From the NCBI RefSeq assembly GCF_017983445.1, contig NZ_JAGOBJ010000001.1, positions 375,632-439,631 of the forward strand: a stretch of DNA of 64,000 bases, in the 5' to 3' direction. Position numbers and translations under genes: made by a program. Below the pieces are notes generated by a model. The model had not been told where the DNA came from. It did not search any database and saw only the letters and a list, made by a program, of their open reading frames with translations. Source of the stretch: Halomonas sp. Lineage in GTDB: Bacteria; Pseudomonadota; Gammaproteobacteria; Pseudomonadales; Halomonadaceae. This document shows, in pieces, positions 1-64,000 of this stretch (positions are counted from its first letter, which is position 1; the number at the start of each line of letters is the position of its first letter).

Positions 1-844
1 CGTAATCGTTGCCGAGCGTGACTTCCGGCCAGCCATAGTTGAGGCCTGCTTGAATATGGTTAAGCTCATCGCCAGTAAGCGGCCCGTGCTCGGTGGCCCA
101 GGCTTCGCCATTGCTGCGTACGATCATGCCTTGAATATTGCGATTCCCCATAGAGTAAATTTCATCCAGGGTATCGGCATCGCCCACAAACGGGTTGTCT
201 TCTGGCACATCGCCGGTTTCTGTCAGGCGCAGCGTAGAACCCGCATGATCGTCGCTTGCCTGGGCTCTTGACGGGTCAGAGCCACGATCGCCAATACTCA
301 TTAACAGCGTGCCATCAGTTAACCAGGCAATGCGTGAACCGTAATGGCGGCCAGGGCCGGATGCACGATCCTGTTCAAACAGGTGCTCCACATCGCCCAG
401 CGCCTCACCCTGCCATTTTACCCTGGAAAGCGCGCTGCGACTGCCATTGTCGTCTGGCTTGCTCCAGGTGAAGTAAATCCAGTCGTGCTCGCCACTGCCG
501 TCTCCAAACTCAGGATGCAATACAACATCCAGCAGCCCGCCCTGACCGTGGTGATTTACGCTGGGCATGCCCTCAAGCACTCTTGACTGCCCGTCTTCAT
601 CAACCAGATTCAGCTGACCGTTACGCTCACTGACCAGAAAACGGCCCTCCGGTAAAAACGCCACTGCCCAGGGATGTTCAAAATTTCCGGCTACCCGCTC
701 AATAGAAAAATCAAGATACTCGGTCTGGATCACCTCACCCACGGTTTCGGCATGAGCGCTACTTAAGCCTGCGACCAGGCAGAGGGTAGTAAATCCAGGC
801 GCTAGCCAGCGGGACATCGCGTAAGCCTTGTTTGCATCTAGCAT
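1..844 (-). CDS. PQQ-dependent aldose/sugar dehydrogenase (3' end missing)
   Basis: Periplasmic quinoprotein of the glucose/sorbosone dehydrogenase (YliI-like) family, which oxidises aldose sugars using PQQ. About 281 residues are visible before the gene runs off the left edge; the family is usually about 370 residues. Residues 1-34 look like a Sec signal peptide ending LSSAHA. The mature part carries the family's WAVAFLP stretch, an SIGDRGSDPSRAQ segment and, near the edge, TEHGPLTGDELN followed by NYGWPEV, which is typical of the beta-propeller core. I chose the ATG at 844 because GGAG lies 8 nt upstream; an in-frame ATG nine codons later is the alternative. The gene follows the AEC transporter on the same strand after a 146-bp gap, so it may have its own promoter. 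Family call is firm; the substrate is unknown. Confidence 0.88.
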   Translation of the reverse strand, partial: MLDANKAYAMSRWLAPGFTTLCLVAGLSSAHAETVGEVIQTEYLDFSIERVAGNFEHPWAVAFLPEGRFLVSERNGQLNLVDEDGQSRVLEGMPSVNHHGQGGLLDVVLHPEFGDGSGEHDWIYFTWSKPDDNGSRSALSRVKWQGEALGDVEHLFEQDRASGPGRHYGSRIAWLTDGTLLMSIGDRGSDPSRAQASDDHAGSTLRLTETGDVPEDNPFVGDADTLDEIYSMGNRNIQGMIVRSNGEAWATEHGPLTGDELNHIQAGLNYGWPEVTLGNDY

Positions 845-880
845 AAAGAGCTCTCCGGTAATGAGATGACTGCACTGTAG

Positions 881-930
881 CCGTTGTTGGAATTGCCGTT
901 GCAACCTTTGTTGTAACTGTCAGTGTAACG
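881..930. repeat. GTTG-rich imperfect repeat upstream of the sugar dehydrogenase
   Basis: A run of short imperfect repeats (CCGTTG, TTGTTGG, GCCGTTGCAAC, TTTGTTG) lies 37-86 bp upstream of the dehydrogenase start and includes the perfect 8-bp palindrome GTTGCAAC. It could hold operator half-sites for the gene at 844, but no known regulator site was recognised. Confidence 0.35.
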
Positions 931-990
931 ATAATTGCCACGTTTCCAGTTTAGCAGTGACGCTTTGCTTTTGGGCAAGGCTCTTCCAGG

Positions 991-1866
991 CTACATCAAT
1001 AGAGCCAATAAAACAGGAAGATAAAACAGTGCTAATAGCGTAGAGCAAAATACCAGACTCGCTACATAGGCGGGCTCACGCTGGGCGCGCTGGGCAAACA
1101 AGTAATTGAACACGGCCACTGGCATGCACATCTGCACGACCAAAATACTTTGCGCGAGCGGCGGAAGCCCCAGCCAACCGGCAATCAGCCAAGCGGCACC
1201 GGCCGCCAGGGGGATGCGTACCAGGCTAAAGCCAAGCCCTGAACGTAGGTTCTTGACCTGAATACTTGCTAGAGAAACCCCTAGGGTAATCAGCATCAAC
1301 GGTACGGTAAAACCGGACATGAGGCCCACGGTGTTGGCGAGCCAGGGCGGCAACGAGGTATTGGTCAGCAGCAGCGCCATAGACATTAATATGGCGTACA
1401 CCGTGGGCGTCTTGACCAGGGTTTTAAGCGGATTGCCCCGACTTTGAAGGGCGGCGCCCAGAGTAAACTGAAACAGCGATACGGTAATCATCGCCGTGAT
1501 GCCATACGCAAAACCAGCGCTACCAAACGCATAAAGCACCACGGGGAGGCCCATGTTGCCGGTATTAGGGTACATCATGGGCGCCAAGAGAACTCGCCAA
1601 TCACGGCGCAGCAGCTTGGCAACGCCGAACGTTGCTATTCCCATCGTGATGATCACCAGCGCGGTGGCAAGCATGGTGCGGCCAAAGGTACTGGCATCGA
1701 TATCGGCACCCGCTAATGAAGCGAGTACGAGCGAAGGGGTTCCGATGTTGAAAACCAGGCGGGTCACGAAATCGACAGGGTATGGATGCCCCAGGCGTAT
1801 CCATAAAAATCCCAGCCCCGCGCCAGCAAGTACGGGAGCCATGACGGCAAAAAGTTCGGCAAGCAT
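991..1866 (-). CDS. AEC (auxin efflux carrier) family transporter
   Basis: Inner-membrane permease of 291 residues, almost entirely hydrophobic segments (about 8-10 helices), matching the membrane-transport (AEC) family in length. Members export or import small organic anions such as malate or malonate. Family-like features include the MYPNTGNMGLPV stretch near residue 105 (an unwound, Asn/Pro/Gly-rich crossover region) and the C-terminal QMCMPVAVFNYLFA. It lies 77 bp downstream of a LysR gene on the same strand, so the two may be co-transcribed and the regulator may control the carrier. The substrate cannot be told from sequence. Confidence 0.85.
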   Translation of the reverse strand: MLAELFAVMAPVLAGAGLGFLWIRLGHPYPVDFVTRLVFNIGTPSLVLASLAGADIDASTFGRTMLATALVIITMGIATFGVAKLLRRDWRVLLAPMMYPNTGNMGLPVVLYAFGSAGFAYGITAMITVSLFQFTLGAALQSRGNPLKTLVKTPTVYAILMSMALLLTNTSLPPWLANTVGLMSGFTVPLMLITLGVSLASIQVKNLRSGLGFSLVRIPLAAGAAWLIAGWLGLPPLAQSILVVQMCMPVAVFNYLFAQRAQREPAYVASLVFCSTLLALFYLPVLLALLM

Positions 1867-1943
1867 TGATGATCCCTGGCAATCGTTCGTTGCCCATTGT
1901 CGTTAATGAGCAGACTAACTGGCAAGGCAAATAGATAAATTGA

Positions 1944-2858
1944 TTAAGTAGCGCTTACCGGTATATGCCACTGCTTGGGTGCGTGCTCGCGCAGAAAATC
2001 AAGCAGTGCGTTGGTGCGCCGAGACTGATACCCATAAGCATAAAGTAGTGTGATAGGGAGTGGCGCCGGCTCCCAGCCCGGCAGGCAACTGATTAAATCG
2101 CCGGGATGATGTTGCTCCCGCCTTTCTACCAGCCAGTGGGGCAACAGCCCTATTCCCTGGCCACTGGCAATCGCATCAATATGCAGTGCGGTTAAATCTA
2201 CCCGCAGGCGCGAACGGGGAGGAGTGAAGAGGTACTCGCCGTGTTCCGGGTGGTCTAACGAAAGCCCATTGGGTGCACTATCCAGTAAATCAACCCACGC
2301 ATGGTGTTCAAGCTCATCCGGGTGGGTTAGCGCGCAGGCCCCGGCTAAATAGCGCGGGCTGGCATATAGGCCTCGGGTTAAATGACCGAGCCGCTCCTGA
2401 TTAAGCCCGCATTCGTGCGTATGTCCAAGCCACACGTGCACGCTATTGCTGTGCATCTTGGAAGGCGGGGTTTCGCGTGTATGCAGGGCTAGCTCTACCT
2501 TTGGGTAGCGGTTTAAAAAAGCGTTGACGGTTTCTGACATCCAGCTGCGTGCCAAGGCGCCATGGGCCTCAAGCGTCACAAGGCCGCTGATCTCTTCGCG
2601 CAGCTCCGCCAAGGCTTCTTGGCTGTGATTCGCCATTGCCAGCAGCTCAGTACAGTAGGTATGAAACAGCAGGCCAGCCTCGGTAGGAATCAAGCGGTTA
2701 GCCTGGCGCCTTAATAGCGGTTGATTAAGCCGCGCTTCCAATTGGCTGATACGGCGGCTCAAGGTTGATTTGGCTAACCCCAGCTTTTGGGCGCTGCGTG
2801 TCAAACTACCGGTTGCCATTACGTCAGCGAAAGCAGCGAGTTCGTCAAAGTCGTACAT
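1944..2858 (-). CDS. LysR family transcriptional regulator
   Basis: DNA-binding regulator of about 304 residues. The N-terminus has the LysR winged helix-turn-helix (FADVMATGSLTRSAQKLGL, then KSTLSRRISQLEARL), followed by the effector-binding fold. I prefer the ATG at 2858 (MYDFDEL) over the in-frame TTG at 2876, since LysR proteins usually begin a few residues before the helix-turn-helix; neither start has a strong ribosome binding site. It is followed on the same strand by the AEC transporter, its probable target. Effector unknown. Confidence 0.88.
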   Translation of the reverse strand: MYDFDELAAFADVMATGSLTRSAQKLGLAKSTLSRRISQLEARLNQPLLRRQANRLIPTEAGLLFHTYCTELLAMANHSQEALAELREEISGLVTLEAHGALARSWMSETVNAFLNRYPKVELALHTRETPPSKMHSNSVHVWLGHTHECGLNQERLGHLTRGLYASPRYLAGACALTHPDELEHHAWVDLLDSAPNGLSLDHPEHGEYLFTPPRSRLRVDLTALHIDAIASGQGIGLLPHWLVERREQHHPGDLISCLPGWEPAPLPITLLYAYGYQSRRTNALLDFLREHAPKQWHIPVSAT

Positions 2859-2971
2859 CGTCAGATCACACAGCAATTAAAGATGGTCTATTGTGCCACT
2901 TAACATTGGGGATGCAAATAATATGCATTTCAGGCTTGGCGGCTGGCTATATTTTTATAATTTATGTTGAA

Positions 2972-3005
2972 TAGAAACAAAGGCCCCGTGATGAGCGGGG
3001 CAAAA
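2972..3005 (-). terminator. Rho-independent terminator of the first TonB receptor
   Basis: Read on the minus strand, GCCCCG, a 7-nt loop and CGGGGC are followed by CTTTGTTT. It lies about 33 bp past the receptor stop codon. Confidence 0.75.
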
Positions 3006-3037
3006 GAATCGAGAAGGTCGTGCCCGTTAAGCAGCCC

Positions 3038-5095
3038 TTAGAAGTCAAACGTAAGGCCCAGGTTGTACTGACGACCATCCAGCACAACGCCGTACTCATC
3101 ATTGGTTACTTCTTTGTTGGCAATGTTATAGATGCCGGCTTTAACCTGCGCGCGGTCGGTCAGGCTGTAAACCAGACCAGCATCGAAAAAGCCATACCCT
3201 GGCGTGCCGTCGTCCATACTGGTGCGTGACAGGTAATCGCTCGTGGAGCCGCGATAATTACCCTGGGTCCACAGATTCAGCTCAGGCGTTGCCTGCCAAT
3301 CCACCGCGAGATTGAACATATGCTCGGGAATCTTGTTCAACGGCTCGCCAGCAAACTCACCTGATTTCTGCTCTGAGTCGGTATAGGTATAGCTGGAGCT
3401 CAGGCGTACATCCTGGGTAACGTCGTAGTCCAGCGTGAACTCTACGCCCTGCATTTGCGCTTCGTCGATATTGCGGTAGGTGCTGATAAACACATACTCG
3501 TTACCGGCGTAGGGGCATTGCCAGGTGGACGGGTCGTTGCGATCGGCATCCGCCGTGTTGCAGTAGCGGTCTTCCGCGATCTTGTCCTCAAACTGGGTAT
3601 AGAACAGCATCATGCTTGAGGTAAGACGCCGATCGTCACTGGTAAAGACAAACCCGGCTTCATAGTTGGTACTGGTTTCAGGGGAGAGATTTTCATTTCC
3701 AATAATCAGCGCGCGTGCATGGGGGGCCGGAGAGCCACCGCCACCGGTGCCTCGACCAAAGCCCTCAGTAGCCGCGGCAAGGCCAGGCTGGGAGTAACCA
3801 GTCGACACACCGCCCTTGAACGTCCACTCGGGCGTCAGGTGGTAGTTGGCGTACACGCGCGGAGAAAGATGGCCGCCGAATAGCTCGTCATCGTCATAAC
3901 GCATGCCGGTCGTGACGCTGAAGGCATCTGTCAGGCTCCACTCCATCTCAACGAACAGTGCAGCAATCCAGCGGTCAACGCTGCGCAGGGCATTAGGGCT
4001 ATTGCCGAGAAGTCCGTTGGTGTCGTCGACCAGATCCTCTACCCGGTACTGACCGCCAAAGGTCAGCATGTGGTCGCCCCAGAAGTAGGTCGACTGGTTA
4101 TTGAATGTGGTGACTTCTTCGCGCTTCTCGTCTGGCGTGGTATTGACCCGCTCTGAAATATCGTGCTGCAGATAGGTGTCTGTCATAAAGGCGCCATACG
4201 TGCCTTTATGGCCTAACGTAAATACATCTTTATCGTAGCGATAGGTGCTGGCGCTGGCAGGATTACCCCGGCTATCAATTTCCGGAACGCTTCGCCCAGG
4301 CGTATGGGTGAACTCTTTGGTGGAAGCGGTATAGCCGAAGCTGTATTCGTTCAGCTCATCTGGAGTCAAAACGAGTTCGGCACCGATCTGGCGGGTATCG
4401 CTGTCTGGCGTGCTTTCAGCGTTGTCGCCACCGCCTTCATAATCGCTCTCTTCGGTACCGTGCCAGCTGCCATGCACGCGTAAGCCGAGCAGTCCTTCGA
4501 TCAGAGCGCCCCCGGTATAGAAGCTGATCTGTTGCGAGTCGTTGTTGATATCGTTGAGCGAATGAGTGTATTCAGTCGTCACCTGGCCCGACCACTCATC
4601 CGGCACGCGTTTGGTAATGATGTTGATAACGCCGCCCATTGCCTGCGAGCCATATAGCGAAGACATGGGGCCACGGATGACTTCAACACGCTCAATCATC
4701 GAGATGGGTGGAAGACCGATCTGTTTGCCTCCGTCCTGCCCATTGGTATTGACGGCTCGTCCGGCCGAAATGGGGCGGCCATCAATCAGATACAGCGTGT
4801 AGCTATTGTCCATTCCACGGATGCTGATGTCCTGCGCTTCACCACCACCGGTCACATAGACGCCTGGAATGTTCTTCACCGCGTCCGTAATATCGCTATA
4901 GGACTGGCGGTTCAGTTCTTCACCACTGATCACCGAAATACTCGCAGGCGCATCCGCAATCGACTGCTCAAAGCCTGAGGCAGTTACCACCACCGGGTCG
5001 AGCGAAGTGTTTTCCTGAGCGTTAGCCGCGGCAGCGATGGTCATTGAAGACAGGCTGACAGCCTTGACCAAAGTGCGACGTGAAAAAGAAGCCAT
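3038..5095 (-). CDS. TonB-dependent siderophore receptor (catecholate-type)
   Basis: Outer-membrane ligand-gated channel of 685 residues for ferric siderophore uptake. Residues 1-26 form a signal peptide ending AAANA. The TonB-box region is close to DPVVVTASGF near residues 33-42. The plug domain spans about 40-165 (SIRGMDNSYTLYLIDGRPIS, then IERVEVIRGPMSSLYGSQAM and GGVINIITKR), and the barrel ends in the outer-membrane C-terminal signature LTFDF. It resembles CirA/FepA-type receptors. It is a paralogue of the receptor encoded upstream at 5465-7681, with the same plug layout. A Fur-like box sits in its promoter, so iron repression is likely. The signal peptide contains SRRTLVK, which looks like a twin-arginine motif but is probably incidental. 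Siderophore identity unknown. Confidence 0.93.
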   Translation of the reverse strand: MASFSRRTLVKAVSLSSMTIAAAANAQENTSLDPVVVTASGFEQSIADAPASISVISGEELNRQSYSDITDAVKNIPGVYVTGGGEAQDISIRGMDNSYTLYLIDGRPISAGRAVNTNGQDGGKQIGLPPISMIERVEVIRGPMSSLYGSQAMGGVINIITKRVPDEWSGQVTTEYTHSLNDINNDSQQISFYTGGALIEGLLGLRVHGSWHGTEESDYEGGGDNAESTPDSDTRQIGAELVLTPDELNEYSFGYTASTKEFTHTPGRSVPEIDSRGNPASASTYRYDKDVFTLGHKGTYGAFMTDTYLQHDISERVNTTPDEKREEVTTFNNQSTYFWGDHMLTFGGQYRVEDLVDDTNGLLGNSPNALRSVDRWIAALFVEMEWSLTDAFSVTTGMRYDDDELFGGHLSPRVYANYHLTPEWTFKGGVSTGYSQPGLAAATEGFGRGTGGGGSPAPHARALIIGNENLSPETSTNYEAGFVFTSDDRRLTSSMMLFYTQFEDKIAEDRYCNTADADRNDPSTWQCPYAGNEYVFISTYRNIDEAQMQGVEFTLDYDVTQDVRLSSSYTYTDSEQKSGEFAGEPLNKIPEHMFNLAVDWQATPELNLWTQGNYRGSTSDYLSRTSMDDGTPGYGFFDAGLVYSLTDRAQVKAGIYNIANKEVTNDEYGVVLDGRQYNLGLTFDF

Positions 5096-5149
5096 GTTTT
5101 TCCCTTGAGATGATATTGCTGTGCGTTTTTATGAAAAATTTTAACATAT

Positions 5150-5168
5150 GAAAATAATTATCATATGA
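5150..5168 (-). promoter_or_regulatory. Probable Fur box upstream of the first TonB receptor
   Basis: GAAAATAATTATCATATGA matches the 19-bp Fur consensus at about 12 of 19 positions and sits in a larger dyad with CATATG at both ends (5145-5167). It is 55-73 bp upstream of the receptor start codon, where Fur would block transcription when iron is plentiful. Confidence 0.6.
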
Positions 5169-5370
5169 GATTTATATTCTATTGTTAAAGATTCCATAAA
5201 TCGAGAGGGAGGTCATGAACATGGCGTTGTGATGTACGCAACTGTAATGAATTCGTAAATTTCAGTGGCGGGTAGTCAATGGCACGTTGCGTTCTATGAT
5301 GTCGGTGACTATTAAAAAAGTGCATCAGGCCCAGGAGCTGATGGTTGGGTAGTCTAATAAAACGGCCCAT

Positions 5371-5397
5371 AAAAAAGCCCCGGCACTAGGCCGGGGC
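5371..5397 (-). terminator. Rho-independent terminator of the second TonB receptor
   Basis: On the minus strand GCCCCGGCC, a short loop and GCCGGGGC are followed by six T. This is a classic intrinsic terminator 68 bp past the stop codon of the gene at 5465. Confidence 0.9.
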
Positions 5398-5464
5398 ATC
5401 CAATCAGCATTGAAACAATAAGCGGAACGTTGCGAGCGATTTTCGACGGATAAGTTATTGGCGA

Positions 5465-7681
5465 TTAGAAGTCATAGGTTGCCGAGACCCACAGGCTGCG
5501 GCCATCTAGCGCCACGCCATCAGTAGAGCGGCCTGTCTGGGTATAGCGGAAAGCGGCATACGTATCGCCATTATGCTCAAAGGTATCGTAGGTGGTGAAA
5601 TCCTTGTCCAGCAGGTTATTGATAGCGGCGGTCAGGCGTATATCGTTAGAGAAACGGTAAGTGCTGCGTAGGTTAAAGAGTTCATAACCATCTAGCTTGT
5701 TACCCAACTGCTCATACAGGGCAAGATTTTCACCCGCGGTAGGCAGGCCAGCCGAGAAGCGCTCGCGAGAAGAGTAGTACTCGCCCTCAAGTGTTGTGCT
5801 CCAGCGGTCGTTGATCGCCCAGCTAAGGTCGGCGGTCAGCTTGTGCTTGGGTACATTGGTCAGTACTTGGCCTTCGTTTTCACCGGAGGTGATTTCGGTG
5901 TCGGTATAAGTGTAGCCACCGTTGATCGTCCAGGCGGGCGCGAACTGATAACTGCTGGTCAGTTCGACGCCGCGAGTTTCGGCACGGTCAATATTGACTG
6001 CCTGACTGAAGCTTTCCTGCTGGGTGAAACCGCCCACGCTCAGGCAGTTGGCCGTATTGGCGTAAGGGCGGTTGCCGTTACTATCGACAAACTGGCAGTT
6101 GAGCAGATCGTCACCATCGGCGATCCGGTCACGGAACTGGGTATAGAAAACGGTTGCCCCGGCAGAGAAGCCATCCAGGCTGTCGTAGATCGCGCCAATT
6201 TCATAGTTGGTGCTCTTCTCCGGTTTTAGATCTGGCGAACCTAGCGTAACCGACTGCCCCTGGTTGCCAAAGCCGACGATGCCATCGTGCAGCTGATTAA
6301 GCGTAGGCGTCTTGTATCCCTGGCTGATACCGCCCTTAAGGGTCCACTCGTCGGTGGTGTTCCAGACCAGGTAGCCACGTGGGCTGAAGTGGCCACCAAA
6401 CGCATTGTGCCTTTCGTAGCGTCCGCCCAGCGTCAGCGCTACGTCATCGTGCAACAGCCATTCGTCTTCGGAAAACAGCGCCCAGCTTGACTGGGAGAAG
6501 GTTTCGTTACCCGCCGTGCCGTCCTTGAGTTCGGCATCAATGTACTGCCCGCCCAGAGTGACCATATGATCATCCAGCGGTGCGGTAAACTTGCTGTCGA
6601 CCACAATGTCACGGTTTTCCAATAGGCGCGGCTCGCCGCCCTGTGCGATATAGCCATAATCCGGCGCGTTACCTGCGGGTAGCGTGCGGCCAAGCGATTC
6701 GGTGAAGTTGCGGGTAACGCTGCTCTCCAGGGTACCGGCGGCGTAACGGCCAGTGTGGCCAACGGCAATCTGATCGCGGTTGAAGCGTAACTCATCTTCA
6801 TAGCCGAAAGCGGCGCTTGGCTGGGGCGTCGCGCAGTCGTCGCGCCTCAGGCCGTCCAAGCTGCCCAGGCGGCAATCTTCGTTGTTATAAACCTGGCGAG
6901 AGCGCTCGGCGTCCACCCACAGCTCATTGGTATCATCCGGCGTCAAATTCAAACGCCCGCCGATGGAGTAATTGCGCGCTTCGGGGGCGCGCGGGTCGCG
7001 GCCTACGCTGTTTTCTATGATGCGCTCAGAATTGCCGCGATCAAACACGCGGCCGCGCAGTTGCAGGCCTAGCGTATCCTCGACCAGCGGGCCGGAAGCG
7101 TACAGATTGACGGCCGAGCTGTTGCTCTCATCGCGATTCTGTTTAAAGGTGTTCTCGACCGTAACCGAGCCTGCCCAGTCCGCCCCCGCGCGGCGGGTGA
7201 TAATGTTGATAACGCCGCCCATGGCGTCCGAGCCGTAAAGCGTCGACATTGGTCCGCGAATAACTTCGATGCGTTCAATGGCCGAGAGCGGAGGCATAAA
7301 GCTGGTTGAGGTTTCCCCAAAGCCGTTAGGCGTAACATCGCCGGAGGTATTCTGGCGGCGGCCATCGATCAGTATTAGGGTATAGGCACTGGGCATGCCA
7401 CGGATGGAGATGTTGTAGCCGCCGGTCTTGCCGGTGCCTGCGCGTACATCAACCCCCGGTACATCGGAAATAGCTTCAGCGATGCTTGAGAACTGCTTCT
7501 GCTCCAATTCTTCACGCGTTACCACAGAGATACTCGCAGGGGCGTTATTCAGCGACTGTTCATACCCAGCGGCGGTAACCACCATATTATTAAGCTGAGT
7601 ATTTTCCTGAGCATTTGCCGCTCCAGCAGCAAGCCCAAGAGCAACAGCGCTGGCTAAAGTGTTGCGAGTAAAGTGTGACAT
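5465..7681 (-). CDS. TonB-dependent siderophore receptor
   Basis: Outer-membrane receptor of 738 residues that imports a ferric siderophore using TonB/ExbBD energy. It has a signal peptide ending GAANA (about residues 1-24), a TonB-box-like MVVTAAGYEQ at 33-42, a plug domain with ISIRGMPSAYTLILIDGRR and IERIEVIRGPMSTLYGSDAM, and a long 22-strand-type barrel ending in VSATYDF. It resembles FepA/CirA/IroN-type receptors. Its start faces the siderophore ABC importer genes at 7924 across a shared promoter region with a good Fur box, so the two are probably co-regulated by iron and handle the same ligand. It shares its plug architecture with the neighbouring receptor at 3038-5095, which suggests a duplication. 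Confidence 0.94.
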   Translation of the reverse strand: MSHFTRNTLASAVALGLAAGAANAQENTQLNNMVVTAAGYEQSLNNAPASISVVTREELEQKQFSSIAEAISDVPGVDVRAGTGKTGGYNISIRGMPSAYTLILIDGRRQNTSGDVTPNGFGETSTSFMPPLSAIERIEVIRGPMSTLYGSDAMGGVINIITRRAGADWAGSVTVENTFKQNRDESNSSAVNLYASGPLVEDTLGLQLRGRVFDRGNSERIIENSVGRDPRAPEARNYSIGGRLNLTPDDTNELWVDAERSRQVYNNEDCRLGSLDGLRRDDCATPQPSAAFGYEDELRFNRDQIAVGHTGRYAAGTLESSVTRNFTESLGRTLPAGNAPDYGYIAQGGEPRLLENRDIVVDSKFTAPLDDHMVTLGGQYIDAELKDGTAGNETFSQSSWALFSEDEWLLHDDVALTLGGRYERHNAFGGHFSPRGYLVWNTTDEWTLKGGISQGYKTPTLNQLHDGIVGFGNQGQSVTLGSPDLKPEKSTNYEIGAIYDSLDGFSAGATVFYTQFRDRIADGDDLLNCQFVDSNGNRPYANTANCLSVGGFTQQESFSQAVNIDRAETRGVELTSSYQFAPAWTINGGYTYTDTEITSGENEGQVLTNVPKHKLTADLSWAINDRWSTTLEGEYYSSRERFSAGLPTAGENLALYEQLGNKLDGYELFNLRSTYRFSNDIRLTAAINNLLDKDFTTYDTFEHNGDTYAAFRYTQTGRSTDGVALDGRSLWVSATYDF

Positions 7682-7708
7682 AGCGATCCCCTTGTTTATG
7701 ATTTACTT

Positions 7709-7727
7709 GCTAATGATATTTATTATC
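7709..7727. promoter_or_regulatory. Fur box in the divergent iron-uptake promoter
   Basis: GCTAATGATATTTATTATC agrees with the Fur consensus GATAATGATAATCATTATC at 16 of 19 positions. It lies 28-46 bp upstream of the minus-strand receptor start, where it could repress that gene and perhaps the divergent importer operon. Confidence 0.82.
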
Positions 7728-7877
7728 AAATGAGGCGAGGATTCTAAAAAGAAAAGTTCCCATGCGCGAGTTAATATCAAGGAACAGTCTGTTGCATTAA
7801 GAGCAACGCTATCGGCAGGCTTGGTGTTGCTATAAATGGAACAATATATTCTATGAAATAGTACTGCATTTGCTTTT

Positions 7878-7896
7878 GAGAATCGTTACTATTAAA
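7878..7896. promoter_or_regulatory. Possible second Fur site before the siderophore ABC operon
   Basis: GAGAATCGTTACTATTAAA resembles the Fur site core (about 11 of 19 positions; GAGAATCGTT is a common half) and lies 28 bp upstream of the ATG at 7924. Weaker than the 7709 box. Confidence 0.45.
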
Positions 7897-7923
7897 GAAA
7901 TATATTAACAGTAAGGGTTCACA

Positions 7924-8847
7924 ATGCTGCGTACAGTACTGCGCCTTAGCCTGACCGGTGTGTTGTTAAGTAGCTTGGCTGCCAATGCGCAAGCGCGGGA
8001 GCTTGATACCGCGTTTGGCGAAGTGGAAGTGCCTGACTCGCCAGAGCGTATCGTGACGCTTTACGAAGGCGCGCTGGATGCATCGGTCGCGGCGGGTGTC
8101 ACCCCGATTGGCGCAATTGCGACGCGTGGCGGCAATGAGGTGGCGGCTTACATGGGTGAACACATCGATACCAGCCAGTTGGAAATGGTAGGCGTTGCCC
8201 GTGAAACCAACATTGAAGCTATCCTCCGTCTACAGCCGGACCTGATTCTTGCGGCTCCCCAGCTCCCCGAAGAGCAGTACCGTCTGCTTTCCCGCATTGC
8301 GCCTACCGTTGTACCTAACAGTACTGGCCTTTCTAAAGAGGGCTGGAAAGACGATTCACGCCTTTTCGGGCAGGCACTGGGTAAAGAGGCTGAGATTGAA
8401 GAAGCGCTTGAAGTCGTTGAGCAGCGCGCTGCCAAACTTAACGAGCGTCTCAGCGAAGCCGAAGTCGGCGGCACCGCTTACATCGTGCGCTGGATGCCGG
8501 CAGGCCCGATGGTCATGTCATCTGAACTGTTCTCGACCGGCGTTCTTGCCTCTACCGGATTAACGGTTGATGACCAGGGACTGGTTAAAGAAGGCAGTGC
8601 GCACAGCGATATCTTGAGCCTTGAAAATCTTTCACTAATCGATGGCGACTGGTTGTTTCTTGCCACGCTCAACGAAGAAGGGCAGCAGGCCGTGGACGCC
8701 GCCGAGCAAAGCAGCGCATTTACCCGCCTGAACGTGGTGCAGCAGGATCACGTAGTGCCCGTTAATGGTCAGGTCTGGAGCAGTGCGTCAGGCCCTTTGG
8801 CCGCGCAGGCGCTCCTTGATGATATCGAAGAAGCCTTATTGCCGTGA
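7924..8847 (+). CDS. Iron-siderophore ABC transporter substrate-binding protein
   Basis: Periplasmic binding protein of 307 residues (FecB/FhuD-like, class III fold) that picks up the ferric siderophore after the outer-membrane receptor and hands it to the permeases. Residues 1-25 are a Sec signal peptide ending ANAQA. The mature part has the family opening TAFGEVEVPDSPERIVTLYEG, a first lobe with EAILRLQPDLILAAPQ and a long linking helix (residues about 150-185). It starts with ATG after AAGGG. Its stop overlaps the GTG start of the next gene (GTGA), which points to translational coupling. It is divergent from a TonB receptor and behind Fur-like sites. Confidence 0.92.
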   Translation: MLRTVLRLSLTGVLLSSLAANAQARELDTAFGEVEVPDSPERIVTLYEGALDASVAAGVTPIGAIATRGGNEVAAYMGEHIDTSQLEMVGVARETNIEAILRLQPDLILAAPQLPEEQYRLLSRIAPTVVPNSTGLSKEGWKDDSRLFGQALGKEAEIEEALEVVEQRAAKLNERLSEAEVGGTAYIVRWMPAGPMVMSSELFSTGVLASTGLTVDDQGLVKEGSAHSDILSLENLSLIDGDWLFLATLNEEGQQAVDAAEQSSAFTRLNVVQQDHVVPVNGQVWSSASGPLAAQALLDDIEEALLP

Positions 8848-9857
8848 AGGTTGCCCTGATACCGCGGCGTCTTGAACCGCGGACGCTGCTTGCATTATTA
8901 CTCACCGCCCTTGTGGCGGTGAGTGCCGTTAGTCTACTCATCGGCGCCGGCACCGTCTCACCTTCTCAGGCGCTTTCGATGCTGATGGGCAGTGAGGACA
9001 GCGAAGCGTATTTCGTTGTCTGGGAACTGCGCGCGCCACGCACCCTGATTGGTATTGCCGTTGGTATGGCGCTGGGCGTATCCGGGGCGCTGCTTCAGGC
9101 GGTTGCCCGCAACCCGCTTGCCGAGCCCGGTTTGTTGGGAGTAAGCGCAGGTGCCGCTTTTGCCGTGGCGCTGGCATTGGTGTTGGGTGCCAGTGCGGCC
9201 ACGCTGCGAATTTCCGTGGCGCAGTTGGGCGCGCTTGTGGGATGCCTGTGCGTATTGGGCGTTGCCCGTTGGCGCGGGGTGGGTAATGATCCTATACGCC
9301 TTGTACTGGCCGGGGCTGCCTTTTCAGCACTCTTGGGTGCGATGACATCCATGTTACTGCTGTTCGACCAGCGCTCCGCCGATGAGGTGCGCTTCTGGGT
9401 CATTGGCAGCCTGGCCGGGCGCCGTCTGGAAGACCTATGGGCCGTTTTACCTTCCATGGCATTTTGTACCGTGCTGATCGCCTTGATTGCGCGGCCACTT
9501 TCGGCGCTGGCGCTGGGTGAGCGCATGGCCTCAGGGCTTGGCCACCATCCTCAGCTTATCCGCGCGCTGGTGGTTCTTTGTGTTGCCCTGCTGGTAGGCG
9601 CGGCAACGGCGATTGCCGGGCCAATCATTTTCGTGGGCCTGGTCGTGCCGTTTATCGCCCGCGCCTTTGCCGGGCCGGATATCCGGCGTACCCTGTGGTT
9701 TTGCTTGCCGATTGGCCCCTTGATTATTCTGGCGGCCGATATCATTTCGCGTGTGGTAGTGTCGCCTTCTGAGCTGCCGCTCGGCGTGCTGACTGCATTG
9801 TGCGGGGCTCCTGTATTGATCGCCGCCGTACGTGCCCGCCGGTTACCCATGTTATGA
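8844..9857 (+). CDS. Iron-siderophore ABC transporter permease (FecC-like)
   Basis: Inner-membrane permease of 337 residues in the FecCD/BtuC family, with about nine or ten helices. Family stretches are visible: LRAPRTLIGIAVGMALGVSG near residues 64-83, QAVARNPLAEPGLLGVSAGA, and GPIIFVGLVVPFIAR, which is the part that contacts the ATPase. It starts at a GTG overlapping the stop of the binding-protein gene and ends in an ATGA overlap with the second permease. Two distinct permease genes in a row, as in fecCD, imply a heterodimeric channel. Confidence 0.93.
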   Translation: MKVALIPRRLEPRTLLALLLTALVAVSAVSLLIGAGTVSPSQALSMLMGSEDSEAYFVVWELRAPRTLIGIAVGMALGVSGALLQAVARNPLAEPGLLGVSAGAAFAVALALVLGASAATLRISVAQLGALVGCLCVLGVARWRGVGNDPIRLVLAGAAFSALLGAMTSMLLLFDQRSADEVRFWVIGSLAGRRLEDLWAVLPSMAFCTVLIALIARPLSALALGERMASGLGHHPQLIRALVVLCVALLVGAATAIAGPIIFVGLVVPFIARAFAGPDIRRTLWFCLPIGPLIILAADIISRVVVSPSELPLGVLTALCGAPVLIAAVRARRLPML

Positions 9858-11014
9858 GCTTGTCTATGACGCTGCGCTGGTTAAAACCTGCCTTCCGAAA
9901 ACGGGGCGCTGCCGCGCTGGTATCCAAAGCTTCCTCGATGGGAATAGCCCAGCATGATGACGTGCCGGTAAAACCACCCAGCGGCTACTGGCGATGGGGC
10001 GAACGCCGGGGTAACGGTGTCAGTATCCTGATCGAGCGGCGCGCGGTTTGGGTCAATAGCGTATTAATGCTGGCGCTGGTGTTGGCCGGTATTGCCTATC
10101 TCTGTCTTGGCAGCCTGACGCTTGACCCGCGTGAGGTGATCAGCGCATTGGCCGGGCAAAGCGATATGATGACCGGATTCATGGTGCAGGAGCTGCGCCT
10201 GCCAAGGCTTATAGCGGCGTGTCTCACCGGTGGGGCGTTCGCGCTGGCCGGGATCCTTATGCAGACCCTTGCCCGCAATCGCCTGGCCACCCCGGGCATC
10301 ATCGGGATCGATAACGGCGCCACCGCTTTTGCAGTGGCCTCCGTGGTGGGGATGAGCGTGTCGCTGGCGCCCTCTGCCATGGCCTTGACCGGTGCCGTTA
10401 CTGCCGCTGTACTCACCTTCGGGCTAGCCGCTGGCAGCGGCACTCAGGGCTACCGTTTTATCGTGGCGGGTATCGGCGTGGGCGCCGTTTTTGGGGCCAT
10501 CACGCAACTGCTGCTGGCGCGGGTAGCGATTGATACCGCCAACGCCGCTTATCCCTGGACGGTAGGCTCGCTGAATGCTCGCTCCGGTGGCTCGGTTCAA
10601 CTGCTGGGCATTGGGCTGGCGCTGGGTTTTGTAGCGGCATTGGCGCTGGCACGCTCGTTGACCATTTTGCGGTTTTCCGAAGCCACGGCCAACGGTCTGG
10701 GCGTGAACGCCAAGGCCCGACGCATTCAGATACTCCTCCTATCGGTCGTTCTGACGGCGCTCGCGGTAGCCGTAGCCGGGCCTGTCGGCATGGTGGGGCT
10801 AATCGGCCCTGAAATTGCCCGCGCGCTGTCTACTCCGCGCCATGTGCCGGTGGTTGCCGCGACGCTTGCAGGCGCGTTGGTGATGGTGCTGGCGGATCTG
10901 GCAGGGCGCACACTGCTTGCGCCTATCGAGCTTCCGGTGGGTATTGTCACCGCGATTATTGGCGGCCCCTGGCTTTTATGGATTTTGATGCGTCCGCAAC
11001 GGAGTCACGCATGA
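9854..11014 (+). CDS. Iron-siderophore ABC transporter permease (FecD-like)
   Basis: Second permease of the importer, about 386 residues, in the FecCD/BtuC family. Motifs parallel those of its neighbour: LRLPRLIAACLTGGAFALAG, QTLARNRLATPGIIGIDNGA and GPVGMVGLIGPEIAR. The N-terminus is longer than usual, with about 65 residues (including RWGERRGNGVSILIERR) before the first helix. The start at 9854 is supported by the ATGA overlap with the previous stop; an open extension back to 9800 is spurious. Its end overlaps the ATPase start by ATGA, giving four tightly coupled genes. Confidence 0.93.
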   Translation: MSLSMTLRWLKPAFRKRGAAALVSKASSMGIAQHDDVPVKPPSGYWRWGERRGNGVSILIERRAVWVNSVLMLALVLAGIAYLCLGSLTLDPREVISALAGQSDMMTGFMVQELRLPRLIAACLTGGAFALAGILMQTLARNRLATPGIIGIDNGATAFAVASVVGMSVSLAPSAMALTGAVTAAVLTFGLAAGSGTQGYRFIVAGIGVGAVFGAITQLLLARVAIDTANAAYPWTVGSLNARSGGSVQLLGIGLALGFVAALALARSLTILRFSEATANGLGVNAKARRIQILLLSVVLTALAVAVAGPVGMVGLIGPEIARALSTPRHVPVVAATLAGALVMVLADLAGRTLLAPIELPVGIVTAIIGGPWLLWILMRPQRSHA

Positions 11015-11820
11015 ATAATTTTCGAACTCCGCCTACGCTTGCCACCAAGACGTTGGACATGAGCTATGGCACGCGGCGGGTTATCGACGGCCTGGACGTG
11101 GCGCTGCCCAGCGCTAAAGTGACGGCTATTGTCGGGCCTAACGGATGTGGAAAATCGACCCTGCTGGCAGGGCTCGCGCGCCTGCATAAACCCGATGGCG
11201 GCAACGTATTGCTTAACGGTGAGGATATTCAGCGCCTGCCGTCGCGCCAACTTGCCACGCAACTAGCGTTATTGCCCCAGGAGGCTATTGCTCCCGAAGG
11301 GCTCACGGTCACCGAGCTGATTCGCTTTGGACGCCAGCCGCATCAGGGCTGGTTGCGCCAATGGTCAGCGGAAGACCAGCGCGTTGTACAGCATGCGCTG
11401 GCCGCGGCGGGGCTTGAAAATTTAGCTGATAGACCCATCGATGCGCTTTCCGGCGGCCAGCGCCAGCGCGCCTGGATCGCCATGACTATCGCCCAGCAAA
11501 CTCCGCTTTTGCTGCTGGATGAACCTACCTCGGCACTGGATCTGGGCCATCAGATTGAAGTGTTCGAGCTGGTGCGTCACCTTGCAGGGCACGGGCGCAC
11601 CGTAGTAATGGTACTGCACGATTTAGCTAGCGCCTGTCGTTATGCCGATCATTTAATCGCCATGTGCGATGGCAAGATTATCGATCAGGGCGCACCTGCC
11701 ACCGTGGTGACACCTCAGCTGGTACGCAAGCTGTATCAGGTAGATTGCACGCTGCTGTCTGACCCTGATACCGGTAGCCCGCTACTCGCGAACGTGCGCC
11801 GGGCTACCGAACCTGCTTAA
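11011..11820 (+). CDS. Iron-siderophore ABC transporter ATPase (FecE-like)
   Basis: Cytoplasmic ATPase of 269 residues that powers the siderophore importer. It shows Walker A GPNGCGKST near residue 48, a Q-loop ALLPQE, signature LSGGQRQRAWIAM, Walker B LLLLDEPTSALD and the H-loop VLHD. The true start is the ATG at 11011, overlapping the permease stop (ATGA). It completes the binding protein-permease-permease-ATPase operon. Confidence 0.95.
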   Translation: MNNFRTPPTLATKTLDMSYGTRRVIDGLDVALPSAKVTAIVGPNGCGKSTLLAGLARLHKPDGGNVLLNGEDIQRLPSRQLATQLALLPQEAIAPEGLTVTELIRFGRQPHQGWLRQWSAEDQRVVQHALAAAGLENLADRPIDALSGGQRQRAWIAMTIAQQTPLLLLDEPTSALDLGHQIEVFELVRHLAGHGRTVVMVLHDLASACRYADHLIAMCDGKIIDQGAPATVVTPQLVRKLYQVDCTLLSDPDTGSPLLANVRRATEPA

Positions 11821-11839
11821 TAAAGTGGCGCTCAGAAAA

Positions 11840-12430
11840 CTAGCGGTTAATCAGCATAGCGTCCAGCGTAATGGGAACGTGATCATCAATTTGCTGATAA
11901 CCCAGCATGGTAAGAAGTGTGCGAACCGTACTGTTAGCCATTAACGCCTTGCCATCCAGTGCCATGGGTTCTGCGTGAGCCACCCGCACCTGTTTCAAGC
12001 CTTCACGAGTAAAGCGCAGGGGCACCGATTCTTCCTGGTTCACCATATCGCTCTGCACGCGAAAGGTAATGGTCTCGACCAGCGACTCACCAATATCCAA
12101 CGCATCCAGCCGCTCGGGCGACATCTGCCCAACCAGGGTGACCAGAGTAGTATTGGAAAGCAGAGCGACCCACGGCGGCAGGTCACTAAAACGCGAAAGC
12201 AGGTCGGTCTGGCTCAGCTTGAGTGGCAAGCGCAGTGTGCCATCCGGCGAAATATCCCCCTGAAGATCACGCACCTGATGATGGTGCGTTTGGGGTGTTG
12301 TACCGTTTAACTGAGTAATCGCCGCCTCTACACGAGACTGACCAGGATCGAGCTGCCAATCTGCCTGAACAGGCACCGTCAGCAGCAGCGGGAAAAGAGC
12401 AATCAAAGCTTTCAAGGCGCGTCTCCGCAT
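11840..12430 (-). CDS. YceI-like domain protein, exported
   Basis: Protein of 196 residues with a signal peptide (RRRALKALIALFPLLLTVPV, cleavage after VQA) followed by a YceI-like opening DWQLDPGQSRVEAAITQLNG. YceI proteins are periplasmic lipocalin-like barrels that bind isoprenoid or other lipids, but the family's function is mostly unproven. It is convergent with the siderophore importer operon (19 bp between stops) and has the tRNA gene upstream on the other strand. Family placement is moderately sure because the strand motifs are only loosely conserved. Confidence 0.75.
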   Translation of the reverse strand: MRRRALKALIALFPLLLTVPVQADWQLDPGQSRVEAAITQLNGTTPQTHHHQVRDLQGDISPDGTLRLPLKLSQTDLLSRFSDLPPWVALLSNTTLVTLVGQMSPERLDALDIGESLVETITFRVQSDMVNQEESVPLRFTREGLKQVRVAHAEPMALDGKALMANSTVRTLLTMLGYQQIDDHVPITLDAMLINR

Positions 12431-12543
12431 AAAGGACTCCCCTCAAGACCTGCAATACCGCAAAAAGTGCCATTAGTGCGCCAAGTTAAGCGCGTAAGGG
12501 GTAGCCTCGCCCCGCCACATTCGCTATTATATGCACGCTTTTC

Positions 12544-12620
<77 letters not shown>

Positions 12621-12662
12621 TATTCAAACACTTAGAAAAAATTGCTTTTCCTTCCTCGCTGC

Positions 12663-12848
12663 CTATTGCCGATCTTCCAGATTTTTCGTTAGTTTCCTCA
12701 ATGCCTCTTCTGAAAGCTGATAAGCCTTTATCCTAAGATCGGCAGTTTCACTACTGCTAAAACCTTTTGTACCAAACGTGATGCCCAATACTGAATACGC
12801 CGCACTGAAGATGAAATGGTGCGTGGCGTTTATACCCAGCGTAGTGCT
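12663..12848 (-). pseudogene. Fragment of an unidentified protein inside the island
   Basis: A stop-to-stop minus-strand frame of 61 codons without a start codon, ending ALRKLTKNLEDRQ. Composition is protein-like (helical, charged: SETADLRIKAYQLSEEALRK), so it may be the 3' remnant of an island gene. Its 5' part overlaps the integrase remnant antisense. I do not recognise the family. Confidence 0.3.
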
Positions 12849-13018
12849 CTAGAACGAATGACGCTTAAAGCAGCGTTAAAGTGCTACTTGGTCGATATAA
12901 CCCCTACCAAGAAACCAGCAGGCAGAAAAGCGAACGCCTCACGCCAAAGAGTATCGCTATCTACCGCGACAAGCGTTTAAACCGTTTGGGGCGCCGAGGG
13001 GTAATCGACACCGGTTGA
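12795..13018 (+). pseudogene. Tyrosine-recombinase (integrase) N-terminal remnant
   Basis: Two adjoining frames read as the N-terminal arm-binding part of a phage-type integrase. Frame one gives RRTEDEMVRGVYTQRSALER, then MTLKAALKCYLVDITPTKKP, as in integrases with LREALERY..EITPTKKG; it stops at 12978. A shift to another frame near 12935-12945 continues as SIAIYRDKRLNRLG, like the conserved AAYRDERL stretch, and stops at 13016-13018. The catalytic domain (R..H-R-Y) is absent. Position, 174 bp behind a tRNA gene and reading away from it, fits an integrase at an attachment site. Assignment comes from motif memory, not a search. Confidence 0.6.
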
Positions 13019-13106
13019 TGATCTTCTCACGCTCAGCTATCTGAATATCAGTGTTCTAGATATTTCACACGAAGCGATTCAAGCAGTGTTGATCAAATCA
13101 TTCCTT

Positions 13107-14720
13107 TCAGAGGAGTGTAAGAGAACTTGCCATCTCGTCCAATTTATTGGAGAGCGCTTGGTAGGACAGCTTGGGTCGATACTGGGCATCGTAAATAAGC
13201 CCGTTACCATGCCCGTAATAGTTGTGCCAATCGTTAAGCGATGACCAGCGATCGGAGAAGCCCCACATGGTAAACGAGTGCGCCCCCGCTTCGATGCACG
13301 CTTCCAGGTAGCCCGCGTACCACGCCGCTACCGCTTTCGGAGTGGTGGCGAAGATCTTGTGCTGGTTGATATCCAACTCGGATACCCGCACCTCAATGCC
13401 AATGGCACGAAAGCGAGCAATCGCTGAGATAAGGTGCGCCTTGCTGACCGACGTACTGTCCACATCCCAAGTGGCCTGGTACTCAGCGTTCATGTCTTCG
13501 TGCATCTGCAAGCCAATGCCATGAATGGGCACGCCGGCGGTTTGCAACTCGACCACCAGATTGAACAGAAAGTCCTGTTTGTCACCCGCTTCTTCACAGC
13601 CCCACTCGTTAATGAACAGCAGTACGTCTGGATCCACTTCATGAGCTTTACGCAATGCCCGTTCAATATAGCCACGTCCTAATGCCTGAAACCAGACGGA
13701 ATCACGGAGCTGGTCTGTCCAGTCCAGGAACGGCTCGTTAATCAAATCGAAAGAGACCATGCGGCCCTTATAGCGACCGAACAGCATCTCGATATGCTCG
13801 TCGAGGATCTCACCTACTTCGGTAGCGGTGATGGTTCCATCGAGCCAGCCATCCCACAGCCACTGCGGGGTCGCTTCGTTCCAAGCTACCGTATGGCCAT
13901 GCACGTCCATGCCATTACGTTCGGCGTAGTCGATCAGCTTATCCGACTCATAGAAGTCGTAGACGCCGCGGGCAGGCTGGATGAACTGGAATTTCATGCA
14001 GTTCTCAGGGGTGATCTGGTTAAACTCATTGCCCAGAATCGTGCGGTACTGTTCGTCGAACACCATCGGGTAGGTGGCCACCGCGGTACCCATGCGGAAC
14101 TTACCGGCCTTGTCACGCAAGGTGCCCGCTGTCTTAGGCACACTACGCACAGGAGTCTCTTCCACGGTACCGGTAGTGGTGATCTCGGTGATAAGGAACG
14201 TTGCACCCACGTTTGCTTCATCCAGGCTTAGATAAACTACCCCATCGTCAAACAGACCCAGGTCAGATTGTCGGGTAACTTCCACACCGTTGGTCAGGAA
14301 CACAAGCTCGGTGCCCTCACGCTTGAAGGTGTAAATCACATTGGTGCCCACACTGGCAGAAGCATTACCCCCCTCGGTATTGTCAGGGTGGTACAGCGAC
14401 CAGTAACACCAGTCACCATTGACGATCTGGGCTTTGAAGGTACTTGGCGCGTAGTACCACTCATCCTGCACCATCGGGATAACGCCGTGGAACATGAAGT
14501 AAGTAGAGTTGGCGGCGGTCAACGTAGCGGTGATATTGATCTCAAAGTCCCTCGCCACCTGAAAGCGCATCGCCAGGTTAAGGGGCGGGTTGTGTACCGG
14601 TGCATCCACCGAGTCAGGCAACGGTGACAGCTTACGGTCGAGGCCTTCAAACAGCACACCATTAGATTGCACGGTGGCCCCAGAAAAGCCTTCCCAAAAA
14701 GGGAATGGAGAAGAAGACAC
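13107..14720 (-). CDS. GH10 endo-1,4-beta-xylanase with N-terminal beta-sandwich domain
   Basis: Glycoside hydrolase of 537 residues expected to cut the xylan backbone. Residues about 195-525 form the GH10 TIM barrel: FRMGTAVATYPM, NCMKFQFIQPARGVYDF, HGHTVAWNEATPQW, the acid/base Glu in FDLINEPFLDW, and the nucleophile Glu in VRVSELDIN. Residues 1-185 look like a concanavalin-type beta-sandwich, perhaps carbohydrate-binding (WCYWSLYHPDNTEG). I see no signal peptide, which is unusual for a xylanase. The start is GTG with GGAGGT 6 nt upstream. It is the only intact cargo of the tRNA-linked island. Low similarity to housekeeping neighbours suggests acquisition. Confidence 0.9.
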   Translation of the reverse strand: MSSSPFPFWEGFSGATVQSNGVLFEGLDRKLSPLPDSVDAPVHNPPLNLAMRFQVARDFEINITATLTAANSTYFMFHGVIPMVQDEWYYAPSTFKAQIVNGDWCYWSLYHPDNTEGGNASASVGTNVIYTFKREGTELVFLTNGVEVTRQSDLGLFDDGVVYLSLDEANVGATFLITEITTTGTVEETPVRSVPKTAGTLRDKAGKFRMGTAVATYPMVFDEQYRTILGNEFNQITPENCMKFQFIQPARGVYDFYESDKLIDYAERNGMDVHGHTVAWNEATPQWLWDGWLDGTITATEVGEILDEHIEMLFGRYKGRMVSFDLINEPFLDWTDQLRDSVWFQALGRGYIERALRKAHEVDPDVLLFINEWGCEEAGDKQDFLFNLVVELQTAGVPIHGIGLQMHEDMNAEYQATWDVDSTSVSKAHLISAIARFRAIGIEVRVSELDINQHKIFATTPKAVAAWYAGYLEACIEAGAHSFTMWGFSDRWSSLNDWHNYYGHGNGLIYDAQYRPKLSYQALSNKLDEMASSLTLL

Positions 14721-14893
14721 GGGAATACCTCCAAAGAAATGTACCAGTGCGTAGTAGGTCGTACGCTAGGTGGCCTTGTGACTCAATTCCGCTACTCACC
14801 GCCCGTCATTACGACATTCCTTATCGTGATGCCCCTCAGCTTGACCTTAATCTCGCTACATAATTCGCCCTTATCGTTTAACACCAAGCTTAA

Positions 14894-14914
14894 AAATCCT
14901 ACCGGGCTCACCAT
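14894..14914. repeat. Imperfect copy of the tRNA 3' end (second attachment site)
   Basis: AAATCCTACCGGGCTCACCA plus T matches the tRNA 3' end at 18 of 21 positions; all three differences are transitions. It lies 21 bp past the azlD stop codon and would mark the far edge of the inserted element. Confidence 0.7.
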
Positions 14915-14935
14915 TCTTTCCTATCTTCTGCAACA

Positions 14936-15274
14936 TCACCCTGCTAGCGCTACCCCTATCAGCACTAGCCCAAACACCGCCACACCCGCTGCCACAGGCA
15001 GGCCCATTGTGCGTACGCGCAGCCATACAAGCAGCGTCACGAATAGCCCGATGGCCGTTGCTGCCCATGAAATAACGCCAGGGTTCACAGGAACGAGTGA
15101 TACGCCGAGCACCGCCGCGATCATCAGCGGGCCTAAGATGCTGATCCACTGAGGAATGCTGTTTAGACCTGTTTCACTTCCCAGGCGGCGCTGCATCCAA
15201 AGAAACGGCACAACGCGGATAAGCAGCGTGCCCACTGCCGAGGCGATTACCGCCAACCAAAGCTCTGCGCTCAT
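14936..15274 (-). CDS. azlD: AzlD family branched-chain amino acid transport subunit
   Basis: Small membrane protein of 112 residues with about four helices (ELWLAVIASAVGTLLIRVVP, GPLMIAAVLGVSL). AzlD works with AzlC as an exporter of branched-chain amino acids and analogues. It overlaps azlC by ATGA and is the last gene of an XRE-azlC-azlD operon. The far copy of the tRNA end lies just after it. Confidence 0.88.
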   Translation of the reverse strand: MSAELWLAVIASAVGTLLIRVVPFLWMQRRLGSETGLNSIPQWISILGPLMIAAVLGVSLVPVNPGVISWAATAIGLFVTLLVWLRVRTMGLPVAAGVAVFGLVLIGVALAG

Positions 15275-15993
15275 GACGTGCTTTTCCTGGGGTGAAATTT
15301 CACCATATAAAAACTGATGGCGCCGCAGGCAGCCGCTAGCGGGATGGCGACGTTGCTCCAGCCGTAAAGGGTAAAGAAGAGAGCGGATGCAATCGTACAG
15401 CCCAAGGCTAATGCCCAGCGCTTATCCGTGACGCGCGGCGCTACCATGGTTAAAAAAAGCGCGGGTAAGGCAAAGGGCATAATCTCTCCCAGAAGCGGCC
15501 AGCGGGCCGTTAATGTTTCTCCTGCGGTGGCGCCTACCACGGTACCCACAATCCATACGCCCCAGGCTAGCAGCGCTACTCCCAAAAACCAGCCAAAGCG
15601 TTCAGCTTCGGGAAGTTGAGGCAGGCGCGTGTGCGCCAGAGCAAAAACCTGATCGGTAAGGCCGTGCATTAGCCAGGGCCAATGGCGGCTGCGGGGCAGC
15701 CAGGCCGCGATGTTAGGGCCGTAAACCACATGGCGCACGTTAATCAGTAGTGTTAACGCGACCACCAGCCACAGCGGCGAGCCCGCGGCGGCCATGCCGA
15801 CGAATAGAAACTGTGAGGCTCCCGCATAAATCAACAGCGATATAACCGCTGCTTCCCAGGTGCTAAACCCTGCCTGTGTCGCCACCAAGCCAAACGAGAG
15901 CGAGACAGGTATATAGCCGCCTAGTAAAGGAATCGCTTCGCGTACGCCGCGCAGTGTCGAACGACCCGAAGTAGGGGTGGCAAGCTCGTTCAT
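15271..15993 (-). CDS. azlC: AzlC family branched-chain amino acid exporter
   Basis: Membrane protein of 240 residues, the large subunit of the AzlCD (YgaZH-like) exporter. Visible family features are the LLGGYIPVSLSFGLVATQAGFS opening (residues 23-44), the YAGASQFLFVGM segment and LLINVRHVVYGPNIAAWLP. It overlaps the upstream regulator and the downstream azlD by four bases each, so all three are coupled. Likely substrates are branched-chain amino acids or methionine. Confidence 0.92.
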   Translation of the reverse strand: MNELATPTSGRSTLRGVREAIPLLGGYIPVSLSFGLVATQAGFSTWEAAVISLLIYAGASQFLFVGMAAAGSPLWLVVALTLLINVRHVVYGPNIAAWLPRSRHWPWLMHGLTDQVFALAHTRLPQLPEAERFGWFLGVALLAWGVWIVGTVVGATAGETLTARWPLLGEIMPFALPALFLTMVAPRVTDKRWALALGCTIASALFFTLYGWSNVAIPLAAACGAISFYMVKFHPRKSTS

Positions 15994-16520
15994 GGCGTAT
16001 TGCCCTTTTCGCCGTAAGTAATCGTCAAAATCAGCGTCGCTTCTGCTGCCTGGGTGCGGTATAGATGTGGCTGGTCGGCCGGGAAGGTGAGGGTCTCGCC
16101 GGGTATCAGCGGTGTGGTGTCGCCATCCGGCCCGGCTTCCAGCCAGCCGCTGATCAGCGTGAGTGATTCCTGCGCGCCCGGCGTATGAGCCTCTGCATGA
16201 CGCAGTGTGTTCGGCGCGCAGCGCATCCAGTAGGCATCCACTTGGGGCGAATCTTTACCCTGATCAATAAGCCGGACCTGCACGCCATCTTCACCCAATG
16301 GCACGGTGATCGGCGCCACCAAGGTGCCAAACGGCACGTTGAGCTGAACGGCCAGCCGCCAGATAGTATCCAGAGTAGGGTTGCCATTACCTTGTTCAAG
16401 GCGGCACAGGTTGGATTTGGCGATGCCCGCTTCATTGGCCAGTTGTGATAGCGAAAGGCCCCGCTCCGTACGAAGCGTTTGAAGGTGCTGGCCCAATGTA
16501 CTCAGTGAAAGCTTATCCAT
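15990..16520 (-). CDS. XRE-family regulator with C-terminal cupin sensor domain
   Basis: Regulator of 176 residues. Residues about 8-65 are an XRE helix-turn-helix (TLRTERGLSLSQLANEAGIA, then KSNLCRRLEQG-like KSNLCRLEQGNGNPTLDTIW), and residues about 100-170 a cupin barrel (RHAEAHTPGAQESLTLISG, GETLTFPADQPHLY) that probably senses a small ligand, plausibly an amino acid. It is the first gene of the azlCD operon and overlaps azlC by ATGA. A 32-bp near-perfect palindrome starts 14 bp upstream of its start codon and is the obvious autoregulatory operator. Confidence 0.92.
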   Translation of the reverse strand: MDKLSLSTLGQHLQTLRTERGLSLSQLANEAGIAKSNLCRLEQGNGNPTLDTIWRLAVQLNVPFGTLVAPITVPLGEDGVQVRLIDQGKDSPQVDAYWMRCAPNTLRHAEAHTPGAQESLTLISGWLEAGPDGDTTPLIPGETLTFPADQPHLYRTQAAEATLILTITYGEKGNTP

Positions 16521-16533
16521 GACGCACTCTAGT

Positions 16534-16565
16534 GTTCTTTATATAGAACGTTCTATATAAGGAAC
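16534..16565. promoter_or_regulatory. Long palindromic operator upstream of the XRE-azlCD operon
   Basis: A perfect 22-bp palindrome at 16539-16560 (half-site TTATATAGAAC) is extended by GTTC/GAAC arms to 32 bp with a single mismatched pair. It sits just upstream of the regulator's ATG and would overlap the promoter; a dimeric XRE repressor is the likely ligand. Confidence 0.8.
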
Positions 16566-16668
16566 GAGAGTGTGTCAATGGTAACTATCAATCGATAGTA
16601 AGAACGGCAGGAGGGAGCTGGGAGCGCCGGCCAATTAAAGCGAGAGCTCCCCCATTTTTGACGTGAAG

Positions 16669-17895
16669 TTAAGGCGTGGGGGTGTTATCGCGCGCGCGAC
16701 AGGCCGCAGCGGTAAACAGCACGTCGGTTGATGAGTTAAGCGCGGTTTCTGTGGAGTCCTGCACCACGCTAATCACGAAGCCGATCGCGACGGCCTGCAT
16801 GGCCACTTCAGTTGGAATACCAAACAGGTTGGCGGCCATCGGGATCAACATCAGCGAGCCACCGGCTACGCCGGAAACACCACAGGCTGCCAGCGCAGAG
16901 ACGATGCACAGAAGCAAGGCGGTGGGGAAATCGACGTTAATGCCCAGTGTATGGGTGGCCGCCAGCGTGATTACGGTAATGGTGATCGCCGCACCGCACA
17001 TGTTGATCGTCGCGCCTAAAGGAATGGAGATGGAGTAGGTGTCAGCGTCCAACTTCAGCTTGCGGCAAAGCTCAAGGTTGATCGGAATATTGGCCGCCGA
17101 GCTGCGCGTGAAGAAGGCGGTAATTGCGCTGCCACGCAGGCACGCAAATACTAGCGGGTAGGGATTCTGACGGGTGGCGATGTATACAAGTAAAGGATTG
17201 CTCACCAAGGCAACAAACACCATGCAGCCAACGATAACCGCGAGCAGTTGGGCATAGTTAATCAACGACTCAATACCGGATTCTGCCAGCGTACCGGCCA
17301 CCAGGCCTAAAATGCCCAGCGGGGCCAAGCGGATGACCAGCGCAACAATACGTGAGACGGCGTCAGAAAGATCGCTCAGGGCAAGGCGGGTGGTGTCACT
17401 TGCCTGGCGCAACATCAGGCCAAGGCCAACGGCCCAGGCAAGAATGGCGATAAAATTACCTTCCATTAGCGCACTGACGGGGTTGGCGACCGCGTTTAAC
17501 AGCAGTTGGCGCAGGATCTGGAAAATATCGCCAGGCGGGTTGCCCTCCGCTTGGGGCGCATTAAGCGCAAGCTCCGTTGGAAAGGCAAAGCTTGCCGCAA
17601 CGGCAATCAGCGCTGCCACCAGCGTACCGACAATATAAAGCACCAGCACTGAGCGAATATGAGTGGGCTGCCCCTGCCGGTGTGCAGAAATGGCGGCGGC
17701 CACCAGAACAAACACCAGAATAGGCGCGACGGCCTGAAGTGCGGCAATGAATAGCTGGCCCAATAGCGCTATGTCGACAGCAGTCGAAGGCGCAAATACC
17801 CCAAGCAGGGCACCTATCACGATACCGATGAGAATCTGAGGAATAAGGCCCAGATGTAAAAGGGGGCGGAACAAGCCTGTGGCGGTTGCAATCAT
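16669..17895 (-). CDS. sstT: Serine/threonine:Na+ symporter SstT
   Basis: Inner-membrane transporter of 408 residues in the dicarboxylate/amino acid:cation symporter family; SstT takes up serine and threonine with Na+. Typical parts are SLVLVIGALLG-like [16 protein letters not shown] at the start, the serine-rich re-entrant loop [37 protein letters not shown] and the [21 protein letters not shown] loop. Length agrees with E. coli SstT (414). It stands alone on the minus strand behind the azl operon promoter region. Confidence 0.93.
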
Positions 17896-18164
17896 CGCGC
17901 GTCACTCAGGTAGTAGAATGTAGTTGGCGCCATGGACGCCTCCTGAAAGGGGCAGCATTCTATCACTTGCGGTTATCGCGCGGGCTTTTGGCGGGCAAGT
18001 TTCTGTACGTGACCTAAAAGAACGTGGCCTAAAAGAAACAAATTTTATATTCAGCTGGCGGTATTTCCAGTTTGATATTTTATAATCGATTGGCCAGACC
18101 GACACAGCTCTATAAGAAAGCCGACATCGGCTAACTAATATTAAAAAACTATGAGAACAAGCGG

Positions 18165-18494
18165 ATGCGTATCACATTAAGGTTAGTAGTATTAGTAATG
18201 CTATGCCTGTCGACAGTGGCCAGCGCCTCCGACTACTACGTCGATGTGACTAATCGAACTGGCTATACCATATTTTATATGTATGTGAGCCCAGCGAGTT
18301 CAAAGACGTGGGAAGAAGATGTGTTGGGAGAAACGGTGTTAGAATATGGCGAGACCCAGCGGGTAACCTTGACGGGTTACACAAGTCCATACTTTGATAT
18401 TCGCTTGGTCGATCAGGACAACGATAGCTACACATTCTGGACGATTGATGTATCAGCGCAGGATATTGTAGTAACGCTTGATCATCTCGATTGA
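18165..18494 (+). CDS. Small exported protein of unknown function
   Basis: Protein of 109 residues with a clear signal peptide (RLVVLVMLCLSTVASAS, residues about 6-22). The mature part (DYYVDVTNRTGYTIFYMYVS, then SKTWEEDVLGETVLEYGE) is rich in aromatic and acidic residues and looks like a small beta domain; similar short secreted proteins occur in other marine gammaproteobacteria, but I know no function for them. It is a single gene closed by a long hairpin. Confidence 0.75.
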   Translation: MRITLRLVVLVMLCLSTVASASDYYVDVTNRTGYTIFYMYVSPASSKTWEEDVLGETVLEYGETQRVTLTGYTSPYFDIRLVDQDNDSYTFWTIDVSAQDIVVTLDHLD

Positions 18495-18498
18495 TGCT

Positions 18499-18537
18499 TG
18501 CTTCCCTTGCCGTCGTATTGCAACGGCAAGGGAAGCA
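18499..18537. terminator. 15-bp perfect hairpin between convergent genes
   Basis: TGCTTCCCTTGCCGT pairs perfectly with ACGGCAAGGGAAGCA across a 9-nt loop, 5 bp after the stop of the exported-protein gene and 22 bp past the stop of the convergent gene. There is no T tract on either side, so it may be a bidirectional terminator or an mRNA-stabilising stem. Confidence 0.6.
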
Positions 18538-18559
18538 TCAAGAAACATTAAAACCTAAT

Positions 18560-18871
18560 TTAAGCAGCGACCATCTCTTGACGTGTCACTTGAGGTGCAG
18601 TGCTGTGCAGGGCTGGCGTTGCTACGCTATTGCTCATAGTTGCCACCATCGCGTACCCTTTTTCAGTCAGTTCTACAACGTCGGGCGAAGAACCCCATTT
18701 CAATAACATGTCGTCAAGCTGACGCTCTGCTGCCTCAAATTGGCTGCAGTGACAAAGCAATTTGGCGATAGTGTAATCGCATTCTGGGGTGTCGAACATT
18801 TCATCCTTGATTTCCTGGATAGCAAGTTGAAGACCGGCTTGGGAAATCTCTGCTAAATGGATATGTTGCAT
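18560..18871 (-). CDS. Hypothetical cytoplasmic protein
   Basis: Protein of 103 residues, mostly helical (QLAIQEIKDEMFDTPECDYT, then IAKLLCHCSQFEAAERQLDD), perhaps a single TPR-like helical hairpin. The start at 18871 has AAGGAG 8 nt upstream; the longer frame back to 18952 has no such site. No signal peptide. I do not recognise the family. Confidence 0.65.
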   Translation of the reverse strand: MQHIHLAEISQAGLQLAIQEIKDEMFDTPECDYTIAKLLCHCSQFEAAERQLDDMLLKWGSSPDVVELTEKGYAMVATMSNSVATPALHSTAPQVTRQEMVAA

Positions 18872-18985
18872 GCCACTACTCCTTGTGAATGCTGGTTTAT
18901 TTGTACGCAAATTGTACCCTTGCAGGGTAATATAGCTTTTTTTCAGATGCAAACCCGAATTGGTCGAATGGCTTCAAAGCGCCCA

Positions 18986-19019
18986 TAAAAAAATCCCTCC
19001 ACTGAAGGTAGAGGGATTT
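18986..19019 (-). terminator. Rho-independent terminator of the 59-aa membrane protein gene
   Basis: On the minus strand AAATCCCTC, an 11-nt loop and GAGGGATTT run into seven T. It follows the stop codon at 19040 by 20 bp. Confidence 0.82.
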
Positions 19020-19039
19020 CGCTGTACTTCTTCATACGG

Positions 19040-19219
19040 CTACATGGGTAGCATTGCGAGCACGGTAACCACACAGCCTGCTAAAAAAGCGAGAGAAGCA
19101 AGTTTGATAATTTCTGCTTCTTGGTTTTTTGAGCGCCTATGTCGCTGTTCCATAAGATATTTTTCAAGGTGTTCGCGGCTGCCAGGTTTTGCTCCATTGA
19201 AAAGATGTTGGCGTATCAT
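19040..19219 (-). CDS. Small single-pass membrane protein (59 aa)
   Basis: A short gene supported by a good ribosome binding site (AAGGAG, 5 nt before ATG) and its own intrinsic terminator. It codes for MIRQHLFNGAKPGSREHLEK, a basic middle (QRHRRSKNQEAEIIK) and one C-terminal transmembrane helix (LASLAFLAGCVVTVLAMLP). The tail-anchored layout suggests an inner-membrane protein with a cytoplasmic basic N-terminus. Function unknown. Confidence 0.68.
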   Translation of the reverse strand: MIRQHLFNGAKPGSREHLEKYLMEQRHRRSKNQEAEIIKLASLAFLAGCVVTVLAMLPM

Positions 19220-19723
19220 CTTGACTCCTTGAGCGTTGCAGTTAGTGATTTCCTCGTTCCCGCCTTATAAAAATCCCTGCACTCGAGCGCTTTACTGTAT
19301 TTTTTAACTGACATTGTAAATATCGTTCGAAGTTTAAGCATAGACCAAAAAAGACAAGTCAGGCATAAAAAAGCTATACAAAAACTTAATCAGCTTGTCA
19401 CACGTGTGTTACTAATATTCGGTTAGCGCTTTACGGGCCGGTGATGACAATGGGTAGCGTTTGGTTTTTTCGGCCACTTCAATCGATCAACACCGCTATA
19501 TGAAAATCACAAAATGAGGGTAGTCATCTTAAGGTATGCTGAGCCCATACAACCAAAGTTGTTAGACTTTGGTTGTAATTTTGGGCGTTTCACTGGACTA
19601 ATGTTCTATTGCAGTGAATAAAGGGCGCCAAGAATACAGTTGAGCTCTTGCTGAATAGAAAAGTGAGTTGCCAGCTATCCTTCTAAGCTATTTCGTTTAA
19701 CTGACAAGAGCGGTACCTTTCCA
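19220..19723. other. Long AT-rich intergenic region before the DASS symporter
   Basis: About 500 bp without a convincing gene on either strand. It holds the promoter of the small membrane protein on the left and, on the right, an 11-bp perfect hairpin at 19549-19576 (ACAACCAAAGT / ACTTTGGTTGT) about 150 bp before the symporter start, perhaps an operator or part of a long leader. Confidence 0.5.
19549..19576. promoter_or_regulatory. Inverted repeat upstream of the DASS symporter
   Basis: ACAACCAAAGT, a 6-nt spacer and ACTTTGGTTGT make a perfect 11-bp dyad. It could be an operator or a leader hairpin; regulator unknown. Confidence 0.4.
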
Positions 19724-21382
19724 ATGCGCAGAACTGCCACGATGACGCTCTGGGATCAGCTTTGGCATTCCCACGATCAAGTCAAAAACCTATTAATGTG
19801 TGCGCTGCCAATATCCGGCACACCGCGTGCCCCTACGCCCACCAATGATACAAAGGGAGGGAGCGGGTCCGAGCCGCCGCGACTACCGGCTTATACCAAC
19901 CCACAAAAGATTGGTTTGATTCTAGGCCCGTTGCTGTTTGCGTTCGTATTGATGTTTTTCCATCCGGCTGACTTAAGCATGGAAGGCCGTATGGTGCTGG
20001 CTACCACGCTATGGGTTGCCGTATGGTGGATTACCGAAGCAATACCCATCCCCGTTACATCTTTGTTGCCCATTGTGCTGTTGCCGATTACCGGTGCCTT
20101 GGAAGGTAAGGCGGTGACGGCTGCTTATGGCAACCCGATTATCTTTCTTTTCCTGGGCGGTTTCATGATCGCACTGGCCATGGAAAAGTGGGATCTGCAT
20201 AAGCGCATTGCTTTGACGATTATTTCCATACTGGGCACGAGTATTAATAGCATTGTGTTTGGTTTTATGGCGGCAACCGGCTTTCTATCGATGTGGGTAT
20301 CGAACACCGCCTCGGTGATGATGATGTTGCCCATTGGTACGGCGATTGTTTACCAGGTGACCCAGGAGCTTAATAAAAGCGAAGGAGATCACACCACCGA
20401 GATCGACAAGTTCAGTAAGGCATTAATTTTCGGTATCGGCTATGGCGGCACCATTGGCGGTTTGGGTACGCTAATTGGTACGCCACCCAATATTATTCTT
20501 GCTGCTATCGTCACGCAGCTGTTTGGCGTAGAAATCTCCTTTGCCAGCTGGATGATGTTTGCTTTCCCAGTTGTTGTAGTATTGCTATTAATAACGTGGT
20601 TACTGCTGACTCGGGTTGTTTATCCTATTAATTTCAATAAATTGCCAGGCGGCAAGGAGATGATTAGAAAAGAGAAGGCAGCACTAGGTAAAACCTCCTT
20701 CGAAGAGAAGGCAGTGTTGGGTATTTTTCTTTTCGCAGCGTTCATGTGGATTACCCGTTCGTTTTTGTGGCAGGGGCAGATTCTCAATATTCCTGGCATT
20801 GATGACACCATGATCGCGATTGTTGCAGCTATTCTGCTGTTCCTGATACCTTCGCCCAATAAAGGCGGCTGCCTGCTGGGCTGGGATGTCGCGAAAGACG
20901 TTCCTTGGGGCATCCTGCTACTGTTCGGGGGTGGTCTGGCGATTGCAGCGGGTTTTGGCTCTTCAGGCTTGGCCACATGGATCGGCGAACAAATGAGCGT
21001 ACTGGAAGGCGTCAACTTCCTGCTCGTGATTCTACTTGCCACCGGTATGGTGCTTTTCCTTACCGAAATCACCTCAAACACCGCTACCGCAACGATGATT
21101 TTACCCGTGTTAGCCTCACTGGCACTGGCGCTGAATATTCATCCTTTTGTTCTAATGGTGCCTGCAGCGATGGCCGCCAACTGCGCTTTCATGCTGCCGG
21201 TCGGTACGCCGCCTAACGCGATTATTTTTGCCACGGGCAAGATCAAGATCATCGAAATGGTGCGTAACGGTTTCTGGCTTAACATTGCCGCCATGCTGCT
21301 CATTGTGGCCGCCGTTTACTTCCTGCTGCCAATGCTATGGGGCGTTGATCTTACGGTTTACCCCGAAGCCTTTCGCAATTAA
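19724..21382 (+). CDS. DASS-family Na+/anion (dicarboxylate) symporter
   Basis: Inner-membrane transporter of 552 residues in the SLC13/DASS family, which imports C4-dicarboxylates or related anions with Na+. Family features: WWITEAIPIPVTSLLPIVLLP near residues 105-125, the first SNT motif in SMWVSNTASVMMMLPIG, GIGYGGTIGGLGTLIGTPPN, and the second in LTEITSNTATATMILPVL plus LPVGTPPNAIIFATG near the end. The N-terminal about 60 residues are hydrophilic and Pro/Gly-rich. The ATG at 19742 is an alternative start. Single gene with its own terminator. Confidence 0.9.
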   Translation: MRRTATMTLWDQLWHSHDQVKNLLMCALPISGTPRAPTPTNDTKGGSGSEPPRLPAYTNPQKIGLILGPLLFAFVLMFFHPADLSMEGRMVLATTLWVAVWWITEAIPIPVTSLLPIVLLPITGALEGKAVTAAYGNPIIFLFLGGFMIALAMEKWDLHKRIALTIISILGTSINSIVFGFMAATGFLSMWVSNTASVMMMLPIGTAIVYQVTQELNKSEGDHTTEIDKFSKALIFGIGYGGTIGGLGTLIGTPPNIILAAIVTQLFGVEISFASWMMFAFPVVVVLLLITWLLLTRVVYPINFNKLPGGKEMIRKEKAALGKTSFEEKAVLGIFLFAAFMWITRSFLWQGQILNIPGIDDTMIAIVAAILLFLIPSPNKGGCLLGWDVAKDVPWGILLLFGGGLAIAAGFGSSGLATWIGEQMSVLEGVNFLLVILLATGMVLFLTEITSNTATATMILPVLASLALALNIHPFVLMVPAAMAANCAFMLPVGTPPNAIIFATGKIKIIEMVRNGFWLNIAAMLLIVAAVYFLLPMLWGVDLTVYPEAFRN

Positions 21383-21423
21383 CCCGGTCGCTTAACCGCG
21401 TTTCATCGAAGTCCTTGTCAACC

Positions 21424-21451
21424 GCCCTTATCAACGATAAGGGCTTTTTTT
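21424..21451 (+). terminator. Rho-independent terminator of the DASS symporter
   Basis: GCCCTTATC, loop AAC, GATAAGGGC and seven T: a textbook intrinsic terminator 42 bp after the stop. Confidence 0.93.
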
Positions 21452-21576
21452 ATGTAGCTGTAAAGCACCCTTTAACAAAAAGTGAAGTTGTTAACTCGGC
21501 CTTTAACCCTCTGTAAGTAAGGCTACAGTGCAGTAAGAAGCAAATAAAAGGACACTGTTTGAGTAGGAGTAACGCA

Positions 21577-22086
21577 ATGGAATTGCTTAAGCAGATTACG
21601 AACTATCTACAGCAGCAAGAACTCAAATTGGCCACCGCCGAATCCTGCACCGCGGGGCTGATTATCTCTGAACTGGCCAGTGTACCCGGCAGTGGGCAAT
21701 GCATCGATTGCGGCCTGGCGGTTTATTCGCCGGAAGCTAAAAACCGTTACCTATCGGTGAGCTTCGATACGATTGATACGTATGGGCTTACCAGTGAAGA
21801 AACATCTCGGGAAATGGCCTTGGGTGCACTTAATAATAACGATGCTAACGTCACGGTCGCCAACACCGGCATTGCAGGCCCTGAACCGCATGATGATATT
21901 CCCGCGGGTACGGTATGTTTTGCCTGGGCGTTTCGTCACGATGAGAAGGTTTATATGATTACGGAGACGCGCCGCTTTTCCGGAGATCGTAACGAGGTAC
22001 GTCTGGCTGCCGCGCACTATGCGCTAGCCTGTATTCCCAAGTATCACCGTGACGTATTAAGCGGTAGCGCACCGCTGGATAAGTAG
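21577..22086 (+). CDS. pncC: CinA-family nicotinamide-nucleotide amidase (PncC type)
   Basis: Cytoplasmic enzyme of 169 residues corresponding to the C-terminal CinA domain, which deamidates NMN to nicotinate mononucleotide in pyridine nucleotide recycling. Motifs: LATAESCTAGLIISELASVP, NGLAVYS-like CGLAVYSPEAKNRYL, and NTGIAGPEP with the GTVCFAW strand. The start at 21577 has AGGAGT 8 nt upstream and is better than the TTG at 21559. It lies 78 bp upstream of nadE on the same strand, so two steps of NAD salvage sit together. Confidence 0.88.
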   Translation: MELLKQITNYLQQQELKLATAESCTAGLIISELASVPGSGQCIDCGLAVYSPEAKNRYLSVSFDTIDTYGLTSEETSREMALGALNNNDANVTVANTGIAGPEPHDDIPAGTVCFAWAFRHDEKVYMITETRRFSGDRNEVRLAAAHYALACIPKYHRDVLSGSAPLDK

Positions 22087-22164
22087 AACCGAATCCATTT
22101 CTGCTCTAGCCTGAATCACACGCTATCCGCTATGGATTAACGTTCGACCCGCAAGGAGGCCAAG

Positions 22165-22989
22165 ATGGTAGATCGCCAGGAAACCCAGTCGCATATTCAA
22201 ACGGTTTTACAGGTAAAGCCGCATATCGATTCTCAGCAAGAGGTCGATAGGCGCGTTGATTTCTTATGTCGCCAAATGATCGATACAGGGCAGCATGCGC
22301 TCGTATTGGGCATTAGTGGCGGTGTGGATTCCACGGTAGGCGGCCGCTTGGCGCAATTGGCGGTTAACAAGGCGCGTGAACAGGGTGTAAATGCCTCTTT
22401 TTACGCCATGCGGCTACCTTACGGTACCCAGCAGGATGAAGACGATGCGCAGAAGGCCCTGACGTTTATCGAGCCTGACCATGTGCTCACCGTTAACGTT
22501 AAACCAGCAAGTGATGCTCTGCTGACTGCCTTGGAAGAGGGTGGACTAACGTTCAAAGATGACGTTCACCGCGATTTCGTACTGGGAAATATTAAAGCTC
22601 GTCAACGTATGGTCGCTCAATACGCGGCGGCCGGGGCGAAAAGCGCTCTGGTGGTTGGTACGGATCAAGCCGCTGAGGCGCTGATGGGCTTTTTTACCAA
22701 ATATGGTGACGGTGCCTGTGACGTTGCGCCGCTTACCGGGCTGACCAAGAACCAAGTCCGCGAAGTAGGCGCGGTACTAGGAGCGCCAGCCTCCCTGGTT
22801 GAAAAGCAGCCCACTGCTGATCTGGAAACGCTGAAACCCCAGCTGGCTGATGAGGTGGCGCTAGGCGTAACCTATGTCGATGTTGATGCCTTTCTGGTCG
22901 GCAATTCCATTAGTGATGAGGCGTACACCACCATCATCGATACCTATACCCGCACCGAGCATAAGCGCCAGTTGCCCAAGACTCCCTAG
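22165..22989 (+). CDS. nadE: Ammonia-dependent NAD+ synthetase
   Basis: Enzyme of 274 residues that amidates nicotinate adenine dinucleotide to NAD+ with ATP and ammonia. The P-loop LGISGGVDSTVGGRLAQLA is at residues about 48-66, followed by MRLPYGTQQDEDDAQ and the conserved VVGTDQAAEALMGFFTKYGD with GACDVAPLTGLTKNQVRE. It lacks a glutaminase domain and matches the 275-residue E. coli NadE in size. AAGGAGG precedes the ATG. It probably uses product from the neighbouring amidase. Confidence 0.96.
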   Translation: MVDRQETQSHIQTVLQVKPHIDSQQEVDRRVDFLCRQMIDTGQHALVLGISGGVDSTVGGRLAQLAVNKAREQGVNASFYAMRLPYGTQQDEDDAQKALTFIEPDHVLTVNVKPASDALLTALEEGGLTFKDDVHRDFVLGNIKARQRMVAQYAAAGAKSALVVGTDQAAEALMGFFTKYGDGACDVAPLTGLTKNQVREVGAVLGAPASLVEKQPTADLETLKPQLADEVALGVTYVDVDAFLVGNSISDEAYTTIIDTYTRTEHKRQLPKTP

Positions 22990-22996
22990 GTTGTGT

Positions 22997-23028
22997 CTGA
23001 AAAGTCGACGAGCGTAGACACTTTTCAG
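22997..23028. terminator. Weak hairpin after nadE
   Basis: CTGAAAAGT and ACTTTTCAG form a 9-bp stem with a 14-nt loop just after the nadE stop. No T tract, so termination is only possible. Confidence 0.4.
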
Positions 23029-23070
23029 GCAGAGCCTAAGTGTTTCCTGTCAGTTAAGGCTAAACGCGGC

Positions 23071-23105
23071 CAGGTTAGGTTGTTATGATGCTACAACCTA
23101 ACCTG
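23071..23105. promoter_or_regulatory. 13-bp perfect hairpin directly upstream of sbcD
   Basis: CAGGTTAGGTTGT and ACAACCTAACCTG are perfectly complementary around a 9-nt loop, ending 14 bp before the sbcD ATG. No clear Shine-Dalgarno lies between the hairpin and the start. It may limit translation, serve as an operator, or be a substrate-like site for SbcCD itself; the last is speculation. Confidence 0.55.
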
Positions 23106-23119
23106 CTGCTGAGCTTGCC

Positions 23120-24268
23120 ATGCGTCTACTCCACACCGCCGATTGGCACCTGGGAAGGTTGTTTCACAACATCTCACTGCTTGAAGACCAGCGTCACGTT
23201 CTACATCAGCTGATCGAAATCGTTGATCGTGAAGGCGTGGATGCCGTATTGATTGCAGGTGATATCTATGACCGCTCGGTGCCGCCGGCCGCAGCTGTCA
23301 CGCTGCTTGACGATGTGCTGGGTGAGCTTTGCGAAGCGCGTGGCTTACCGGTAGTGATGATTTCCGGCAATCACGACGGTGCCGAGCGCCTGGGCTTTGG
23401 CGCACGCCATTTGCGTCAGGCCGGTCTGCATATTCTTTCTGACTTGAGCGCATGCGATACCCCCATTACGCTCGCCATCGACGGCGTCGAGGTCGATATT
23501 TTTGGCGTGCCTTACGCCGATCCCGAATACGTACGCAGTCAGTTCGGTGAGCCGGTCCGTGATTTTGATAGCGCCCATCGTTACCTGCTAACGCGCATTG
23601 GTGAGAAGCGCCACGCTACCCGCCCGACCATACTGATGAGCCACTGCTTCGTAGATGGCGGCAGCGCGTCTGATTCCGAGCGCCCGTTAACCCTAGGCGG
23701 TGCAGAAAGCGTTGCCTGGGAGCCCATGCAGGGCTTTGACTATGTCGCACTTGGGCACTTGCATGGGCCGCAATACCGTGGCGGCGAGCATATTCGATAT
23801 AGCGGTTCACTGCTTAAGTACAGTTTTTCCGAAGCTCGGCAGCGTAAGGGCATTACGCTCGTGGATATGAACAAAGAGGGAATTACCCGCATTGAGCATC
23901 GCTCGCTGGTGCCCAGGCGCGAAGTTCGCGTGCTGGAAGGTGAGCTTGATGAACTATTGAGGCAAGGGCGCGAGGATCTCCGCGCCGATGATTACCTGCT
24001 GGTTAGATTGACCGACCGCCACGCCATTTTAGATCCTATGGGCAAGCTGCGCGCGGTTTACCCCAATGTCCTGCACCTCGAAAAGCCCGGCATGCTGGGG
24101 GGGCAACCGCGCCAGCAGCTGGATCGCGAACGGCTTCGCTTTAATGCATTGGATATGTTCAGCGACTTTTTTGAACAAACCAGCGGTGACGCCATGAGCG
24201 CTGAGCAGGCGCGCGTCATGGGCGAATTGATTACCTCCCTCAGCCGCGATGAAGAGGGCCAATCATGA
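23120..24268 (+). CDS. sbcD: Exonuclease SbcCD subunit D
   Basis: Nuclease of 382 residues, the Mre11-like partner of SbcC, which cuts DNA hairpins and processes double-strand ends with Mn2+. Metallophosphoesterase motifs are intact: LHTADWHLG at the start, IAGDIYDRS, SGNHDGAERL, MSHCFVDG and ALGHLHGPQ. The C-terminal part (about 280-382) is the capping/SbcC-binding region. It overlaps sbcC by ATGA. Confidence 0.96.
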   Translation: MRLLHTADWHLGRLFHNISLLEDQRHVLHQLIEIVDREGVDAVLIAGDIYDRSVPPAAAVTLLDDVLGELCEARGLPVVMISGNHDGAERLGFGARHLRQAGLHILSDLSACDTPITLAIDGVEVDIFGVPYADPEYVRSQFGEPVRDFDSAHRYLLTRIGEKRHATRPTILMSHCFVDGGSASDSERPLTLGGAESVAWEPMQGFDYVALGHLHGPQYRGGEHIRYSGSLLKYSFSEARQRKGITLVDMNKEGITRIEHRSLVPRREVRVLEGELDELLRQGREDLRADDYLLVRLTDRHAILDPMGKLRAVYPNVLHLEKPGMLGGQPRQQLDRERLRFNALDMFSDFFEQTSGDAMSAEQARVMGELITSLSRDEEGQS

Positions 24269-27200
24269 CCCCGCTCGTACTCACCATGCAGGCCTTCGGC
24301 CCCTTTGCGGCAGAGCAAACCATCAACTTTTCCCAGCTGGGTAGAAGTCCGCTGTTCTTGATCAACGGCCCGACCGGCGCCGGGAAGAGCTCGATTCTGG
24401 ACGCTATCTGCTTTGCGCTTTATGGCCAGACCACCGGGGAAGAGCGCTCGGGCACCCAGATGCGCTGCGATCAGGCCGCCGATACGTTGCTAACCGAGGT
24501 AACGCTGGATTTTCATCTGCGCGGGGAAAGCTACCGGGTGCGTCGCTTACCCCAGCAGGAGCGCCCCAAGGCACGCGGCGAAGGGACGACGACGCAAAAT
24601 GCAGAAGCCCAGCTATGGCGGCTAACCGCTGAAGGGAAAGAAAACGAGTGTCTTGTCGCTCGCAGCGTCAACGATGCGAGCGCCCAAGTGCAGATATTGC
24701 TGGGGTTGGATGCCAGCCAGTTCCGTCAGGTAATGGTGCTGCCCCAGGGAAAATTCAGAGAGCTGTTGCTGGCCGAGTCAAAAGATCGCGAAAAGATTTT
24801 TTCCCAGCTGTTTCAAACCCATATTTTTCAACGCATCGAAGAACACCTGCGTACGCAGGCCAATCAGATAGAGCGAGCGGTGAAAGATCACCAGCACCGT
24901 GTGCAGGGCATCCTGGATGCAAGCGACAGCGAGAGCGAAGCGGCACTTATTGAAGCGCTGGAAACGCTGGCGCCAGAGCATCAGGCTGCTGAACAGACGT
25001 TAAGTATTGCCAGGCAGCAGCGTGAACAGACCCAGGTGGCCGAGCGCCAGGGGCAGGAGTGCCAGGCACTTTTTGATCGCCACACGGCACTGGGCACAGA
25101 AAAAAACCAGCTGCTACACCAACAGCCGGAAATACAGCGCGCTCAACAGCGCTTAAACGCCCATGAACGGACCCAGGCACTGGCCGAGCCTTTTCACCGC
25201 GTGCAAACGGCGCAGCAAACGGCAAACGCTACCCAGCAAGAGCAAACTCAGGCTCAAACGGCTGTCGAAAAACAGCAGGTTGGCCATGAACGCGCTCAGC
25301 AAGCGCTACACCAGGCGCAAACCCGCTACCAGCAGCTGCCGGAGTGCCGTGAACAGGCGGGCCGTTTACAGCAAGCTTTAGAGCAGCTTCAGGCGCTCAA
25401 CCGTGTGGAACAGGAGCTGCATAAGGGCCAACGTACCTGGCAGGGTCTGCACCAGCAGCTAAGTCAACAAGCACAGCAGCGCGATACCATCGCTGAGCAG
25501 GGTGAGGCACTGGCCGCCAAGCTGAAAGCGGAACAGCAAGAGCGCAATCACCTTGCAGGCTGTGATGAGGTCTTAAAAAGCCGCCAGGCGCTGCACGATC
25601 AACGGCAAACGCTGGCTGGGCTTGTGTCTCAACGTGCTGCATTGGCTGAGCAGGTAGCTCAGGCGGCAGGGGATGTCGAGAGTCACCAGCACACGGTTGA
25701 ATGCTGCAAACGGCGGGTCACCGAGCAGGAGATGTACTGGCACCAAGGGCAAGCTGCGTTACTGGCCGCTCAATTACAAACTCAGCAACCCTGCCCGGTG
25801 TGCGGCAGTCGTGAGCACCCCGCGCCTGCCATACAAGAGCAGCCTCCCGTTAGTCAGGCCGATGTAAAGCGGGCACGTACAGAGCATGAGCAGGCGCATC
25901 AGGCGCTGGTGCAGGCTCAGCAGTTTCAGCAGCGGTTAACTCAGCAGCTTAAATATAACGATGAGCAGAGCGAGTACTTGCTTCATGCGCTTGGCGAGTG
26001 GGGAACCAAACCGTTAAGCGCACTGGAGACTGCTTGCCAAGAGAGCCGGCAGCATGTTGAGCGTTATCAAATCCTTACTCGAGAACTGGCGGCCCAGGAA
26101 CATAAACTTGAACAACAGCGCAGCGAGTGGAAAGCGCTGGACACCCAGATAAAGTCTCAACAGCCTGAGCTAGAGGCCGCCCAGAAACGTTGTCACCAGT
26201 TGGAAGCCCAGTGTGAACAGCTGCGTAGGGCGCTACCCGAGGCGCATGGATCGCTTGAGGCGCTGCAGGCCGAGTTTGCTCGTGTGCAAGGCGACATTCA
26301 GCAGTCTGAGGCGGCGTGGCAATCTGCCCAGGACAATGCCCATCACGCGCAAACGGCGCTGGCCCGGGCTGAAACCACGTTGTCAGATATTGCCCAGCGC
26401 GCCGCCGCCGCTACTCAAGCGCTAAGCGAGGCGCAAAACGAATGGCAACAGGCGCTGAGCGGTAGCGCTTTCGACAACGACGCTGACTTTCTTCAAGCTC
26501 GCCTGGAGGCGCCTGAGCGCCAAGCGCTTAGTGAAAGCGTCACCCACTTTCAGCAGGCGCTGGCCAAGCTGGATGGTCAGCTTGAGGCGAGCCAGGCACG
26601 TCTTGAAGGGTTAACGCCGCCTGACTTGACCGCTCTGGCTGAACAAGTGGCTAGCGCACAGGCGCATGAGCAGGCTTGCGATCACACCTACCAGCGTCTG
26701 GCGGCGCGGATTAGTCAGTTAACTGCCACTCAGCAAAAGCTCAAGGCCGCCCATGCCGCCGAGGCGGAGCTGGAAGCCGAGTATCGGCTATGGGGAACGC
26801 TGAGCGAGATCGCCAATGGGCGTACCGGACATCGTATTAGCCTGCAGCGTTTTGTGCTTGGCGTGCTTTTGGACGATGTGCTGATTCAGGCATCCGAGCG
26901 GCTGGTGCGGATGAGCCGGGGGCGTTATCAGCTGGTACGTCGTGAAGATCCCTCTAAAGGGAATAAAGCTTCTGGTCTGGAGCTTGATGTTGCCGATACC
27001 TATACCGGTAAAAATCGACCCGTTGCGACGCTTTCGGGTGGCGAGTCGTTTATGGCTGCTCTGGCGCTGGCGCTGGGGCTTTCTGATGTAGTGCAGGCGT
27101 ATGCCGGTGGCATTCAGCTCGATACGCTGTTTATCGACGAAGGCTTTGGCAGTCTGGACCAGGATGCCCTCGATCAAGCCATCGCCATGCTGAGCGAGCT

Positions 27201-27333
27201 GCAAATGGGCGGGCGCATGATCGGAATTATTTCTCATGTCAGCGAACTCAAAGAGCAAATGCCGGTTCGTATAGAAGTTAGTGCCAGCCGCCAAGGCAGC
27301 ACCGTGCAAGTGCAAGGTGTGATACCGGCGTAG
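24265..27333 (+). CDS. sbcC: Exonuclease SbcCD subunit C (Rad50-like ATPase)
   Basis: SMC/Rad50-like ATPase of 1022 residues that controls the SbcD nuclease. Walker A GPTGAGKSSILDAICFALYG is near residue 35. Two long coiled-coil arms rich in Gln, Ala and Glu flank a zinc hook CPVCGSREHP near residue 510. The C-terminal head carries the signature LSGGESFMAALALALGLSD and Walker B DTLFIDEGFGSLD. Length agrees with E. coli SbcC (1048). Translation is coupled to sbcD by ATGA. Confidence 0.96.
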   Translation: MTPLVLTMQAFGPFAAEQTINFSQLGRSPLFLINGPTGAGKSSILDAICFALYGQTTGEERSGTQMRCDQAADTLLTEVTLDFHLRGESYRVRRLPQQERPKARGEGTTTQNAEAQLWRLTAEGKENECLVARSVNDASAQVQILLGLDASQFRQVMVLPQGKFRELLLAESKDREKIFSQLFQTHIFQRIEEHLRTQANQIERAVKDHQHRVQGILDASDSESEAALIEALETLAPEHQAAEQTLSIARQQREQTQVAERQGQECQALFDRHTALGTEKNQLLHQQPEIQRAQQRLNAHERTQALAEPFHRVQTAQQTANATQQEQTQAQTAVEKQQVGHERAQQALHQAQTRYQQLPECREQAGRLQQALEQLQALNRVEQELHKGQRTWQGLHQQLSQQAQQRDTIAEQGEALAAKLKAEQQERNHLAGCDEVLKSRQALHDQRQTLAGLVSQRAALAEQVAQAAGDVESHQHTVECCKRRVTEQEMYWHQGQAALLAAQLQTQQPCPVCGSREHPAPAIQEQPPVSQADVKRARTEHEQAHQALVQAQQFQQRLTQQLKYNDEQSEYLLHALGEWGTKPLSALETACQESRQHVERYQILTRELAAQEHKLEQQRSEWKALDTQIKSQQPELEAAQKRCHQLEAQCEQLRRALPEAHGSLEALQAEFARVQGDIQQSEAAWQSAQDNAHHAQTALARAETTLSDIAQRAAAATQALSEAQNEWQQALSGSAFDNDADFLQARLEAPERQALSESVTHFQQALAKLDGQLEASQARLEGLTPPDLTALAEQVASAQAHEQACDHTYQRLAARISQLTATQQKLKAAHAAEAELEAEYRLWGTLSEIANGRTGHRISLQRFVLGVLLDDVLIQASERLVRMSRGRYQLVRREDPSKGNKASGLELDVADTYTGKNRPVATLSGGESFMAALALALGLSDVVQAYAGGIQLDTLFIDEGFGSLDQDALDQAIAMLSELQMGGRMIGIISHVSELKEQMPVRIEVSASRQGSTVQVQGVIPA

Positions 27334-27406
27334 GTCTTCTAGACGCACTAGGATTTATGAGTAGATTTATTCTCAATACAGTCTGTCAGCCCTGAGGAGT
27401 ACAAGG

Positions 27407-28141
27407 ATGAACGCTAGTAAAATTCTTCAACAGCTTATGCAGCAGGCCGGTGGTAGCCAAAAAGGCAGCAGCGGGGTCGATGTGAAGGGCATGCTGGAGG
27501 GCTTGTCTCGTCAGTTGGGCGGAGGCGGTAGTGATCAGCGCTCAAGCCAGTCGGGGAGTTCCAGCGGGTTTGATATGAAAAGCCTTTTGGGTGGGGGCGC
27601 CATGGGCATGCTGGTCGGCTCCAAACGTGGTCGTAGCATGGGCGGTAAAGCGCTCAAGTACGGCGCTATTGCAGGCGTTGGCATGCTGGCCTGGAAAGCG
27701 TGGCAGAATTCACAGGCGGCTAAAAACCAGCCAGCCACCAGCAGTGAAGCAGAAGGCGAGCGCGTTGATGTACTAAGCGGCGAGATTCAGGAGCGCCGTA
27801 GCCTTGAGCTGTTACAGGCCATGATAATGGCGGCACGCGCCGACGGGCATATTGATGAGCAGGAACAGGTACTGATTACAGAGCAGATCGATGCGCTAGG
27901 GGCCGACCAGGAAATGCATGACTGGGTCGAAAGGCAACTAAAGGCTCCGCTGGATGCTGAAGCGCTTGCCCGTGAAGCAGACTCGCCTCAAGCCGCCCGG
28001 GAAATGTATTTAATGAGTGTTGCAGTGACGGATGACCAGAACCCCATGGAGCGCGCCTGGTTAGATCAGCTGGCGCAAGCCTTGAAACTTACCCCGGATG
28101 TTACCCAAGAGCTTGAACATCAGGCCCAGCAGGCGGGCTAG
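27407..28141 (+). CDS. DUF533 / TerB-like protein (YebE-type)
   Basis: Protein of 244 residues of the DUF533 family. The first 110 residues are Gly/Ser/Gln-rich with a hydrophobic stretch (GGAMGMLVGSKRGRSMGGKA, then YGAIAGVGMLAWKAWQ), probably membrane-associated. Residues about 130-244 are a TerB-like acidic helical domain (QAMIMAARADGHIDEQEQ). The biochemical role of YebE-like proteins is unknown, and the tellurite link is by fold only. Single gene after sbcC with a strong terminator. Confidence 0.83.
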   Translation: MNASKILQQLMQQAGGSQKGSSGVDVKGMLEGLSRQLGGGGSDQRSSQSGSSSGFDMKSLLGGGAMGMLVGSKRGRSMGGKALKYGAIAGVGMLAWKAWQNSQAAKNQPATSSEAEGERVDVLSGEIQERRSLELLQAMIMAARADGHIDEQEQVLITEQIDALGADQEMHDWVERQLKAPLDAEALAREADSPQAAREMYLMSVAVTDDQNPMERAWLDQLAQALKLTPDVTQELEHQAQQAG

Positions 28142-28171
28142 TAGCGTTTTCATACTAAGTTTCATAATCAA

Positions 28172-28206
28172 AAGCGCCGCCAGAATGCTGGCGGCGCTTC
28201 ATTTTT
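28172..28206 (+). terminator. Rho-independent terminator of the DUF533 gene
   Basis: AAGCGCCGCCAG, a 4-nt loop and CTGGCGGCGCTT are followed by CATTTTT, 31 bp after the stop; it may also act on the convergent aldehyde dehydrogenase gene. Confidence 0.85.
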
Positions 28207-28238
28207 ACCGGTGACAATCGCCTAAACGGCGTTACCGA

Positions 28239-29621
28239 TTATTCCTGGACGACAATAACGGATTTCGCATTGACGAATTCGTGCATACCAAAGCCGCCGT
28301 GCTCGCGCCCGTAGCCTGAGTCTTTTACCCCGCCAAAGGGCATTTCCGGAGTCGCAACGCCAAAGCCATTGATAAACACCATACCGGTATCGAAGTACTT
28401 GCTGGCAAGCTCCGTGGCACGCTTGGTGTCTTTGGAGATGATGCCGCCGCCCAGGCCGTAACGGCTGTCGTTGGCAATGCGCATGGCGTCTTCATCGTCC
28501 TTGGCACGAATCAGCGCCGCTACCGGGCCAAACAGTTCGTCATCGTAGGCGGGTTGGCCTGGGGTGACGTTATCCAGCACGGTCACCGGGTAGAAAGCGC
28601 CTTTACCCGTGGGTTTTTCACCGCCGCAAAGTATCTTGGCGCCTTTGCTAACACTTTGTTCTACCTGTTCGTGCAGTGCATCGCGCAGATCAACGCGTGC
28701 CATCGGGCCAAGGTCTGTGTCGCTTTCATTTGGATCACCGACTTTTAGCGACTTCATTTTCTCTACAAAGCGCTCTTTAAAGGCATTGTAATTGGCATCT
28801 GTAACCACAAAGCGCTTGGCCGCCACGCAGGTCTGGCCGCCGTTGAATATCCGGCCCTGAACACAGGTATCAACCGCGACTTCAAGGTCGGCGTCATCGA
28901 GTACCAAAAAGGCGTCGTTGGAGCCCAGCTCAAGCACGGTCTTTTTCAGATGCTCAGCCGCCTTGGCCGCCACTTTACGACCCGCGCCGTCGCTGCCGGT
29001 GAGCGTCACGCCGCGTACGGCTTTGTGAGCGATCACTTCATCAGACACATCGTGGGATATCACCAGCGTGCGAAAGACGTTTTCCGGCAGGCCTGCCTCA
29101 CGGTAAATCTTTTCGAGCAGTAGGCCGCTGCCGGTCACATTTTCAGCATGTTTTAGCAGTACGCTGTTGCCCGCCATGATATTGGCAATCGAGTAGCGCA
29201 CGACTTGATACGCCGGGAAGTTCCACGGCTGAATGCCGTAAATGACGCCCATCGGCGAGTAGATAATAAAGCCGCGCTCGCCGTTGCCGGGCTTGCGCTC
29301 TTCATCGGCCAGTTTCGTTGGGCCGTTCTCTGCGGTGTAGTCGCAGATGCCGGCGCACAGGTCGACTTCCTGGCGGGCTTGCTCGGGTGGTTTGCCCATC
29401 TCCTTGACCATCAGTTCGGCCAATTCGTCTTTATGGGCTTGTAACGCTTCGCCGATGGCTTTAACGGTTTTGGCGCGCTGCTCAAGAGATTTTAGGCGCC
29501 ATTCAAGAAATGCCTGATGGCTGGCGTCGACAACCTGCTTCGCCTGGCTGGAATCCATCAGCGTATAGGTGTGTAGCGATTCACCGGTAGTCGGATTTAC
29601 GGTCGTGATGCTGTTGCTCAT
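28239..29621 (-). CDS. NAD(P)-dependent succinate-semialdehyde dehydrogenase-type enzyme
   Basis: Aldehyde dehydrogenase of 460 residues, closest in feel to the GabD/Sad type that oxidises succinate semialdehyde to succinate. Motifs: PWNFPAYQVVRYSIANIMAG for substrate and cofactor, LTGSDGAGRKVAAKAA, the general base Glu in VLELGSNDAFLVL, the catalytic Cys in FNGGQTCVAAKRFVV, and EMPFGGVKDSGYGREHG at the end. AAAGGAG precedes the ATG. A LysR gene lies 282 bp upstream on the same strand, but that regulator more likely serves the divergent mmsA. The exact aldehyde is inferred. Confidence 0.86.
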   Translation of the reverse strand: MSNSITTVNPTTGESLHTYTLMDSSQAKQVVDASHQAFLEWRLKSLEQRAKTVKAIGEALQAHKDELAELMVKEMGKPPEQARQEVDLCAGICDYTAENGPTKLADEERKPGNGERGFIIYSPMGVIYGIQPWNFPAYQVVRYSIANIMAGNSVLLKHAENVTGSGLLLEKIYREAGLPENVFRTLVISHDVSDEVIAHKAVRGVTLTGSDGAGRKVAAKAAEHLKKTVLELGSNDAFLVLDDADLEVAVDTCVQGRIFNGGQTCVAAKRFVVTDANYNAFKERFVEKMKSLKVGDPNESDTDLGPMARVDLRDALHEQVEQSVSKGAKILCGGEKPTGKGAFYPVTVLDNVTPGQPAYDDELFGPVAALIRAKDDEDAMRIANDSRYGLGGGIISKDTKRATELASKYFDTGMVFINGFGVATPEMPFGGVKDSGYGREHGGFGMHEFVNAKSVIVVQE

Positions 29622-29903
29622 AAGATCTCCTTTCTTTAGATCAACGCGTATTCTTAAATCAACGCTTCGATGTCCAATCCGTTTAAAACCGACTGGTCTA
29701 ATTTAGCTGACTATCCACTCTAGTAGACAATCAGCCTTTATGCGTAACGGTGGGGCAGTATGATTTTTAAAGAGTTCAGAAAGCGCTAATAAAAAAACGT
29801 GTACGGCTTTTTATCAATTGCTGAGTAATCTATTTATCGGTGATGGGCCCAGACCCCCTTTTTTTAAATCATTTTTTTTAAAGCCAGCTTTTAAAATCAG
29901 CTT

Positions 29904-30800
29904 TTAAAGAGAGGGCCATACTTCGCTCAGCGTGCGTAGTGCTGCGTCAATGGTCGGCTCTTCTGCGCGATCTTGACGCCAGATCAAGCTAAGCGCGCAG
30001 GGCAGGCGAATATTATTGGCAATGACAAGGCCGCTTTCCTGTCGCTCGGTCATGGCCAAGGCATCGCGTGCCAGGCTCAAACCAACACCCGCACGGACTA
30101 AATCGAGCATGCAGGCTTCTTGATCGACCTGAGCAACGCGGTTGGGCGTGGCGCCACTGCTGGCAAGTGCGAGGTGCAAAAGGCGGTGATGTGCCGAGTC
30201 CTCGGGCGTGACGATCCAGGGCAACCGAGCCAAGGCCTCCCAGCGTGTATCGGTCAGTTGGGCATCCCAGCCTATCGGGGCAACAACGTGATAATGAAAA
30301 TGAGTCAGCTCGCGCCAGGCAAGCGCTTCATGGTTGGCGCCCAGGCCGGGAGGCGTCAGGTAAAACCCTACATCCAGATCGCCTTGCTCGACACGTCTTG
30401 ACGTACTGCCGCTCATCCCGTGGTGAAGCTCGGTTTCAAGCTGCGGTGCCTGTGTCATTAAGCGACGCAGGAAGGCGCCCAGGCGAATAAATTCCGGGTC
30501 GACAATCGTGCCTATCTTGAGCTTGCCTCTTGGCGTGCTGTGCAACGTATTGGCCGTTTGCTCAAAAGCATAGGCGCTGGCCAGAGCTTTCTCGGCAGAG
30601 GGGAGCAGCGCGTGGCCATCGGAGGTTAACGCTAGGCCCTGGGGGCGGCGCTCAAACAAGGTAAGCCCCAGGTTTAGCTGAAGTTGCTTCAACTTTAGGC
30701 TGATAGCGGGCTGGGTAAGGTGCAGTTGCTCAGCTGCCCGTGAGACGCTGCCCAAGCGGGCGACTGTCACAAACGCCCGTAGCGTCGCGTATTCTTGCAT
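29904..30800 (-). CDS. LysR regulator divergent from mmsA/GMC genes
   Basis: Regulator of 298 residues with N-terminal LysR helix-turn-helix (VARLGSVSRAAEQLHLTQPA, then SLKLKQLQLNLGLTLFERR) and a substrate-binding fold. It is transcribed away from mmsA across 129 bp, the standard LysR arrangement for activating the neighbouring operon. In Pseudomonas, a LysR protein in this position next to mmsA and a GMC dehydrogenase responds to 3-hydroxypropionate; the same is inferred here. Confidence 0.88.
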   Translation of the reverse strand: MQEYATLRAFVTVARLGSVSRAAEQLHLTQPAISLKLKQLQLNLGLTLFERRPQGLALTSDGHALLPSAEKALASAYAFEQTANTLHSTPRGKLKIGTIVDPEFIRLGAFLRRLMTQAPQLETELHHGMSGSTSRRVEQGDLDVGFYLTPPGLGANHEALAWRELTHFHYHVVAPIGWDAQLTDTRWEALARLPWIVTPEDSAHHRLLHLALASSGATPNRVAQVDQEACMLDLVRAGVGLSLARDALAMTERQESGLVIANNIRLPCALSLIWRQDRAEEPTIDAALRTLSEVWPSL

Positions 30801-30929
30801 GGCGCCTCCTGATTTTTGTTTTGTTATTAGCTGAGCTTATATCCCAATTTAAATTTACTCAATTGATCGTGCAAGCAATCCCGTTAGTCTGTGATGATCC
30901 TATTTGTTCTGCTTATAAAGGTAGTCGTC

Positions 30930-32438
30930 ATGACAACAACAATTCAGCACTTTATTAATGGCCAGATCAGTGAAGGTAGCGCAGGCGACACTCAGGATGT
31001 ATTCAACCCGTCTACCGGCCGAGTAACCGGCCGTATTGCCCTGGCATCATCAAGCGATGTGGATACCGCCGTAAAAGCGGCTAGTGCAGCGTTTCCTGCA
31101 TGGGCCGACACGCCCCCCATTCGTCGGGCCCGAGTGTTATTCAAGTTTCTGGAATTACTGAATACCCATAAAGATGCCCTGGCCCAGGCGATCACCCAGG
31201 AGCATGGCAAGGTATTTACCGATGCTCAGGGCGAGGTGGCGCGTGGGATCGATATTGTCGAGTTTGCCTGCGGCATCCCCCAACTGCTTAAAGGTGACTA
31301 CACCGAGCAGGTGAGTACCGGTATTGATAACTGGACTGTCCGCCAACCGCTTGGCGTTGTGGCGGGTATTACACCGTTTAACTTCCCGGTCATGGTGCCG
31401 ATGTGGATGTTCCCCATCGCTATCGCCACGGGTAATACCTTTATTCTCAAGCCAAGTCCGCTCGACCCCAGCGCTTCATTAATGCTGGCCGATCTTCTGA
31501 AACAGGCCGGTTTGCCCGATGGCGTGTTTAACGTAGTTCAGGGAGGGAAAGAATCGGTTGAAGCATTAATCGACCACCCTGAGGTAAAAGCGCTCTCGTT
31601 TGTTGGCTCAACGCCGATTGCCAACCTGATTTATGAGCGGGGCGCCAAGCACGGCAAGCGGGTACAGGCGCTGGGCGGGGCGAAAAACCATATGGTCGTC
31701 ATGCCCGATGCGCACCTGGATAAAGCGGTGGATGCATTGATCGGTGCCGCCTACGGCTCAGCGGGCGAGCGTTGCATGGCGATTAGCGTGGCGGTACTGG
31801 TGGGCGACGTGGCAGATAGCGTGGTGCCCAAGCTTGCCGAACGTGCCAAGACGCTAATAGTAAAAGATGGCATGCAGCTGGACGCCGAAATGGGGCCGAT
31901 TGTCACGCGCCAGGCCCACCAACGAATTACCGGCTATATCGAAAAAGGCGTAGCGGAAGGCGCGGAGCTGGTGGTGGATGGCCGCACCTTTGATATCGCC
32001 CAGGCAGGTGACGGCTGTGCCGACGGCTTCTGGATGGGCGGCACGCTTTTTGACCACGTCACGCCACAAATGACGATCTATAAAGAGGAGATCTTTGGCC
32101 CGGTGCTTGTCTGCGTGCGTGTGCCGGATATCGCCACGGCCATTCAGTTAATTAACGACCACGAATTCGGCAACGGCGTTAGCTGCTTTACCGAAAGCGG
32201 TAGCGTGGCAAGAGAGTTTGGACGCCGTATTCAAGTTGGCATGGTCGGTATCAATGTACCTATCCCGGTACCGATGGCGTGGCATGGTTTTGGCGGTTGG
32301 AAGCGTTCACTGTTCGGCGATACCCATGCCTACGGTGAGGAGGGAGTACGTTTTTATACCAAGCAGAAGTCGATTATGCAGCGCTGGTCAGATTCGATCG
32401 ATAACGGGGCTGAATTTGTAATGCCAACTGCCAAGTAA
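30930..32438 (+). CDS. mmsA: CoA-acylating (methyl)malonate-semialdehyde dehydrogenase
   Basis: Enzyme of 502 residues of the MmsA/IolA family, converting malonate semialdehyde to acetyl-CoA or methylmalonate semialdehyde to propionyl-CoA with NAD+ and CoA. Typical parts: [58 protein letters not shown], the catalytic Cys in [17 protein letters not shown], and [20 protein letters not shown] near the end. The true start is the ATG at 30930 (MTTTIQHF). The downstream GMC oxidoreductase, 37 bp away, would supply the semialdehyde. This resembles DddC of Halomonas acrylate/DMSP catabolism. Confidence 0.94.
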
Positions 32439-32475
32439 TAAATAAGCAGTAACAAGTTGATGCGGAGCAAGGCAA

Positions 32476-34131
32476 ATGACACAACAACAAACCTTGGCAT
32501 TTGACTACATCGTGATAGGCGCAGGCACCGCAGGGTGCCTGATGGCCAATCGGTTGAGCGCCGACCCGAATAATCGGGTACTGCTGATCGAGGCGGGCGG
32601 CCGTGACAACTATCACTGGATCCATATTCCGGTGGGGTACCTTTACTGCATTAATAACCCGCGCACCGACTGGCTGTTTCGCACTGAACCCGAGCAGGGC
32701 TTGAACGGCCGCTCGCTGATTTACCCGCGGGGTAAAACCCTGGGCGGCTGTTCGAGTATCAACGGCATGATTTATATGCGTGGCCAGGCGCGTGATTACA
32801 ACCACTGGGCTGAAGCCGTGGGGGATGATGACTGGCGGTGGGAGAACTGCTTGCCGGACTTTATGCAGCATGAAAGCCACTATCGGTTGGATGAAGGAGG
32901 CGATGCGGATGCCGAACAGCGTGACTTTCACGGCAATAGCGGTGAGTGGCGGGTTGAAAAGCAGCGCTTGAAATGGGACGTGCTGGACGACTTTGCCGAG
33001 GCGGCCGTACAAGCCGGTATTCCCCGCACCCAGGATTTTAACCGCGGTAATAATGAAGGCGTTGCCTACTTTGAAGTAAACCAGCGAAATGGCTGGCGCT
33101 GGAACACGGCCAAGGCATTTCTACGCCCTGCGCTTAAACGTAAAAACCTGACGCTTTGGCACTCCACTCAGGTGAACCGGCTCTGCTTTGAAGATGATCA
33201 GGGCAGCCCGCGCTGTAACGGGGTAGACGTTACCCAGCGAGGCAAAAGCCTTAACGCCCATGCCTATAAAGAAGTAATTTTGTGTGCTGGCGCCATTGGC
33301 TCGCCGCATCTTTTGCAGCTATCGGGTATTGGGCCTAAAGCGCATCTTGAAGCGCACGCCATTGAGGTGGTGCATGACCTGCCGGGGGTAGGTGAGAATC
33401 TGCAGGATCATCTCCAGATCCGCTCAGTGTATCGTGTCACCAATGCAAAAACGCTCAATGCAATGACCGGTACCTTGCTGGGTAAGGCAGGCATTGGCTG
33501 GGAGTATCTGTGCAAGCGTACCGGTCCCATGAGCATGGCTCCATCACAGCTTGGCGCTTTCACGCGCAGTTCTAATGAGTATGAGTACGCTAATATTCAG
33601 TACCACGTTCAGCCGTTAAGTCTTGAGGCATTCGGACAGCCCCTGCATTCCTATCCGGCAATTACCGCAAGCGTATGCAACTTAAATCCTACCAGTCGCG
33701 GGACGGTGCGTTTAAAAAGTAGCAACCCTTCGCAGGCCCCGGCGATTGCGCCTAACTATTTAAGTACGCCTGAGGACCGCAAGGTAGCCGCAGATTCGCT
33801 CAGAATGACTCGCCGCATTGCCGAACAGCCCGCGTTTGCCAAATACGCACCGGAAGAAGTTAAACCCGGTCCTGCGTATCAAGGCGATGATGACCTGACA
33901 CGCCTGGCCGGCGATATTGGTACCACCATTTTTCATCCGGTAGGTACTACAAAAATGGGCCGTGCTGATGACCCTATGGCTGTGGTAGATGCAAGATTAA
34001 GGGTGCATGGAATCAAGGGGCTACGCGTCGCCGATGCGGGTATCATGCCGACTATTACCAGCGGAAACACCAATTCGCCAACCCTGATGATCGCCGAAAA
34101 AGCGGCTAAATGGATATTAAATGAGATTTAG
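32476..34131 (+). CDS. GMC-family FAD oxidoreductase, probable 3-hydroxypropionate dehydrogenase
   Basis: Flavoprotein of 551 residues in the GMC/choline dehydrogenase family. FAD-binding [19 protein letters not shown] is near residue 12, GMC signature one is [20 protein letters not shown], signature two [16 protein letters not shown], and the catalytic His lies in [10 protein letters not shown] with Asn in [14 protein letters not shown]. It is co-oriented 37 bp behind mmsA. Family context (HpdH of Pseudomonas, DddA of Halomonas) suggests oxidation of 3-hydroxypropionate to malonate semialdehyde. A plain choline or other alcohol dehydrogenase is the alternative. Confidence 0.88.
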
Positions 34132-34339
34132 AATAAAACTTGTTGCATAAAGTTTTTTTTTCAGCATAGTGTTGACGTGCGGCTGAGTTAAGCGCATGCT
34201 CCATGCAGTTGGTTAGCAAGTCGAACGTTGTCAGCAGTATCGAACGCCTAAGCGTGAGTCTGGTGAAAGTTTCTTGTTCTACCCACTGCAATTCGGGTAT
34301 TTCCCGGCTTTACATTAAGCTACATCGAGGATTTCGATC

Positions 34340-34546
34340 ATGGCAACTGGTACCGTTAAGTGGTTTAACGACACTAAAGGTTTCGGCTTCATTTCTCCGG
34401 ACGACAATGGCGACGACCTGTTCGCGCACTTCTCCGAAATTCAAGCTGACGGTTTCAAAACTCTGCAAGACGGCCAGAAGGTTTCCTTCGACGTCACTCA
34501 GGGTAAAAAAGGCCTTCAGGCTTCTAACATCAAAGTTGTGAACTAA
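34340..34546 (+). CDS. CspA-family cold-shock protein
   Basis: Nucleic-acid chaperone of 68 residues forming one OB fold. RNP1 is KGFGFISPD and RNP2 is [10 protein letters not shown]; the ending [11 protein letters not shown] is typical. A gene-free stretch of about 200 bp upstream (34132-34339) would give a long leader as in cspA-type cold-regulated mRNAs; whether the gene is cold-induced cannot be seen. CGAGGA precedes the ATG. Confidence 0.96.
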
Positions 34547-34593
34547 GTTTCGCATATTGATGTTTGCAGTTAGCGGTAACCGTTAGCTGCCTT

Positions 34594-34622
34594 AAAAACC
34601 CCGCCACGTGCGGGGTTTTTTG
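34594..34622 (+). terminator. Rho-independent terminator of the cold-shock gene
   Basis: AAAAACCCCGC, loop CACGT, GCGGGGTTTTTT, 48 bp after the stop. A second, longer near-palindrome (GCAGTTAGCGG / CCGTTAGCTGC) lies just before it. Confidence 0.93.
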
Positions 34623-34741
34623 CGTGGCTAAAAAAAACTTCTATATTCTATTTTGATATTTAAATGTTTCTAAAAATAACTTTTTAGAATATGTGGTTGG
34701 CGTCACAATAGCGCATGCTTTTTTGTTAGGGATGCTGCGTT

Positions 34742-36511
34742 ATGACGCTGGATGCTTGGATTGCGATCGCTGTTGTTATCACCATTTTTCCGTTAATGAG
34801 CGTATCGCGGTTAGGGCCGGATATTATTCTGCTGGGCGCCGTTATTCTACTGATGACGCTGGGAGTGATTGATCCCGCCCAGGCCTTGAGTGGCTTTTCC
34901 AATAGCGGTCTATTCACGGTCGCCTTCATGTATGTGCTGGTGTCCAGCATCCGCGAAACGGGCGGCATCGATCTGATTATTCGCTATGTTCTGGGGCGGC
35001 CGAAAAGCGAACGCGGCGCCTTGGTTCGGCTCCTGCTACCGGTTGCCTCGTTAAGCGGTTTCTTGAATAACACTCCTGTCGTCGCCACCTATATACCGGC
35101 CGTGATGAGCTGGAGCCGTCGGCTGAGGCGTTCACCCCAGCGGCTACTCATGCCGTTAAGCTTTGCCTCCATTCTGGGCGGCACTATCACGCTGTTTGGC
35201 ACCAGTACTAATTTAGTTGTGCATGGGTTGTTGGTTGATCGCTACCCTGATTTGACCATGGGGCTGTTTGATCTTGCCTGGGTGGGGATTCCGGTAGCCG
35301 TGGTGGGGCTGACTTATCTGATCATGCTGGGGCCGCGCCTGCTGCCTGCCCGTGAGGGCCTGGGTAACGCCTTTGCCAACCCGCGTGAGTTCACCATTGA
35401 AATGGAGGTCGACCGGGAGGGCGTCCTGGTCAATCGTACGGTCGAAGAGGCAGGCTTGCGCCATCTTCAAGAGCTCTTTCTGGTTGAAATCGAGCGCGAC
35501 GGCAACGTGGTAAGCGTCGTGGGGCCGGGCGAGCAGTTAAAAGGCGGCGATCGGTTGGTGTTTGCCGGTACCAGTGACGCCGCGGTGGAGCTTCAGCAGA
35601 TACGCGGGCTGATACCCTCGCGTGATAGCGCCTCAAGCCTGGAAAAGAAATTTAAAGAGCGCCGACTGGTCGAGGCCGTCGTCTCCAACCAGTGCCAGTT
35701 TATTGGTCAGCGCATTCGCGACGGGCGCTTTAGAACGCTATACGGGGCGGCCGTGCTGGCGATTTGCCGAGGCGGTGAGCGGGTCACCGGTAATCTTGGG
35801 CAGGTACGCTTGCAGTCCGCTGATGTGCTGCTGTTGGAAGCCCGTCCGCCGTTTATCGAGCGCCATCGCCAGTCCAAAGACTTTCTTTTGATCAGTGAGT
35901 TGAACGGTTCTGCACGACCTATTCATGAAAAGGCACCACTGGCCTGGGGAATTTTATTGGGTGCGGTCCTGTTGGCCGCATTCGGTGTGGTGAGCATGCT
36001 GAATGCCGCCATGCTGGGCGCGGCACTGGCGCTTGTTACCGGCTGCTGCTCGGTAGAAGCGGCCAAGCGCGGGCTGGATAGCCAGGTGCTTTTAACCATC
36101 GCGGCGTCGTTCGGGGTAGGAGCAGCACTACAAAGTTCGGGAGCGGCTGACGCTATTGCCGGCGGCGTTCTGAATATTGTGGGCGGTAATCCGTGGCTAC
36201 TCTTGATAGGCACTTACTGTGTGGTCGCGTTATTGACGGAGCTCGTGACCAATAACGGCGCTGCCGTGATTATCTTCCCCGTGGTGATGGCCGCCGCCGA
36301 GAGTTTGGGAGTAAACCCCATGCCGTATGTGGTCGCCGTTATGTTTGCCGCTTCGGCCAGCTTTTTAACCCCGATCGGCTATCAAACCAATTTGATGGTG
36401 TATGGCCCCGGCGGCTATCGTATCAGTGATTTTCTACGCGTAGGCGGTGGTTTAAACGTCATTACCGGGGCAATCGCGCTGGCCCTGATTCCCCTGGTGT
36501 GGCCCTTTTAA
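34742..36511 (+). CDS. SLC13-type permease with TrkA-C (RCK_C) domains
   Basis: Membrane protein of 589 residues. Two transmembrane blocks (residues about 1-195 and 400-589) enclose two cytoplasmic RCK_C-type domains (FTIEMEVDREGVLVNRTVEE near 215 and LVEAVVSNQCQFIGQRIRD near 305). Transport motifs resemble DASS/ArsB proteins: SGFLNNTPVVATYIPAV, FGTSTNLVVHG, TELVTNNGAAVIIFPVV and TPIGYQTNLMVYGPGGYRIS. Members are thought to move sulfate or other anions, but the substrate is unknown. Single gene. Confidence 0.88.
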   Translation: MTLDAWIAIAVVITIFPLMSVSRLGPDIILLGAVILLMTLGVIDPAQALSGFSNSGLFTVAFMYVLVSSIRETGGIDLIIRYVLGRPKSERGALVRLLLPVASLSGFLNNTPVVATYIPAVMSWSRRLRRSPQRLLMPLSFASILGGTITLFGTSTNLVVHGLLVDRYPDLTMGLFDLAWVGIPVAVVGLTYLIMLGPRLLPAREGLGNAFANPREFTIEMEVDREGVLVNRTVEEAGLRHLQELFLVEIERDGNVVSVVGPGEQLKGGDRLVFAGTSDAAVELQQIRGLIPSRDSASSLEKKFKERRLVEAVVSNQCQFIGQRIRDGRFRTLYGAAVLAICRGGERVTGNLGQVRLQSADVLLLEARPPFIERHRQSKDFLLISELNGSARPIHEKAPLAWGILLGAVLLAAFGVVSMLNAAMLGAALALVTGCCSVEAAKRGLDSQVLLTIAASFGVGAALQSSGAADAIAGGVLNIVGGNPWLLLIGTYCVVALLTELVTNNGAAVIIFPVVMAAAESLGVNPMPYVVAVMFAASASFLTPIGYQTNLMVYGPGGYRISDFLRVGGGLNVITGAIALALIPLVWPF

Positions 36512-36604
36512 GCTCGAATGTGGCCTATTTAAGCGCAAGTGCTCGCCGCCACTTCCGGTTTACGCTAGGGTGCTTTTTTCAATTGATACGTAAGGATGAG
36601 TAAC

Positions 36605-37270
36605 ATGACCGAACCTGGCGAACTGATTATTGAACCGCAAAATGGGCAGCCCGCCGATGCCTGCGTGTTTATTATTCATGGCTTGGGCGCTGATGGGCAT
36701 GATTTCGAACCGCTGGTGCCCGCGCTTAATCTTCCCAAGCATGCCAACGTACGTTTTATCATGCCCCACGCGCCCCGGCTGCCGGTCACTGTTAACGGCG
36801 GGATGGTCATGCCTGCCTGGTACGATATTCTAGCCATGGATTTAGGTCGCCGGGTGGATGAAGCGCAGCTAAAGCGCTCGGCTGCACGTATTCAGGCGCT
36901 GATTCAGGAGCAAATTGATCAAGGCATCGACAGCCAGCGGATTATCGTGGCGGGTTTCTCGCAGGGTGGGGCGGTTGCTTATCAGGCAGCGTTATCGTTT
37001 CCGCTACCGTTAGGCGGGCTTTTGGCCATGTCGACCTACTTTGCCACGGCGGATAGCATTGAAGTTAATGAAGCAAATCAGCACATTCCTGTCGAAGTGC
37101 ATCACGGCAACTTTGACCCGATCGTGGCGGAAAGCTTAGGGCGTGCAGCGCTTGAGCGCCTAAAGGCGCAGGGCTACACGGTCAACTATCGTCAGTATCC
37201 GATGGCTCATGCGCTTTGCCCTCAGCAGGTCGGCGATATTGGCCAGTGGTTAAGCGAGCGTTTAGCGTAA
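36605..37270 (+). CDS. Alpha/beta-hydrolase carboxylesterase (phospholipase/carboxylesterase family)
   Basis: Esterase of 221 residues. Nucleophile Ser lies in VAGFSQGGAVAYQ, the acid Asp in HHGNFDPIV and the base His in YPMAHALCPQQ; the opening IHGLGADGHDFEPLVPAL and MPHAPRLPVTVNGG-MVMPAWYD are family hallmarks. The start at 36605 places AAGG nine bases upstream; the ATG at 36596 touches it. Broad esterase activity on short acyl esters is expected. Confidence 0.92.
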   Translation: MTEPGELIIEPQNGQPADACVFIIHGLGADGHDFEPLVPALNLPKHANVRFIMPHAPRLPVTVNGGMVMPAWYDILAMDLGRRVDEAQLKRSAARIQALIQEQIDQGIDSQRIIVAGFSQGGAVAYQAALSFPLPLGGLLAMSTYFATADSIEVNEANQHIPVEVHHGNFDPIVAESLGRAALERLKAQGYTVNYRQYPMAHALCPQQVGDIGQWLSERLA

Positions 37271-37343
37271 GGCTGCGTCGACAAGTGACCAAAAGGCAGG
37301 CACAGTAACCTATCGATAAGCCGGGGCAAGGATAGCAAAGGCA

Positions 37344-38024
37344 GTGATAGCGTCTCTTGATGTGGTAGAAGTCTTATTAGCGCTTTGTCTTGCGACAGCA
37401 GCGCTGCTCTGTTTATTTGATCGCCACTTAGTGCGTGCCTGCTGCTGCTTTGGGGTGTTTACCCTGAGCATGGCGCTTGTCTGGCTTACGTTAGGCGCGC
37501 CTTGGCTAGCGCTGACCGAGGGCTTTATCGGCGCACTGCTCACCGTACCCTGCTTTTTTTACGCATTAGGCATTTTTCCTGCTAGCTCGCCTGCTTTACC
37601 GCATTACGACCATGTCAAAGAGCCGCTGGCGCGGGGCATGACCCGCACACTGTTGGCGCTTGCCTGGTGTGTAATGGTCGGCGCGGTCATTCGTCTTGTA
37701 CTCCCGGCGATGGTTTATTCCCCCCTTGAACATCCATTGCTGTTTGTCGGTGTGGTTATCGTTGCCACCGCAATGGGCGCTTTTGCCTGGCATCGCCATT
37801 TATTGCGCCGTCTGCTGGCCTTTAACGTGCTGGGTTCCGGCGTGTTTTTACTCTTGGCGGGCATGGCGGGAACAAGCATGCAAAGTCAGGCGCTGATTAC
37901 CATTGGACTAGCAGTAGCCTGGCTTGGCTCCTTGCTGAGCGCCTTGTTGATTCGAACACTGTATTTGCGCGAAGGGCCTGCAGCGCTGCTGGGTGCCCGC
38001 GAGCTTCAGGAGTCGGAGCAATGA
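37344..38024 (+). CDS. MbhD/MrpB-like and NuoK/MrpC-like fusion subunit
   Basis: Membrane protein of 226 residues, first gene of a five-gene ion-pump-like operon. Residues about 8-75 resemble the DUF4040/MbhD segment of MrpA/B proteins (VEVLLALCLATAALLCLFDR, LTEGFIGALLTVPCFFYALG), and residues about 135-215 resemble NuoK/MrpC (HLLRRLLAFNVLGSGVFLLL). In Mrp antiporters these are usually separate or joined to other subunits. GTG at 37344 is the likely start but its ribosome binding site is poorly spaced; GTG at 37362 is possible. Its end overlaps the next gene (ATGA). Domain assignment is from pattern only. Confidence 0.65.
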   Translation: MIASLDVVEVLLALCLATAALLCLFDRHLVRACCCFGVFTLSMALVWLTLGAPWLALTEGFIGALLTVPCFFYALGIFPASSPALPHYDHVKEPLARGMTRTLLALAWCVMVGAVIRLVLPAMVYSPLEHPLLFVGVVIVATAMGAFAWHRHLLRRLLAFNVLGSGVFLLLAGMAGTSMQSQALITIGLAVAWLGSLLSALLIRTLYLREGPAALLGARELQESEQ

Positions 38025-39511
38025 TGTGGCGATTTGGTCTGACAGACAGTACGTTTGAACCGCTGTTAACCAGTCACTGGGCGTTGGTCATTGCCTTGTG
38101 CTTGCCGCTTGTATTAGGCGGTTTGGCGGCTGTATGGCCTCCAAAACGTATGTGGGTGGTAGCCCTGACATGTGCTCCACTGCTGGCCTCCGGGCTTTTA
38201 TTATTGTTCGACTTCGTGCAGATAGGGTTGCTGCGTTGGCAGGGGGAGATGCTGGGCGTCAGCATTGGACTGCGTCTTAATGGGGTAAGCATGCTGCTGT
38301 TACTCTTGACGCAATGGCTGGGTGCGGCATCGGCGCTCTATACGCCTGGCCTTTTGAAGCTTTCACCCCCTGAACGCTTCGCCCGCTGGCTGTGGCCATT
38401 GATGGGTGTGGTGGTCAGTGCGCTTTCATTGGTTTGGCTGGCGACCGACCTTATTACGCTCTACCTCGCATTGGAACTGATGGGGTTGGCAGCCGTCGGT
38501 ATGCTATTACTGTCAGGTAAAACGCCAGCGCTTTTCGCCAGCATGCGCTATTTACTGCTCACCCTGGTAGGGTCGCTCGCCTATTTATTAGGGGTGGCGC
38601 TGCTGTTGGGCTCCTGGGAGCGAGTTGATTTAGCCGGGCTTGCGCAGGTGGTTGAACCCGGCCCGGTTACTTGGGTGGCTGCGGCGTTGATCGGTGGCGG
38701 GCTGGCGTTAAAGGCTGCTCTATTTCCGCTGCACGCTTGGCTTTCCCCTGTGCATGCCAGTGCCTGGACACCGGTGAGCGCGCTGCACGCAGGGCTTGTC
38801 GTGAAAGCCTCGCTGTTTGTGTTGCTGCAACTGTGGAGTATTTTGCTACCGGATACCTTTTGGGCTCCTCAGGTAATCGCTTGGATGGGGATGCTGGCCA
38901 TTATCTGGGGTGGATTGATTGCCTGGCGTGCCGAGTCGCTAAAAACGCTGGTGGCTTCATCCACGGTTGCCCAGCTTGGTTACTTGATGGTGGTATTTCC
39001 GTTATTGCTAGGCCCAAACGTTGGGCCGCTTGCCAAGGCGTTGGCCTGGGAAGGGTTCTGGCTGCAGTTAATGGGTCATGCCTTAGCCAAAGCCGCCATG
39101 TTTCTGGCCGCCGGTAATTTGATTCTGGCAACCGGTGAAACCACGCTGAAGGGGCTGGCAGGCTGTAGTCGCAAACTGCCGCTTTCATTATTAGTGTTTG
39201 GTATTGCCTCGGTCACGTTGATGGGGTTGCCGCCTAGCGCAGGCTTTACAGCTAAATGGCTGTTGTTGCAGGCCATGGTGATATCGCAGCAGTGGTGGGC
39301 GGTGGCCGCGCTGCTGATCGGCACGCTGTTAACAGCAGGGTATATTTTTCGGTTTTTCCGCTACTCCTTTATGGAGACTGCCCCGCGCCATCACTATCAG
39401 CCGCTTGCTCCGGGTATGGATATCATCGCGCTTTGCCTGGCATTGGCAGCCTTTGTTTTAGGACTGCTCGCTCACTTTCCGCTAGAACTTCTGCATGGGG
39501 GTAGCGCATGA
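38021..39511 (+). CDS. NuoN/MrpD-like antiporter subunit (first of three)
   Basis: Membrane protein of 496 residues with about 14 helices, in the complex I/Mrp antiporter family. It keeps the TM5 glutamate (LYLALELMGLAAVGMLL) and the TM7-8 region with lysines (LALKAALFPLHAWLSPVHAS, then SALHAGLVVKASLFVLL), plus a later SSTVAQLGYLMVV helix, so proton or cation translocation is plausible. ATGA overlaps join it to both neighbours. No redox subunit gene is nearby. Confidence 0.87.
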   Translation: MMWRFGLTDSTFEPLLTSHWALVIALCLPLVLGGLAAVWPPKRMWVVALTCAPLLASGLLLLFDFVQIGLLRWQGEMLGVSIGLRLNGVSMLLLLLTQWLGAASALYTPGLLKLSPPERFARWLWPLMGVVVSALSLVWLATDLITLYLALELMGLAAVGMLLLSGKTPALFASMRYLLLTLVGSLAYLLGVALLLGSWERVDLAGLAQVVEPGPVTWVAAALIGGGLALKAALFPLHAWLSPVHASAWTPVSALHAGLVVKASLFVLLQLWSILLPDTFWAPQVIAWMGMLAIIWGGLIAWRAESLKTLVASSTVAQLGYLMVVFPLLLGPNVGPLAKALAWEGFWLQLMGHALAKAAMFLAAGNLILATGETTLKGLAGCSRKLPLSLLVFGIASVTLMGLPPSAGFTAKWLLLQAMVISQQWWAVAALLIGTLLTAGYIFRFFRYSFMETAPRHHYQPLAPGMDIIALCLALAAFVLGLLAHFPLELLHGGSA

Positions 39512-41013
39512 ACGCCGCCTGGCTACCTTTAACGGCAATAGCCGCCTCCCTGCTGGCCGCAGTTATCATTTTCTCACTGCCTGAAGAGTCTAGGCGGCTG
39601 CGTACCAGCATCAACCTTCTGGCCGCCGTGATCAAAATCACGCTGGTCACGTTGATGATTCAGCGGGTAGTGGCGGGTGAAGAGGCTATTTTCAGCTTTC
39701 AGATAGTGGGCAACATTGATTTTGTCCTTCGCGCTGATGCGTTGGGGGTGATGTTTGCCGGGCTGTCGTCACTGCTATGGCTGTGCACGACGATTTACGC
39801 TATCGGATATCTGGAAGGCACGGCAAACCGTAAGCGCTTTTTTGGCTTCTTTAGCCTGTGTGTGGCGAGTACGCTAGGCATCGCGCTTGCGGGCAATCTG
39901 TTTACCTTTTTGATTTTCTACGAAATGCTAACGCTCTCTACCTATCCGCTAGTGGTTCATTCAGGCACTGATAAAGCGTTGAATGCAGGACGGATTTACC
40001 TGCGTTATACCTTGACCGCAGGCGTCGTGCTGCTTTTTGGGGTAGTGCTTTTATATAGCGTAACGGGCGAGCATTCGTTTGCGTCTGAGCGAGGTTTGGG
40101 AGATTACCTGGGCGATCATCGTACGTTACTCACGTTTATCTTTGCCCTGCTGGTGGGTGGTTTTGCCGTGAAGGCTGCAATGGTACCGCTGCATGGCTGG
40201 CTGCCCAGAGCTATGGTTGCGCCCGCGCCGGTCAGCGCGCTGCTGCACGCAGTAGCCGTGGTAAAAGCCGGCGCCTTTGGGATATTGCGGGTTATTTATG
40301 ATCTTTACGGTATCGAGCTAAGCGTTGAGCTGGGCGTGACCACCGCTCTTGCCGTGGCAGCCTGTATCACCATCCTTTATGGCTCGGCACGAGCCATTGC
40401 GCAGCACGAATTAAAGCCCCGGCTTGCCTTCTCTACCATCAGCCAGGTGTCGTATATCGTGCTTGGCGTGAGCTTATTTGGCCCCTTTGGAACGATCGGC
40501 GCGCTTGCCCATTTGCTGCACCAGGGGCTTATGAAGGTGACGCTGTTTTTCTGTGCGGGCATTTACGCAGAAGAGCTGGGTATTCACCGTATTGATGAAA
40601 TGGACGGGGCCGGCAAGCGCATGCCGCTCACCAGTCTGGCTTTTACAGTGGGCGCGCTAGGCATGATTGGCTTACCTCCCTTTGCTGGCTTTATCACCAA
40701 ATGGTATTTGGGCATTGGCGCCATCCAGGCTGAAATGTACTGGGTCATTGCCGTACTCGTTGCCAGTAGTGCGCTGAATGCCATCTATTTTCTGCCGATT
40801 GTGTATCGCCTGTGGTTTCGCGTGGGACCTGCCCATGGCCACGGCAGCTGGCCAAACGAGCAGCGCCTGGGGCGTTTGGAGACCCATGGTTGGCTGCTTT
40901 GGCCGACGGTATTTACCGCCCTGATCAGCCTGGCGGCGGGCTTGCTTGCCGGGCTGCCGTTTAGCCCGCTGGATTGGGCAACCCGGGTAGCGGTAGGGGA
41001 GTATTTACAATGA
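39508..41013 (+). CDS. NuoM/MrpD-like antiporter subunit (second of three)
   Basis: Membrane protein of 501 residues in the same family. Motifs are the most canonical of the three: the Glu in FLIFYEMLTLSTYPLVVHSG, VKAAMVPLHGWLPRAMVAPA, SALLHAVAVVKAGAFGILRV and FSTISQVSYIVLGVSLFGP, with GLPPFAGFITKWYLGIGA for the later discontinuous helix. Other genomes often annotate such proteins as monovalent cation/H+ antiporter subunit D. ATGA overlaps at both ends. Confidence 0.9.
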   Translation: MNAAWLPLTAIAASLLAAVIIFSLPEESRRLRTSINLLAAVIKITLVTLMIQRVVAGEEAIFSFQIVGNIDFVLRADALGVMFAGLSSLLWLCTTIYAIGYLEGTANRKRFFGFFSLCVASTLGIALAGNLFTFLIFYEMLTLSTYPLVVHSGTDKALNAGRIYLRYTLTAGVVLLFGVVLLYSVTGEHSFASERGLGDYLGDHRTLLTFIFALLVGGFAVKAAMVPLHGWLPRAMVAPAPVSALLHAVAVVKAGAFGILRVIYDLYGIELSVELGVTTALAVAACITILYGSARAIAQHELKPRLAFSTISQVSYIVLGVSLFGPFGTIGALAHLLHQGLMKVTLFFCAGIYAEELGIHRIDEMDGAGKRMPLTSLAFTVGALGMIGLPPFAGFITKWYLGIGAIQAEMYWVIAVLVASSALNAIYFLPIVYRLWFRVGPAHGHGSWPNEQRLGRLETHGWLLWPTVFTALISLAAGLLAGLPFSPLDWATRVAVGEYLQ

Positions 41014-42779
41014 TAACGCTGCTGCTGGTAAGTGCACTCTGCTGGCCGTTGTGTGTGATGCTGCTGGGCGTCTGGCAGGCCTATCGTACTCCTGCCGCTC
41101 AGCGGCGCTATTTCTCATGGTGGTGGTTAAGTGCGGCGTGGCCTGCGCTCTTGCTGGCTTACGTAGGCGAATCCCAGTGGATAATCGATGCCTGGATGCT
41201 GGGCGGGCAGTGGTCGCTAAACGCGCTTAGCCGACCATGGCTTGCGTTTACGGCATTGCTTTGGAGCTTCGCAGCCTTTCATGCCCGGGGTTACTTTGCC
41301 AAGGAGCAGGCAAAGGCTCAGTCGGGCGATCATGGCGCTGAACGCCGATTGCTGCGCTTGGCCCTGCTATGGCCGCTGACGTTTGTAGGCAATGTCTTGC
41401 TGATTATCGCCCAGGATATCGCCAGCTTTTACCTGGGGTTCGCGGTGATGACATTTGCCGCCTACGCCCTGGTAATACATAACGGCACGCCTGAGGCGAA
41501 GCTGGGTGGGAAGGCCTATCTGATTCTGGCAGTCATCGGTGAAAACTTGATTTTGGGTGGCCTGCTTTGGGCTGCGGGAAGTGCGGACACGCTGTTGTTG
41601 GAAGGCGTGCGCGAGGGAATTGCCACTGCTGAGTATGGCGCTCTGATGGCGGGCTTGCTGTGGCTGGGGCTGGGCGTTAAAGCGGGCATCATCGGCCTGC
41701 ATGTGTGGTTACCGCTGGCGCATCCCGCTGCTCCCGCACCAGCCAGCGCCGTATTAAGCGGGGCGATGATCAAGGCGGGACTGCTTGGCTGGATCTATGT
41801 ACTGCCCCTTGGGGAGCCCTCCATGTCAGAAGGGCTAGTCCGCCTGGGAGAAATAATCCTGATAGCGGGATTAGCCGCCGCTTTCGGGGCGGCGTTATAT
41901 GGTGTGTGGCAGCGGCACCCCAAAGCGGTGCTTGCCTACTCCAGTATCAGCCAGATGGGCATGCTCACCGCCATGGTTGCCATGGGGCTGGCGGCACCTG
42001 ATGTGTGGCCTTTGCTGCTGCCGGGCGTTGTGCTGTTTGCAGCCCATCACGCGTTGGCGAAAGGCGCGCTGTTTATGGGCACCAGCATTAGTGAACACTT
42101 ACCCCGTTGGCCGTTGGCAGTCGTTTGGGTATTGCTGGCACTTCCCGCCCTGTCGCTTACCGGGGCGTTCGGCTCAGGCCTGATCAGCAAGTGGACCGTG
42201 AAGAGCGCCCTGCATGAGATGCACCATGAAACATTGATTGCTCTATTAACCTGGGCAGCCATAGGCACGGCAGCGCTGGTAAGCGTTAGCTTATGGCGTC
42301 AATGGCAGCAGCGCAGTGCAGGCGGTAGCCATCCAGGGCAGTGGGGTGCTTGGCTTGCGACACTGGTCGCTGCGCTAATTACCCCGGTATGGCTGCCCCT
42401 TCCCGAGGCAAGCGTTGCCATCCCGCCGATAAAAGAGTGGGTTAGCCTGATGTGGCCGCTACCTGCTGGGATGTTAGTGATCGGATTTGGCTGGCTATTG
42501 ACGCGCCGTCTGCGTATCGGCATGCCGCCCGCAGGCGATTTATGGTGGCTTTATGCCCCGCTCGGTTACACAGTGGTGCGCGCGATGCGTTTAAGCGGCG
42601 TGTGGCTTAAGAATGCCAAAGCGACATCTGTTGATATCACCTTATTGATTGAAAAGAAGGTAATGAGGCGCTTAACTCAACTAACGGGCATGGAAGGCTG
42701 GATGCGGCACCATACGAGCGGTTTGATGATGGCGCTCGCTATCACTCTGGCACTGCTACTAATCTGGGAAGGGGCGTAA
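41010..42779 (+). CDS. NuoL/MrpA-like antiporter subunit lacking the TM5 glutamate
   Basis: Membrane protein of 589 residues, third antiporter-like subunit. It keeps the lysine-bearing LGVKAGIIGLHVWLPLAHPA and GAMIKAGLLGWIYV, and YSSISQMGMLTAMVAMG. However, where its sister has FYEMLTLSTY, it reads GFAVMTFAAY: the usual proton-channel glutamate is alanine (residue about 145, codon at 41442-41444). The C-terminal about 120 residues add an arm and one last helix, somewhat like NuoL. The start at 41010 is set by the ATGA overlap. A modified or structural channel is inferred. Confidence 0.85.
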   Translation: MITLLLVSALCWPLCVMLLGVWQAYRTPAAQRRYFSWWWLSAAWPALLLAYVGESQWIIDAWMLGGQWSLNALSRPWLAFTALLWSFAAFHARGYFAKEQAKAQSGDHGAERRLLRLALLWPLTFVGNVLLIIAQDIASFYLGFAVMTFAAYALVIHNGTPEAKLGGKAYLILAVIGENLILGGLLWAAGSADTLLLEGVREGIATAEYGALMAGLLWLGLGVKAGIIGLHVWLPLAHPAAPAPASAVLSGAMIKAGLLGWIYVLPLGEPSMSEGLVRLGEIILIAGLAAAFGAALYGVWQRHPKAVLAYSSISQMGMLTAMVAMGLAAPDVWPLLLPGVVLFAAHHALAKGALFMGTSISEHLPRWPLAVVWVLLALPALSLTGAFGSGLISKWTVKSALHEMHHETLIALLTWAAIGTAALVSVSLWRQWQQRSAGGSHPGQWGAWLATLVAALITPVWLPLPEASVAIPPIKEWVSLMWPLPAGMLVIGFGWLLTRRLRIGMPPAGDLWWLYAPLGYTVVRAMRLSGVWLKNAKATSVDITLLIEKKVMRRLTQLTGMEGWMRHHTSGLMMALAITLALLLIWEGA

Positions 42780-43774
42780 TGAGCCACGAAAATGCACCGA
42801 ACCATCGGGGAAGAGATGCCGAGAAGCCAGATGAGATTACGCGCCGGGGTTGGCTTGATATCGTATGGCGTGTGCTGCGTGCCGCCAAACGCGACCGTCT
42901 TACCATGCTGGCCGCCGGTGTGGCGTTTTATGCACTGCTAGCGCTGTTTCCGACCATTGCCGCAGTGATCTCGCTGTGGGGATTGCTGTTTGATCCGGTT
43001 GAAGCGGGCCGACAGCTTTATGAAATAAGCCGCTTTATGCCGCCTGACGCTGCAAACCTAATTGATCAACAGACTCAGGCCGTGGTTGAAAGTACCGAAT
43101 CTGGTAGTGTGATGGCGGTGCTAGTGGGGCTTTTAGTCGCGATGTATATCGCTTCCAAAGGGGTGGGCGTGCTCGTGGTCGGGCTCAATGTGGTTTATGG
43201 CGAAAAGGAGCGGCGTAGCGTCTTTTTTCGTGGCGTTGTATTAACACTGCTGACGTTTGGGCTGATCGGCATGACGCTTATATCGCTTGGCTTTATTGCT
43301 ATCGTGCCGGTGCTGGTCGATGCCTTGACCGTAGAGCCACCCTTTGATCAGCTATTCAAGTGGCTGCGCTGGCCTGCGTTATTGATCATCATGAGCTTTT
43401 TAATTGCCTTGTTGTACCGGTTTGCACCCTATCGACGAGCAGCAAAGTGGAGCTGGTTAAGCTACGGCACGCTATTGGCCACCATATTATGGCTACTGGG
43501 GTCGGGGGGGCTTTCACTTTATGTGCGCTACTTCACAAGTTTCAGCGAGCTTTACGGCTCGTTGGGCGCAGTAGTGGTGTTGATGATGTGGTTTTGGCTT
43601 TCTGCCTTTGTGGTACTGCTTGGCGCAGAAGTGAATAGTGAAATGGAGCGTCAGACCTACCAGGACACCACCGTAGGTGAGGATCGACCGTTAGGTGAAC
43701 GTGAAGCCTTTGCCGCCGATACGTTAGGCGTCGAAAACCCTTGGAACGGTGATAAAGAAAAAACCCGCCAGTAG
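42779..43774 (+). CDS. BrkB/YihY family inner-membrane protein
   Basis: Membrane protein of 331 residues with about six helices. Family features: RDRLTMLAAGVAFYALLALF near residue 42, LFDPVEAGRQLYEISRFMP, and the ending SFSELYGSLGAVVVLMMWFW with LSAFVVLLGAEVNSE. YihY-like proteins are poorly understood; some were linked to serum resistance or ion/lipid transport. Its ATG overlaps the stop of the third antiporter-like subunit (TAATG), so it belongs to that operon, which is a useful functional hint. The tail is acidic and cytoplasmic. Confidence 0.9.
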   Translation: MSHENAPNHRGRDAEKPDEITRRGWLDIVWRVLRAAKRDRLTMLAAGVAFYALLALFPTIAAVISLWGLLFDPVEAGRQLYEISRFMPPDAANLIDQQTQAVVESTESGSVMAVLVGLLVAMYIASKGVGVLVVGLNVVYGEKERRSVFFRGVVLTLLTFGLIGMTLISLGFIAIVPVLVDALTVEPPFDQLFKWLRWPALLIIMSFLIALLYRFAPYRRAAKWSWLSYGTLLATILWLLGSGGLSLYVRYFTSFSELYGSLGAVVVLMMWFWLSAFVVLLGAEVNSEMERQTYQDTTVGEDRPLGEREAFAADTLGVENPWNGDKEKTRQ

Positions 43775-43789
43775 TTAGCTGGCGGGTTT
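43761..43789. terminator. Bidirectional terminator between the BrkB and PhoH genes
   Basis: AAACCCGCCAG, 7-nt loop, CTGGCGGGTTT. The left arm lies inside the last codons of the BrkB gene. On the minus strand the stem is followed by TTTTTTCTTT, so it also ends PhoH transcripts. Confidence 0.85.
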
Positions 43790-43863
43790 ACCGTACGGTT
43801 ACCGAGGATATTTACCCCCGCTATAAGAGCGCTTGATAAAGGCGCTTTACAGAATAAGACTCT

Positions 43864-45273
43864 TTACAGAAGTTCTTCAGCCGCCAGCGCTAGGCGCGAG
43901 CGCTCAACGCTTTTAAGCGTAATGTGGCCGGCATGTGGCCAATCACGGAAACGCTCAACCACGGCCGACATCCCGCAGGTATTGGCGGTCAGGTAGGGCG
44001 TATCGATTTGTCCCACGTTGCCTAAACAGACAATCTTGGTATTGCGCCCGGCTCGGGTCACCAGCGATTTAAGCTGTTTAGGCGTAAAGTTCTGCGCCTC
44101 ATCGATAATCAAAAAGGTGTCGTTCAATGTGCGCCCGCGCATAAAGCTCGGTGAGCGAATTTGCACCCTTGAGCCGATCAATTGCCGTGTGGCACCGTTA
44201 TCCCAGGTTGATTCTCCCTCCTCGTTGCGCAGCAGGTTATCCATATTATCGTGGAAAGCACCCATCCACGGCGACATCTTCTCTTCCTCAGTGCCGGGTA
44301 GAAAGCCGATATCCTCACCCATGGGAATGGGCGCCCGAGTAAACACAATGCGTTCAAACTGCTTGGCATCCAGGGTTTGCTGGAAAGCTGCCGCCAAGGT
44401 CATGAAGGTTTTACCTGTGCCCGCATTACCCGCAATCGTCACCAGGTCGATATCTGGGTCCATCAATAGGTTAAGGGTAAAGTTTTGTCGGCTATCGTGG
44501 GCGTGAACCCCCCATACGCCAGAGTGGTGGCGATAGTTGGTGAGTAATTGAAGACGGGCGGTTGAGGGGGAGAGTTCACGGATAATGGCTTCAAACTCTG
44601 CGCCGTTTTCACTATCAGAAACCAGCATTCCCAAGTGCCAGTGGCGGGGCATGTCACCACTTAACTGATAAAACGTATGATGATCCACCCGTTCAACGGT
44701 GACATCGACATTAAGCGCTTCCCAGAGCGTGGCGCCATCGTGCCCGGCATCGGCATAGATCTGCGCGCCCTCGATCATGGCATCGTTATCGGAGAACGCA
44801 CGGTCGTTAAGATAATCCTCCACAGGGACTTTAAGCGCGGCGGCCTTTACGCGCAGGTTGATATCTTTGGTAATCAGGATGACGGAAGCGTCAGGACGCT
44901 CATCGCGAAGGCGACAGGTTTCAGCCAGTATGCGGTTGTCGGGGCTATCGTCTAATGCGTCAAACGGTTTCAGGTCGTTATAGCATAAGAAGTGCAGGCG
45001 CCCCGTTTCACCACTAATACGGGGGATGGGTATGCCGCGTTGAATTTCGTCAAAAGTGACTTGATTGGTGAGGTCAGAGAGCGTACGGCTGATTTGCCGC
45101 GCCGTACGGGCGATTTCTCGAATTCCGTTTTTGTGCTTATCCAGTTCCTCAAGGACAGTCATGGGGATAACCACGTCATGCTCTTCGAAGTGATAGAGCG
45201 CAGCGGGGTCATGAATCAGGACATTGGTGTCCAGGACATAAAGCCTGGTCGCTTTCTTATCGAGTCTTACCAT
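43864..45273 (-). CDS. PIN-PhoH fusion ATPase/RNase-type protein
   Basis: Protein of 469 residues. Residues about 10-150 are a PIN nuclease-like domain (RLYVLDTNVLIHDPAALYHF, TVLEELDKHKNG, DNRILAETCRLRDERPDASV then ILITKDINLRVKA) with the acidic residues in place. Residues about 240-469 are a PhoH ATPase with Walker A AGNAGTGKTFMTLAAA, Walker B FLIIDEAQNFTPKQLK, and TRAGRNTKIVCLGNVGQID. PhoH2 proteins of this layout act as ATP-dependent RNA helicase/RNases in some bacteria; the role here is inferred. Single gene. Confidence 0.92.
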   Translation of the reverse strand: MVRLDKKATRLYVLDTNVLIHDPAALYHFEEHDVVIPMTVLEELDKHKNGIREIARTARQISRTLSDLTNQVTFDEIQRGIPIPRISGETGRLHFLCYNDLKPFDALDDSPDNRILAETCRLRDERPDASVILITKDINLRVKAAALKVPVEDYLNDRAFSDNDAMIEGAQIYADAGHDGATLWEALNVDVTVERVDHHTFYQLSGDMPRHWHLGMLVSDSENGAEFEAIIRELSPSTARLQLLTNYRHHSGVWGVHAHDSRQNFTLNLLMDPDIDLVTIAGNAGTGKTFMTLAAAFQQTLDAKQFERIVFTRAPIPMGEDIGFLPGTEEEKMSPWMGAFHDNMDNLLRNEEGESTWDNGATRQLIGSRVQIRSPSFMRGRTLNDTFLIIDEAQNFTPKQLKSLVTRAGRNTKIVCLGNVGQIDTPYLTANTCGMSAVVERFRDWPHAGHITLKSVERSRLALAAEELL

Positions 45274-45452
45274 CGGTGGAATAACTCCTTGGTTGACGGC
45301 AACATCGACACTGGCAGTTACATCTTACGCCTAGATGACACTTGCCTGTGTCTTTCCTCTGGCGTGTCCTTAAGTCTCCTTCTGCGGCACTTTTTTATAG
45401 CGTGGAAGGCAATCGCGTTTTTTTCCACTGCTATATTTCAACGCAGTGACCG

Positions 45453-46322
45453 CTAGCGCGTATTTCCTAGAAAACGCGCCACGTTATTGAGTAGGGCGGT
45501 GGCCACTACGCCAAGGTTTTCACCCTCAACGTAGCGGTAATAATGGCTGTCTAGCGCAAGGTCATGATTAAGCGCACAAAGCGCGTTGCTGTTAAGCGCC
45601 TCTTTTACCAGTGGGTGGGGAAGCAGCGCCCAGCCCGTCCCGTTAATGACCGCATCACGTATGACCTCAAACATGGTGAACCCCAGGTAATTAGCCGAAA
45701 ACAGCGCTTCGCTTACCAGCTTGTCGTCTTGAATATGGGTTAAACACACCTGAGTATATTGCGCCAGATCATCTCGATTAACGCTGGGCAGTCGACTAAG
45801 CGGATGCTGAGGGGAGGCGACTAAACGCATTCCCACCGGTGCCAGGTTAGCCGCATTGGTCACCACCCCTTCAGCGGTATATAAGCCAAAGGCGATGTCC
45901 ACCGTTTGGCGCAAAATAAATTGGCTGTGCTCTTGCGGGGGCACGAGATAGACCGATATGGCTGTTAACGGAAACTGCTGCTTTAAATCATGCATTACCT
46001 GACGCCAGAACCGCTCGGGCAATGCATCGTCGCGGGCAATGCACAGCTGGCTTTCAACGCCTTGTAGATGCTGATGGCAATGCTTTTTGATTCGGCTGAC
46101 GCTGGTCAACAGCCGGTAACAATCGGGCAGTACGCTTTCACCTACCGCCGTTAGCGTCAGGCTATTGCCCGAGCGCTCAAACAGCGCCACGCCCAGGCTA
46201 TCTTCCAGCGCATGAACAGCCGCACTTAGCGTGCTTCGCTTTATGCCTGATTGCCGGGCAGCGGCGGCAAAAGAGCCGTGCTCGGTGACCTCAACAAACG
46301 CTTGAACTTGTTCAGCACGCAT
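45453..46322 (-). CDS. LysR family regulator divergent from a CDF transporter
   Basis: Regulator of 289 residues: helix-turn-helix FAAAARQSGIKRSTLSAAVH with ALEDSLGVALFERSGNSLTL, then the effector fold. It is divergent from the CDF transporter gene at 46446, separated by 123 bp that contain repeats around TAGCGCT/AGCGCTAA, possible LysR sites. LysR control of a metal exporter would be unusual. Confidence 0.88.
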   Translation of the reverse strand: MRAEQVQAFVEVTEHGSFAAAARQSGIKRSTLSAAVHALEDSLGVALFERSGNSLTLTAVGESVLPDCYRLLTSVSRIKKHCHQHLQGVESQLCIARDDALPERFWRQVMHDLKQQFPLTAISVYLVPPQEHSQFILRQTVDIAFGLYTAEGVVTNAANLAPVGMRLVASPQHPLSRLPSVNRDDLAQYTQVCLTHIQDDKLVSEALFSANYLGFTMFEVIRDAVINGTGWALLPHPLVKEALNSNALCALNHDLALDSHYYRYVEGENLGVVATALLNNVARFLGNTR

Positions 46323-46445
46323 AAAAGACCTTACGTTTAAGTGCTAATTTTTTTAGCGCTGAGTGATTCGTTTCACATTAGCATAAGCGCTAACATGCGC
46401 CACGATTCCCTAATTGCTTATTCCACCTTGATATGGAGTTTTAGC

Positions 46446-47312
46446 GTGACCCCCTTTATTGCCGAGCGCCGTGCGCTAAGATTTTCAGCCATTTCGGCAA
46501 GCCTTTTTGCGTTGTCTGGCCTAGTCCTGGGATTGGCCAGTGGCTCGATCACTATCTTGTTTGATAGTGCCTATTCGCTCTTAAGCCTTGTCCTTGCTTC
46601 ACTTTCATTACTCGCCTTACAGCATGCCCGCAAACCCGCGGATGATCACTACCCCTTTGGGCGGCTAACCGTAGAGCCGCTTGCCGTGCTGCTCAAAGGC
46701 GTAGTGATCGCATTAGTGTGTCTGTTTTCATTGGTATCGGCGGTGTGGAGCCTACTTCAGGGCGGGCGCCTGGTAACGCTCGATCTTGCGATGCTGTTCA
46801 GTATCGTAAATGTCATCGGCTGTTTATTGACCTGGCGGTGCTTGAAAGGCTACGCCCGAATTGCTCGCTCATCGCTGCTCGCGGCTGAGCTGCGTCAGTG
46901 GCAGATGGATACCGGGTTAAGCACGGCGGTAATGTTCGGTTTTGTTCTTACCTGGCTGTTGACCCTGACGCCCTGGGCCAGCTACGCGCGGTTTGCCGAC
47001 CCGGTGATGGTACTGATCATCGCCGGCTACTTTTTGCCCATGCCGGTCCGTATGATGCGCGGGGCACTGCGCGAGCTGATGTTTGGCGAACCCATGGGCA
47101 GCATTCGTCAGGACGTGGTGGAAGAGGTTGCTGATTTTGATATCGCCAGCGGCGATGTGCGCCTGGCCCAGGTGGGCAGTTTTTTGATGGTGGATATCCA
47201 GCTCGACAAGCAGCAGATCAATGATGCTGAAGAAATTGTGGAGAGCGTCGAGCAGCACTGTCTGCAGCGTAATCTACGTCCGATTACCAGTATTACTCTG
47301 GTTACTACTTAG
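46446..47312 (+). CDS. Cation diffusion facilitator (CDF) family transporter
   Basis: Membrane protein of about 288 residues with six helices and a short cytoplasmic domain, expected to export divalent metal ions against protons. Visible are GSITILFDSAYSLLSLVLAS (helix 2, where an Asp sits), HARKPADDHYPFGRLTVEPL and MDTGLSTAVMFGFVLTWLL (helix 5 Asp). The GTG at 46446 with TGGAG 7 nt upstream is preferred; the longer frame from 46341 would run through the promoter. Metal specificity unknown. Confidence 0.85.
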   Translation: MTPFIAERRALRFSAISASLFALSGLVLGLASGSITILFDSAYSLLSLVLASLSLLALQHARKPADDHYPFGRLTVEPLAVLLKGVVIALVCLFSLVSAVWSLLQGGRLVTLDLAMLFSIVNVIGCLLTWRCLKGYARIARSSLLAAELRQWQMDTGLSTAVMFGFVLTWLLTLTPWASYARFADPVMVLIIAGYFLPMPVRMMRGALRELMFGEPMGSIRQDVVEEVADFDIASGDVRLAQVGSFLMVDIQLDKQQINDAEEIVESVEQHCLQRNLRPITSITLVTT

Positions 47313-47449
47313 GCCACTACATGAGCCATCGCTTGAGCCACTACGTAAGCCTGCGAGTAAAAAGATTGACGCTATACAGGCGGGATGATATCTAGCGCTA
47401 CCGACAAACGGTGTCGGCCTAATATCGTACTTTTGAGGGTTCACAAAAC

Positions 47450-47719
47450 ATGCCACTGCGCCGCTGTTTGCCCGTGCTGCTAGCAACTGCTCTAATTACT
47501 GGCTGTGCAAGCTCCACCGTTGCTCCGCGGTACACTACCGCTAATCCGGACGTAATGCGTATCGGCGGAGAACGCCCTGCCAGCACTGACCCACGCACTG
47601 AAGATGCCGGTTCTTTCTGTATGGAAACCACCGAGCGTTGGAACGAGCATGGCCGCACGCCCGATGGACAAACCCTGTGGGCCAAAGACACGCTACGCCG
47701 CGTCGTACCCTGTCAGTAA
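47450..47719 (+). CDS. Small hypothetical lipoprotein
   Basis: Protein of 89 residues with a lipoprotein signal: basic start, hydrophobic core LPVLLATALITGC with lipobox LITGC (Cys about residue 19). The mature part is Thr/Arg-rich with two further cysteines (SFCMETTERW and VVPCQ) that could form a disulfide. Function unknown. Followed by a very strong hairpin. Confidence 0.75.
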   Translation: MPLRRCLPVLLATALITGCASSTVAPRYTTANPDVMRIGGERPASTDPRTEDAGSFCMETTERWNEHGRTPDGQTLWAKDTLRRVVPCQ

Positions 47720-47748
47720 TCGCTTGTCAGTAAGAACTAGTCTTTATT

Positions 47749-47785
47749 CAGCATAACGCCAGCTCGATAAGCTGGCGTTATGCTG
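47749..47785. terminator. 16-bp perfect hairpin after the lipoprotein gene
   Basis: CAGCATAACGCCAGCT and AGCTGGCGTTATGCTG form a perfect stem with a 5-nt loop between two convergent genes, followed by TAAAA. Likely bidirectional terminator although T tracts are poor. Confidence 0.72.
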
Positions 47786-47820
47786 TAAAACGAGCACTCA
47801 CACCGTTATATCCACAGCGT

Positions 47821-48006
47821 TCAATCGCCTTTCTTGTCAGGCTTGCCCTTGCGCTCGGTGCTTGCCATCTCCTCAAGCTCTTCTTCGCTCATTGAGTCGT
47901 ACATTTCCTTGGAAGCATCATAAAGCTCGCTGGGCTTGGTTTCTCCACGCTTGGCGGAAAGGGCGGCACCCGCAGCTTTTTGCTGGGCTTTTGATGTAGC
48001 TGGCAT
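47821..48006 (-). CDS. DUF3008 family small protein
   Basis: Protein of 61 residues, highly charged and soluble: PATSKAQQKAAGAALSAKRG, then SELYDASKEMYDSMSEEELE and a Lys-rich tail. Short proteins of this family are widespread in proteobacteria; function unknown. It is preceded by GGAG on its strand. Confidence 0.85.
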   Translation of the reverse strand: MPATSKAQQKAAGAALSAKRGETKPSELYDASKEMYDSMSEEELEEMASTERKGKPDKKGD

Positions 48007-48128
48007 AATAAGCTCCTGTCAGTTGACTTCTCTTTAAGGCTTACGCTATTTAGCCTAGCAGGCAGGAGTCGGCTTTCCACAGCCCCCCCGTTGCACTGTT
48101 CATCTTTACTAATAATTAAGAGAGCCCC

Positions 48129-48596
48129 ATGACACCGGCCATTGATACAGTAAAAAAAGCGGCTATTGCGTTCGAAATACATGAATATCAGCATGATTTA
48201 GCAGCAGCGTCTTACGGCCTGGAAGCTGCTGAAAAGCTGGGCGTTGCTGCTGATCAGGTATTTAAAACCCTGGTAGTGAAGCTTGATGGCAAGACGCTTG
48301 CGGTGGGCATCGTGCCAGTAACCGGGCAACTGGGCTTAAAGCAGATTGCCAAGGCAGCGGGCGCTAAAAAAGCCGTCATGGCCGTACCGGCTGAAGTAGA
48401 GCGCACGACCGGCTACGTATTAGGCGGGGTAAGCCCCTTGGGCCAGAAAAAGCGCCTGGTCACCTATATCGATGCCTCGGCACAGGGATTTTCAAAGGTG
48501 TACGTCAGTGCTGGGCGGCGAGGGCTTGAGATTGAGCTGGCACCTGACGACTTGGCTGCACTTTGCCAGGCCGGTTTTGCACCCCTTGCGGTATGA
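48129..48596 (+). CDS. ybaK: Cys-tRNA(Pro)/Cys-tRNA(Cys) deacylase YbaK
   Basis: Trans-editing enzyme of 155 residues that hydrolyses cysteine mischarged on tRNA-Pro. Family features: IAFEIHEYQHD near the start, VFKTLVVKLDGKTLAVGIVP with the catalytic Lys, YVLGGVSPLGQKKRLVTYID and GRRGLEIELAPDDLA. Length matches E. coli YbaK (159). Confidence 0.93.
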   Translation: MTPAIDTVKKAAIAFEIHEYQHDLAAASYGLEAAEKLGVAADQVFKTLVVKLDGKTLAVGIVPVTGQLGLKQIAKAAGAKKAVMAVPAEVERTTGYVLGGVSPLGQKKRLVTYIDASAQGFSKVYVSAGRRGLEIELAPDDLAALCQAGFAPLAV

Positions 48597-48689
48597 CAGA
48601 CACGCAGGGCGCGGCACTTTCTGGTATGGTGCTTCACCTTATAGTAATTACCTTTTTACTGGCCGTTAAACGGCCCTGCAGGTTTTATT

Positions 48690-50087
48690 GTGTCAGACGC
48701 CTCCTTCTCATCGCTTGCCTTGCCGGCAGCGCTGCTTACTAACCTTGAATCATTGGGTTATCACCAGATGACGCCGGTTCAGGCACAAAGCCTGCCGCCT
48801 ATGTTGGCCGGGCGTGATGTGCTCGCTCAAGCTAAAACGGGGTCGGGCAAGACGGCCGCGTTTGGCTTGGCGCTACTGGCAGAGCTGCGCGTTGACGCGT
48901 TTGCCGTGCAGGGCTTGGTGCTTTGCCCCACACGCGAACTTGCTGATCAGGTGGCTGAAGAGCTGCGTCGCTTGGCGCGGGCCATGGCCAACGTGAAGAT
49001 ATTGACGCTTTGTGGCGGCGCCCCGTTTGGCCCTCAGCTAGGCTCGCTAGAGCATGGCGCGCATATTGTGGTGGGTACCCCCGGGCGTATCGATGAGCAC
49101 TTGCGCAAGGGTTCGCTGACCCTGGGTTCGCTAAGTACCTTGGTGCTGGATGAAGCGGATCGCATGCTGGACATGGGCTTTCAAGCCACCATTGATGCCA
49201 TCATTGCCGAGACGCCGGCTGATCGCCAGACGCTGCTGTTTAGTGCAACGTTCCCTGATGAGCGCGAAGCCGGCGGCTTGGCAGCCATGACGCGCGGCGT
49301 GATGGTGGACCCCGTCACCGTCAAAGTGGCCGAGTTGCATGACGCCACCACCATTGACCAGCACTTCTATGAAGTGCCCAATGAAGACGCCCGCTTTGCC
49401 GCACTTAAACAGCTTTTATTGGTCAATCGTCCGACTACCAGCGTGGTGTTTTGTAATACCAAGCGGGAAACTCAGGCAGTCGCCGACAGCCTGGTGGATG
49501 CAGGTTTCAGCGCCGTAGCGCTGCACGGTGACTTGGAACAGAAAGACCGTGATCGTATTCTGATACTCTTTGCTAACCAGAGTGCATCAATTCTGGTGGC
49601 CACCGATGTCGCCGCTCGCGGGTTGGATATCGCGCAGCTGGACGCGGTCTTCAACTACCAGATTGCCCGTGAGCTGGATGTCCACGTGCACCGCGTCGGC
49701 CGTACCGGGCGGGCAGGGGCCAGCGGTATTGCCTGCACGTTAGTAACACCCCAGGAAACCTACCGCCTTGGGCGGCTGGCCGAGCTTTTAAGCGAGCAGT
49801 TAACCACCGAGCCACTGCCCAAAGCTAAGCAAACCACACCGTTTGAGCCGCCCATGGCTACCCTGCAACTGGCAGGCGGCAAAAAGGATAAGCTACGCCC
49901 GGGCGATATTCTCGGGGCGCTTACCAGCGAAGGCGGGTTGCGCGGTGATCAGGTGGGTAAAATCAAGGTGCTGGCCCGCAGTGCCTATGTCGCCGTTGAA
50001 CACTCTGTGGTTCAAAAAGCGCTCACCAAGCTTGAGCGCGACAAGCTGAAAGGGCGGGCTTTTCGCGTGCGCCGGATACGTTATTAA
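48690..50087 (+). CDS. dbpA: ATP-dependent RNA helicase DbpA
   Basis: DEAD-box helicase of 465 residues acting on 23S rRNA hairpin 92 during 50S assembly. Motifs: Q motif GYHQMTPVQAQSLP, Walker A AKTGSGKTAAFG, PTRELADQ, DEAD as VLDEADRMLDMGF, SAT in LLFSATFPDE, ATDVAARGLDIAQL and HRVGRTGRAG. The C-terminal RNA-binding domain (LRPGDILGALTSEGGLRGDQ then VGKIKVLARSAYVAVE) is the DbpA hallmark. The start is GTG. A RIO-family kinase gene follows on the same strand. Confidence 0.95.
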   Translation: MSDASFSSLALPAALLTNLESLGYHQMTPVQAQSLPPMLAGRDVLAQAKTGSGKTAAFGLALLAELRVDAFAVQGLVLCPTRELADQVAEELRRLARAMANVKILTLCGGAPFGPQLGSLEHGAHIVVGTPGRIDEHLRKGSLTLGSLSTLVLDEADRMLDMGFQATIDAIIAETPADRQTLLFSATFPDEREAGGLAAMTRGVMVDPVTVKVAELHDATTIDQHFYEVPNEDARFAALKQLLLVNRPTTSVVFCNTKRETQAVADSLVDAGFSAVALHGDLEQKDRDRILILFANQSASILVATDVAARGLDIAQLDAVFNYQIARELDVHVHRVGRTGRAGASGIACTLVTPQETYRLGRLAELLSEQLTTEPLPKAKQTTPFEPPMATLQLAGGKKDKLRPGDILGALTSEGGLRGDQVGKIKVLARSAYVAVEHSVVQKALTKLERDKLKGRAFRVRRIRY

Positions 50088-50143
50088 GCACTTCTGGTTA
50101 AGAAACAGTGTTAAAAATATGGGTATCAAGAACGCTGGTATTG

Positions 50144-50190
50144 AAAAGCGTTAGTATTTAAAAACATGTTTATTTAAAAGCGTTAGTATT
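50144..50190. repeat. Short direct repeats between dbpA and the RIO kinase gene
   Basis: AAAAGCGTTAGTATT occurs exactly at 50144-50158 and 50176-50190, with a degenerate third copy just before (GAACGCTGGTATT, about 50130). The spacing of 32 bp is about three helical turns, so protein binding is conceivable; it may equally be slippage. Confidence 0.5.
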
Positions 50191-50239
50191 CAATATCGTT
50201 GGCCATGTCCATTCATTAAAGGAGCTATTACCGCTAACC

Positions 50240-51115
50240 ATGAAGACACCCAAACGATTACAGCCCCTGGTCGATGACGGCCTGATCGATGAGGTGCTGA
50301 TGCAGTTGATGAGTGGCAAGGAAGCGCAGGTTTACGTTGTACGCTGTGGTAATGACGTGCGCTGTGCCAAGGTATTCAAAGAGGCCAAACAACGTAGCTT
50401 CAAACAGGCCGTGCAATACCAGGAGGGCCGTAAAGAGCGCAATAGCCGCCGTGCCCGCGCCATGTCGAAGAAGACCCGCTACGGTCAAAAAGAGCAAGAG
50501 CAGGCGTGGCTGACCGCCGAGGTGGATGCGCTTTACCGGCTGGCGGCTGCCGACGTGCGGGTGCCCAAGCCCTACGGCTTTGTCGATGGCGTACTGCTGA
50601 TGGAAATGATCACAGACGCTGAAGGCGATGTGGCACCACGCCTGGATGATGTCACGCTGACCCACGAACAGGCGCTACGCTACCACGATAAGGTCATCAT
50701 GGATGTGGTGCGCATGCTGTGCGCTGGCCTGATCCACGGCGACTTGTCGGAATTCAACGTGTTGGTGGATGCCGAAGGCCCCGTCATCATCGACTTGCCT
50801 CAGGCCGTTGACGCTGCCGGTAACAATAGCGCGGCCGCCATGCTTGAGCGCGATGTGGATAATATGCGCGCCTACTTTGGCCGCTATGCGCCTGAGCTCC
50901 TGACCACTCATTACGGTAAAGAGATGTGGGCGCTGTATGAATCGGGCGAGCTGCATCCGGATAGCAAACTGACGGGCCACTTCACATTCTCAACCCACAT
51001 TGCCAATGTGGATGAGCTCATGGAAGTGATCGACGACGCTAAGGAAGAAGAGGCTGAACGCCAGGCGCGCATGCGTGATGACGGGGATGATGATGAGATT
51101 CCTCAGCCTTACTGA
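50240..51115 (+). CDS. RIO1-family serine/threonine protein kinase
   Basis: Atypical kinase of 291 residues, cytoplasmic. It has the ATP-binding start MSGKEAQVYVVRCGNDVRCA with the Lys in CAKVFKE, the catalytic loop LIHGDLSEFNVLVD, and the metal-binding Asp in VIIDLPQAVD, all intact. An Arg/Lys-rich insert (EGRKERNSRRARAMSKKTRY) follows the first strands and the C-terminus is acidic. RIO kinases drive late ribosome assembly in archaea and eukaryotes; bacterial targets are largely unknown. It sits behind dbpA, a ribosome-assembly helicase. Confidence 0.92.
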   Translation: MKTPKRLQPLVDDGLIDEVLMQLMSGKEAQVYVVRCGNDVRCAKVFKEAKQRSFKQAVQYQEGRKERNSRRARAMSKKTRYGQKEQEQAWLTAEVDALYRLAAADVRVPKPYGFVDGVLLMEMITDAEGDVAPRLDDVTLTHEQALRYHDKVIMDVVRMLCAGLIHGDLSEFNVLVDAEGPVIIDLPQAVDAAGNNSAAAMLERDVDNMRAYFGRYAPELLTTHYGKEMWALYESGELHPDSKLTGHFTFSTHIANVDELMEVIDDAKEEEAERQARMRDDGDDDEIPQPY

Positions 51116-51211
51116 GCCCATGTTCGACGACGGTTAGTGATAAACTGACCGTACGTTTAGCAGGTTAATTATTTAACTGCTTGAGATGGGGCTCAGTAAC
51201 AAGGAGTGGCT

Positions 51212-52249
51212 GTGAAAGGTATCAAGGTAAGCCCAGGAACCGCAAAAGGGTTGTTAACGTCGTTAACCGTAGGCGCTATTGGTGGCACGTTTTTTCAACT
51301 CACCGGCTTACCGCTTGCCTGGATGCTTGGCCCTCTGATTGCCAACTTGTTGGTGTCCTCTCAAGGCATTAACGTGGTGGTGCCGGAGCGGCTGCGCAAT
51401 ATCTTCCTGGCCGTCATGGGGCTGGTGCTGGGTAGTCAGGTCACCCCGGAACTTGCCCACCGCGTAATTGACTGGCCGGTTTCGGCAATATTGTTAATAC
51501 TTGGCATTGGCGCCTCAACCGCCGCGGCCTCCGCCTGGTATCGGCGCTGCGGGTTTGATTCGGTAAGTGCCTGGTTTGCGGCGGCTCCCGGTGCCATGAC
51601 CGCGATGATTATTCTGGGTGATAAATGCGGTGGCGATCCTCAGCGCATCGCAATTGCCCAATCGCTACGCGTTATCCTGGTCATCCTGTTTTTACCGCCG
51701 CTCTTTTGGGCTTATGAAAGTGGTGGAGCAAGCACGGCGCCCCAGGCGACCGGTTTCGAACACGCCTGGATGCTGCTGCTGATTCCGGTGTTGCTGCCAC
51801 TAGGCCGTTGGCTACGTTTTCCTACCCCCGCCTTGCTGGTTCCTTTACTCACGGCTGCGCTGCTTTCAGGGTTCGATATCGCAAGCCTGGCGCTTCCCCC
51901 GTGGGGCATGAACCTCATGCTTTGGGTGCTGGGCAGTGCCATTGGTTCGCGCTTTAAAGGCATGACGCGACGGTTATGGGGCCGCTATTTATGGCAGTCG
52001 GGCGCTGCCACGCTACTTGCTCTGGCCGTATTGGCCTTGTTCGCCGAGCTGATTCATCAGTTTGTGGGCGTAGGGCGTGATGTGGCACTTCTGGCGCTGG
52101 CGCCGGGCGGAATAGGCGAAATAGCCATTTTGGCAGTGGCGCTCAATATCGATCCTGTATTTGTCGCTTTTCACCACCTGTTGCGCATGGTGGTGCTGAT
52201 GGCCTTTGCGCCGATTTGGGCACGCTGGCTCTTACGACGCCAGTCTTAA
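51212..52249 (+). CDS. AbrB-type (PF05145) membrane protein
   Basis: Polytopic membrane protein of 345 residues with the two-fold repeat of the family often labelled AbrB or ammonia monooxygenase regulator. Repeat one runs GAIGGTFFQLTGLPLAWMLG, PERLRNIFLAVMGLVLGSQV; repeat two includes GMNLMLWVLGSAIGSRFKGM and ALAPGGIGEIAILAVALNID. Helix pairs suggest transport rather than DNA binding, and the old regulator label is misleading. GTG at 51212 is chosen since AAGGAG is 5 nt upstream. Confidence 0.85.
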   Translation: MKGIKVSPGTAKGLLTSLTVGAIGGTFFQLTGLPLAWMLGPLIANLLVSSQGINVVVPERLRNIFLAVMGLVLGSQVTPELAHRVIDWPVSAILLILGIGASTAAASAWYRRCGFDSVSAWFAAAPGAMTAMIILGDKCGGDPQRIAIAQSLRVILVILFLPPLFWAYESGGASTAPQATGFEHAWMLLLIPVLLPLGRWLRFPTPALLVPLLTAALLSGFDIASLALPPWGMNLMLWVLGSAIGSRFKGMTRRLWGRYLWQSGAATLLALAVLALFAELIHQFVGVGRDVALLALAPGGIGEIAILAVALNIDPVFVAFHHLLRMVVLMAFAPIWARWLLRRQS

Positions 52250-52286
52250 CCCTCGTAATGATCGATAGGTAACGTAAGGAATCTCC

Positions 52287-54155
52287 ATGTTTTCTCGTGT
52301 ACTGCAGCCGCTGTTTCGTTACTTTGAAACCCGGGTAGACCCCTACCCTATGGGAGACGTGCAAACGCCTCCCCAGGGGCTGATACCCTTTATCAAACAC
52401 TTTTCACGCCCGGTATTGCCGCTGCTGATTGTCATGACGCTGTGCACTGCGCTGGTGTCATCGGCTGAAGTGTTTTTCTTTAGCTACATGGGACAGCTGG
52501 TTGATTGGCTTGGCAATGTCGAGCGCGAAGGCTTCTGGGCTGCGAATGGTCTTTGGCTTGCTGGGGTAGGGGTGGCGATCCTTGTCGGGCTGCCGCTTTT
52601 GGTGTTGGCCCAATCGTTGATTACGCATCAAAGCATTTTTGGCAATTACCCCATGATTGGCCGCTGGCTGTCGCATCGCCATATGCTCAATCAGAGTCTG
52701 GCCTTTTATCAGGATGAGTTTGCCGGACGCGTGTCGCAAAAAGTGATGCAGACCGCGCTGGCCATCCGTGAAACGGTCACCAAGGTGATGGGCCTGTTGG
52801 TCTATGCCATCGTGTACTTCACCGGGGCGGCGATTCTCCTAGGCCGAGCCGATTTGTGGCTATTGTTGCCCTTGGGGCTCTGGCTGGTTGGCTACTTGGC
52901 CATCATGCGCTTTTTCGTGCCCCGGCTGCGTGATGTATCCATGGCTCAGGCAGACGCGCGCGCCCAGATGACCGGCCGCGTGGTCGACAGCTACAGCAAT
53001 ATTCAAACTATCAAGCTATTCGCCGATACAGAGCGCGAGCAGCGCTATGCCCGGGAGGCCATGGAAGGTTTCATGGACACCGTGCATCGCCAGATGCGTC
53101 TGGTCACCATCATGAGCGTCTGCTTGACCTTGCTGAATACTGCCTTATTGGTCGGCACGGCGGGAATGGCGATTAGCACCTGGTACTTTGATGCCATATC
53201 GCTTGGCGTATTGACCGTCGCGATTGCGCTGGTGATGCGGATTCGGTTTATGTCCGATTGGATCCTATGGGAAGTGGCGGGGCTGTTTGAAAATATCGGC
53301 ACCGTGCAGGATGGCATGAATACCATCGCCCGCGAACCTACCATCCGTGATGTGCCTAACGCTCCTGAGCTTAAGGTACCCGCTGGCGAAATCCGGTTTG
53401 ACGACCTGCGCTTTAGTTACGAGCAGGCTAAAGGCGAAAACCGCACGGTGTTTGATGGCTTGAATTTGACCATCGCACCGGGTGAAAAAATTGGCCTGAT
53501 TGGTCGCTCCGGGGCGGGTAAATCAACTCTCGCCAACCTGTTGCTGCGCTTTTACGATGTTCAGGGTGGGCGCATCTTGATCGATAGGCAGGATATCGCG
53601 CAGGTAACGCAAACCTCGCTGCGCCACCAAATTGGCATGGTGACCCAGGATACCTCGCTGCTTCACCGCTCGCTGCGCGATAACATTCGCTACGGTACCC
53701 CGCATGCAAACGATGAGGATGTGTGGACCGCCGTATGTCGTGCTCACGCCGATTCGTTTATCAACGACCTGGTGGATCCCCATGGCCGCCGCGGGCTGGA
53801 TGCCCATGTGGGAGAGCGGGGCGTCAAGTTATCCGGTGGTCAGCGTCAGCGTATCGCCATTGCCCGCGTGCTTTTGAAAAATGCGCCTATTCTTGTATTG
53901 GATGAGGCTACGTCAGCGCTGGATTCTGAAGTGGAAGCCGCTATTCAAGAGCAGCTGGATACACTGATGGAAGGCAAGACTGTGATTGCGATCGCACATC
54001 GGCTCTCCACCATAGCCATGCTTGACCGGTTGATCGTAGTGGAGCAGGGGCGCATTGTCGAAAGCGGTACCCATACAGAGCTGCTCGCGCAAAACGGTAT
54101 TTATGCAGGCTTATGGAAGCGTCAGTCGGGCGGCTTTCTTGGGGTAGATGTGTGA
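52287..54155 (+). CDS. MsbA-like ABC exporter (fused permease/ATPase)
   Basis: Half-transporter of 622 residues. About six helices fill residues 35-340 (LPLLIVMTLCTALVSSAEVF, FVPRLRDVSMAQADARAQMT coupling region), then the ATPase with Walker A IGRSGAGKSTLANLLLRFYD, Q-loop MVTQDTSLLHRSL, signature VKLSGGQRQRIAIARVLLKN, Walker B ILVLDEATSALDSEVE and H-loop AIAHRLSTI. It would dimerise to export a lipid, drug or peptide; substrate unknown. Single gene with good ribosome binding site. Confidence 0.93.
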   Translation: MFSRVLQPLFRYFETRVDPYPMGDVQTPPQGLIPFIKHFSRPVLPLLIVMTLCTALVSSAEVFFFSYMGQLVDWLGNVEREGFWAANGLWLAGVGVAILVGLPLLVLAQSLITHQSIFGNYPMIGRWLSHRHMLNQSLAFYQDEFAGRVSQKVMQTALAIRETVTKVMGLLVYAIVYFTGAAILLGRADLWLLLPLGLWLVGYLAIMRFFVPRLRDVSMAQADARAQMTGRVVDSYSNIQTIKLFADTEREQRYAREAMEGFMDTVHRQMRLVTIMSVCLTLLNTALLVGTAGMAISTWYFDAISLGVLTVAIALVMRIRFMSDWILWEVAGLFENIGTVQDGMNTIAREPTIRDVPNAPELKVPAGEIRFDDLRFSYEQAKGENRTVFDGLNLTIAPGEKIGLIGRSGAGKSTLANLLLRFYDVQGGRILIDRQDIAQVTQTSLRHQIGMVTQDTSLLHRSLRDNIRYGTPHANDEDVWTAVCRAHADSFINDLVDPHGRRGLDAHVGERGVKLSGGQRQRIAIARVLLKNAPILVLDEATSALDSEVEAAIQEQLDTLMEGKTVIAIAHRLSTIAMLDRLIVVEQGRIVESGTHTELLAQNGIYAGLWKRQSGGFLGVDV

Positions 54156-54233
54156 GAAGCCCCATCCTTTGCTAACGTGTTTGCCTCTGCTAACGTATTT
54201 TCCAAGGAATGATGGAATAAAGGAGATCGCGCC

Positions 54234-55241
54234 ATGCAAGTCGTAACGCTCACGGCCCCCGGTGGGTTAGATAAGCTCAAGGTACAAGACGTATCGCCCC
54301 CAGGCTCTCCTGGCCCAGGCGAGATTCGTGTTCGTGTGCACGCAAGCTCGCTCAATTTCCACGACTATGGCGTAGTGGCAGGCAAGATGCCGACAGCCGA
54401 CGGGCGTATTCCCATGTCTGACGGCGCAGGTGTGGTTGAAGAAGTAGGTGATGGCGTTACCGAGTTTGCAGCAGGTGACCGCGTCGTCTCGACGTTCTTT
54501 CCCGACTGGCTTGAAGGCCCCGCCCGGATTGCCGATTTCACCACGACCCCAGGCGATGGAGTGGATGGCTATGCCTGCGAGCAGGTCGTTCGCCCGGCGC
54601 AGTGGTTTACCCGGCAGCCAAAGGGATATAGCCATGCGGAAGCTGCGACGCTCACTACTGCTGGCCTGACGGCCTGGCGCGCTCTGGTGGTGGACGGCGG
54701 TTTAAAAGCGGGTGACACGGTGCTGGTGTTGGGTACCGGCGGGGTATCCATGTTCGCACTGCAGTTTGCCCGCATGATGGGCGCGCGTGTCATTGCCACG
54801 TCTTCTTCCAACGAGAAGCTGAAGCAGCTCAGACAGTTGGGCGCGGCACACACCATTAACTACAAAGAAGAGCCGGATTGGGGCAAAAAGGTTAAAGCGC
54901 TGACCAACGGCCAGGGTGTTGACCATATTGTGGAAGTGGGTGGCCCAGGTACGCTGCCGCAATCCATTGAAGCGATCAAGATTGGCGGACATATTTCGCT
55001 GATTGGCGTGTTGACCGGGCGCCAGGGTGATATTCCTACCGCTAAGTTAATGGCCAAGCAGGCACGCTTGCAGGGGTTGATTGTAGGCAGTCGCCGCCAT
55101 CAGCTCGAGATGATTAAAGCCATTGAGTCTACCAGCATGCGCCCGATAATTGATCGAGAGTTTGTGCTGGCCGATATCGCTGAGGCATTCCGCTATCAAG
55201 AGGCGGGCAAGCATTTGGGGAAAATCTGTTTAACGTTCTGA
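54234..55241 (+). CDS. Zinc-independent MDR-family NAD(P)-dependent oxidoreductase
   Basis: Medium-chain dehydrogenase/reductase of 335 residues. The N-terminal GroES-like part has EIRVRVHASSLNFHDYGVVA and MSDGAGVVEEVGDGV; the nucleotide-binding part has LVLGTGGVSMFALQFARMMG near residue 165 and GGHISLIGVLTGR. The Cys/His zinc ligands of true alcohol dehydrogenases are missing, which points to the quinone oxidoreductase or enoyl-reductase-like branch. AAAGGAG precedes the ATG. Substrate unknown. Confidence 0.88.
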   Translation: MQVVTLTAPGGLDKLKVQDVSPPGSPGPGEIRVRVHASSLNFHDYGVVAGKMPTADGRIPMSDGAGVVEEVGDGVTEFAAGDRVVSTFFPDWLEGPARIADFTTTPGDGVDGYACEQVVRPAQWFTRQPKGYSHAEAATLTTAGLTAWRALVVDGGLKAGDTVLVLGTGGVSMFALQFARMMGARVIATSSSNEKLKQLRQLGAAHTINYKEEPDWGKKVKALTNGQGVDHIVEVGGPGTLPQSIEAIKIGGHISLIGVLTGRQGDIPTAKLMAKQARLQGLIVGSRRHQLEMIKAIESTSMRPIIDREFVLADIAEAFRYQEAGKHLGKICLTF

Positions 55242-55260
55242 TGTATTCATGAAATGGCTT

Positions 55261-55303
55261 ACCAGCACTGTCCACCAGCACCGTCCAAAAGGGCAGTGCT
55301 GGT
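55261..55303 (+). terminator. Hairpin after the MDR gene
   Basis: ACCAGCACTGTCC and GGGCAGTGCTGGT pair at 12 of 13 positions, with an internal second ACCAGCACCG repeat in the loop. Located between convergent genes; possible terminator without T tract. Confidence 0.5.
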
Positions 55304-55331
55304 AGTCATCAACGCTTTATTGAACTGACGT

Positions 55332-55598
55332 TTATTCGGCCAGGCGGCTATAAACAACGCCCTTGATTTCAAGCTCCCAAATGTGGTCATAGGGTACGAT
55401 GATGCTATCTACTTCATCCGAATCATCATGACTTTTGCGAAGCTGGGCTTCTGGAATGACGGTCGCATCCATCCCTCGGGCCTGTTGAACGCGCGCGCTA
55501 AAACGATTGCCTTCCTGATCGATGAGTACGCGTTCTCCCGCCATACACTTCTCAAGCTTGGCGTATAGCTCCTTTTCGCTAACATGAACAATGCTCAT
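55332..55598 (-). CDS. Hypothetical small protein
   Basis: Soluble protein of 88 residues (MSIVHVSEKELYAKLEKCMA, then GERVLIDQEGNRFSARVQQA, ending WELEIKGVVYSRLAE). It looks like a small beta domain with an N-terminal helix. A GGAGG site lies upstream of the ATG. No family recognised; convergent with the MDR gene. Confidence 0.65.
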   Translation of the reverse strand: MSIVHVSEKELYAKLEKCMAGERVLIDQEGNRFSARVQQARGMDATVIPEAQLRKSHDDSDEVDSIIVPYDHIWELEIKGVVYSRLAE

Positions 55599-55753
55599 GA
55601 TCGCCTCCTCCTACACTCGATGTTTGCGGGCAATGGATATCCCTATAAAGATTTCATTTTAGTCGATAAGTTCGAATAGCCCCGCAGCGACTATCGCCAG
55701 CATGTTAACCTTAATCTTGTTTAGTTCATTTACGATAGCCTTTAGGACGGACT

Positions 55754-56305
55754 ATGGCGAAGCGTTCAACAGAAACCGCTTCATCGCCCTGGGCGGTGGT
55801 CGCGCTTGATCAGTTTTGCACGCCCGAACACACGCAGAAAAGCCAGTGGCGGCGCAGTCGTCGGGCGATGTTGACTTGGCTAACCGGCAAGCGCGCCGCC
55901 GAGCAGCAGGCGAAAGAAGAGCACGAGCTGCGTCTGTTGCCAGAAGTAAAGCTGGCGCACTTGGTGCCTGGAATCGACTGGGCGCCGGTTGCGGATAGAT
56001 TGGCCCAGACACTGCGTGAACAGGATATCGCAAGCGAACCGGTAGCTTTTTTTATCACACCCCCTTATGGCGGCCACGCCGCGGTGATTAGCCACTGGGC
56101 GGAACAGCAGGGCATTCGTTGCTTGATCACCCCCACCCATCAAGAACTTATCGAAGGTAGCCTTGAATGGGTGGAGCGCTGCGGCCATCTAGACCGCTGG
56201 GCGCTGCCGGCACTCGAGCGGCATATGCTGCGCCACACTCAAGGCCTTCAAGGCGTACGCGAGTTTCTGGAGCGTGCCCTAAGGGCCGTTTGGGGCGCGG
56301 GGTGA
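55754..56305 (+). CDS. Hypothetical protein, 5' half of a split gene
   Basis: Frame of 183 codons (SSPWAVVALDQFCTPEHTQK, then VAFFITPPYGGHAAVISHWA and LERHMLRHTQGLQGVREFLE). It ends in LRAVWGAG, a tail that looks accidental, exactly where the following frame begins: the TGA at 56303 overlaps a GTG at 56302. The continuation in the next frame (RLGRGVIGCDSWTYAYLQQA) reads as natural protein already upstream of that GTG, so a one-base shift near 56281-56300 probably split one gene of about 395 codons. Coupled separate subunits are the alternative. Family not recognised; cytoplasmic, no signal peptide. Confidence 0.6.
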   Translation: MAKRSTETASSPWAVVALDQFCTPEHTQKSQWRRSRRAMLTWLTGKRAAEQQAKEEHELRLLPEVKLAHLVPGIDWAPVADRLAQTLREQDIASEPVAFFITPPYGGHAAVISHWAEQQGIRCLITPTHQELIEGSLEWVERCGHLDRWALPALERHMLRHTQGLQGVREFLERALRAVWGAG

Positions 56306-56940
56306 TCGGCTGCGACAGTTGGACCTATGCCTATCTGCAGCAAGCGGTGGGCATTGAGGGCGCGCCAGTGTTTACCCTTCAGGGTATGGAGGGTAAGCAG
56401 CTGGCCGACTACTTTGCCAGCATTACCGATAACGGTCAGAACGGCCTGACGGTCTACAGTACGCGCACGGGAAGACAGGTGTTGACCCATCAGCCTTCCG
56501 CTCAAAAAGTAGCGCAAGAGGCTGAGCGTAAAGACTCTACCCATAAGGAGTTGCAGCGTCTTGCGGCGCACTGTCGGGGCCATTTGGGCGTGGCGTGGCA
56601 CTATTGGCGTAAACGTTTGCGCGAACCCGCTCAACAAGATGACCCCGATGCATCAGAGCTGTGGCTGCTTGATGCATTGGCAGATGCTGAGCTACCCGCA
56701 GACACCGGCGATGTGGCGCTGCTGGTATTGCACGCGCTACTGCTGCATGGCGGCCTGGAGGATCAGGCGCTTGGCGATGTGCTTCCATTTTCTCATCATG
56801 AGGCATTGAATGCCCGTCTAGCGCTAGCCCGCCAGGGAATACTTTCGCGTGAGGACGGGCGCTGGCAGGTAGCACCGTTAAGCTACGCCAGCGTCCGGCA
56901 GTTATTGGCGTATCGCAACTATCTCGTCGACCCGCTGTAG
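56302..56940 (+). CDS. Hypothetical protein, 3' half of a split gene
   Basis: Frame of about 212 codons from the GTG overlapping the previous stop. It starts VIGCDSWTYAYLQQAVGIEG, continues VFTLQGMEGKQLADYFASIT, and ends with a helical, winged-helix-like part (LPFSHHEALNARLALARQGI, LSREDGRWQVAPLSYASVRQ). The open frame extends upstream to 56167 without conserved look before about 56280. Best seen as the C-terminal part of the same protein as 55754-56305. It is followed 8 bp later by the MscS gene, likely co-transcribed. Function unknown. Confidence 0.6.
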   Translation: MIGCDSWTYAYLQQAVGIEGAPVFTLQGMEGKQLADYFASITDNGQNGLTVYSTRTGRQVLTHQPSAQKVAQEAERKDSTHKELQRLAAHCRGHLGVAWHYWRKRLREPAQQDDPDASELWLLDALADAELPADTGDVALLVLHALLLHGGLEDQALGDVLPFSHHEALNARLALARQGILSREDGRWQVAPLSYASVRQLLAYRNYLVDPL

Positions 56941-56948
56941 GAGCCCTG

Positions 56949-57794
56949 ATGGACGATCACAAGCAGTACGCCAGGCTGTTTAACGATATGGACAGCCAAA
57001 CGTTCATTACCCTGGGCATTATTCTGGCAAGCGTTATTCTGCTGATCATTGTCAGCCAGCGGGGCTTGAACTGGCTGGCCAATCGGCTGCATGGGCAGGT
57101 TCGCTTTCGGATATTCGCGCTGGTGCCGCTAACGCGTTTACTGATACTGCTGGTTGCGCTTGCTATCGCGGTGCCTATCGTGATCGAGCCTTCGCTGCGC
57201 AATATGGTGACGCTACTCGGCGCTATCGGCCTGGCGATTGGTTTCGCCTTGAAAGATTACGTGAGTAGCCTGATTGCGGGAGTGGTATCCGCCATAGAGC
57301 TACCGTATCGACCGGGTGATTGGGTAGATATCGAGGGTACTTACGGGGAAGTAAAACATGTCGGAATGCGTACCGTAGAAATCCAGACGCCGGACGACGA
57401 TCTGGTCGCGATGCCGCATTTAAAGCTATGGGACTCCGCCGTTTACAATGCCAATAACGGCGGCACCAGCTTGCAGTGCGTGGCAAACTTTTATCTTCAC
57501 CCGGAGCATGAAGCCGAAGGGGTACGTAAAACGTTGCGGGATGTGGCGCTGACCAGCGCCTACCTTAAATTCGATCAGCCAATTATCGTGGTGGCCGAAG
57601 AGAAACCCTGGGGGACGCACTATCGTATTCGCGCCTATCCTGTGGACCCGCGTCAGCAGTTTCTGTTTATTACTGATCTTACCGTACGGGGTAAGCAGGT
57701 GCTCAGCCGAGCGGGCATCAAGCCTGCGCTGTTACCGCCCTATGCCGCTCTGGATACGCCCAAAGGCGTGCCTGATATACATCGGCGCCGCTAG
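56949..57794 (+). CDS. MscS-family small-conductance mechanosensitive channel
   Basis: Membrane protein of 281 residues. After about three helices (FITLGIILASVILLIIVSQR, LTRLLILLVALAIAVPIVIE), the pore helix and conserved segment follow as GAIGLAIGFALKDYVSSLIA, VVSAIELPYRPGDWVDIEGT and YGEVKHVGMRTVEIQTPDDD near residues 78-155, then the cytoplasmic vestibule domain. Such channels release solutes on hypo-osmotic shock, which suits a halophile. It lies 8 bp after the split hypothetical gene with AGGAG before the ATG. Confidence 0.92.
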   Translation: MDDHKQYARLFNDMDSQTFITLGIILASVILLIIVSQRGLNWLANRLHGQVRFRIFALVPLTRLLILLVALAIAVPIVIEPSLRNMVTLLGAIGLAIGFALKDYVSSLIAGVVSAIELPYRPGDWVDIEGTYGEVKHVGMRTVEIQTPDDDLVAMPHLKLWDSAVYNANNGGTSLQCVANFYLHPEHEAEGVRKTLRDVALTSAYLKFDQPIIVVAEEKPWGTHYRIRAYPVDPRQQFLFITDLTVRGKQVLSRAGIKPALLPPYAALDTPKGVPDIHRRR

Positions 57795-57805
57795 CTTTTA
57801 GTAAC

Positions 57806-57840
57806 TATCTGGCTGCAAGCGTAAGGCTTGCAGCCAGATA
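57806..57840. terminator. 15-bp perfect hairpin between mscS-like and yebC genes
   Basis: TATCTGGCTGCAAGC, 5-nt loop, GCTTGCAGCCAGATA, between convergent genes, 12 bp past the channel stop. Probably a bidirectional terminator; T tracts are weak. Confidence 0.68.
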
Positions 57841-57888
57841 ACATCAGGCGCGAAAGCTAGCGCTGAGATAGAAGACCTCTTGCGCTAC

Positions 57889-58620
57889 TTATTCGCTCGT
57901 TTCAGGCAGCTCAGCGCTATGGAAGACGTTTTGGACGTCGTCCAGGTCGGTGAGCATGCCTAAGAATTTTTCAAACAGCGCTACGTCATCACCTTCGATA
58001 GGCGTGGTGTTTTGCGGCACAAACTGAATTTCATCGGTTTCAAAGTCAAGTTCGCCAAACGCATTCAGCAGTGCCTGCTTGGCTTTGGCATATTCGGTGT
58101 GCGGTGCAAAAACCGTAATGCGGCTTTCTTCCTGCTCGATATCAGTCACATCAACATCGGCTTCCATCAGCGCTTCAAGCACAGCCTCTTCTTCCTGGCC
58201 TGCAAAAGCAAAAATCGCGCAGTGGTCGAACATGTGGCTAACGCTGCCGGGCGTGCCGATCTTGCTTTTCGTTTTGGTAAAGCAGCCGCGTACATCGCCA
58301 AAGGTACGGTTAGGGTTATCGGTTAGGCAGTCGACAATCACCATGACGTTGCCGGGGCCAAAGCCTTCATAACGTGCGGGCGAGAAGTCTTCGCCACCTG
58401 CGCCGCTGGCTTTGTCTAGCGCTTTATCAATAACGTGCGAGGGAACCTGATCTTTTTTCGCACGCTCCATTAAACCGCGCAGCGCAAGGTTGCCATTCGG
58501 GTCTGAGCCACCGGCTTTTGCAACGACGTAAATTTCACGTCCGTATTTGCTGTAAACCTTGGTTTTTGCGTCGGCCGTTTTAGCCATCGATTCTTTACGG
58601 TTTTGAAACGCCCTACCCAT
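57889..58620 (-). CDS. yebC: YebC/PmpR family DNA-binding or translation-associated protein
   Basis: Protein of 243 residues. Opening [20 protein letters not shown], then [40 protein letters not shown] and [20 protein letters not shown] are clear family blocks. The true start is the ATG at 58620 with AAGGA upstream; the frame runs on to 58809 only by chance. YebC proteins were described as transcriptional regulators, and more recently as ribosome-associated factors helping with proline stretches in some species. Confidence 0.94.
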
Positions 58621-58824
58621 ATTGGAGTCCTTTATTAGCCGTGCCACACCTGTCTTGACAGCAGGCGTCATTTTCATCGAAAAAGGGGCAAATTTTACCC
58701 AACAGCGTACCATGCTAACAGCGTTATTTAAGCGAGGTGACGTTATACAGCAGGCGACCCCGCCGGTAACGGCATTGATGCATTCGGGCGATGAGTACTT
58801 AATAATCAAAGTAAGAGGAAAAAA

Positions 58825-59448
58825 ATGCCGTTTTCACTCTGGTTGTCACTAGCCGCTATCTGCGCCATGGGGGCAATGTCGCCGGGGCCGAGTCTTGCCT
58901 TGGTGCTGAAACATACCCTGGGCGGTGGGCGGTTGCCAGGCATTACCGCGGCTGTATTTCATGCAGCTGGGGTCGGGTTTTATGCGCTTTTGACCGTATG
59001 GGGGCTAGGCGCGTTGATCACTCGCTCGCCGGATGTTTTTCAACTGATTACCTGGGCGGGGGCGGCCTATTTAGCCTGGCTGGGTATCAAGGCGTTGCGG
59101 GCAGGCAAGGCCGGGGTAATGAATCAGCAGGGTGTGGCAACCACTAGCCGACAGGCGGCCAGAGAGGGCGTGCTGGTAGCGCTGGGTAATCCCAAGCTGA
59201 TTATCTTTTTTGTGGCACTGCTGAGCCAGTTTGTTACCCCGGGTATGAGTATTATGGCAAAGATGATCGTCGTCCTAACCGCTATGCTTATTGATGGTGG
59301 TTGGTACGTGCTGGTAGCGGTCGGCTTATCGCATTCGCGGGTACTGCCCTGGTTGCAGCGTCATGCGCATTGGGTCAATCGGCTGACCGGTGTCTTGCTG
59401 ATAGCCCTGGCGCTGCGGGTCGTTGCCGGACCAATCACCTTTGGTTAA
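58825..59448 (+). CDS. LysE family amino acid exporter
   Basis: Membrane protein of 207 residues with about six helices (RhtB/LysE type). The family opening [20 protein letters not shown] is at residues 15-34, followed by [19 protein letters not shown] and [19 protein letters not shown], the conserved NPK motif. It likely exports an amino acid or derivative; the exact substrate is unknown. Ribosome site AGAGGA upstream of the ATG. Confidence 0.93.
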
Positions 59449-59556
59449 CCGGACGGTGGTAAGGCGGTTTATCAGCACTGCGGCGGGGCGCTGGTGTCAT
59501 CATGATGGTCATGGCAAAGTAGTGTTTATATTGCCTCGAAGGTTTAAGGCTCAATA

Positions 59557-60042
59557 ATGACGATTTACGATCAAGACTGTTATAACCATCAAGGCCAGCC
59601 GTTTAACCTGCGCGCGCTTCGAGGGCAGGTGTTGCTGGTGGTCAATGTGGCCAGCCAGTGTGGTTTTACTCCCCAGTTAAAAGAGTTTGAAGCGCTGTAT
59701 CAACGCTACCGAGATCGTGGGTTCACCGTGCTGGGGTTTCCCTGCAACCAGTTTGGCCGACAGTCGCCGGAAAGCGCCGAAGCATTTTGCACATTTGGCG
59801 AGCAAACCTTTGGGATAAATTTCCCGTTGATGGAGAAGGTCAACGTCAATGGGGGTAATGCCCACCCGCTGTTTGTATTGCTTAAAAAACAGGCCCCCGG
59901 GGTATTGGGCACCAAGGCTATCAAGTGGAACTTTACCAAGTTTTTGGTAGGGCGCGATGGCCAGGTAATTGCGCGTTTTGGGCCGCGAGACCACGGCCCT
60001 CCGTTACGCCTGGCGCTGGAAGCTGCGCTTGATCGCGAATAA
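59557..60042 (+). CDS. Glutathione peroxidase family protein (BtuE-like)
   Basis: Thiol peroxidase of 161 residues that reduces hydroperoxides, cytoplasmic or periplasmic without visible signal. Peroxidatic Cys in NVASQCGFTPQLKEFE (residue about 35), the second family block LGFPCNQFGRQSP with Gln, and the Trp/Asn of IKWNFTKFLVGRDG complete the catalytic set. It is a cysteine, not selenocysteine, enzyme. AAGG lies 8 nt upstream of the ATG. Confidence 0.95.
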   Translation: MTIYDQDCYNHQGQPFNLRALRGQVLLVVNVASQCGFTPQLKEFEALYQRYRDRGFTVLGFPCNQFGRQSPESAEAFCTFGEQTFGINFPLMEKVNVNGGNAHPLFVLLKKQAPGVLGTKAIKWNFTKFLVGRDGQVIARFGPRDHGPPLRLALEAALDRE

Positions 60043-60059
60043 GACGTGGTTGGAGGCGT

Positions 60060-60446
60060 TCAAGACTCTTGGCCTTGGGCAACCTGAACCCGGTTCATAA
60101 GCTCAACCCAGCGGTGGCGTACCATCATGGTGGTCAGGCCCGAGAACAGCGCCCAGCTTTTGCGTCGCCAGCCTTTTAAGCGCAGGTTATGGCTGACCAG
60201 CTGCTGCATCAGTTTACGGTCATCGAATTGACGCCACTCGCTGGCTATCGACAGCTGGTGGCGCGACATCACCGGGGCAAGCTCCAGTCGAAACATCCAC
60301 TCAAGCTCTGAGAGCGTCATATTATGCTCTTGAATGACCTCCACCATATGGGCGTAGTCGCGTTCGCGCGGTTCGCGGTCTAACCATAAAGGGGCTAGAA
60401 CAAGCCAAAGGTCGCCGCGCTCATCGACAAGCTGCTGTGCGTTCAT
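60060..60446 (-). CDS. Hypothetical protein (possibly DUF7079-like)
   Basis: Soluble protein of 128 residues rich in Trp, Arg and Leu: QQLVDERGDLWLVLAPLWLD, REPRERDYAHMVEVIQEHNM, then a basic end LKGWRRKSWALFSGLTTMMV. The opening resembles a small uncharacterised family in gammaproteobacteria; the match is tentative. Convergent with the glutathione peroxidase gene (17 bp between stops). Confidence 0.65.
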   Translation of the reverse strand: MNAQQLVDERGDLWLVLAPLWLDREPRERDYAHMVEVIQEHNMTLSELEWMFRLELAPVMSRHQLSIASEWRQFDDRKLMQQLVSHNLRLKGWRRKSWALFSGLTTMMVRHRWVELMNRVQVAQGQES

Positions 60447-60606
60447 GGGGGCCTCGCGGGCATTGAAAAAGAGAGGGACACTATCCTGCCGTGAAAGCCA
60501 GGCAAGCTCAAGAGCGGACAGCGCTCGCTTAGCCCGCTAGAATAGCGCTCATAGCGCAAGGCATAGCAATGCCGATAATGAAATCAAGCTGATAACGAGG
60601 TCCGAT

Positions 60607-61803
60607 GTGATTATTAAACCCAAGGTGCGCGGTTTTATCTGCACGACTACTCATCCTAAAGGCTGCGAGCAAAACGTTCTTGAGCAGATTGAGGCGACAA
60701 GAGCTCGTGGTTTGGATAAAAGCGCCGGCCCAAAGAAAGTTCTGGTGATCGGGGCTTCCAGTGGTTACGGCTTGGCCGCTCGGATTACCGCAGCCTTCGG
60801 TTACGGTGCCGATACGCTCGGCGTGTTTTTTGAAAAGCCCAGCAGTGAAACCAAAACCGGCACCGCCGGTTGGTACAACAGCGCGGCGTTCGACAAGTTT
60901 GCCAAGCAGGAAGGCCTTTACAGCAAGTCGATCAACGGCGACGCGTTCTCTCATGAGGCGCGTGAAAAAGCCATTGAGCTGATCAAGCAGGATATGGGCG
61001 AAATCGATCTGGTGGTCTACTCACTGGCATCGCCCGTACGCAAACTGCCGGATAGCGGTGAACTCAAGCGCTCAAGCCTGAAACCGATCGGTGAGACCTA
61101 CCGCGCGACGGCCATTGATACCAATAAAGACCGGATCATCGAAGCGGAAGTCGAGCCTGCAACCCAACAGGAAATCGACGATACCATCACCGTGATGGGC
61201 GGCGAAGATTGGGAGCTGTGGATGGATGCGCTTGACCAGGCGGGCGTGCTCGCCAAAGGCGCACGCAGCGTGGCGTTTAGCTATATCGGTACGGAAATTA
61301 CCTGGCCGATTTACTGGCACGGCGCACTGGGTAAAGCCAAGGAAGATCTTGACCGTGCGGCCACGGCTATCGATGACAAGCTTAAAACCAGCGGCGGCGG
61401 TGCTAACGTCGCGGTGCTCAAGTCCGTCGTTACCCAGGCCAGTGCGGCTATTCCGGTGATGCCGCTGTATATCGCCATGGTGTATCGCATCATGAAAGAG
61501 CAGGGCGTACACGAAGGCACCATTGATCAGTTGAATCGCCTCTTCGGAGAGCGGCTTTACGGTTCAGATATGAGCACCGATGATAAAGGCCGCCTGCGTC
61601 TGGACGATTGGGAGCTGCGCGACGATATCCAGCAGGCCTGCCAGGATCTGTGGCCGGAAGTGACCACTGAAAATTTATTCGATATCACTGATTACGCTGG
61701 CTATAAGCACGAGTTTTTGAAGCTGTTTGGCTTTGAGCGTGACGATGTTGATTACGAAGCCGATGTGAACCCCAACGTTGAGTTCGACGTGGTCAGCTTG
61801 TAA
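60607..61803 (+). CDS. fabV: Enoyl-ACP reductase FabV (trans-2-enoyl-CoA reductase family)
   Basis: Enzyme of 398 residues for the last reduction step of fatty acid elongation, NADH-dependent. Opening [20 protein letters not shown], nucleotide-binding [20 protein letters not shown] near residues 45-64, and the active-site Y-x8-K in [19 protein letters not shown]. Length agrees with known FabV (about 400). FabV enzymes are typically resistant to triclosan, as in Pseudomonas and Vibrio. The start is GTG with GAGG 7 nt upstream; ATG at 60605 is out of frame. Confidence 0.96.
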
Positions 61804-61841
61804 GCAAGATGCTTTAAAGCATTAGAACCGTTGGTTTTCTC

Positions 61842-61869
61842 AATTGCCGGGCCTTTACGCCCGGCAATT
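61842..61869 (+). terminator. Hairpin terminator after fabV
   Basis: AATTGCCGGGC, 6-nt loop, GCCCGGCAATT followed by TGCGTT, 38 bp after the stop. Confidence 0.75.
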
Positions 61870-62008
61870 TGCGTTAGGCTCACTAGAGGCCGGTAGCAGC
61901 AGGCATGAAATCAATCGCTGTTAAACTTTTACCCCTGGGTACGCAAGCCATTGAAGGTTCTGCCATGGTTAAGAGCAGGGTGTTACGCGCTTTTGCCAAG
62001 GAGGAAAT

Positions 62009-62260
62009 ATGACCCGTACAGCACGAGTCGAGCCGATTAGTAGAGAGCAGGAAGACGCGATCATCGTATCTGGATGGCGCGTTGTTGATGTTACTGAACC
62101 CGATAATCCTCAAGAAATATCCCAGCACGAAACCGAGCCGCAAGCGATTGAAGCTGCACGCCACTTTGAAGCCGAAACCTCACATGAACCTGGTTCAGCG
62201 CCTGACGACACTCAGGATTACGAAGCGTCTGACCCAAACGCAGGTAAGCATTTCTCATAA
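62009..62260 (+). CDS. Hypothetical acidic protein
   Basis: Small acidic protein of 83 residues (IVSGWRVVDVTEPDNPQEIS, then HETEPQAIEAARHFEAETSH, ending in an Asp/Ser-rich tail). An excellent ribosome binding site (AAGGAGG, 6 nt before ATG) supports it as real. No family recognised. It is followed 33 bp later by the Rieske oxidoreductase gene. Confidence 0.7.
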   Translation: MTRTARVEPISREQEDAIIVSGWRVVDVTEPDNPQEISQHETEPQAIEAARHFEAETSHEPGSAPDDTQDYEASDPNAGKHFS

Positions 62261-62293
62261 TAAGATCATTTCAATTTCTGGCCAGGAGGCGTC

Positions 62294-63790
62294 ATGAAAT
62301 CGATTTGGCAAGCAGGTGTGGTTAATCCCTGCAATTTTCCCGCGTTGACTGGCAGTATTGAAACGGATGTAGTGATCGTCGGAGCGGGAATTACAGGCCT
62401 CACGACGGCACAGCAGTTGATTGAAAGCGGTAAACGCGTGGTGATCTTGGAGGCTCACCGCGTAGGTAGTGGCTGTACAGGTGGTGCGACCGGTAATTTG
62501 TACAGTTCAGTATCGGCTGGGTTGGCGCAAACTGCCGTAAAGTGGGATGACGATACCATCCAGACCATCGTTCGAGCGCGTGCAAGCGCTATCGATTTAA
62601 TCGAGGAGACGATCCAGCGCTTTAATATTGACTGCCAGTTCAAGCGGACTCCGCTTTATCGGCTGCTGACAGAAAATGATCAGAAAAGTATCGATGCATT
62701 GGAAACAGAGTACGAAACCATGGTGCAGGCGGGGCTAAATGCAAAATTCTGTCTGGATCTGCCGGTGCCGTTTCCAGTCACTCATGGTATTAGCGTTGGT
62801 CACCAGGCGCAGTTCAATGCTTTTCGCTACGCTCAAGGGCTTGCCAAAGCGCTTAGCCAGAGTGGCGTGACTATTTACGAGCAAAGCCCTGTGCGTGATA
62901 TCGATTACAGGCATTGCATCGTTAAAACCGATAACGCTCAGATTCAAGCCACCGATATCGTGTTAGCAACGCATACCCCTAAAGGGGTGAATATGCTGCA
63001 AACCGGTATGATTGCCTCCCGCGAGTATGGCGTTAGTGGCAAGCTCAATGCCGGATCTTTTCCTGACGGCATCTTCTTCATGCTCGACCCCTTCCACTCC
63101 ATACGCAGCTATCGCCTCAATGGGGAAAACTACGTTATGGCGATCGGGGAAAAGCATCAAACGGGCGAGCAACAGTCGGAACGCGAACGATACCAGGCAC
63201 TGCATAGCTACTTAAATGCTCACTTTGACGTGAGCAAGGTGGAATACGAATGGTCTGCACAGCAGTACAGCTCGGGTGATGGCTTGCCGTATATTGGGCG
63301 AACTTTTGCCAGTGACCATGTATATGTAGCAACCGGTTTTGCCGCCGATGGCCTGACCTGGGGGGCGGTCAGTGGAAAGATAATCGCTGATATCATTCAG
63401 GAACGTGATAACGCCTGGTACCACTGTTTTGACTCGGAACGCTTTACGCCGGTCAACTCCGCCGAACACTGGTTAAAAGAAAATATCTCTGTGATGAAAC
63501 ACTTCATTAAAGATCATTTCGGCACCAAGAAGCTCAAGGAGCTTGAAGGTGTAGCGCCCGGCCAGGCAAGAGTTGTTACCCTGCATGGTGAAAAACTGGC
63601 TGTCTATCGAAGCGAGGCGGGGAATTTATCGGTTCTTTCGGCGGTTTGCCCGCATTTGAAGTGCGTGGTGCACTGGAACGAGGCTGAAACAACCTGGGAC
63701 TGCCCCTGTCATGGCAGTCGATTTGATATTCACGGTGAGGTGATAGAAGGGCCTTCACTGCATCCGCTCGAACACCGCCACTCGGGTTAA
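62294..63790 (+). CDS. FAD-dependent oxidoreductase fused to a C-terminal Rieske [2Fe-2S] domain
   Basis: Protein of 498 residues. Residues about 25-370 are a DAO-type FAD oxidoreductase: DVVIVGAGITGLTTAQQLIE at the front, HRVGSGCTGGATGNLYSSVS, and GLPYIGRTFASDHVYVATGF closing the FAD site. Residues about 415-498 are a Rieske domain with ligands in CPHLKCVVHW and CPCHGSRFDIHG (C-x-H and C-x2-H). Such fusions are often annotated as glycine/D-amino acid oxidase-like; they probably pass electrons from an amine substrate through the cluster. AGGAGG precedes the ATG. Substrate unknown. Confidence 0.92.
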   Translation: MKSIWQAGVVNPCNFPALTGSIETDVVIVGAGITGLTTAQQLIESGKRVVILEAHRVGSGCTGGATGNLYSSVSAGLAQTAVKWDDDTIQTIVRARASAIDLIEETIQRFNIDCQFKRTPLYRLLTENDQKSIDALETEYETMVQAGLNAKFCLDLPVPFPVTHGISVGHQAQFNAFRYAQGLAKALSQSGVTIYEQSPVRDIDYRHCIVKTDNAQIQATDIVLATHTPKGVNMLQTGMIASREYGVSGKLNAGSFPDGIFFMLDPFHSIRSYRLNGENYVMAIGEKHQTGEQQSERERYQALHSYLNAHFDVSKVEYEWSAQQYSSGDGLPYIGRTFASDHVYVATGFAADGLTWGAVSGKIIADIIQERDNAWYHCFDSERFTPVNSAEHWLKENISVMKHFIKDHFGTKKLKELEGVAPGQARVVTLHGEKLAVYRSEAGNLSVLSAVCPHLKCVVHWNEAETTWDCPCHGSRFDIHGEVIEGPSLHPLEHRHSG

Positions 63791-63885
63791 GGCCCCTGAT
63801 TTAAAAAGCAAGCTGTTGCGTGGTATTGGTTATTTACAGCTCGGTCGTCTAACTTGTAAGAGTGAGCTTAACAAAGGAGAGCAAC

Positions 63886-64000
63886 ATGAAACGGACTACG
63901 TTAGCTATCGCTATTGCTGCGCTTTTCGCTGGCATCTCAGGCAATGTGTACGCGCAGGATGCCCAAACAGAAGCGGATGACAAGACAGAGGTCATGGAGG
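63886..64000 (+). CDS. Secreted protein, 5' end only
   Basis: The gene starts at the ATG at 63886 behind AAAGGAGA and runs off the window. Visible: a signal peptide KRTTLAIAIAALFAGISGNV ending VYA, then an acidic mature start QDAQTEADDKTEVME. Too little to name. Confidence 0.75.
   Translation, partial: MKRTTLAIAIAALFAGISGNVYAQDAQTEADDKTEVME

Follow-up and report, generated by a model that had tools for sequence, protein, structure and literature searches.

We analysed a 64,000-nucleotide stretch (hereafter the window) of Halomonas sp. contig NZ_JAGOBJ010000001.1, in which an intact tRNA gene (12544–12620, plus strand), the integration target, is followed by a broken integrase, a single xylanase gene and a degraded copy of the tRNA 3′ end. 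A tRNA search returns anticodon CAT, for which ARAGORN gives the label Met; in E. coli, the five top-listed matches all carry the annotation tRNA-Ile (85.7% over 77 bases), and on account of these matches the Ile2 naming used in the preliminary description is sound. The last 21 bases (12601–12621) recur in the same orientation at 14894–14914 (plus strand), with 18 of 21 identical and three mismatches, all transitions. Allowing up to three mismatches, this 21-mer has two matches in the window versus a mean of 0.00 in 100 shuffled windows, which marks the repeat proposed earlier as real. Shifting the query by one base (12600–12620) loses the distal copy from a 3-mismatch search; the shifted copy exceeds three mismatches and the repeat is therefore a short relic, which repeat searching and sister-island comparison identify as what is left of the distal attachment site (attR). 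The segment is thus bounded by an intact tRNA gene and, opposite it, a displaced 3′ fragment, the arrangement expected of a tRNA island. Beyond attR lie the chromosomal flanking genes azlD (14936–15274, minus strand) and azlC (15271–15993, minus strand), both found by Pfam search.

The segment adjoining the tRNA (12735–13000, plus strand) is the remnant of a tyrosine integrase, spanning approximately residues 34–139 of a relative's 369-residue frame. Using the intact relative as tblastn query, 12735–12932 aligns to residues 34–99 (76%, one in-frame stop) and 12869–13000 aligns in another frame to residues 79–139 (41% across a 17-residue gap); the gap reflects a 51-bp deletion near 12937, and the C-terminal catalytic part is absent from the window. 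An earlier claim of a frameshifted N-terminal remnant is borne out by these alignments, but its supposed start 174 bp behind the tRNA is not, the true distance being ~115 bp. The short frames here (12663–12788, minus strand; 12816–12980 and 12881–13018, plus strand) have no Pfam match above cut-off, their one weak match being to an unrelated family (E = 0.042), and the PF00589 profile is silent at the remnant; for these reasons the integrase assignment depends on the intact relatives. The protein search suggested in the preliminary description yielded nothing above cut-off through Pfam and a tRNA-tied integrase family through tblastn. The open frame at 12663–12788, described there as a broken minus-strand frame, shows no sign of being a separate gene and was rejected as such: it lacks a Pfam match, and its upstream half overlaps the integrase remnant on the opposite strand.

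Intact members of this integrase family reveal a consistent association with the tRNA. Genomes G059 and G036 carry an intact integrase directly behind it (for G059, E = 1.4e-32 to Pfam Phage_integrase, PF00589), and the family is present at E ≤ 1e-40 in 18 of 82 genus genomes. All 12 matches of near-full length (359 or more of 369 residues) start 41–75 bp from the end of the tRNA match, which places them ~50 bp behind the tRNA. Partial matches lie beside the tRNA in five genomes (G009, G014, G020, G033 and G063) and one in G068 follows an att copy at a distance of 49 bp. In the phage records searched, the best match to the integrase of the intact relatives reaches 41% identity over 98% of its length (754 records with a match), with no relative above 60% identity, and NCBIfam returns recombinase models only, below cut-off. 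The window's own genome has no match to the tRNA-linked integrase at E ≤ 1e-40, and has six Phage_integrase matches elsewhere. Because the catalytic part is absent, attR is cut and no such match exists in the genome, the segment's own integrase would not support excision or transfer at present; with a tyrosine integrase beside the tRNA only in remnant form, it appears to be an island remnant and not a working island. Another recombinase of the same genome might still help in trans.

Comparison across the genus identifies the tRNA-Ile/azlD interval as an insertion hotspot. The tRNA region and azlC were searched in 76 of 82 genus genomes (G070, G074, G084, G090, G096 and G098 were left out of the second census round). 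Eight with no or weak azlC match were not entered (G007, G016, G018, G030, G035, G069, G078 and G095), and of the 68 entered 26 were set aside (19 with flanks on different contigs, 7 with another arrangement), giving 42 in which a single contig has tRNA and azlC in the conserved arrangement. The interval is occupied in 41 of these 42, the window's genome included, at lengths of 2.3–62.5 kb (2.3 kb in the window, 2.9–62.5 kb in the other 40; median over the 42, ~20.6 kb). Inserts this different in length are the opposite of a common segment in unbroken synteny in all relatives, the finding that had been named in advance as fatal to an island. At least 17 of the 42 genomes (read from printed rows) hold a further 45–74-bp copy of the tRNA end between the flanks in the same orientation, and most second copies start near the anticodon loop; most cover query positions ~136–182, outlining an attachment-site core that runs from the anticodon loop to the tRNA 3′ end (12575–12621, plus strand). 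The single empty site among the 42 is in G073, where ~21–23 bp separate the tRNA 3′ end from the azlD stop and there is one att copy, just as had been predicted for a relative lacking the element. G073 is more distant from the window (dS > 1 at five of the seven flanking genes compared) and both sister genomes are occupied, so that G073 may have lost an insert secondarily.

Some genomes show other arrangements at this site. In seven (G001, G002, G013, G021, G023, G068 and G093), azlC lies on the tRNA contig but is arranged differently, a sign of rearranged chromosomes; azlC has retained an att copy in G002. A parallel reduced case occurs at the same tRNA in G026 (L079:342–3206), a segment of ~2.8 kb in which a single intact methyl-accepting chemotaxis gene is flanked by the tRNA on one side and, on the other, by an att copy differing at 3 of 23 positions.

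The window's two closest relatives, G022 and G064, have this xylanase (protein 95% identical) at the same tRNA, within islands of 15.3 kb and 10.6 kb. To the right of the xylanase, both have genes for a LysR regulator, an aldo-keto reductase and a short-chain dehydrogenase (SDR; named by eye), followed by a 38-bp att copy (89%) beside azlD. The distal copy noticed in the window is accordingly a conserved boundary, being the island boundary in both sisters. On the other side, the integrase remnant is fused to DNA from just downstream of the xylanase (13001–13106), and junction comparison places the fusion point at the identical position in all three genomes. Between the integrase remnant and the xylanase end, a short stretch common to the three islands (13002–13106 in the window) resembles by eye a methyltransferase gene fragment. 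The xylanase upstream region (14721–14893) aligns with the sister islands up to a deletion scar, where in the window it continues directly into the final part of attR; the att part farther from azlD is missing, and the deletion ends within attR. The join falls at a 5-bp microhomology, CAAAT, which occurs in each of the two parental sequences in the relatives and has one base changed in the window. The left parts of the sister islands differ, G064 having a TonB receptor and a TetR gene with no counterpart there in G022. G022 also contains two remnants of same-family integrases (L078:5236–5763 and 10355–10517) separated by McrBC-like genes (by eye), suggesting tandem insertion and decay.

These comparisons bear directly on two other readings of the segment. 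The window's short arrangement might be the original one, the LysR, aldo-keto reductase, SDR and other genes having been inserted later beside the xylanase in the relatives. The differing left parts of the G022 and G064 islands do indicate that other gains or losses occurred, but the two sisters have the three genes and the longer att copy in common, and the window's deletion is best seen as derived because its attR is shorter than theirs and is fused to xylanase upstream DNA at a microhomology; an original short form is consequently very improbable. On this evidence the window carries the more reduced version of the island, from which the three genes were probably lost. A second reading, in which the repeat arose by chance and a chromosomal xylanase gene is simply surrounded by ordinary intergenic decay, could draw on the copy being short, imperfect and sensitive to a one-base shift. 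We give that reading practically no credence: no such match is expected in shuffled sequence, the copy sits at the attR position of the relatives' islands, and the single att copy of the empty site together with the sister islands refutes it.

The retained cargo is an intact open frame of 537 residues (13107–14720, minus strand) encoding a glycoside hydrolase family 10 (GH10) xylanase, as first reported (Pfam PF00331, E = 2e-75, 254 bits against a cut-off of 22.1). The catalytic domain occupies residues 206–524. E329 and E448, which we take to be the acid/base and nucleophile glutamates of GH10, lie in the motifs NEP and SELDIN. These align with ANE and TEIDI of PDB 1xyz. No Pfam family matches the N-terminal ~195 residues at E ≤ 10, and NCBIfam yields one xylanase/esterase model only, below cut-off. 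Among the plasmid records searched there is no relative above 60% identity; the best listed are Streptomyces xylanases (~30%), and since their alignment spans residues 28–529 the N-terminal part is shared with these enzymes. We saw no obvious signal peptide by eye. Structure prediction from seven near-identical sequences gives a mean pLDDT of 49.6, and the N-terminal part is modelled, at low confidence, as β-rich.

Substitution patterns indicate that this gene is under purifying selection. Its dN/dS (Nei–Gojobori) is 0.14 between the window and G022 and 0.13 between the window and G064, with 0.07 and 0.05 for azlC and azlD; selection is thus purifying, though weaker than on the flanking genes. 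Parsimony with three outgroup copies assigns 11 nonsynonymous and 18 synonymous codon changes to the window branch, a ratio of ~0.2 after site correction (hand estimate). A dN/dS of 0.14 beside a broken integrase fits the original suggestion of a cargo kept while mobility decayed. Synonymous divergence of the xylanase (dS 0.18 to G022, against 0.26–0.39 for seven flanking genes; 0.18–0.21 overall, against 0.26–0.45, leaving out the out-of-frame row '9800') is below that of its flanks, leaving room for recombination between lineages; on this basis the gene's residence at the site appears about as old as the three-species split, or somewhat younger through recombination. It was probably already at the tRNA before that split, and its acquisition would therefore not be recent. 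The proposed comparison of codon use gave no foreign signal: the codon index of the xylanase (0.691) falls among those of seven neighbours (0.644–0.707) and its GC3 (0.66) within the range of nine frames tested (0.58–0.68). Codon use and GC3 were accordingly rejected as marks of foreign origin, a negative result that does not exclude transfer within the genus.

Matches to the xylanase occur in 10 of 82 genus genomes, the window's own included. The protein is near-identical (86–100%) in nine genomes, and the match in G031 is just a GH10 relative at 30%. Nine near-identical copies lie outside the window; two of them belong to the sister islands and five (L097, L125, L126, L127 and L128) lie near a pgaABCD-like operon and an rlmF-like methyltransferase gene (names assigned by eye). 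Operons of the pga type direct poly-N-acetylglucosamine synthesis. The G081 copy is beside another integrase-like gene and the G082 copy is at a further place; the latter (L129:8173–9768) ends a few residues earlier, at 531 aa, which the genome search scores as one TAA inside the aligned stretch. In the three island genomes a PgaC-like gene is on another contig, and no rlmF-like match was found at E ≤ 1e-60. This pattern of copies fits repeated movement within the genus.

Such a distribution raises the question of whether the xylanase reached the tRNA independently of the tRNA-targeting element, as a segment of one gene recombined in from a different genus locus such as that near the pga-like operon. 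Only ~1.65 kb, the xylanase gene and its ribosome-binding site, is common to the different contexts, and five of the nine outside copies share the pga-like and rlmF-like surroundings; all three island genomes, however, place the gene between the same integrase remnant and attR. We regard this origin as unlikely, if deserving of some weight, and it is partly compatible with the decayed-island explanation. More doubtful still is a stronger form in which the gene would travel as a compact ~1.65-kb single-gene unit with similar borders, moved by some means independent of the tRNA integrase, through at least four chromosomal contexts (the tRNA-Ile island, the vicinity of the pga-like operon, the second integrase-like gene in G081 and the further place in G082). 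The borders of the unit are not identical, the integrase-side copy of G081 diverging closer to the gene, and in an alignment of ten copies (the window and nine others) we saw by eye no inverted repeats or fixed ends of a cassette.

The locus is very probably an island with a tRNA-Ile-dedicated integrase that decayed by deletions to an integrase scar and a selected xylanase; the preliminary description of a decayed tRNA island with one xylanase was essentially right, and the relatives confirm it. In the order of events that we infer, an integrative element with its dedicated tyrosine integrase would have entered the tRNA 3′ end in the ancestor of the three species. Ahead of the divergence of the three lineages, the integrase would then have been broken by a deletion that joined approximately its first 140 codons to sequence downstream of the xylanase. 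A second deletion, private to the window lineage and with one end inside attR at the 5-bp microhomology, would have taken out the genes for LysR, aldo-keto reductase and SDR, leaving an element presumably without its own means to move and a xylanase kept under purifying selection. The benefit of the xylanase presumably lies in degrading xylan or xylan oligosaccharides. With the integrase this decayed, its role in delivering the xylanase falls short of proof, and a tandem neighbour may have done so instead; G022 contains two remnants.

Together with its relatives, the window provides a well-resolved case of island decay within one genus, combining an empty site, longer sisters, shared and private deletion junctions and a selected cargo, and the tRNA-Ile/azlD hotspot should be useful for cargo mining in Halomonas/Vreelandella. 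Among the titles listed by a literature search with few subscription journals, none names this tRNA/azlD site. In mechanism, the locus adds nothing new to the accepted picture: the process is well known, and this is a clear, if ordinary, instance of it. Its xylanase has the catalytic domain and the NEP and SELDIN motifs of GH10 endo-β-1,4-xylanases (PF00331; PDB 1xyz and 1n82), from which its N-terminal ~195 residues, lacking a Pfam match, set it apart. The Islander catalogue (PMC4383910) describes an anticodon-centred class of tRNA attachment sites, and islands with an intact tRNA at one end, a displaced same-orientation 3′ fragment at the other and a tyrosine integrase gene next to the tRNA. 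Our locus shares this plan and the anticodon-to-3′ site, but unlike the islands described there its integrase is broken and its att fragment is cut to ~21 bp, and a pipeline that requires an integrase would probably miss it. Grounded or degenerate prophages, as portrayed in a second account (PMC6379469), differ in that no phage structural gene is seen in the window segment; they are alike in their fate, recombinase loss and a resected att site freezing the element in place and later deletions removing its genes.
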